Below are positions 1 through 25,770 of a DNA stretch of 25,770 nt, piece by piece. The DNA is taken from positions 1 through 25,770 of IMG/VR virus record IMGVR_UViG_3300025127_000237. The stretch is one strand, 5' to 3'. Numbering within the stretch: the stretch's first letter is position 1; the number at the start of each line of letters is the position of its first letter. The translations under genes were made by a program, and so were the position numbers. Source of the stretch: a virus. The notes under the pieces were generated by a model, which was given only the letters and a program-made list of their open reading frames with translations, was not told the DNA's origin and did no database searches.

Positions 1-35
1 GCAGAAACGGCTAGTTTAATCGCCGATAACCACAT
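1..35 (-). CDS. Small conserved phage protein, 5' fragment
   Basis: An ATG at 33-35 opens a frame that runs off the left edge, so only the first 11 codons (MWLSAIKLAVS) and part of the next are visible. It begins just after the TAA of the preceding minus-strand gene, which matches the tight packing of the genes upstream. The residues look like the start of a hydrophobic or amphipathic helix. I recall similar N-termini in marine phage structural regions, but the fragment is too short to assign a function. Confidence 0.5.
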   Translation of the reverse strand, partial: MWLSAIKLAVS

Positions 36-37
36 AA

Positions 38-220
38 TTAGTACGCTTTAGAGTTTCTTTTCTTTTCTGCTAACATTCTTTTCTGACCGCCAACTGGCAT
101 TTCAGGTTTTCCTGTAGCAATATAGTTAAAAGATTGGTCAGCAGTTGTTTTAGATCTAGGATCTACTTCAATTTGCTGTTCTGCAACCTTAACTTCTTTT
201 ATTTTGTCTAGTTTTTGCAT
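38..220 (-). CDS. Hypothetical protein, 60 aa
   Basis: A 60-residue hydrophilic protein rich in Lys and Glu, with no membrane segment and no recognised domain. Its ATG follows directly on the TAA of the 43-aa gene (TAAATG). The GGAG-containing region before it lies inside that upstream gene, so it is probably translated by coupling as the distal part of the portal operon. It may be a small virion or assembly factor because it sits downstream of the portal gene, but nothing in its own sequence shows this. Confidence 0.7.
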   Translation of the reverse strand: MQKLDKIKEVKVAEQQIEVDPRSKTTADQSFNYIATGKPEMPVGGQKRMLAEKKRNSKAY

Positions 221-352
221 TTATGCTCCTTTTTTTACTCCTTTTATAACACCTTTGTTCTTAGATGCATAGAATATCTTTTCACCCCTCTTTTTACCGT
301 ACTGTTTTTTCATAGATTTCATAATTTTTTTACCTTTTTTGTTTAATGGCAT
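221..352 (-). CDS. Very basic 43-aa protein downstream of portal
   Basis: A short frame starts at ATG 350-352 and shares one base with the portal stop codon (TAATG). It is preceded by a good ribosome-binding sequence (GGAGGAT) inside the end of the portal gene. The product begins MPLNKKGKKIMKSMKKQYG and continues with KR and KKG clusters, so about a third of it is Lys or Arg. Such tiny basic proteins recur in marine phage structural operons; function is unknown. Coupling to the portal suggests a DNA-contacting or capsid-associated role, which is inference only. Confidence 0.75.
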   Translation of the reverse strand: MPLNKKGKKIMKSMKKQYGKKRGEKIFYASKNKGVIKGVKKGA

Positions 353-2805
353 TAATTATCCTCCGTAATTACGGCTGCTTGCTGTACTCCGGTCTTTGCA
401 AGGCTAACTCCAGCACGTAATTTTGCTAAATCTTCGTTTTGATCTAGTTTATCTTCTGCAATTTCTCCTTGTTGCATTAATCTTGCTCGTGCTAGGTCAA
501 TTTGAGCTTCATCATTGTCTTTTTTACGTTCATTTTCCATTGCACGTAAGTCAACCTCACGTGATTTTAGTTTTAGAAGAGGGTCATTGTCAAATTGTGA
601 AGTAATTTTCTTTTCTTCCTTCATAAATTCTTCTGTCATCTCTGCAATCAACACAGATTTTCTTGCTTCAATTTGATTATTTAACATTTCCAGTTGTTGT
701 TGAATGTTTGGATCCATAGCTGCTTGTTGTTGCATCATCATCATCTGTTGCATTTGCTCTCTAAACTCTAATTGTACTTGTTCTTGAGCCATTAAACTAA
801 TGTGTTCTAAAATATTTTTTTGTATCGAAGCCATAACCGCAGGATTATTTCTTACAATGTTAGTTGACATAAAATTTAAGTGAGCTGTAATGTGTGCTCT
901 GTGATCTTGACCTGGAAAAGCTTGAAATGGCTTGCCAGCTAACGCGTTTATATGCTCCATACTCGGATCCATAGGTGCAGTTGGCGCCGGTGGAGGCAAT
1001 ACCGCATCTACATTTTTAACACCAATTGCTTCATACATGTTTCTGTATATCTGATACATGTTATGTAGTTGTGGATTTGATGTTGCGATCTGTAATTGTG
1101 TTTGTGCAAGTGTAATTCTTTGCGACATAGAAAATATATTTGGATCTGCAACTGGTATTACATCTATTCTGTCATCAAAATCTGCTTGTTTAATATTTCT
1201 TGCACCACCGACAACATCATAAGGATACTCTGGTGGTAAATATTGTGATACAACTTTTGAAAGTAAAGCAAATTCTTCTTTCATTGCCGCGTAACATCTT
1301 TTGTGTATTGCAGACATAACTCTAGACCCACGTTCTAGTAATGCAATAGTTGTTCCAACTGCTGCACCTTGATTACCATCTCCTACTTGCATGTCAGCAA
1401 TAGCTGCAAATCTTTGTCCTGCTTGTACAACAATACCTAATAAATTTAATAATGTTTGAGATGGTTCTTTGTATGGTAAAGGAAAAAATGCATCACGTAA
1501 TGATCCACCAGGAGCATCAACATCTTTAAATTCACCTGGCTGTATTGGTGCTGCTTCATCTCTAACTCTAACACCTCTTTGTTTAAATCCTGCAGGTAAA
1601 TTAGATAAAGTTCCTGCATCTAATAATTGACGGAGAGCCGCCGTTGCCGTACGACTCAATCCGCCAATCATATGTATTAATCCAAAGCCATAAAATCCAA
1701 GTCCTGGCAGAAATTTAAAATGGACAAAATATTGGATCTTAGTTTTCTTTAGATCATTGGGCGCATAGTTTCTCCGTATAGAGAGAACTGCTCGGCTGCC
1801 TTCTTCTACAGTTACTATGTAGGGCAATTTTATTCCTGTTGGTTGACCTTCGCCATCAACATCTTCAAAACCTTCTAAGTCTAAATTTACATGACACTCT
1901 AACAAAGTATAAACTGGTTCGTTCTTACCAGATTTTTTACTACCATCTAATTCACGTTCTTTTTTCTCTACAGTGTTTTGTTCAACATTGCCTGGAGGAG
2001 ATAATTCTATATCTCTATAAAAACCAGACACTTGTTGTTTTCTTAATTCATTTTCTGACATTTTAATTACATGAATTACAGCTTGAGCGTCTTCTATTGA
2101 AGTTGCAGTGTAGGGAACTATTAATTCATCAGCAGGAACGAATTTTGATACCACTCTTCCAAGAGGCACATCGTAATAAACTTTTTTAAATGTAGAACCT
2201 GCTAATGGTAAATGAAATAACATAGAATCAAACTCTGCTTCGTACTCTTTCATTTGATCCATAATTAAATAATTCATGTAATCTTTTACACGAGTCGCTT
2301 GTTGTTCTGTTTGTGGATTTTTAATTCCTATAACTTGTGTTCTTACAGGTCCATCTGCTGGTAATAATTCTTTGTATGCTTGTGCTTGAAACTGTGTAAC
2401 TGCTTCTGCTAATACTGGGTGTGTTGCACCACTTGCACCTTGAAAGGGTTCTGTTCTGTTTTCATATTTAAATCCTAAAAGATCTAAACCTTCTGTATAA
2501 GATCGTTCCCAATCTTTTCTTGAGGATTTATAATCCATATAATTATTTACCATTTCAGATCCTGTTGGTTCTAAAATATCGTCTGGTAAAATATCTGCTA
2601 AGTTATCAAAATGATTTTCTGTGCCTGGTATATTTATTGCACCTGGTTCAAAGTCAATCGTTGCGCCACCATCTTCTTCTGGCACCACTTCAACTGGTCC
2701 TTTTTCTGGTATTTCTTCCTGAACAGTAACCTCTGCTATTTCCTCTTCTGAAGGAACTTCAACTTTAGTTCTAGTGTTCGGGAGTCCTTTGTCTATTTCT
2801 GCCAT
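352..2805 (-). CDS. Portal protein, P22-like
   Basis: This 817-aa protein is most likely the dodecameric portal through which DNA enters and leaves the capsid. The N-terminal 85 residues are acidic. They are followed by a portal core that includes a stretch near residues 200-250 (AGSTFKKVYYDVPLGRVVSK, then FVPADELIVPY), which is typical of P22-type portals. The C-terminal third, from about residue 680, is a Gln/Met-rich helix with a long charged coiled coil, comparable to the P22 barrel extension. It is longer than P22 portal (725 aa). An AGGAG ribosome-binding site precedes the ATG. It lies downstream of TerL, but two giant genes intervene, which is not the usual TerL-portal adjacency. No protease or scaffold domain is seen. 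The family call rests on remembered motifs. Confidence 0.85.
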   Translation of the reverse strand: MAEIDKGLPNTRTKVEVPSEEEIAEVTVQEEIPEKGPVEVVPEEDGGATIDFEPGAINIPGTENHFDNLADILPDDILEPTGSEMVNNYMDYKSSRKDWERSYTEGLDLLGFKYENRTEPFQGASGATHPVLAEAVTQFQAQAYKELLPADGPVRTQVIGIKNPQTEQQATRVKDYMNYLIMDQMKEYEAEFDSMLFHLPLAGSTFKKVYYDVPLGRVVSKFVPADELIVPYTATSIEDAQAVIHVIKMSENELRKQQVSGFYRDIELSPPGNVEQNTVEKKERELDGSKKSGKNEPVYTLLECHVNLDLEGFEDVDGEGQPTGIKLPYIVTVEEGSRAVLSIRRNYAPNDLKKTKIQYFVHFKFLPGLGFYGFGLIHMIGGLSRTATAALRQLLDAGTLSNLPAGFKQRGVRVRDEAAPIQPGEFKDVDAPGGSLRDAFFPLPYKEPSQTLLNLLGIVVQAGQRFAAIADMQVGDGNQGAAVGTTIALLERGSRVMSAIHKRCYAAMKEEFALLSKVVSQYLPPEYPYDVVGGARNIKQADFDDRIDVIPVADPNIFSMSQRITLAQTQLQIATSNPQLHNMYQIYRNMYEAIGVKNVDAVLPPPAPTAPMDPSMEHINALAGKPFQAFPGQDHRAHITAHLNFMSTNIVRNNPAVMASIQKNILEHISLMAQEQVQLEFREQMQQMMMMQQQAAMDPNIQQQLEMLNNQIEARKSVLIAEMTEEFMKEEKKITSQFDNDPLLKLKSREVDLRAMENERKKDNDEAQIDLARARLMQQGEIAEDKLDQNEDLAKLRAGVSLAKTGVQQAAVITEDN

Positions 2806-2814
2806 ATAATACTC

Positions 2815-5163
2815 CTAATAGTTTCTAACACGGTTTTTAAGGGATAGCAACCCCTGTGAGTTTGGTCCTGCTTCTGGTGCTGGACCTGAAGAAACCCCTG
2901 CTTGTTTTGCAATACCACCACCAGCTAAATTAGCGACACCGCCTGCTTCTGCTATTGCACCAAAACCTGCATCTTGTAATATTTTATCATATCCACCAAG
3001 AATATCGACTGTTTCATCAACAGGCAAATTTTGATCTTCTAAATATTTATTTATTTTTTCTGGAGTTAACATATCTCCTTCTTTTATTCTTTTTTGAATT
3101 TGCATATCTATTGCTCTTTCACTAGATGGAACGAACATAGGTGCATTAATTACGGATAATTTTTCTTGAGCATTTATTAACGCATCATAGTATGCTCTAT
3201 CTTTAATTTTTAAATCCATTGGTTTTTGAAAACCAGTTATTAATTGCTCTGCTTTACTTAATTGTCCAGATCTATACATGTCTTTTATCTCAGCTTGTTT
3301 TTTATTTATTTTTTTCAATACATCTTGTTTGTTATCAGGTGTATAACCAAAATCACCAACACCATAAGTTTCTTGTTCATACTCATCTTTTAATCTTTGT
3401 AATTTTTTTACAGCTTCATTTTTATCATTAATTAATTCTTGTTGATCTAAAACATATTCAACTTTATCTTTATCTGTAGCGGCACCTATGAGTTCTTCTC
3501 TTATACCTTCGTCATAACTTTTCATAAGTCCAAGTCCTCTAAGTGGTGCAGTTAAATAAGATTTACGCAAAGCTTGCATTGTTGATTCCCCCTCACTAAT
3601 TACTTTATCAAAACCTAATGCTGCCTCTAAAAACAACTCACTGACTACACCTGCTTTAACTAAAGCTCTCGCACCTTTTGATCCAAAGTTTTTAAATTTA
3701 TTTGCAATTCTACTTGCTTCGCCAGAAGTTGCTGCACCTGTTCTTACTTTTGTAATTTCATTTCTCATACCAGTAACAGCTTCGTCTATTGAACAAGTTC
3801 CAACTGTGCCACCATTTGCTTTTGAGTTTGGACAAAACTTCATAAGTTGTTTATATAATGGTGTGCCCGGTTTAAGTTCTTGTGTTAGTGGAACTCCTTT
3901 TGTTTGTATTACAACTCCTTTACTAGTAGCTATATCTGTTATATTTTTTTTAGCAGGTCCGCTTAACGCATCAAAATTTTTAATATACTTAGATGCGTCT
4001 ACTTTTTTTCCAGGCTCGCTTATAATTATAGGAGTATCTACTTTAAATTTTTCTTGAAAAGCTTTGGATACTTTATTAAAGTCATCTATGTCTGATGCAC
4101 TGGCTGTGCCATCTAATACTTTTGGAAATAATCTACTAAATGGTCCATCTATAATTAAACCTTTTCTAGTATTTATTTTTTTATCTATTACTTGAGTTAA
4201 CTCAGTATAGCCAGGTGCATTTTCAAATGTGGCTGCTATACCCACGACTTCATCTAAATTAAATATATTAGTATCAACTGCTTTTAATATATTAGTTCTT
4301 AATGTTTGTAGTTTTTGACCTTTTGTATTTAACAATCTATCTCTTATATTCAATCTAGATCTTCTTAACTCCTCACTAGCAAATTTTCCCCATTGATCTT
4401 GTGGCGGAAACTCTGATAAAATTTCATCTAACATTAATCCTTGCGGAGAAATAATTCCTGGCACTTCTCTAAACCCTAACAAAAATTCTTGATATCTAAT
4501 TAAATCTTGAGCTACCATTCTAAGTGCAGCATCGGTAGTATTCCCGTATATTAATCCTGCAAGTTGTCTTGCATTATTAATATCTGTTGGATCCTTCATT
4601 GCTATTGCATGAATAGCTTTTACCGCTCTATCAAAAGGTATTTTCTTTTCTAATTTTTTAGTTATAGTAAATTTATCCGCTTTCTTAATTGCATTTTCAG
4701 CTGCAGACTCTGTAGTAGTGTAAACCATTTTAGTGCTTGTGCCTTTTTCTCCTGATGGAACCTGTACTTTAAACTTTGCATTAGTTGGAATATCTGGATT
4801 TATTTTTCTGTCGTTAGCAGTAATTGGTCTAACTATTTTATAAATTTTTCTTTCCTCTGGAGATGAATATATTTTTTGTTTTACAGAACTAGCTAATTCT
4901 TTTTTTGGTATATCTACTCCTGGAACTCCATCTTTTTTTGCTTGAGTTATAACACCTCCAACCGTGGATTGATTTAATTTTATATTATGATTTTTTTCTA
5001 GAATTTCAGAGATTGCTTGTGATCCTAATTTATCTTCTACTCTGTATTTTAATATTAAATCTTTTGTTTCTTGAGGTAGAGAAGAACCTTTTCCTAATTC
5101 AATTCTTGAGCTAGACTCAAGATACTGTTTCATCTGTCTATATTGCGGAGGTGTAAGTGACAT
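2815..5163 (-). CDS. Large unrecognised protein, probable virion component, 782 aa
   Basis: I do not recognise a family. Residues about 45-75 look like a helix-turn-helix (KLGSQAISEILEKN followed by LNQSTVGGVI), which is unusual in a structural block. Around residues 441-460 there is a Cys-containing, Gly-rich segment (FCPNSKANGGTVGTCS). Residues about 560-640 are a Lys/Glu-rich probable coiled coil. The C-terminus carries Gly-rich boxes (AGGVANLAGGGIA) like those in the neighbouring 744-aa protein. Its start overlaps the stop of that gene by one base (TAATG), with GGAG before it. Size, helical content and place between TerL and portal suggest an internal or ejection protein, but this is inferred from position only. 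Confidence 0.8.
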   Translation of the reverse strand: MSLTPPQYRQMKQYLESSSRIELGKGSSLPQETKDLILKYRVEDKLGSQAISEILEKNHNIKLNQSTVGGVITQAKKDGVPGVDIPKKELASSVKQKIYSSPEERKIYKIVRPITANDRKINPDIPTNAKFKVQVPSGEKGTSTKMVYTTTESAAENAIKKADKFTITKKLEKKIPFDRAVKAIHAIAMKDPTDINNARQLAGLIYGNTTDAALRMVAQDLIRYQEFLLGFREVPGIISPQGLMLDEILSEFPPQDQWGKFASEELRRSRLNIRDRLLNTKGQKLQTLRTNILKAVDTNIFNLDEVVGIAATFENAPGYTELTQVIDKKINTRKGLIIDGPFSRLFPKVLDGTASASDIDDFNKVSKAFQEKFKVDTPIIISEPGKKVDASKYIKNFDALSGPAKKNITDIATSKGVVIQTKGVPLTQELKPGTPLYKQLMKFCPNSKANGGTVGTCSIDEAVTGMRNEITKVRTGAATSGEASRIANKFKNFGSKGARALVKAGVVSELFLEAALGFDKVISEGESTMQALRKSYLTAPLRGLGLMKSYDEGIREELIGAATDKDKVEYVLDQQELINDKNEAVKKLQRLKDEYEQETYGVGDFGYTPDNKQDVLKKINKKQAEIKDMYRSGQLSKAEQLITGFQKPMDLKIKDRAYYDALINAQEKLSVINAPMFVPSSERAIDMQIQKRIKEGDMLTPEKINKYLEDQNLPVDETVDILGGYDKILQDAGFGAIAEAGGVANLAGGGIAKQAGVSSGPAPEAGPNSQGLLSLKNRVRNY

Positions 5164-7397
5164 TATTCTCCTAACATTCTAGCGATGCCACCAGATGCTT
5201 TTTTAATTGATGGAATATTATCTGACACTTCATCTACGATTTCTTTTTTAACTATTTCACTTATATCATCAGCACCTGCCATAGTTCCATCTTGATCAAA
5301 CTCTACTTTGTATTCATCATACTCATCTGGCGGTGTCCCTTTTGTAGTTTCATCACCTCTTCCTTTTTTATAATCCATAACAGTTCTATCATTTATAGTG
5401 TCAAAACTTTTATCATTATAAACTCCTACGCCTGTTTTATCTTTTACAATTTGCATATCACCTGTTGAAATATCTTCAGTTAATGTATACTCATCACCGT
5501 TCTTACCTGTATAATAATATTCATTTACTCTTTCTTGAGGTTTGACTTTTGATTCTTTACCTAAAAGTTTAATTTTTTCTGCTAAACTAAAAAAATAATC
5601 TGGTGGTTGTGTGTTAGGAACAACTTTAGTTACATCTTTTGCAACTTTTGCTGTTTTACCTGTTTTAAAAAATTTTCCAAGAATAGGTATTGTTGCAAGA
5701 CCACCCATAATTTTCATAAAAGTTCTTCTGTCCATACCATCTTTTAAACCAATACGACCTCCGTCTTTATAACCTTCTTTCATTGCTTGTCTAACAGCTT
5801 CACCCATATCAAAACCATCATCCATTAGTTCTCGTACACGCTTAGCAAATTTTGCAGTTTGTGCGTCTTCATCAGCAACTCCATTTCCTTCTGCATAACC
5901 AATACGACCACCGTCTGCTTTTTCTTCCATATAAATATTTTTATGAAGATCTAATAACATTTTTTCTAATAACTCTGGACTATCTTTATATTTTTCTTTG
6001 TACTCTTGAGAAAACTCTTCAAACATTTTATCTTGTCGTTCTTTTTTCTGTTCCTCATTCATATTCTTTAACATTTTTTTTAATTGATTAGTTACTAATG
6101 CACCACTGGCAGCGATAGGTATAACCTCTGATGCTACTTCTAATTCTTTTCCTTCTTTCATTCTATCTTTTACGCTTTTGTTATATTTTTTAAATGCTTG
6201 AACTGGACTGTTCTCACTTAAAAATTTTATAAATCTTGGACCAAGTCCTTGAGAAAAGCCAATACGTCCCCCCTCTGCAAAACGTTTTAAAAGTTGAATT
6301 TTAAATTCAGGTTCACCTTTATCTACATCATACATAAGCTGTCCACTAATTCCCTCACCACCTGGATTAATATCTAATCCTATCGCTCTTTTTCTAGAAC
6401 CACCTTCACCTAAAATTAATTCTTGATCATCTTTTTCAACTCTTGTCCTACCTTTGTCACGACCATAGGTCGTAAGAAAATTTATTCTGTCGGTTATTGG
6501 AAACTTTGAATTAAGAAGAATTTTGTATGTTTCATTATCCATTGTAATACCCTCTGGTGCACCTATAATTTGTTGTTTACCAGATTTAGATCCTTCAGCT
6601 TCTATATTAACAAACTTCTTAATTTTATCTGCAAGTTTCTTCATTTTCAAACGGTTTCTTTCTCTTGGTGTCATGTTAAGTAACTCTGACAAACCTTCAC
6701 TACCATTAGCAAAACCTGCACGTCCACCTTTCGCCAATCCTTCAATTAATGGTTTACCTTTTTTTAACGTATCTAAAACTTCAGTATAACTCATGCCATA
6801 ATTATCCATGACATATGGAATCTGACCAGATTTACCTGACTTTAATATCATTTGAATATCTTTGTCAGTTGCATTGCCAAACTTTTTAAAATCAGATACT
6901 AATTTTTCTACACTGTAATCTCTGTCTGAAATACTTTTTATACCCATCTCTTCATCAAACTTAGCTCTCATCGCAAGTGGTATTGCTTCTTCTCCTTCTG
7001 CAGTTCTAGTAGGAAATTTTTTCATCATCGCAAACTCTCTTGCAATATCAGGATCTCTTAATAATTGATTTTTAATACCTGTAAAGTCGCCTTTCTTTGT
7101 GGCTTCTTTTATATTTTTAAAGGGACTTGGCATTTGATCTGTAATATCTATGACATTGTCTTTAGCAATTGTTTTTGTTTTTGCTGCAGAAGATTGATTA
7201 ATAAAAGCCATAGCTTCATTCATGGCTCCGTCTGATTTAATAGCATCTGGGTTAATGCCATTTTCAATAAGAAGCTGTCTTAGTATACCTTCTTGAAAAT
7301 CTACCTTTTGAGTATTTGGTATTATCATGATACCTTCATCAGTCGTTTTAAGTAAATTTTTTTTAGCGTAGTTTCTAATAAAGTTGACTTTTGACAT
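5163..7397 (-). CDS. Large protein with repeated GGRIGF boxes, 744 aa
   Basis: No family is recognised. The notable feature is a recurrent box, [KED]GGR[IA]G[FYL], at about residues 223, 374, 493 and 545, with a reduced copy (SGGIARMLG) at the very C-terminus. Boxes separate otherwise unlike helical segments. Right after the fourth box comes DRRTFMKIMGG and a hydrophobic stretch ending IPILGKFF, which resembles a twin-arginine signal but is internal. The start overlaps the TerL stop by one base and has an AAAGGAA ribosome-binding site. With its partner of 782 aa it probably forms part of the virion or an ejected complex; that is inference from position and shared Gly-rich tails. The boxes could be linkers or processing sites. 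Confidence 0.8.
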   Translation of the reverse strand: MSKVNFIRNYAKKNLLKTTDEGIMIIPNTQKVDFQEGILRQLLIENGINPDAIKSDGAMNEAMAFINQSSAAKTKTIAKDNVIDITDQMPSPFKNIKEATKKGDFTGIKNQLLRDPDIAREFAMMKKFPTRTAEGEEAIPLAMRAKFDEEMGIKSISDRDYSVEKLVSDFKKFGNATDKDIQMILKSGKSGQIPYVMDNYGMSYTEVLDTLKKGKPLIEGLAKGGRAGFANGSEGLSELLNMTPRERNRLKMKKLADKIKKFVNIEAEGSKSGKQQIIGAPEGITMDNETYKILLNSKFPITDRINFLTTYGRDKGRTRVEKDDQELILGEGGSRKRAIGLDINPGGEGISGQLMYDVDKGEPEFKIQLLKRFAEGGRIGFSQGLGPRFIKFLSENSPVQAFKKYNKSVKDRMKEGKELEVASEVIPIAASGALVTNQLKKMLKNMNEEQKKERQDKMFEEFSQEYKEKYKDSPELLEKMLLDLHKNIYMEEKADGGRIGYAEGNGVADEDAQTAKFAKRVRELMDDGFDMGEAVRQAMKEGYKDGGRIGLKDGMDRRTFMKIMGGLATIPILGKFFKTGKTAKVAKDVTKVVPNTQPPDYFFSLAEKIKLLGKESKVKPQERVNEYYYTGKNGDEYTLTEDISTGDMQIVKDKTGVGVYNDKSFDTINDRTVMDYKKGRGDETTKGTPPDEYDEYKVEFDQDGTMAGADDISEIVKKEIVDEVSDNIPSIKKASGGIARMLGE

Positions 7398-8878
7398 TAA
7401 TAATAATTCCTTTTACGTTCGCCGAGTTTTTCTTCGACATAGTCTTCAGGGTGACCGATTAGACCGCCCTGTCTAAATCGCATGATAGCCTGGGTCGTAG
7501 AGTCGACCAAGTCATCATGATCACCGTAAGGAAATGCAGCACACTCTTCAATGACGTCGTCTGCAAATTTCTGCTCAGGTGCCCATATCATACCAGATTC
7601 AAACAAAGGTGCAACCGCATTTACACGTGCATGCTTATCATTTCCTTTGCTTGGACTAAAATTTACAACTGGTATGTCCATCTGCCTTAACTCGTAAGTT
7701 AGTGGTAAACCAGATGCTTTAGCCTCAATAATTACTGTTTCAGGTTTCCAATAAGAATATTGTTCAAGAGCCAGTCTTCGTAGTTCTGGAAACTCGTATC
7801 TACCCTTTACCGCATCTAACAATATTAAATTAGCAGGACTATCTTCGTCTGGATAGAATATACCCCATGTCGTTATCGCACTGTAATCAGCTGTCTCCTT
7901 TTTTAAAAATGCTGTGTCGTAAGATTGTATCACGTGTTGTAGCTGTGGTATGTCATCGTTGGTGTACTTCATCCACCACTCCCTTTTTAATATTGCACCT
8001 TCCTCTGCTGTTGGGTTCTGCATCCACTGTGCGTTCCATTTGCCCGTGGGCAGTGTTGCTTGAACCTTTTCTAATTCATCTAACTTCCAATACTCTGGCC
8101 AAACAGGAGTTGCGTTCCGTGAGCCGTGGTCCATGATTGCTGGAAACTCGACCACGTGCCACTGATCAGCTTTTGCTTCTTTCTGGTTCGCGAGTAATTT
8201 TCCTGTTAAATCTTTATTAGACCAACGAGTCATAACGAGCACAATCTTACCGCCTGGTTGTAAACGTTGTCGTGGTCCTGATGTATACCACTCGTAAGCA
8301 GACTCCATGGCTGTTGGAGATAAAGCATCTTGTTCTGAATGTGGGTCGTCAATAATTAGAAGATCTGCACCACGTCCTGTGATCGCACCACCAACACCAG
8401 CTGCAAAGTATTCACCACCCTGTGCTGTCTCCCAACGTCCTGCTGCCTTTGAGTCTTCTTGTAATCTTGTTTGAAAAATTTTTCCGTAGTCCTCACTATC
8501 AATTAAATTTTTTGCCTTACGACCAAACCTCACGGCTAATTCACCGGTGTGGGTTGCTTGAATAATCTTGAGCTTTGGATCACGGCCCACCATCCAAGCC
8601 GGAAGTAAGTATGAGGCAAACTCCGACTTAGTATGTCTTGGGGGCATGTTAACTATCAGACGAGTTATCTCGCCTGATGCTAATTTATTAAATTTGTCAG
8701 CAATGTGTCTGTGGTGGGACCCCTCTATAAAATCGGGCCACATACACTTTACAAAAGATATAAAATCATTTTTAGCTTTGTTCTGTATCTTTTTTTCAGC
8801 GTGTAATACTTGCAGTTGTTTAAATTTTTTACGAACATCTGCAGGTAGTTTACTTATGTCTATATTATTCAATTCCAT
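7397..8878 (-). CDS. terL: Terminase large subunit
   Basis: The packaging motor: an ATPase translocates DNA into the procapsid and a nuclease cuts the concatemer. The 493 residues have the usual full length. The Walker A-like motif is MPPRHTKS at 78-85, Walker B is LLIIDDP at 173-179, and the coupling motif MTRWS is at 216-220. The C-terminal RNase H-like nuclease shows D321 (SYDTA), E385 (VIIEAKASG) and D455/D456 (DHDDLVDS). All catalytic positions appear intact. The ATG is preceded by an A/T tract with no Shine-Dalgarno sequence, unlike the genes downstream. The small subunit is not adjacent: it lies almost 4 kb away on the other strand. Confidence 0.97.
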   Translation of the reverse strand: MELNNIDISKLPADVRKKFKQLQVLHAEKKIQNKAKNDFISFVKCMWPDFIEGSHHRHIADKFNKLASGEITRLIVNMPPRHTKSEFASYLLPAWMVGRDPKLKIIQATHTGELAVRFGRKAKNLIDSEDYGKIFQTRLQEDSKAAGRWETAQGGEYFAAGVGGAITGRGADLLIIDDPHSEQDALSPTAMESAYEWYTSGPRQRLQPGGKIVLVMTRWSNKDLTGKLLANQKEAKADQWHVVEFPAIMDHGSRNATPVWPEYWKLDELEKVQATLPTGKWNAQWMQNPTAEEGAILKREWWMKYTNDDIPQLQHVIQSYDTAFLKKETADYSAITTWGIFYPDEDSPANLILLDAVKGRYEFPELRRLALEQYSYWKPETVIIEAKASGLPLTYELRQMDIPVVNFSPSKGNDKHARVNAVAPLFESGMIWAPEQKFADDVIEECAAFPYGDHDDLVDSTTQAIMRFRQGGLIGHPEDYVEEKLGERKRNYY

Positions 8879-8900
8879 AAAAATTTTTTAAAAAATTTTT
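8879..8900. repeat. Self-complementary A/T tract at the terL start
   Basis: Alternating A5-6 and T6 blocks directly abut the terL start codon, forming an AAAAAATTTTTT-type palindrome. It replaces the ribosome-binding site that would be expected here. It may be intrinsically bent DNA or a weakly paired leader that keeps the start codon open. No other role can be read from it. Confidence 0.6.
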
Positions 8901-8979
8901 TGCATCACATTTAAGATGTTCAACATGTTTTTACCAGCTATAACTGTCTAAATCAAGCAATACAACCTAGAGTAGTGGG

Positions 8980-9011
8980 ACCCCTTTTACAAAAAGGGGT
9001 GGCCCGGCCAC
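8980..9011. repeat. Hairpin pair in the terL upstream spacer
   Basis: ACCCCTTTT (8980-8988) and AAAAGGGGT (8992-9000) form a perfect 9-bp hairpin with a 3-nt loop. It is followed by GTGGCC-C-GGCCAC (8999-9011), a GC-rich palindrome overlapping its end. Neither is followed by a long T tract in either direction, so simple intrinsic terminators are unlikely. They lie within a spacer of about 200 bp that has no gene. Confidence 0.7.
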
Positions 9012-9047
9012 AACTTATAATTGATTTTTGGATTTAATTTGGGACCC

Positions 9048-9067
9048 CTGGCGGCGTTAGCCGCCAG
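9048..9067. repeat. GC-rich hairpin below the 62-aa gene
   Basis: CTGGCGGC (9048-9055), loop GTTA, GCCGCCAG (9060-9067) is an 8-bp perfect hairpin that begins 10 nt after the stop codon of the 62-aa gene on the minus strand. It is all but pure G+C in an AT-rich genome. There is no T tract, so it may be an RNA-processing or protective stem, or a packaging signal, rather than an intrinsic terminator. Confidence 0.7.
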
Positions 9068-9077
9068 AGATAAGGAG

Positions 9078-9266
9078 CTAGTCTAGTAATGTCATGTATG
9101 CTTTAGCATTCATCTTACCAAACTTATGTAAACCTTTTTGCACAGTCTTATAGTCCTCGTCTATTTCTGCCTGTTTAATCATAATGTATAACTTATATTC
9201 TTCTGGAGTTAACATTGTTGATTGACCTGAAAAAGGGTTTGTTGTTTTAATTGTTCTTTCTGTCAT
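9078..9266 (-). CDS. Hypothetical protein, 62 aa
   Basis: Small soluble protein with a proline/glycine-containing N-terminal motif (TTNPFSGQSTMLTPEE) followed by helices. I recall similar 'NPFxGxxxxLTPEE' proteins in marine phages, always without function. The ATG lies only 7 nt after a predicted -10 element, so the message is probably leaderless or nearly so; no Shine-Dalgarno sequence is present. Its promoter -35 box lies inside the end of the upstream gene, so it can be expressed independently of it. Confidence 0.75.
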   Translation of the reverse strand: MTERTIKTTNPFSGQSTMLTPEEYKLYIMIKQAEIDEDYKTVQKGLHKFGKMNAKAYMTLLD

Positions 9267-9273
9267 AATATAT

Positions 9274-9302
9274 ATCCTATATTATCCCTTATGCATTGTC
9301 AA
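9274..9302 (-). promoter_or_regulatory. Sigma-70-type promoter of the 62-aa gene
   Basis: On the minus strand TTGACA (9297-9302) is followed by exactly 17 bp and TAGGAT (9274-9279), then 7 nt and the ATG. The octamer TATAGGAT spans the -10 (9274-9281). The -35 box overlaps the last codons of the 113-aa gene. The -35 match is perfect and the -10 match is moderate. Confidence 0.7.
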
Positions 9303-9630
9303 CTACTTTTTTTTCAATGGTCCAATTATTCCAATTATAATAACCATTGTTGTTTGTTTCTTTTACAGGGTCCTTGATTGGTGTTTCTAGTGGCTCTCGT
9401 CTTGGCGCAATAGATACGACAGCCTCAGTATGTTTAGCCATAAAATCCATTAAGCATTGATGATTACAAAAGAAATCCCATATGTTGGCGCCACCATTGC
9501 CAAACATAGAGCGACCATATTTGTTTGTAACTTTTTTTGTTCGTAAAACTTTGTTGCCTTTACTGCCTCTTACTCGGTCAACTGTGTGTTTAGTATGACA
9601 TTCTGGACCATGGCACCAATTAAAACTCAT
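9289..9630 (-). CDS. Putative zinc-binding protein, 113 aa
   Basis: The protein contains two Cys/His pairs, WCHGPECH near the N-terminus and FCNHQCLMDF around residues 55-64, which fit a treble-clef or FCS-type zinc site. The C-terminal part is Asn/Glu-rich and probably disordered. I chose the ATG at 9628-9630 because it shares a base with the upstream stop (TAATG) and has GTGAGG before it. An ATG 18 nt further upstream would add six residues inside the upstream gene. Function is unknown; DNA binding or a structural zinc are both possible. Confidence 0.75.
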   Translation of the reverse strand: MSFNWCHGPECHTKHTVDRVRGSKGNKVLRTKKVTNKYGRSMFGNGGANIWDFFCNHQCLMDFMAKHTEAVVSIAPRREPLETPIKDPVKETNNNGYYNWNNWTIEKKVVDNA

Positions 9631-9815
9631 TAATGCCTCACTTTCCACGCAGTATTGGCAGTTCTATATCCATGTGCGTCTAAATCATAATAAACATAAT
9701 AAGGAACACCTTTTTTAGATGTGCCATATCTGCTTTTTTCGTCGTGTTTTCCTCGTCTTGTTATGTGCTTTTTGTGCTTGTTAGCCCAATAAGTTATATA
9801 AAATGTTTTAGTCAT
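9630..9815 (-). CDS. Hypothetical basic protein, 61 aa
   Basis: Rich in Lys, His, Arg and aromatic residues, with a Tyr-dense segment (VPYYVYYDLDAHGYRTA) and a C-terminal AWKVRH. No domain is recognised; the pattern suggests a small beta-rich nucleic-acid-binding fold. An AGAAAGG ribosome-binding site lies upstream of the ATG. It is the first gene behind the promoter with the 28-bp inverted repeat and is coupled by TAATG to the zinc-binding gene that follows. Confidence 0.75.
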   Translation of the reverse strand: MTKTFYITYWANKHKKHITRRGKHDEKSRYGTSKKGVPYYVYYDLDAHGYRTANTAWKVRH

Positions 9816-9830
9816 TTATGCCTTTCTGTT

Positions 9831-9867
9831 ATGGGATTATCTTATAGGATAATCCCATAATTGTCAA
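9831..9867 (-). promoter_or_regulatory. Promoter with operator-like inverted repeat
   Basis: TTGACA (9862-9867, minus), 17 bp, TAAGAT (9839-9844). A perfect inverted repeat, ATGGGATTATC (9831-9841), six bases, GATAATCCCAT (9848-9858), covers the -10 and the start of the message. The octamer TATAGGAT (9843-9850, plus strand) lies in its centre. A protein bound here would block the promoter, so it is a good candidate operator. The repeat would also fold at the 5' end of the mRNA. Confidence 0.75.
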
Positions 9868-9870
9868 TAG

Positions 9871-10848
9871 TTAATTTACACTTTCTGCATTATTTTTTTC
9901 GTATAATAACCTCGCTTTTATTTTATCTGCTCTTGACTGATTTTTGTTTTTCATACCTTTAATTCTTTCAGCAAGATTTTTAGGATTATAAATAACTAGC
10001 CCTGTACTATTAGTTCTAATTATTTCTGCGTCAGTAATATTTAAACCAAGTTCAGTACAAAGTTCCAATGCCTCGTCTAAATATTTATAACCTTTTAGAC
10101 CAATTTTAATTTCTTTCATTTGGTCTAAAATAGATTTAATCCATTTGTGGTGTGCAATAACAAATTGACCTTTTGCCTGTTTCCACTCTTGCAACATCAT
10201 AAACTCTTGTTCAGTACAAGCAATAGACCTATCACGACAATAATTTCTACCAATTAAATCTAATTGATATTTTTCATTCCACTCTTTGCCATAACCTTTG
10301 TCGTCGTCGCCAAGATATTTATTATTGTTGTCAGTATATTTTGTTTTATGTGGGTTGTTATCTTTGCCCTCTTGTTCAATCAAAATATCAGGATTACAAT
10401 TTTCTTGTGCCTTTAGTTCATCACGAAACAAAGCATAGCCATATTCATTTTCTCTTGAATATGAAGAATTGTTTTCAGTATCTATTGAACCATTTAAACG
10501 AAAGTCAAAATGTTTTTCAATAGCTTTTTGTTCCATAATGGGATTGTTGTCGTAATCTCTACTTTCCACCTCGCCCATGTAATGAAAATGAAAGCAACTA
10601 TCTTTTGCGATAGTATCAACATTTTCAAACTTGTCTTGCAGATATTGTGCCTTTGCAACATCATCTAAAGTATAATGTCGTCTAACAATTTTTTCTGCAA
10701 CTTTCCACGCATTGTCGTTCAAGTCAATTTGTTGTCCTTTCAACTCATCATACTTTTGTTTTTCTTGCGTGTCCTCTTGTTCAAGATGTACTCGCATACG
10801 ATTTGCGATTTTATTTCTGTACTCTTGGTTTAGTCTTATTCTAGTCAT
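9871..10848 (-). CDS. Unrecognised 325-aa protein
   Basis: No family is recognised with confidence. The N-terminal segment (MTRIRLNQEYRNKIANRMR) resembles the opening of proteins placed among nucleotide-modification-associated phage families (Nmad5-like), but this is a weak memory match. The middle is hydrophilic and Asn-rich with several Cys and His residues (SCFHFHYMG near residue 90), and the C-terminal 100 residues are helical and basic. I chose ATG 10846-10848 because AGAGGT lies just before it. An in-frame ATG at 10876-10878 lies only 6 nt from the -10 element and would give a leaderless 335-aa form. It shares a divergent promoter region with the structured RNA. Confidence 0.7.
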   Translation of the reverse strand: MTRIRLNQEYRNKIANRMRVHLEQEDTQEKQKYDELKGQQIDLNDNAWKVAEKIVRRHYTLDDVAKAQYLQDKFENVDTIAKDSCFHFHYMGEVESRDYDNNPIMEQKAIEKHFDFRLNGSIDTENNSSYSRENEYGYALFRDELKAQENCNPDILIEQEGKDNNPHKTKYTDNNNKYLGDDDKGYGKEWNEKYQLDLIGRNYCRDRSIACTEQEFMMLQEWKQAKGQFVIAHHKWIKSILDQMKEIKIGLKGYKYLDEALELCTELGLNITDAEIIRTNSTGLVIYNPKNLAERIKGMKNKNQSRADKIKARLLYEKNNAESVN

Positions 10849-10884
10849 TTTACCTCTTTCTGTATTTATTTTTTGCATGATTTG

Positions 10885-10913
10885 TTTTTAACACTTGACA
10901 AAAGGATTGTCAA
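10885..10913 (-). promoter_or_regulatory. Leftward half of a divergent promoter
   Basis: TTGACA (10908-10913, minus), 17 bp, TAAAAA (10885-10890), directing the 325-aa gene. The two opposing -35 boxes form an inverted repeat, ACTTGACA and TGTCAAGT, separated by 7 bp (10893-10915). The leftward and rightward promoters interpenetrate, so polymerase cannot easily occupy both at once. Confidence 0.75.
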
Positions 10914-10923
10914 GTATTATATA
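10895..10923 (+). promoter_or_regulatory. Rightward promoter of the structured-RNA transcript
   Basis: TTGACA (10895-10900), 17 bp, TATATA (10918-10923), then GGATAT and an ATG at 10930. The octamer TATAGGAT occupies 10920-10927. Transcription should begin around 10930, about 60 nt before the first helix of the candidate RNA. The segment after the -10 (GGATATATGAAA) is identical to that at the GP88 promoter. Confidence 0.75.
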
Positions 10924-10929
10924 GGATAT

Positions 10930-10983
10930 ATGAAATTAGTTATGGCAACGATATCTATAATGGCAAAGCATGACATAAGCTAG
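10930..10983 (+). CDS. Possible 17-codon leader peptide
   Basis: An ATG 6 nt after the -10 opens a 17-codon frame (MKLVMATISIMAKHDIS) that stops at TAG 10981-10983, just before the first helix of the structured region. It would be a leaderless short peptide. The frame may be accidental, because the ATGAAA context is part of a sequence shared with the GP88 promoter. If translated, ribosome passage could influence folding of the RNA that follows. Confidence 0.25.
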   Translation: MKLVMATISIMAKHDIS

Positions 10984-10989
10984 TTTTGG

Positions 10990-11320
10990 GACAACTTCTG
11001 GTTGTGCTGTACGTCACACCGCAATATGCCGTCTTCGTGCAGTGAACAGCCAGAACTGATCCCTGAGCTGTGTAGCGTATCAAAAAAAGATGCTAAGTTA
11101 GGGTTTGTTATCAACTACACTAACCTATACAGCTCTGGGATCAGAACTAGGTAGGCGCCTGTTTCGACGGGCTATATTCTAGGTCGCGATTCCTGATGGG
11201 AATGGGTGAGTAGGGATGCATACTGGAAACCCCGCCTATTAGCCACTAGTACTGATCCCTGGTCCTATTAGTGCTGGCAAGACTGCAGAAGCGCCGGTGT
11301 GAAGAGGACCTGGGATCAGT
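10990..11320 (+). ncRNA. Candidate multi-domain structured RNA
   Basis: A stretch of about 330 nt with no convincing gene on either strand, behind a strong promoter and richer in G+C than its surroundings. Consecutive helices can be paired by eye. P1: TTCTG/CAGAA (10996-11000 with 11051-11055) and GCTGT/ACAGC (11006-11010 with 11046-11050). P2: 11056-11075 with 11125-11144, 19 pairs in 20 positions, closing a three-way junction with hairpins 11077-11093 and 11097-11124. P3: ACTAG/CTAGT (11146-11150 with 11246-11250) and GTAGGCG/CGCCTAT (11151-11157 with 11233-11239), with inner hairpins near 11158-11171 and 11189-11203. P4: 11251-11266 with 11305-11320, 15 pairs in 16 positions. The domains abut with almost no unpaired bases. 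I do not recognise a known RNA class. Confidence 0.7.
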
Positions 11321-11323
11321 CAA

Positions 11324-11365
11324 AGCGACAAGCCGCAAGCTTCAAGCGTCAAGCCTCAAGCTTGA
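11324..11365. repeat. Heptanucleotide repeat array A
   Basis: Six tandem 7-bp units of the form AGCNNCA: AGCGACA, AGCCGCA, AGCTTCA, AGCGTCA, AGCCTCA, AGCTTGA. The last two units contain GTCAAGC/GCTTGAC (11348-11354 with 11360-11366), a 7-bp hairpin just after the structured RNA. The final unit supplies the -35 box of the GP88 promoter. Confidence 0.9.
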
Positions 11366-11390
11366 CAAATAAAGATTATAGGATTATAAA
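11362..11390 (+). promoter_or_regulatory. Promoter of the GP88-family gene
   Basis: TTGACA (11362-11367), 17 bp, TATAAA (11385-11390), then six bases (GGATAT) and the ATG. It is close to perfect sigma-70 consensus. The octamer TATAGGAT lies in the spacer (11377-11384). The expected start of transcription is at or within a few bases of the start codon, so the message should be leaderless. Confidence 0.85.
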
Positions 11391-11396
11391 GGATAT

Positions 11397-11999
11397 ATGA
11401 AAACAGAAACAGCATTAAAGATTATAGGAGGCAGCCTGAGCAAGCCTTCAAAAATGCCAGGATGGTCGATAGGTTTACCTGCCAAAGAGTGCAAGACAGG
11501 CGCCAAGCTCCAGAAGGTCCCTGGCTCTGTCTGTTATGACTGTTACGCCATGAAGGGCTGCTACGTGTTCAAGGTTGTCCAGAATGCACAGTATCGAAGG
11601 CTGGCGGCGATTAAGTCACCGCAATGGGTCAACGCGATGGCGCACCTGATCAACAGCAAAAAGCCGGATGTATTTAGATGGCATGATAGCGGAGACGTTC
11701 AGGATCTGGATCATCTTAAAAAAATTTATGAAGTCTGCAGGTTGACACCTTCTAAGCGTCACTGGCTCCCGACTCGTGAAGCATGGATAAAGGATCACCT
11801 GTCAGATAAGCCAGACAATTTAGTCATACGATTTAGCGCGCCCATGGTTGACCAGCGGGCGCCTGCTTCGTGGCCTAACTCTTCGGAAGTGGTGAGCTCT
11901 GGGGCTAGCTGTCCAGCTGCAAAACAAAATAATGAATGCAGAGACTGCAGGGCCTGTTGGGACAGCTCAATTAAAACAGTTTCATATGGGAAGCATTGA
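11397..11999 (+). CDS. GP88-family Cys-rich phage protein
   Basis: The 200-aa product looks like the phage 'gene product 88' family (PF17338, known from actinophages), whose function is not established. The N-terminus has IGGSLSKPSKMPGWS, then C32 and a CYDCYAMKGCY block (C46, C49, C55). A C-terminal cluster has C172, C181, C184 and C187 followed by WD. Two Cys clusters suggest a bound metal or iron-sulphur centre, which is inference. It is visibly richer in G+C than the flanking genes and on the opposite strand, so it was probably acquired as a cassette. The ATG has no leader; the next gene starts one base after its stop. Heptanucleotide arrays flank it on both sides. Confidence 0.8.
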   Translation: MKTETALKIIGGSLSKPSKMPGWSIGLPAKECKTGAKLQKVPGSVCYDCYAMKGCYVFKVVQNAQYRRLAAIKSPQWVNAMAHLINSKKPDVFRWHDSGDVQDLDHLKKIYEVCRLTPSKRHWLPTREAWIKDHLSDKPDNLVIRFSAPMVDQRAPASWPNSSEVVSSGASCPAAKQNNECRDCRACWDSSIKTVSYGKH

Positions 12000-12000
12000 C

Positions 12001-12228
12001 ATGTGGAGACACCCAAAATATTATAAAGAATTACGAAAGCTACGTAATAAACTGGATCAGGCCATTAGCGAACAAGCTTCGACGGAAGTATCTAGCGTGC
12101 GTCCTGGTCCGGGCCTTAAGCGTCAAGCTTCAAGCACCAAGCTCCGTGAGCAACAAGCGACAAGCGTCAAGCCCCGAGGCACAAGCGTCAAGCTTCAAGC
12201 CGCAAGCATCAAGCTCCAAGACTCTTGA
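12001..12228 (+). CDS. Small basic protein with repeat-encoded tail, 75 aa
   Basis: The ATG begins one base after the GP88 stop (TGACATG), with GGGAAG upstream, so the two are probably co-translated. The first 20 residues (MWRHPKYYKELRKLRNKLDQ) are a basic amphipathic helix. From about residue 40 the protein is written by heptanucleotide array B and reads as a Ser/Lys/Gln-rich tail with 7-residue periodicity. The +1 frame stays open past the stop and ends in EPRKSFKHP, so unit loss or gain in the array may have switched frames. Function is unknown; RNA or DNA binding is plausible from charge only. Confidence 0.6.
   Translation: MWRHPKYYKELRKLRNKLDQAISEQASTEVSSVRPGPGLKRQASSTKLREQQATSVKPRGTSVKLQAASIKLQDS
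12119..12225. repeat. Heptanucleotide repeat array B
   Basis: About 15 units of the AGCNNCA type, most exactly 7 bp, with one 9-nt interruption at 12147-12155. Several unit variants are shared with array A (AGCGACA, AGCCGCA, AGCTTCA, AGCGTCA). The array is coding on both strands: it forms the tail of the plus-strand 75-aa protein and the C-terminus of the minus-strand nuclease. Confidence 0.9.
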
Positions 12229-12498
12229 GCCACGGAAAAGTTTCAAGCACCCTTGATCAAGGGCCTCGACCAAGATAAAAGTATTGTTAGGATGTTTCAC
12301 ATGAAAGGCAATTTGATGTGGAGACAGACGTACCTTGTTACTCTTCGTAACTTTAAGTTCTAGTGTAAAAAAGTGGCTGTTAGCATTGTAACCCAATAGA
12401 TCAGGAGTACCGGATAGACTAAGATTTTCAAGTCTAATCCACGATATTTCAGGTATAAATTTTTTAATTTTTGCATATAATTTTCGCTCGGGTTTCAA
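12130..12498 (-). CDS. VRR-NUC-like nuclease, 122 aa
   Basis: A small PD-(D/E)XK nuclease of the VRR-NUC or Holliday-junction-resolvase type. The catalytic pattern is GTPDLL (D33), LELK (E47, K49) and SPHQ (Q62), with E4 near the N-terminus. It probably cuts branched DNA formed in replication or packaging. The frame starts with TTG, because an in-frame stop lies just upstream and no earlier ATG exists; the usual family length fits this start. The last 27 residues (three copies of an LDAC unit spaced seven residues apart) are written by array B and are unlikely to be part of the fold. It follows the 73-aa gene with a 15-nt gap. Confidence 0.8.
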   Translation of the reverse strand: MKPERKLYAKIKKFIPEISWIRLENLSLSGTPDLLGYNANSHFFTLELKVTKSNKVRLSPHQIAFHVKHPNNTFILVEALDQGCLKLFRGSRVLELDACGLKLDACASGLDACRLLLTELGA

Positions 12499-12513
12499 GG
12501 TAACTAGGGCTTT

Positions 12514-12735
12514 CTAATCCGGTGTTTTAGGAGCGATAATTATCTTTTCTCTCGTAGGTTTGAATACAACACGGATAGCACTTTGTCCAATTATATTTGA
12601 CTCTTGCACTTCAATTCTTTTTATTTCTTCAAGATGACCATTAACTTCCATAAAGATACGAGCATTAGAAACTCCGTTACCTCTTCTGCCATCAGTAAAT
12701 TGATTCAAGTATTCCTGTAGATGTTTAACAAACAT
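12514..12735 (-). CDS. Hypothetical protein, 73 aa
   Basis: A compact, probably alpha/beta protein (VKHLQEYLNQF helix, then alternating strands ending KPTREKIIIAPKT). No family is recognised, although similar proteins are common in marine phage contigs as I recall them. Its ATG lies 7 nt from a consensus -10 and no Shine-Dalgarno sequence is present, so it is probably translated from a leaderless message. It heads the operon containing the VRR-NUC gene. Confidence 0.75.
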   Translation of the reverse strand: MFVKHLQEYLNQFTDGRRGNGVSNARIFMEVNGHLEEIKRIEVQESNIIGQSAIRVVFKPTREKIIIAPKTPD

Positions 12736-12737
12736 TA

Positions 12738-12766
12738 TTGACTTTATAGGATAGTTACCTTAAATT
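12738..12766 (+). promoter_or_regulatory. Possible terS promoter
   Basis: TTGACT (12738-12743), 17 bp, TAAATT (12761-12766), then 7 nt and the ATG at 12774. The elements are weaker than those of the opposing promoter, but spacing and distance to the ATG match the other promoters of this window. Confidence 0.5.
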
Positions 12767-12771
12767 GTCAA
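12743..12771 (-). promoter_or_regulatory. Promoter of the 73-aa gene
   Basis: TTGACA (12766-12771, minus), 17 bp, TATAAA (12743-12748), then 7 nt and the ATG. It overlaps the rightward terS promoter almost completely, so the two are mutually exclusive. TATAGGAT lies at 12745-12752 on the plus strand. Confidence 0.8.
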
Positions 12772-12773
12772 TC

Positions 12774-13295
12774 ATGGGATTACCAAAAAGACTTACAGAG
12801 ATGCAACAAAGATTCGCCGAGTTTTTAGTATTTGGTGGACCTGATGGACCAATGACTCAAACAGAGGCAGCACTCGCTGCTGGTTACAGTCCCAAACGAG
12901 CAAGACAAGAGGGATCAGAACTTTGTAATCCAAAACACTCTCCACTTGTCGTAAAATATATTGGTCAACTAAAAGAAGAAAGACTTAAAAAACATGAAGT
13001 GACTTACGAAGGACATGTTGCTGAACTTGCTAGACTTCGTGAGGCCGCTTTAAAAAAAGGATCATTTTCTTCTGCAGTGAATGCGGAAGCAAACAGAGGA
13101 AAAGCAGCAGGGTTATACATAGATAGGAAAATAATAAAAACAGGAAAACTAGAGGACCTATCAGAACAAGAATTAGAAGCAAAGATGAAACAGATATTAG
13201 ACGATTACGGACAGTTAATTGATGTGACTCCATCTAAATCTTCTGAATCTTCTTTACCCAAGCCCGAGGAATCATCGTCCGATCCCCAAAAGTAA
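12774..13295 (+). CDS. terS: Terminase small subunit
   Basis: Recognises the packaging site and loads TerL. The N-terminal region has the Terminase_2-type pattern: LTEMQQRFAEF, then TQTEAALAAGYSPKRARQ, a helix-turn-helix that binds DNA, and a C-terminal helical oligomerisation part. The last 24 residues are Ser/Pro/Glu-rich and disordered. Start chosen at ATG 12774 (173 aa) because a TTG nine bases upstream lies in the promoter. The gene is on the plus strand, far from terL, and its 3' end overlaps the convergent 95-aa gene by 62 bp. The iteron array begins about 240 bp downstream, which makes that array a candidate packaging site. Confidence 0.85.
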   Translation: MGLPKRLTEMQQRFAEFLVFGGPDGPMTQTEAALAAGYSPKRARQEGSELCNPKHSPLVVKYIGQLKEERLKKHEVTYEGHVAELARLREAALKKGSFSSAVNAEANRGKAAGLYIDRKIIKTGKLEDLSEQELEAKMKQILDDYGQLIDVTPSKSSESSLPKPEESSSDPQK

Positions 13296-13521
13296 TACCG
13301 TCATCATCTTTATCGTAAGATGCAAATAATTTTACAGAGTTTTTATCTTTAGAATATAGCCAACCTTCATTAACTGGTCGTGCTAATTTCATTTTATCAA
13401 ACTCTTTATCAGTAGCCCAGCCAGAGTCACTGACGCAATCGATCCACTCCACTCTAACTTTCGGATAAGGTATATCGGTGGACTTATCAGTTAACGATAC
13501 TTTTCTTCTTTTCCTAGGCAT
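13234..13521 (-). CDS. Hypothetical protein, 95 aa
   Basis: A soluble protein with a basic N-terminus (MPRKRRKV) and a probable small beta-barrel core: VEWIDCVSDSGWATDKEF, then EGWLYSKDKNSVKLFASY and GDRTMIPRAWV. Similar proteins are frequent in marine phages as I recall them, without known function. The start codon follows a -10 element by 6 nt, so it is probably leaderless. Its 3' end is antisense to the disordered tail of TerS. Confidence 0.8.
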   Translation of the reverse strand: MPRKRRKVSLTDKSTDIPYPKVRVEWIDCVSDSGWATDKEFDKMKLARPVNEGWLYSKDKNSVKLFASYDKDDDGITFGDRTMIPRAWVKKIQKI

Positions 13522-13527
13522 AATTTG

Positions 13528-13556
13528 TTTTTACCATTGCGACACCTATATGTCTA
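13528..13556 (-). promoter_or_regulatory. Promoter of the 95-aa gene with iteron in spacer
   Basis: TAGACA (13551-13556, minus), 17 bp, TAAAAA (13528-13533), CAAATT, ATG. The -10 and the next bases (TAAAAACAAAT) match the promoter of the 325-aa gene. One unit of the iteron family (TGCGACACC, 13538-13546 on the plus strand) lies in the spacer, so a protein that binds the array could repress this promoter. Confidence 0.65.
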
Positions 13557-13799
13557 AAAATTTTTTATACGCGCTAAAAATAAAAAAAAGTTGAAAGGTA
13601 TCGCAGATGCTTAAAATTGACCTATAAGCGTTGGTATTATTGACGAATAGTTGCGACACCCCCCCCGTCGCAAGGGTATCGCAAGGGTATCGCAAGTGTC
13701 GCAAAATTAAGGGCAAATAGTGAACAAACCACTATTTTACAAATTTGCGATACCTGTGCGATACCTGTGCGACCCCTGTGCGATACCCTGGGTATCGCA
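13538..13799. repeat. 12-unit iteron-like array, 11-bp period
   Basis: Units are TGCGATACC or TGCGACACC in either orientation. There are isolated units at 13538, 13597 and 13652; an inverted block at 13667-13704 with two identical GGGTATCGCAA units in tandem; and a direct block at 13746-13788 with four units exactly 11 bp apart. The array ends in a perfect palindrome of 10-bp arms around T13789, which abuts the stop codon of the next gene. The two blocks are complementary and flank a hairpin (AAATAGTG/CACTATTT, 13715-13722 with 13730-13737). An AT-rich tract lies at 13553-13592 and a run of eight C at 13659-13666. The layout fits a replication origin, packaging site or multi-copy operator. 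No credible gene lies in 13522-13799. Confidence 0.9.
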
Positions 13800-14024
13800 T
13801 TATAATACAGTTTTTGCCTTATTTTCGACACAATATTTCCTCATTACGGACAACTTTTCTTCTGCTTTGCCTATCTGACCCAACAGTTTGTCCACCTCTC
13901 CTGTGATATCTGTATGTTCCGGTATTACCATGTTGTGATCTTCAATACATTGTATTTTATATAATGCATCTTCAATCTCAGCCTCGTATCTCTTTAGAAG
14001 CGTTCTAAACAACCTATCGTTCAT
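13800..14024 (-). CDS. Hypothetical helical protein, 74 aa
   Basis: A short, mainly helical protein (RLFRTLLKRYEAEIEDALYKI, split by a loop, then VDKLLGQIGKAEEKLSVMRKY), likely a two-helix coiled coil. Similar small proteins occur in marine phages without known function. It has a good GGAGG ribosome-binding site inside the upstream 37-aa gene, with which it overlaps by 11 bases. Its stop codon abuts the last iteron. Confidence 0.8.
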   Translation of the reverse strand: MNDRLFRTLLKRYEAEIEDALYKIQCIEDHNMVIPEHTDITGEVDKLLGQIGKAEEKLSVMRKYCVENKAKTVL

Positions 14025-14127
14025 CTTTGTCCTCCTTTGTCACAATGTTGCCATATTTATCCATGTACATTAAGAATAGCTTCTTACCATCAAAATAGTA
14101 TCCATGAAATTCTAATTTATTTTTCAT
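14014..14127 (-). CDS. Small protein, 37 aa
   Basis: The frame is short but has a near-perfect AGGAGG site 6 nt before its ATG, and it overlaps both neighbours by about 11 bases, as expected in a compact operon. The product (MKNKLEFHGYYFDGKKLFLM then YMDKYGNIVT) reads as a small beta-hairpin protein with a charged C-terminus. Function is unknown. Confidence 0.7.
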   Translation of the reverse strand: MKNKLEFHGYYFDGKKLFLMYMDKYGNIVTKEDKDER

Positions 14128-14296
14128 GTTTCCTCCTAACTCCTGTTTGTCTTAAATCTTTATTTTGAGCATAATTGATAGCTTGTGTTCTACATTCTTT
14201 TGCTTTAAAATGTTGTCCGTCTTTTTCCAACCAATCAGCATGATTATTTAATATCTTGTTCATCTCGGGTGAAGTCTGTCGCCTTAATTTGTACAT
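14117..14296 (-). CDS. Hypothetical basic protein, 59 aa
   Basis: A Lys/Arg-rich helical protein (PEMNKILNNHADWLEKDG then ECRTQAINYAQ). I chose ATG 14294-14296 because AAGGAG lies 7 nt before it; two ATG codons 18-21 nt upstream lack a good site. It overlaps the 3' end of the exonuclease gene by 53 bases in another frame. Function is unknown. Confidence 0.65.
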   Translation of the reverse strand: MYKLRRQTSPEMNKILNNHADWLEKDGQHFKAKECRTQAINYAQNKDLRQTGVRRKHEK

Positions 14297-15029
14297 TTGC
14301 TTTCTCCTTTTCATCAAATTTTAGGTCATGATACATGTTCAATCTTTTTAAAAACTTGTGTTTCCATTGCCTTAATTCTGCTCCACTTACAACAAACTCT
14401 TGATAATATAGGTCAGGAGTGCATACCATTATTACACCTTGTTCTATTTTAGAATTATGCACATAGTCATGTGCCATACAATATGCAGCTATTTGCATAA
14501 AATAATCTTCTATCCAATCTTCTCTTTTAGGTCTATTTGCTTGTTTAAAATCTACAACAGTATCTTTGCCATTATGTACGCAAACCAAGTCAGTAGACCC
14601 AGCGTATAACCCAGGGTAATACAATGTGACTTCCGACCCGTAGTATTCTTCAACTGGTGCAAGACCAATTTCAATAACTTTTTGGGCCATGGCTTTCGCC
14701 TTCTGTCCGAGTTCTGTAAGATCATCGTAGCCAGTGCCGAGTATATAGTGCTCCAAGAATTTGTGCATGGCAGTTCCCCGCCTTGAAGATAAATTTTTGA
14801 TTCGTTCTGCTTCTTGTTCACCAACTTTCTCCTTCCAATCTTTTAAAAACTGTTGATTTTTTGTAGCGCCTAATATCGTAGTTACAGACGGAAGTCTAGT
14901 CCCATTTACATCATAGAGCCGTGATCCGTGTTCCTCGATCCGTGATGCATCAACATAGGTATACTTGTCGTTGTACTTGATAGCCTTACCAATGTTGTGA
15001 TATTCTTTTATATCTTCATCACTCATCAT
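14244..15029 (-). CDS. PD-(D/E)XK exonuclease, RecB/Cas4/MGME1-like
   Basis: A single-strand-directed exonuclease of the RecB nuclease fold, probably used in recombination or to process replication ends. The motifs occur in order: RLPSVTTIL at 46-53, RGTAMHKFLEH with H89, SEV with E133, GSTDLV with D147, VVDFKQ with D160 and K162, and QIAAY with Q179 and Y183. All expected catalytic residues are present. The 261-aa length fits phage members of this group. The start overlaps the stop of the oxygenase gene (ATGA), and it sits between small genes and the oxygenase in a coupled operon. The exact subfamily is uncertain. Confidence 0.88.
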   Translation of the reverse strand: MMSDEDIKEYHNIGKAIKYNDKYTYVDASRIEEHGSRLYDVNGTRLPSVTTILGATKNQQFLKDWKEKVGEQEAERIKNLSSRRGTAMHKFLEHYILGTGYDDLTELGQKAKAMAQKVIEIGLAPVEEYYGSEVTLYYPGLYAGSTDLVCVHNGKDTVVDFKQANRPKREDWIEDYFMQIAAYCMAHDYVHNSKIEQGVIMVCTPDLYYQEFVVSGAELRQWKHKFLKRLNMYHDLKFDEKEKANVQIKATDFTRDEQDIK

Positions 15030-15721
15030 AGTTTATTTTTTAATTCTTCAAGATACTTTTCTTCTTCAGTCTCTTCTTTTACCAAAGCACCTTTTTTAAT
15101 TTGATTCAATGGCGCTGAATCATGGACGTTGCCTGATACAGATACTCTCACGCAATCAGAATGAAAAGGCATTACCCAATGTTTCAACCAGGCAGGAAAA
15201 ATAAACATATCGCCATCTTTAGGAAAATAAGATTGATAACTTACACAATCTCTAGGTCCTTCGCCATACATAAATTGTATACCTCCAGGTCCACAACTTC
15301 TCCCTTCATACTTTTTATTCTCTTCTTTTAATTTATCAGGTATTGATAGATATATTACAAAAGATAACTTACCATCATGATCATGTGGTGGATTAAACTC
15401 ATGTTGTCTTTGAAAGTTACACCAAAGAGCTGTTAATGTATATTCTGGTTTTCTTTCAAATCTTTTATTTTGATATCTTTGATATGCTTCATCATACACA
15501 CCAAGATACGGAGATAAATAAGGTATAATTTTTTCACGTTGCTTTTCATCATAACCACGTTCACTTGCAATCTGACCTGCAAGTTTTGATTTATAATCTA
15601 TTTCTGTTTTCTTTGCTTCTTCAAGAAGAATTTGTCTAAAGTCTTCAAGTATGTTTACTTTAATTAAACAAGGTCCCCAATTGTATGTGTGAACTTCTAA
15701 CTGTACATCTTTTTTTTTCAT
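15026..15721 (-). CDS. 2OG-Fe(II) oxygenase
   Basis: A dioxygenase of the phage 2OG-FeII_Oxy_5 type (231 aa). The double-stranded beta-helix core shows NPPHDHDGKLSFVIYL (metal ligands within H113-D116), the distal histidine in LKHWVMP (H181) and RVSVSGNV, whose R192 should bind 2-oxoglutarate. The substrate is unknown; such enzymes are common in marine phages and may modify proteins or nucleic acids. The C-terminal 25 residues are charged and helical. It is coupled by 4-base overlaps to the homing endonuclease upstream and to the exonuclease downstream. Confidence 0.85.
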   Translation of the reverse strand: MKKKDVQLEVHTYNWGPCLIKVNILEDFRQILLEEAKKTEIDYKSKLAGQIASERGYDEKQREKIIPYLSPYLGVYDEAYQRYQNKRFERKPEYTLTALWCNFQRQHEFNPPHDHDGKLSFVIYLSIPDKLKEENKKYEGRSCGPGGIQFMYGEGPRDCVSYQSYFPKDGDMFIFPAWLKHWVMPFHSDCVRVSVSGNVHDSAPLNQIKKGALVKEETEEEKYLEELKNKL

Positions 15722-16149
15722 TCTAAACTCATTGCCTCCTTATACTGTTGCATGCTAACCACATTACCATCAAATATGTGTGGATCATAGTGGTCTATAA
15801 TTTGTTCAACTTTATGTAATTTTGTTTTAGACCAAGGCCAAATTAATCTACATACTTGGTATGCATCTCTAAATGTACAACGCCATTTATATTGCATCAA
15901 GTATTTTGTGCCATCTTTTCGTAAACCTTTTCTAGGTTTTCTAACAACAGTTCCAACGGCTAATATTTCGTGAACCCAACGTATTACATGTTCATCAGTC
16001 ATTGTTATCTCCATGCTAATTCTTTGCGACATGGAGTATCTATGACCTTTACCGTTGTGTGCTTTCTTTTTTTCTTTTCGTCTAGCAAAATAAATACTAC
16101 CTTCGCCATCGAATAGTCCTGCGATATACGCAGCATCTTCATTTGTCAT
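15718..16149 (-). CDS. LAGLIDADG homing endonuclease, free-standing
   Basis: The 143-aa product has one LAGLIDADG motif, YIAGLFDGEGSI at residues 8-19, with D14 and E16 as the acidic metal-binding positions, then a single alpha/beta saddle domain. One motif means it should act as a homodimer on a near-palindromic site. It is not inside an intron or intein: the neighbours on both sides look intact and are joined by 4- and 11-base overlaps. It is therefore a free-standing selfish gene or a domesticated nuclease. Its target cannot be read from the window. Confidence 0.9.
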   Translation of the reverse strand: MTNEDAAYIAGLFDGEGSIYFARRKEKKKAHNGKGHRYSMSQRISMEITMTDEHVIRWVHEILAVGTVVRKPRKGLRKDGTKYLMQYKWRCTFRDAYQVCRLIWPWSKTKLHKVEQIIDHYDPHIFDGNVVSMQQYKEAMSLE

Positions 16150-16222
16150 ATTTCCTCACATATATTAATATACCCATTACAATAATTGAAACCACGACAC
16201 CTATAAAAAACAAACCTTCCAT
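16139..16222 (-). CDS. Tiny single-span membrane protein, 27 aa
   Basis: A 27-residue frame (MEGLFFIGVVVSIIVMGILI then YVRKYDK) that is almost all one membrane helix with a basic C-terminal tail. GGAGG lies 5 nt before the ATG, and the end overlaps the homing endonuclease start by 11 bases. It directly follows the lipoprotein gene. Function is unknown; a lysis or membrane-targeting accessory role is possible. Confidence 0.6.
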   Translation of the reverse strand: MEGLFFIGVVVSIIVMGILIYVRKYDK

Positions 16223-16223
16223 A

Positions 16224-16475
16224 TTAACCTCCATGCTTTCCGTGCACGTACTCGCATGAAGGCAAAGGCTCCACACCTCCACGGTACTCTACCGCTTCTA
16301 AGGTTGCCGTACAGGGACTAGCGCTAGGCATTGTATGGACGGAGGTCCTTTTCAAATCGTTATTTTTTATAATCCATCGAACTGTTGCAGTCGTTGGATC
16401 GAATCCATCAAACTCAAACTTAGTGCAGTTTGTTAGAAGGACCGTCATCAATAAGATTATCGTCAACTGTTTCAT
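16224..16475 (-). CDS. Putative lipoprotein, 83 aa
   Basis: The ATG at 16473-16475 was chosen because GAAGGAG lies before it and because it opens a signal peptide: MKQLTIILLMTVLLTNC, with C17 as the likely lipidated residue. The lipobox LLTNC has an unusual Asn before the Cys. The mature part is short, with two further Cys residues (PCTAT and SCEY) that could form a disulphide, and it ends in His/Gly. It should be exported to the periplasm or outer membrane. Its start lies inside the end of the zinc-ribbon gene. Function is unknown; superinfection exclusion or lysis are possible. Confidence 0.65.
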   Translation of the reverse strand: MKQLTIILLMTVLLTNCTKFEFDGFDPTTATVRWIIKNNDLKRTSVHTMPSASPCTATLEAVEYRGGVEPLPSCEYVHGKHGG

Positions 16476-16638
16476 AAAATTCTCCTTCTGAGTCACAATC
16501 CCAACACTGATGTACTTCACTTCTGTCTCTAAAATCTAGTGCAGGGTCTCCATCAATTTTTGCAACTCTAACATACCCATTACCGTGGCATGTCTCACAA
16601 ATGTGTACCTTAACTCTACCCTTTTTTAATTTTGCCAT
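16420..16638 (-). CDS. Zinc-ribbon protein with DnaJ-type Cys motif, 72 aa
   Basis: Two CxxC motifs, CETCHGNGYVRV and CWDCDSEGEF, are spaced as in one DnaJ-type zinc finger (CxxCxGxG). The C-terminus is acidic. It probably binds one zinc and may contact nucleic acid or partner proteins. Its start overlaps the ribbon-helix-helix gene by 23 bases and its end overlaps the lipoprotein by 56 bases, so several messages share this sequence in different frames. Confidence 0.75.
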   Translation of the reverse strand: MAKLKKGRVKVHICETCHGNGYVRVAKIDGDPALDFRDRSEVHQCWDCDSEGEFYETVDDNLIDDGPSNKLH

Positions 16639-16789
16639 TTAACTTTTTCGCTTTCTCGTTTGCTATTGATTCTATTGTCTTTGCTATTGATAACTTTGCA
16701 TCGGGCAATAATATCTTTGATAACTTTTCTAAAATAGCATATGTTTCTTTTGTCAGTGAAACATTTTTGTATTTACTCATGTCTGTCAT
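16616..16789 (-). CDS. Ribbon-helix-helix regulator, 57 aa
   Basis: The frame reads MTDMSKYKNVSLTKETYAIL, then a second helix (KLSIAKTIESIANEKAKKL). This is the Arc/MetJ/CopG-type pattern: an N-terminal beta strand with alternating residues (about 8-12), helix A (13-27), a turn, and helix B (34-48). Such proteins dimerise and bind short repeated operator sites about one helical turn apart. AAAGGA lies 9 nt before the ATG. Its promoter has two TATAGG repeats 12 bp apart, so autoregulation is plausible. It is the only compact transcription regulator I recognise in the window. Confidence 0.75.
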   Translation of the reverse strand: MTDMSKYKNVSLTKETYAILEKLSKILLPDAKLSIAKTIESIANEKAKKLNGKIKKG

Positions 16790-16817
16790 GCGTGTTTCCT
16801 TTCATATTAATTAACCA

Positions 16818-16845
16818 TATATAGGTGATTTTATAGGATTGTCAA
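16818..16845 (-). promoter_or_regulatory. Promoter of the ribbon-helix-helix operon
   Basis: TTGACA (16840-16845, minus), 16 bp, TATATA (16818-16823). On the plus strand TATAGG occurs at 16820 and 16832, 12 bp apart, the second extending to TATAGGAT. The same sequence carries the start region of the rightward 70-aa gene, whose own -10 would be TATAGG (16832-16837). Confidence 0.65.
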
Positions 16846-17057
16846 TGAAATTTTTATTAAGTTTAATAATTTGTTCACAAGTTGCAGGTACTTGTATGCC
16901 TCCATACGAATGGCCAGAAACATTTAACACTCAATATGATTGTTTGACATTTGGTTATGAAGAATCTTTAAATAAAATAAAAGAAATAGGTAGAGAAGAA
17001 GTCAATAAATATAACATGTATATTAGATTTGTTTGCACACCTGACCCAAGCATTTGA
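16845..17057 (+). CDS. Small secreted Cys-containing protein, 70 aa
   Basis: The ATG at 16845 opens a signal peptide (MKFLLSLIICSQVAGTC). The mature part is short and hydrophilic, with Cys residues at TCMPP, YDCLTFGYEE and FVCTPD, suggesting one disulphide in the periplasm plus a possible lipidated Cys. The conserved-looking core is CMPPYEWPE and GYEESLNKIKEIGREEVNKY. Similar small proteins are common in marine phages, with no known function. It is alone on the plus strand and faces the ribbon-helix-helix promoter, so it is likely an independently expressed accessory gene. The start lies 7 nt after a TATAGG -10-like element. Confidence 0.75.
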   Translation: MKFLLSLIICSQVAGTCMPPYEWPETFNTQYDCLTFGYEESLNKIKEIGREEVNKYNMYIRFVCTPDPSI

Positions 17058-17102
17058 CAATATGGCAATATTATGGTATGGAGAAATTAATTTCTCACCA
17101 TT

Positions 17103-17135
17103 ACCTACCCTTGTTTTTCCCTCTTTAGGGTAGGT
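17103..17135. terminator. Stem-loop between convergent genes
   Basis: ACCTACCCT (17103-17111) and AGGGTAGGT (17127-17135) form a 9-bp stem with a pyrimidine-rich 15-nt loop, placed between two convergent genes. A perfect palindrome, GAGAAATTAATTTCTC (17081-17096), lies just before it. It probably ends the rightward 70-aa transcript and perhaps the leftward one; T tracts are short. Confidence 0.55.
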
Positions 17136-17345
17136 TTATCTACACATACAGCCAATCATAGATCCACTACCATCATTCATGATGTGTAGGTTTAGTGTGT
17201 CGACGTAGCCGGTTAGTTTAAGTCTGAGTATATCACACAACTCAAAACAATCGACTTTAGTTACCAACTCTATACCTTCTAACATTTTATCTGTTACGGG
17301 TATTAGTTGATACAGTCCGTCGTTTAGTATTATTAGATCCATCAT
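17136..17345 (-). CDS. Hypothetical protein, 69 aa
   Basis: A short alternating hydrophobic protein (MMDLIILNDGLYQLIPVTDK, then LCDILRLKLTGYV) with four Cys residues. AAAGG precedes tandem ATG codons; the second may be the true start. It overlaps the end of the 75-aa gene by 59 bases in another frame. No family is recognised. Confidence 0.6.
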   Translation of the reverse strand: MMDLIILNDGLYQLIPVTDKMLEGIELVTKVDCFELCDILRLKLTGYVDTLNLHIMNDGSGSMIGCMCR

Positions 17346-17514
17346 GTACCTTTGTTCCGTGATTCAAAACACTTTTTAATCCAGATGCTTTCATGTTCAT
17401 GTCAACACCATAAGATTTCCATGCTTGTTTCATTAAGTTTAACTCTAGCAATAAACTAGACCATTGTCCTTGCAATGCACCATTTACTTTTATTGTTATT
17501 ATTTTCTCTTTCAT
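17287..17514 (-). CDS. Hypothetical protein, 75 aa
   Basis: Begins MKEKIITIKVNGALQGQWSS, then a helix (LLLELNLMKQAWKSYG). This strand-then-helix pattern is compact and probably real, whereas the last 20 residues are basic and disordered and overlap the next gene. It starts one base after the upstream stop. Function is unknown. Confidence 0.7.
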   Translation of the reverse strand: MKEKIITIKVNGALQGQWSSLLLELNLMKQAWKSYGVDMNMKASGLKSVLNHGTKVHDGSNNTKRRTVSTNTRNR

Positions 17515-17515
17515 A

Positions 17516-17722
17516 TTACCACGGGTATCTTGTTAAACTAGAATGAGCATGGCTTTCATAAGTTGGTTGCACTACTACCTGCGGTACCATTGATGTAACT
17601 GGTTGTATTGGATACACACCCCATTTTTCTTGATAGTCAAAAGGACCTAAGATTTTAAGATCTAGTTCCTTCTCTTTTATATCGTTATATCTTTTTAACT
17701 CTTTTATTAATGTATTAAACAT
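17516..17722 (-). CDS. Hypothetical protein, 68 aa
   Basis: A charged N-terminal helix (LIKELKRYNDIKEKELDLKI) is followed by a Pro/Val/Gln-rich tail. GTGAGG lies 7 nt before the ATG. It is the first gene behind a strong promoter and heads the run of three small genes to 17136. No family is recognised. Confidence 0.7.
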   Translation of the reverse strand: MFNTLIKELKRYNDIKEKELDLKILGPFDYQEKWGVYPIQPVTSMVPQVVVQPTYESHAHSSLTRYPW

Positions 17723-17744
17723 TTTTTCCTCACTTTCTAAATAT

Positions 17745-17773
17745 AATATAGGATATCAAAGGATATCTGTCAA
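17745..17773 (-). promoter_or_regulatory. Promoter with GGATATC direct repeat in the spacer
   Basis: TTGACA (17768-17773, minus), 17 bp, TATATT (17745-17750). The spacer is GGATATC-AAA-GGATATC on the plus strand, a 10-bp-period direct repeat of a near-palindromic core, which suits a dimeric repressor on one face of the helix. TATAGGAT is at 17747-17754. The message would have about 15-20 nt of leader with a ribosome-binding site. Confidence 0.75.
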
Positions 17774-17777
17774 CCCT

Positions 17778-17924
17778 TTATTTTCCCTGACCCCGGTATT
17801 TTTTGAACATACGTCGCTTACTTTTGTTCATTTTGCACAAGCTAGGGTTGCGTCCAATCGAAGTTTTATGAAATACAGGTTCGTGTGCAACTTTTGCGTA
17901 TAAACCTTTAGCTTTCTTGGCCAT
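17778..17924 (-). CDS. Small very basic protein, 48 aa
   Basis: The frame gives MAKKAKGLYAKVAHEPVFHK and ends MNKSKRRMFKKYRGQGK. The Lys/Arg-rich C-terminus with KKYRGQG recurs, as I recall, in many marine phage small proteins, which supports a real gene despite the weak ribosome-binding site. It overlaps the zinc-ribbon gene upstream by 17 bases. Charge suggests nucleic acid binding; function is unknown. Confidence 0.7.
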   Translation of the reverse strand: MAKKAKGLYAKVAHEPVFHKTSIGRNPSLCKMNKSKRRMFKKYRGQGK

Positions 17925-18135
17925 CGAAATATTGATCTACTTTTGACTGTAAGGATTCTTTGTGTAAGTGTGGAATGTAACTTATGACACCATTTACATG
18001 TTGTTCTAAATCTGCACCACATGTTAAACATCTAAAAAATTGTTTTGTTAATCCTACCAACATTGTATATTCTTCGCAAGTAGGACACTTACCATTAACT
18101 ATTTCTGCTTGAAATCTGAAATTTTTTTCTGTCAT
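17908..18135 (-). CDS. Zinc-ribbon protein, 75 aa
   Basis: CPTCEEY and CLTCGAD, 16-17 residues apart, form a classic two-knuckle zinc ribbon, as in many small phage transcription or assembly factors. The C-terminal half (VISYIPHLHKESLQSKVDQY) is a short strand and helix. No target can be read from the sequence. It is one of three Cys-pair proteins encoded in this window. Confidence 0.75.
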   Translation of the reverse strand: MTEKNFRFQAEIVNGKCPTCEEYTMLVGLTKQFFRCLTCGADLEQHVNGVISYIPHLHKESLQSKVDQYFDGQES

Positions 18136-18197
18136 AAACTTTCTTATTCTTTATCACAATTTGACGGTAGCGTCTATCTCTTAAATGTTTTGCAACT

Positions 18198-18410
18198 TTA
18201 TTTGAGGATGAGTTTTTTAATCGATTTTGATCCATCAATATTATCTTCTAATTCAGCTTCAGATTTTATACATTTATAAGATACAGATTCGCTGTACTGT
18301 CTCTCCGCTTCACGTTTCCCGCGAAGGCACATCGCCATCGAGTCTTGAATACGAGCTTCTTTAATCTCTCCATTTACAAACATCAGTAGTGCTATTACAG
18401 TCTCTATCAT
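18198..18410 (-). CDS. Hypothetical exported or membrane-anchored protein, 70 aa
   Basis: Starts with a short hydrophobic segment (MIETVIALLMFVNGEI) followed by a charged part with two Cys residues (AMCLRGKREAERQYSESVS, then YKCIKSEAEL) that could pair in the periplasm. The ATG overlaps the stop of the 141-aa gene by four bases (ATGA), so the two are coupled. Similar proteins accompany the 141-aa type in marine phages as I recall them. Function is unknown. Confidence 0.75.
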   Translation of the reverse strand: MIETVIALLMFVNGEIKEARIQDSMAMCLRGKREAERQYSESVSYKCIKSEAELEDNIDGSKSIKKLILK

Positions 18411-18832
18411 TGGTATGTACTCCCGTTTTTATAATGCATTTCTCTGTTCTGGTCTTTAAGTTTTTCTATATCTTCTAAAACTTTATCCATTTGTTTTCTT
18501 AAAAATTCTATGTTTACTTTATTTAAAGCCATGGACTCAATATGTGCATTTAACTTGTCCGTGGTCTTGTATAAATCCTCGATCATCATAAATTGCTCGG
18601 AATCTGCAGGAAGCGAACCTAATTGACCCCGCGGCCATTTGATTCTAAACTCTGTATTTTCAGTCAAATCTTTTTGCATTAACTCTACCTGCGTAGATAG
18701 TTTGTTTTGAGTCTCAATGATACCGAAATAAGCCCAGGTCCCAATCGCGACCATCGTAATCAAAGAGACTACGGTCTTCATCGGCATCTGCACACGTGCT
18801 TCGTCTGATATATCTAAAGGTTTTTTACTCAT
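18407..18832 (-). CDS. Membrane-anchored coiled-coil protein, possible inner-membrane spanin
   Basis: The 141 residues comprise a short cytoplasmic start, one membrane span at about 19-40 (VVSLITMVAIGTWAYFGII) and a long coiled coil to the end, split by a conserved-looking loop (RIKWPRGQLGSLPADSEQF). This is the topology of an Rz-type inner-membrane spanin. A 45-aa exported proline-tailed protein is encoded immediately upstream with an 8-base overlap, as for Rz/Rz1 pairs. No sequence-level match to Rz is claimed, and it could instead be a virion or membrane-targeting protein. Confidence 0.7.
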   Translation of the reverse strand: MSKKPLDISDEARVQMPMKTVVSLITMVAIGTWAYFGIIETQNKLSTQVELMQKDLTENTEFRIKWPRGQLGSLPADSEQFMMIEDLYKTTDKLNAHIESMALNKVNIEFLRKQMDKVLEDIEKLKDQNREMHYKNGSTYQ

Positions 18833-18962
18833 GCTTTGGTTTTGGTGGCGGGATTATATAATTTTTTTCATCAATTTTCAATGATGGGTTTTGTATAGGA
18901 GCTGCACAAAGTGTCAACAAACATAACAAAATTATCAGTATTGCTGTGAATCTGTAATCCAT
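18825..18962 (-). CDS. Short exported protein with proline-rich tail, possible outer-membrane spanin
   Basis: The 45-aa frame begins MDYRFTAILIILLCLLTLC, a signal peptide with C19 (or C14) as a possible lipidated Cys. It ends in a proline-rich tail (YIIPPPKPKHE). Short length, a Cys at the end of the signal and a Pro-rich tail are typical of Rz1-type outer-membrane spanins, but the lipobox has Leu rather than a small residue before the Cys. It overlaps the coiled-coil gene by 8 bases. Confidence 0.6.
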   Translation of the reverse strand: MDYRFTAILIILLCLLTLCAAPIQNPSLKIDEKNYIIPPPKPKHE

Positions 18963-18980
18963 AGCTACCAACCTTGGTCA

Positions 18981-19082
18981 TTATTTTATAATCAAAGCTA
19001 TTACTAAAACAACAAACACAATGCTTTCAACTTTATGATTTGTCCAATAGTGAACTGCTTTATTTTTAATTTTATCAATCAT
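18981..19082 (-). CDS. Small single-span membrane protein, 33 aa
   Basis: GAGGAG precedes an ATG opening MIDKIKNKAVHYWTNHKVES, followed by one membrane helix (IVFVVLVIALIIK). A basic amphipathic start and a C-terminal span are compatible with a small holin-like or pinholin-like product, but nothing confirms it. Its start overlaps the end of the 216-aa gene by 8 bases, and the possible spanin genes follow. Confidence 0.6.
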   Translation of the reverse strand: MIDKIKNKAVHYWTNHKVESIVFVVLVIALIIK

Positions 19083-19725
19083 TTTTTTTCTCCTCAATTT
19101 CATAGAAGAACTTGTCTGTGTCTTCTGTGCGCCAAGCCCTACTATCTTCTACGTTCCACTCAGATGTCTGCACTTTCCAATCAGGAATATTATCTTTCAC
19201 AGTGAAAGAAGGTATGTCCCATATACATCTATTGTTTGGTTGTGCTGCAAAATTGCCATCATCTAATGCAATTATGTGAGCGCACTTGTGTTCGTGCGGA
19301 ATCTCTGAATGATCAGTATCTAGTATGTTAGCCTCTGGATGAGCAAAGTCAATAGTAAATAAGTATTTACCAGAGTGCCATTTTTTATCTTTGCCTATGT
19401 ATTTACCGGCTTGTGATTCTAAAATATCCCAAGAAGTGACAGCAGGATAATAAGAAAAACAATTCCAGAGCTGTAGTTCATCAAGTCTTCTTGTGGGCAC
19501 ATCGGATGGTTTAAATCCCTTTTGAATAAACGCGCTAATTGGTAAGCGATAAAATATTGCACCGTTTTCCATAATAGCATGCCATAATATGCTACGACCT
19601 GTGAGAGCTGATATACCAAAGATAATACAATCTTCAACTTCTCCATGATGTTTTTGTAAATCATATAAATACTCTCTTCTTATTTGTGCATATACTGGTG
19701 GTATGTTTGCATTTAAGTAAGCCAT
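19075..19725 (-). CDS. Conserved hypothetical protein, 216 aa
   Basis: No family name is known to me. The protein starts MAYLNANIPPVYAQIRREYL and contains HHGEVEDCIIFGISALTGRS, a run of aromatic and His residues, and an acidic C-terminus. Sequences of this type are widespread in marine phages as I recall them, always next to DNA metabolism or lysis genes. No signal peptide or span is seen, so it is cytoplasmic or virion-bound. GAGGAT precedes the ATG, and polA ends 10 bases upstream. Confidence 0.8.
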   Translation of the reverse strand: MAYLNANIPPVYAQIRREYLYDLQKHHGEVEDCIIFGISALTGRSILWHAIMENGAIFYRLPISAFIQKGFKPSDVPTRRLDELQLWNCFSYYPAVTSWDILESQAGKYIGKDKKWHSGKYLFTIDFAHPEANILDTDHSEIPHEHKCAHIIALDDGNFAAQPNNRCIWDIPSFTVKDNIPDWKVQTSEWNVEDSRAWRTEDTDKFFYEIEEKKND

Positions 19726-19734
19726 AGTTTATCC

Positions 19735-21696
19735 TCATTTTATTGTACCCCAGTTTGGTCCAGATTCATAGTCTACTTTGTTCTTAACCTCTAGGGGTAT
19801 GGTTTCTTCCATTATACTTTTGATCAACTTTGATTCGTGGTCCGTGGTCGAAAAACAAAGTTCATCGTGTATTTGTATATGTGGTATTATACCTTTTTCA
19901 TATAAGTCTACCATAGCCTTCTTTGTCATATCTGCAGCTGACCCTTGTATCAATCTGTTTAAAGCTTTGTATGTAAAAGCTGGTGTGTAGTATCTTTCAA
20001 AGTAATCCATGTAATTTGGATCTATTTTATTTTCTTTAAATTTATCTAACATTTCAGCTTTAAATGCTTCACGTGCTTGTTGCTCTGTATATAATGGCAC
20101 TTCATTAAATCTATTTGTTTCAGGATTCCACTCTTTGTTTGTTGTCTCCCACTTATCAAATCTACAAAATCTATCATGCAAGGTAAATAATAATTTATTT
20201 TCTTTTGCAAATTCTATTAGCTCTTGTGATAACTGACGTACAAAAGGCACACGACTGTGATACTCGTTAAATAATTCTTTAGCCTGTCTTTGATCTAGAC
20301 CTAACTCTTTTTGAAGTTTTATCTTACCCATACCATAGAAAAGACCTAGGTTGATTGTTTTTGCCTGTTTCCTGGAGATATTAGCCATGTCAGCGACTAT
20401 CTGATGGAAATCGGCATCATCCCTATCAAATTCATCTGCAAGGCTCTCCGTGCCTGGTAGACCTAATTTAATAGCATAATGCACTACAATACGTGGTTCT
20501 TGTTGTGAATAGTCAAAACTACCCCATTTCTTACCATCTTCAGGTATAAATAATTCTCTCATCTTTTTACCTATGTACCCTTTAGATGGTATTTGTTGTA
20601 AGTTTGGATTTGACATACTAAATCTACCGGTGACTGTGCCACCAGAATCTGATCTTATTTGATTTATATCTGCATGTATTCTACCATCGTGTACATATTC
20701 TAACAAACCATCTATAAAAGTATTGACTGCTTTGTCATATTCTCTTGCTTTTGCAATCATACGTAAACATTTATCACTGTGTGTTTTTAAATAATCTTTT
20801 GGAAGTTGTGGCATTTTAGATTTGGGTGTAACTTTATAATCTTTAATACGTCTATTATCTAATAAATTTTTTATAGAAGCTGCAGCCCATATATCAACTT
20901 TAATTGTGGTAACACTTTCTATTGCATCTACGATTTGTTTCGTACGTTTTTTAAGATGTCTACCAAACTCAATAGCTTTTGCTACATCTATTTTAACACC
21001 TTTAAACTTCATCTCAACTAAACACAAAAATAATTTTGTTTCTAACTCAAATATTTGTCTACAAGTCTTTTGCTCTCCATCATCTTTAGTGTATAATACT
21101 TCGTCAATTTTTTTATTAAAAAGATTCCATAGCTTATAAGTTAAGTTTACATCCTGCTTTGCATATTCTTTTACAATTGATGCAGGAAGTTTGTGCATGT
21201 TAGTCATTGGGTCTTTGACTGTACCACCAGACCATTCTAATGTTTTTTGTTGTAAATCGTATTTATATTTTTCTTCATTAAGATAATCTTTTGACAGTGA
21301 ATCAAGTGAGTATCTAAATCTATTTTCGTCAATAACAGATGCAGCTATCATAGTATCTACTATTCTACCTTTTATCATTTTACCAGTAACAGCTCTAATC
21401 CAACACACATCATACATTGCATTGTGAAATACTTTTGTAATTTTTTTGTTTTGAAATATTTTATCGTTTAATACTTGCCATATTTTTTCTATTCTATCGT
21501 AGGCTATGTCAGTGTCGGAGTGACGTAATGGAAAGTAGGCTATGTCATTGTTTGTTGCAACTGCTATGCCACAAACAAAACCATCTTTCCGTATTGCACC
21601 TGATCCTTTTGTTTTTAAATTTGGATCGTAAGTTTCAATATCTATTGCAACTGTGTCTACATCTTTTAAATTTAAATCCTCTGGTGTATTACACAT
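19735..21696 (-). CDS. polA: DNA polymerase I (family A) with 3'-5' exonuclease
   Basis: The replicative polymerase. The 653 residues hold an N-terminal DnaQ-type proofreading domain (AIDIETYDP, D19 and E21) and a family A polymerase domain; there is no 5'-3' exonuclease. Motif A is DYSQQEPR (D395), motif B is RKQAKTINLGLFYGMG with L450 at the position of E. coli Phe762, and motif C is HIQIHDELCF (D611). GRFSMSNPNLQQIPSK precedes motif A. All catalytic acids are present. The Leu at the 762-equivalent position has been linked in studies of marine phage polymerases to slower, more accurate synthesis and possibly temperate lifestyle. GAGAGGG precedes the ATG; it overlaps the DUF3310 gene by 8 bases. 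Confidence 0.98.
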   Translation of the reverse strand: MCNTPEDLNLKDVDTVAIDIETYDPNLKTKGSGAIRKDGFVCGIAVATNNDIAYFPLRHSDTDIAYDRIEKIWQVLNDKIFQNKKITKVFHNAMYDVCWIRAVTGKMIKGRIVDTMIAASVIDENRFRYSLDSLSKDYLNEEKYKYDLQQKTLEWSGGTVKDPMTNMHKLPASIVKEYAKQDVNLTYKLWNLFNKKIDEVLYTKDDGEQKTCRQIFELETKLFLCLVEMKFKGVKIDVAKAIEFGRHLKKRTKQIVDAIESVTTIKVDIWAAASIKNLLDNRRIKDYKVTPKSKMPQLPKDYLKTHSDKCLRMIAKAREYDKAVNTFIDGLLEYVHDGRIHADINQIRSDSGGTVTGRFSMSNPNLQQIPSKGYIGKKMRELFIPEDGKKWGSFDYSQQEPRIVVHYAIKLGLPGTESLADEFDRDDADFHQIVADMANISRKQAKTINLGLFYGMGKIKLQKELGLDQRQAKELFNEYHSRVPFVRQLSQELIEFAKENKLLFTLHDRFCRFDKWETTNKEWNPETNRFNEVPLYTEQQAREAFKAEMLDKFKENKIDPNYMDYFERYYTPAFTYKALNRLIQGSAADMTKKAMVDLYEKGIIPHIQIHDELCFSTTDHESKLIKSIMEETIPLEVKNKVDYESGPNWGTIK

Positions 21697-21907
21697 TGTA
21701 ATCCCTCTCTATAATCATTTCTATAAAATGTATCGCTTTCAATAAATCTTCCTTACCATTCTTGTCCTGATGACGTATGATATATTTTATAGCACAACCT
21801 TCAGGATATAACAACTTATTCTCAACTACAAACTTGCTCGGCTGTATGACATACTTTTGATAGTGACTTCCGCCGTGCTGCTTGTCCCAAACATTTTTCT
21901 TTTTCAT
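21689..21907 (-). CDS. DUF3310 protein (T7 gp1.7-like)
   Basis: The 72-aa product matches the DUF3310 pattern: HYQKYVIQPSKFVVENKL, a short loop, then CAIKYIIRHQDKNGKEDLLK. Family members include the T7 gp1.7 nucleotide kinase, so a role in nucleotide supply for replication is possible; no Walker-type motif is visible. Start chosen at ATG 21905-21907 because it overlaps the helicase stop (ATGA) with GGGGGT upstream; an ATG 45 bases upstream would lie inside the helicase gene. It is coupled to polA downstream. Confidence 0.85.
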   Translation of the reverse strand: MKKKNVWDKQHGGSHYQKYVIQPSKFVVENKLLYPEGCAIKYIIRHQDKNGKEDLLKAIHFIEMIIERDYNV

Positions 21908-23466
21908 CTTACCCCCAGTGTATAATCTGCTTGCGATGATACAGTCCAACAATCAAACTTGCCTCTACTGTATGCAACATATTTTAATCTTAATTGTGTA
22001 AAGTAATCTTCTGGTTGAAACCTAGAGATATCTACAATTACATTGTCAAATGTAAGTCCTTTTATTTTGTGAATGTTAGCATATTTAACTCTTGGTTTAT
22101 CTTCGGACCAACCTTGACGAATAATTTTTTTTATGTAAATCATTCTTTTATCAAAGTCTTCTTGTTTCAAACCTTTTTTTAATGCTATTAATGCAAAGTC
22201 TTTTTGTTCAACAGAAGATTCTTTTAAAAGTTTTAATTTAATTAAATCGTGTATGGTGTAATCTTTTTCAATCCAACCCTCAAAATCATACTCTCCTTGT
22301 TTATAAACAATTACTTTGCTACCCATGTATTGCCAAAAATTTTTTATTTGTTGTAGAGACACAGGTTTACCCTCTATAAACTCTGGCCAAATTTTATGAC
22401 ACTCTAACTCTTTATTTGATACGTAAACAGAGCTTTCTAAATGTGCAAATCTTATACCATGTCTAATTAAAAAACTTCTTACCCAAGAATCCACAGGTTT
22501 TTGACGATATGTAAATAAAAAAGTTTCTTCTGTATTTTTTATTTTATCTAATAATATTTGTAGCGCGCTACAATTTCTATCTAAACTAGGTAATTTGTAA
22601 TGATTTCCAACTACGTCTGTTGGTTTCCATATCCTGTGTGTTCCGTATTCATCCCAAATAGGTTTTATAATTTCTTTACAATATGAGTTTATAGTTTGAC
22701 TACATCTATACCCTTGCTCTAACTCTTTAGCACCTTTTGATAGACTATAAAATTCTTCTGAGTCTGCACCAGCCCATTCAAATATAGTTTGGTCAGGGTC
22801 TCCAACAAACCAATACTCTTTTGCTTTTATAGCAATTTTATCTAAAGCTATCTTTTGAGTCCTGTTACTATCTTGTGCCTCGTCAACTATCAAAGCATCT
22901 ATGTCAGGGTCTACTGCTTTTTCTATAAATCTTTTTATCATGTCATGATAATCCAATTTACCGTTTTCTTTATTGTACTTTTCTACTATCGGTAACATAT
23001 TTTCAATATCGGTTATGGAATAACCATGATATTTTTTATTAGATTTTTTCCAATGTTCTTTTAAACTCCTGTTAAATCCGTAAGCCTCCTTTACAAATTT
23101 AAAATAACCATGTTCTCTATTTTCAAAAGCATCAGCTGTAACTTTGTGTCTTTGAAAAATTGTATCTATTCTACATAAATTTTTATAATCATCGTAATCT
23201 AAAACCTCTTCACCTATGGTTGCTTTCTTTTTACAATATCTGTGTATGGTGCAAATGTTATATTTTAATTCTTTTTTAGTTACATTTTGCATCTCTGGTA
23301 GTTTTAATATCTCATCTCTTATTTCGTCAGCTGCTACATTTGTGTGTGATAAAATTATTATATTTTTGTAATTAAATTTTTTTAAAAGTTCAGAGTATTT
23401 ACCTGTAATAAATCTAGAAGTTTTACCAGTACCTGGTGGACCCACCATAAAATTAGGTTGCTTCAT
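21904..23466 (-). CDS. UvrD/Rep-like superfamily 1 helicase
   Basis: The 520 residues show all main SF1 motifs: Walker A GPPGTGKT at 9-16, motif II VDEAQD at 194-199, motif III GDPDQTIFEWAGA at about 222-234, motif IV QGYRCSQTI, motif V HKIKGLTFDNVIV at about 467, and motif VI YVAYSRGKF near 498. It should be an ATP-driven 3'-5' helicase moving ahead of the polymerase or during recombination. AAGGAG lies before the ATG. It overlaps the primase by 14 bases and DUF3310 by 4, so it is translated within the replication operon. It is shorter than cellular UvrD (about 720 aa). Confidence 0.95.
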   Translation of the reverse strand: MKQPNFMVGPPGTGKTSRFITGKYSELLKKFNYKNIIILSHTNVAADEIRDEILKLPEMQNVTKKELKYNICTIHRYCKKKATIGEEVLDYDDYKNLCRIDTIFQRHKVTADAFENREHGYFKFVKEAYGFNRSLKEHWKKSNKKYHGYSITDIENMLPIVEKYNKENGKLDYHDMIKRFIEKAVDPDIDALIVDEAQDSNRTQKIALDKIAIKAKEYWFVGDPDQTIFEWAGADSEEFYSLSKGAKELEQGYRCSQTINSYCKEIIKPIWDEYGTHRIWKPTDVVGNHYKLPSLDRNCSALQILLDKIKNTEETFLFTYRQKPVDSWVRSFLIRHGIRFAHLESSVYVSNKELECHKIWPEFIEGKPVSLQQIKNFWQYMGSKVIVYKQGEYDFEGWIEKDYTIHDLIKLKLLKESSVEQKDFALIALKKGLKQEDFDKRMIYIKKIIRQGWSEDKPRVKYANIHKIKGLTFDNVIVDISRFQPEDYFTQLRLKYVAYSRGKFDCWTVSSQADYTLGVR

Positions 23467-24895
23467 TTATTATCTCCTTAAATTCTCCATCAATAATTAA
23501 ATCTTCTTGCTCCAATCTTTGATTGATTAATTGCCATGATACACAAGATTTATTATTAAACTTTCCGTGTTTCTTTTTTGCTTTCAATATATTTTGACAT
23601 TTAATTACTAAATCAACCCTCGCTAAATTTACTTTTTGTTTATGTAAATAATCTTCAAATTTATCTAAATTAAATTCTAATATATTTTTTTGCATATTGT
23701 AATAAGGTAGACCAAAGTTTGCTAATTCTTTTTTGTTTGTGTACGCTTTTTCTTCTGCAATATAATTTTTAAAATGTTTTACAAATCTTAAATCCTCTTC
23801 TGCCTCTTCAACATAGTTTGTAGACTTTTCTCTTGCTTCATACTTTCTACGCATAATCTCCTCAAAGTCTGCAGGTTTCATTTCTGGAATCCAAACAGAA
23901 GCTTTACTTATCACAGCATCATAAAATAATTTTTTATTTCTAAGTGTAGGACCGTCTACTGTAATAGTTTTTTCAACGGCCTCACCCTGCACTACAGCAT
24001 TTATTTTTACAAAATATCTATCACTGCCATACTCTATTATTTGTCCGATAGATTGTTTTGCTTCTTCGCTTGTAGCCTCTTGCACGCCAATCCAACTAAA
24101 CAATGTTGCTATTGTTTTTGTGGAGCACCCAATAATCTCTGCTAGTTTTGGCATACCAAATTTTCTATTTGCTTTCTTATGTGTAGTTCCTTTTTTCTTT
24201 CTTTTTTCTGATTCTTCATCTTTTGCTGCTATAGAAATTTTATATACAAAATCATCTATATCATCTACGCTCCACTCTGTATGTTTTAACAATACACCCG
24301 CCATGGCAGTGCAGTAATCGTCTCTTTGTCCAGACCCTGCATAAGTAATACATAAGGCTGCAGCTAAAGCAATCTTACCAAGATCAACTTTAAGATTACC
24401 TGGGTATTCATCTATGCCATCATATTTAACCCATTGAACTATTTCGTTCGTTGTATGATATTTTGTTTCTGGAACTAATGTATATTTGTTTGCGCCATGC
24501 CTTATCTCGCATAATGTTGCGCCATGACCATAGTCTTTATAATAATTTTCTAATTCTTTTGGTAATGCAAATTTCTTGTAGTCTGATGTTCCAGACCAAA
24601 GATAATGACTTGATGGATTATTTCTTCTACCAAATATTGCGCCACATGATTTTATATGGTCGCTTGTAAATCTTTTAACAACAGGATTATCAATATCAAA
24701 ATCTATGTATTGATCTAATCTAAGTCCTATCTGTTTTGTTGAGTGTTCTATTCTCCATTCTTCTTTCGTAATTTTAAAATCAGGGTCGGACCATTTCTCA
24801 ACCACAGCCTGCTTTGTATCGCAGGGTATGATTACCCGTCCCAGATCTATCCAATCTTCATACGTAACCGGTGCTTTATTAATCTTCTCACTCAT
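23453..24895 (-). CDS. Primase-polymerase of the archaeo-eukaryotic primase type
   Basis: The N-terminal 200 residues resemble phage prim-pol (PF09250-like) domains: the metal-binding pair in YIDFDIDNP (D65, D67), SSHYLW (H97) and CEIRHGANKYTLVP, which belongs to the nucleotide-binding part. The C-terminal half, from about GQRDDYCTAMAGVLL, looks like a helical primase C-terminal domain, and no helicase motifs are present. It should make primers on unwound DNA together with the neighbouring helicase and polymerase. The ATG has no Shine-Dalgarno sequence and lies 9 nt after an intrinsic terminator stem, which suggests controlled read-through. Confidence 0.82.
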   Translation of the reverse strand: MSEKINKAPVTYEDWIDLGRVIIPCDTKQAVVEKWSDPDFKITKEEWRIEHSTKQIGLRLDQYIDFDIDNPVVKRFTSDHIKSCGAIFGRRNNPSSHYLWSGTSDYKKFALPKELENYYKDYGHGATLCEIRHGANKYTLVPETKYHTTNEIVQWVKYDGIDEYPGNLKVDLGKIALAAALCITYAGSGQRDDYCTAMAGVLLKHTEWSVDDIDDFVYKISIAAKDEESEKRKKKGTTHKKANRKFGMPKLAEIIGCSTKTIATLFSWIGVQEATSEEAKQSIGQIIEYGSDRYFVKINAVVQGEAVEKTITVDGPTLRNKKLFYDAVISKASVWIPEMKPADFEEIMRRKYEAREKSTNYVEEAEEDLRFVKHFKNYIAEEKAYTNKKELANFGLPYYNMQKNILEFNLDKFEDYLHKQKVNLARVDLVIKCQNILKAKKKHGKFNNKSCVSWQLINQRLEQEDLIIDGEFKEIINEAT

Positions 24896-24903
24896 AAATA
24901 AAA

Positions 24904-24937
24904 AGTGGGCGTTTCCACTCTCGCTTAGACGCCCACT
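24904..24937 (-). terminator. Intrinsic terminator or attenuator before the primase
   Basis: On the minus strand AGTGGGCGT and ACGCCCACT form a 9-bp stem with a 16-nt loop, immediately followed by TTTTATTT and the primase ATG. It is a textbook rho-independent terminator between two genes of the same operon, so it should reduce transcription of the replication genes relative to the gene upstream. Confidence 0.85.
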
Positions 24938-24947
24938 ACCTAGGATA

Positions 24948-25700
24948 CTATAAATTCAAAGATTTTTTTGTTTGCTCTTGAACTTCAGGTTTTGCTTGGA
25001 TCTCACCCTTACCTACAGATTCTGCAAAAGCTTTTGCCGAGTCATAGATAGTTTTATCTGTGACTGGTCCTACCTTTGCTACATCCCAACCAAACCATGT
25101 TCCTTTGTCGTTAGACATCTGAACAGTGGATAGTTTATAAATGTGGCTGTAAGTTGGCGGAGTAAACAAACCATTCTTACCCTGCATTTTAATACCCATC
25201 ATCATTGAGTTCCACTTTCTACTAACTTTAAGTTGAGTAGATTTCATGGAAATCAAAGCTGTAGATGGATTATCACCGACAGTTAACACAAAGTGGCTTG
25301 CAGTATTTTCAAGATAGTTACCGTTTGCTAATCTATCTTTATAGTCTTTACCTCTAGTGGTTTGACTAATTATATCACTGTCTGCCTCGTGAATTGCAAC
25401 AGGTGCACCAGTGCTGGTACCTCTGTCTTGCCACTCAATGTATTGTCTTTTGTAAAAGACTGGCACAACTTCTATTGTGTCATACAACTGATTGGTTACA
25501 GTATTTATGATTTTGCCTGGCTCTGCGCCCTCGACATATTTACCATCTCTTTTGTTTACCTCCGGAGATAGTTGTCCCAAAATTTTTAAGAAAGGCAACG
25601 CAAGATCTTCCTGCGATATATTTTGAGCACCTTTGTTTGCATCAGCTTCCATATCAAATGTAGCTAGTGCACCATTCTTTTTTTCTGTTACTTGGTTCAT
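24948..25700 (-). CDS. Replication-block protein, possibly ssDNA-binding, 250 aa
   Basis: A 250-aa soluble protein with an acidic, flexible N-terminus, a central part rich in beta-forming segments (TIEVVPVFYKRQYIEWQDRG, then HFVLTVGD and ALISMKSTQLKVSRKWNS) and a Lys/Gln tail. It lies first in the replication operon and upstream of a terminator, which suggests abundant expression, as for single-strand-binding proteins. The C-terminus lacks the usual acidic tip. No motif proves the role, so this is a positional guess. AAGGAAC precedes the ATG. Confidence 0.6.
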   Translation of the reverse strand: MNQVTEKKNGALATFDMEADANKGAQNISQEDLALPFLKILGQLSPEVNKRDGKYVEGAEPGKIINTVTNQLYDTIEVVPVFYKRQYIEWQDRGTSTGAPVAIHEADSDIISQTTRGKDYKDRLANGNYLENTASHFVLTVGDNPSTALISMKSTQLKVSRKWNSMMMGIKMQGKNGLFTPPTYSHIYKLSTVQMSNDKGTWFGWDVAKVGPVTDKTIYDSAKAFAESVGKGEIQAKPEVQEQTKKSLNL

Positions 25701-25701
25701 G

Positions 25702-25770
25702 TTACTTGTTCCTTTTTATTGTTGTTTTATTCTCCGAGAACACCCCGAAGATTTCCGTTGGCATTTCTTT
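25702..25770 (-). CDS. 3' end of an unidentified gene
   Basis: An open frame enters from the right edge and ends at TAA 25702-25704, one base before the start codon of the 250-aa gene. The visible C-terminus reads EIFGVFSENKTTIKRNK. The frame contains an ATG at 25762-25764, so it could also be a 20-aa peptide. There is too little sequence to identify it. Confidence 0.4.
   Translation of the reverse strand, partial: KEMPTEIFGVFSENKTTIKRNK

Follow-up and report, generated by a model that had tools for sequence, protein, structure and literature searches.

The window, that is, the whole stretch of 25,770 nucleotides of viral DNA analysed here, probably encodes an apparently non-coding modular RNA that has its own sigma-70-like promoter and self-assembles through kissing loops. 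The locus and its relatives have a modular and conserved structure, a fixed genomic place, a promoter-like start, covarying helices, one strand that folds and, at the tips of hairpins, palindromes that are replaced by other palindromes inside conserved flanks. This palindrome-to-palindrome replacement points to homotypic kissing loops.

The locus and its domains

By its gene layout, the host phage of the window is an HTVC027P-like Pelagibacter phage; HTVC027P infects SAR11. The window encodes an SU10-type portal protein, TerL, TerS, an exonuclease, an HNH endonuclease, and a DNA polymerase. The RNA locus fills a gap of 518 bp. Toward terL, the gap is bounded by a minus-strand gene of 335 aa (9871-10878), and toward terS by a plus-strand gene of the GP88 family. 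GC content was 0.50 in the module part of the gap vs 0.35 in the whole window. A conserved reading frame would have been another explanation for the sequence, as a previous sequence-only reading had pointed out; no long reading frame accounting for positions 10930-11320 was found. The features are listed below, where "type-A" designates the P2/P4-type module, which consists of CUGAUCCC, a U.U mismatch and then an inner stem.

10894-10914, no strand assigned: palindrome CTTGACAAAAGGATTGTCAAG (CTTGACAA...TTGTCAAG), which shares bases with the RNA promoter's -35 box (sequence)
10895-10923, plus: 5' end of the locus, with a sigma-70-like promoter, TTGACA-17-TATATA (sequence)
10929-10987, plus: P0, variable A+T-rich leader (no BLAST relatives beyond the window's own contigs)
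10988-11055, plus: P1 domain, with a GGGACAAC lead, a long stem and a small covarying inner hairpin (relatives, covariation, fold z -4.7)
11056-11144, plus: P2, type-A module (CUGAUCCC-U.U stem) closing a three-way junction (fold z -7.0, module family)
11146-11250, plus: P3 domain, closed by ACUAG/CUAGU at 11146-11150/11246-11250 (relatives; conserved core 11179-11238)
11216-11221, plus: self-complementary hexamer AUGCAU of the P3 core (UUGCAA in most relatives)
11251-11320, plus: P4, type-A module (fold z -5.0, family covariation)
11266-11306, plus: P4 top, where UAUUAGUG (11266-11273) and GUGAAGAG (11299-11306) make up an invariant internal loop beneath the hairpin of the tip
11283-11288, plus: self-complementary hexamer CUGCAG of the P4 tip (in relatives CUCGAG, CUAUAG, CCAUGG, UCUAGA, GCUAGC and others)
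11327-11361, plus: five tandem NNCAAGC heptads separating the RNA from the gp88 promoter (sequence)
11362-11390, plus: promoter-like TTGACA-17-TATAAA before gp88 (sequence)
11397-11999, plus: GP88-family neighbour gene (PF17338, E 2.3e-26)

The fold of the whole region had a z-score of -5.06, and none of 100 dinucleotide shuffles was equally stable. The z-scores listed for the P1 stem, P2 and P4 were obtained by folding the domains separately, while P3 reached only -0.7. The coordinates and pairings of the sequence-only reading stand: ACAAC at 10991-10995 with GTTGT at 11001-11005, CAGAA at 11051-11055, P2 (CTGATCCC...GGGATCAG) at 11056-11144, the two arms of P3, and P4. The stem that P2 and P4 have in common was also found, with its U.U mismatch at pair 9. 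The ACAAC/GTTGT hairpin with its loop pseudoknot is a competitor of the P1 stem, in which 10996-11005 pairs with 11046-11055 (TTCTGGTTGT/ACAGCCAGAA) and which is both predicted and compatible with covariation. ACAAC is invariant across all collected relatives, hence outside the reach of covariation.

The GP88 protein has invariant cysteines at positions 32, 46, 49, 55, 114, 172, 181, 184, and 187, a hint that they may bind a metal or an iron-sulfur cluster. Its predicted structure was unusable (pLDDT 52).

Modules, helices and promoters in related phages

A protein search of IMG/VR with GP88 gave 80 loci, 58 of them with both flanking genes, and 57 of these 58 gaps held at least one type-A module. 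DNA pattern scans widened the set to 365 oriented IMG/VR loci, which contained 588 type-A modules (458 unique), all of them in the same gap or, at contig ends, on the expected side of one flanking gene. With such numbers, the pairings seen at 10930-11320 are more than chance. The tops of the modules were shuffled and very diverse between loci. The domains are interchangeable parts, and the stem common to P2 and P4 is the constant element of a module that recurs and is shuffled. Only this recurrence allows P2 to pair with P4, in which the sequence-only reading had seen a possible two-state switch. The switch was not supported: 124 of 243 complete gaps contained a single module, which has no partner, while 2, 3, 4, and 5 modules were found in 91, 24, 3, and 1 gaps, respectively. 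That reading was right about the RNA, its switch is not conserved, and it had missed both the interchangeable domains and the changing self-complementary tips.

The helices covaried strongly in the homologous phage contigs, as the check proposed at the outset required, which supports the earlier proposal of a large multi-domain RNA. In the inner stem of type-A modules, pairs 11-17 were standard in 97-100% of cases vs 46-95% after shuffling, with variants such as GGUC/GACC, GAUC/GAUC, GGAC/GUCC, and GGUU/AACC, among others. The covariation score of the P4 family was 0.900 (0.275 shuffled, 0.09-0.15 slid), and those of P1 and P3 were 0.721 and 0.566 (0.278 and 0.202, respectively, for the controls). 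In the P3 core, 9 of 16 pairs were changed on both sides and 98.6% of cells were paired. On the gp88-sense strand, the non-Watson-Crick cells comprised 272 G.U and 15 A.C. It is therefore the gp88-sense strand that folds, since the opposite strand would reverse this ratio.

The internal loop UAUUAGUG/GUGAAGAG was unchanged in 40 aligned sequences, and its outer helix was fully paired and covarying. The same loop recurs in different stems, in the window and in relatives, and has the look of a self-contained motif for tertiary contacts or protein binding. Another RNA domain, GAUUACAGG...GCAGAAGCUGUAAUUGAGA...UUGCGCGAC, was observed outside the window (in L007, L009, L034, L070, L094, L106, L160, L331, and L527); it forms a covarying H-type pseudoknot, with 8 helix types among 9 variants.

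Another 21 module-bearing contigs had no detected neighbour gene, and 18 of them carried terL and/or terS of the same phage group. In L329 and L400, modules lay between terL and terS and no GP88 was found; L338 had a diverged GP88. The RNA is thus linked more closely to the interval between terL and terS than to GP88. When isolate phages were searched at the DNA level, the sole match was a short one to HTVC027P, in the repeat/promoter before gp88. HTVC027P (L081), where the locus corresponds to about 17350-18219 of MN698241 on the minus strand, carries a type-A module and a UAAG[GGAUCC]CCGA tip. Bacterial genomes (257 Gb) gave at least 116 scattered pattern matches, none of them in Pelagibacter among the matches listed; by our estimate, a pattern of 18 bases that allows 31 gap lengths would give about 230 by chance, and we therefore rejected these matches as bacterial relatives of the module.

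The promoter layout of the window (TTGAC plus a TATA-like -10 box) opened 184 of the 243 complete gaps, compared with 3 after shuffling. A palindrome comparable to that at 10894-10914 was present in 165 of them; it is a possible operator of an early regulator and could serve the divergent gene too. Two or more NNCAAGC heptads (usually 4-6 copies) separated the RNA from gp88 in 229 gaps, and a promoter-like site stood ahead of gp88 in 89. The heptads also occur in other intergenic places, e.g., downstream of gp88 in L001 and in HTVC027P.

The RNA is usually encoded immediately ahead of GP88 and in its orientation, as would be a cis-acting leader of gp88, either riboswitch-like or a regulatory 5' UTR. 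Strand-specific RNA-seq of HTVC027P infection, in which annotated genes were counted, also put gp33 (GP88) and gp34, which adjoin the locus, in a temporal cluster of their own, with high expression at 6-9 h (PMC12753301). We nevertheless consider this explanation improbable: in the window and some relatives, gp88 is separated from the RNA by a promoter-like site and heptads, loci differ greatly in how many modules they have and in what order, and in some the modules lie between terL and terS where no GP88 was found. The main text of the transcriptome study mentions no intergenic or non-coding RNA and assigns a Pdase_C33_assoc domain to gp34 (PMC12753301). In our Pfam scan, gp34 (L081 2759-2899, 46 aa) matched no family at E <= 0.01.

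Self-complementary tips

A palindromic hexamer was found in 92 of 144 top clusters, vs a mean of 64 and a maximum of 81 in shuffles; a palindromic tip is not universal among modules. In the P4 family, 22 of 28 tips contained a palindrome of at least 6 bases (10.4 in shuffles, with 0 of 2000 as high). Hexamers that had been swapped from one palindrome to another inside conserved flanks were seen in 26 sequence windows, with 23 different substitutions, whereas these windows yielded 1, 0, and 0 swaps under three mock rules of pairing. At sites with exact flanks, 5 of 5, 4 of 4, and 5 of 6 variants were palindromic, with up to 5 different palindromes per site and almost nothing else, as in UGCG[CUCGAG, GCUAGC, GCCGGC, GUGCAC, CCUAGG]CUAU.

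When four bases differed and the 24 flanking bases were near-unchanged, both versions were palindromic in 13 cases and only one in 48 over the whole gap, compared with 0 and 71, respectively, in gp88 coding sequence. For two-base swaps, the figures were 14 and 23 in the module part vs 24 and 336 in gp88; such swaps keep a palindrome by chance 1 time in 15, and the coding sequence was at that level. These restricted tests were used instead of a whole-gap BLAST swap test, which was noisy (233 Watson-Crick swaps vs 38-137 for mock rules, with 332 in the coding control).

The swapped hexamers lay in a hairpin loop of at most 12 nt at 27 of 48 sites, compared with 85 of 384 other windows, and purine neighbours tended to flank them; in the constrained fold, 21 of the 48 were outside small hairpin loops. 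P1 and P2 of the window contain no hexamer that varies as a palindrome. We also considered kissing between different modules of one RNA and rejected it, as their complementarity was no greater than chance.

Neighbouring bases at the centre of a palindromic loop are unable to pair with each other in the same molecule. Their covariation therefore points to pairing between two RNA copies. The same palindrome argument has been applied to OLE and GOLLD, and symmetric kissing loops were seen by cryo-EM (PMC12286853). We infer the following scheme. A separate RNA molecule would be transcribed in the direction of gp88 from a sigma-70-like promoter of its own; hairpin tips carrying a self-complementary hexamer would each pair with the identical tip on another copy; and the kissing loops would build a homo-oligomer, which may be a scaffold or a sequestering body in lytic infection. 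That the tips vary between phages while staying self-complementary suggests that the RNA copies recognise and bind their own kind.

Two other explanations bear on the tips. The RNA could be a decoy or sponge, whose modules mimic a host RNA or bind a host or defence protein, with variable tops tracking host variation and self-pairing being absent or serving only to raise avidity. Shuffled, diverse modules would suit this function, and proteins could bind at the conserved stem and at the unvarying internal loop of P4 tops. We know of no partner, however, and a decoy gives no reason for replaced tip hexamers to remain self-complementary; we regard this explanation as rather unlikely. Perfect palindromes between divergent genes near the terminase genes could also act as duplex DNA, in a replication origin, a packaging site or sites for a dimeric DNA-binding protein. 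Yet a protein that binds such sites would keep to a single palindrome and not tolerate a variety of them, a promoter stands at the edge of the gap, and the 272:15 ratio means that one strand folds (with which strand-specific single-stranded DNA is also compatible). Such a DNA-level element is, in our opinion, most improbable.

Comparison with known RNAs and implications

In agreement with the initial impression that no known RNA class has this layout, Rfam 15 (including GOLLD, ROOL, OLE, and pRNA) gave no match at the gathering threshold for the window and 20 related loci, and lax thresholds did no better than chance. No report of the RNA locus was found in the open-access literature. ARAGORN detected no tRNA in the 25.8-kb window and no tmRNA either, which speaks against a tmRNA.

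The closest likeness is with GOLLD and ROOL, large structured phage or prophage RNAs that form homo-oligomers partly via symmetric kissing loops (PMC12286853). Palindrome covariation at adjacent loop bases was used there as evidence and is found here in the 26 windows mentioned above (0-1 with mock rules), the oligomer being deduced in the present case from sequence. In contrast to GOLLD and ROOL, which it matches neither in sequence nor by covariance model and which are often near tRNA islands, the RNA described here strings together 1-5 exchangeable hairpin modules that share a stem, was found without tRNA genes in the window, and bears many tip palindromes that differ among relatives. The retroviral dimer initiation site of HIV-1 (DIS) similarly has a six-base palindrome in a loop of about 8-10 nt, commonly with purine flanks, and pairs homotypically (PMC7357161), but the present RNA is a bacteriophage non-coding RNA with many palindromes on the tips of many unrelated domains. 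The hatchet ribozyme and osk 3' UTR dimers are also palindrome-driven RNA homodimers (PMC7357161), though unrelated to this RNA in sequence, structure, and context.

The phi29 prohead RNA (pRNA), another phage RNA that oligomerises by loop-loop pairing, raises the question of a packaging RNA working with terminase. The locus is near the terminase genes, it keeps its place between terL and terS in loci where no GP88 was found, and its self-association is what we propose. However, pRNA oligomerises by head-to-tail pairing of two distinct loops and its family was not matched here, the size and module number of the present RNA vary, and the terminase of these phages has a large and a small subunit of the ordinary kind, which are not known to need an RNA. 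None of the evidence obtained here points to a role in packaging, and we find it very unlikely.

Within the preferred explanation of a self-assembling RNA, the change of a hexamer amid fixed neighbours suggests selection for differing specificity among relatives. A more speculative extension, which we judge possible though doubtful, is that the tips are a lineage-private recognition code. Each lineage's RNA would then assemble only with itself, and selection would keep changing the hexamer to avoid the RNA of co-infecting relatives or to escape targeting, which would amount to an RNA kissing-loop system of self/non-self recognition.

These data describe a class of large structured RNAs that has no entry in Rfam and is carried by a widespread group of marine phages, a group that has a cultured representative, HTVC027P on HTCC1062, with existing strand-specific RNA-seq. 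If the tips pair as proposed, self-assembly of phage RNA would reach beyond GOLLD and ROOL, its specificity would evolve fast by a simple, readable rule, and the purpose of large phage RNAs would become directly testable.
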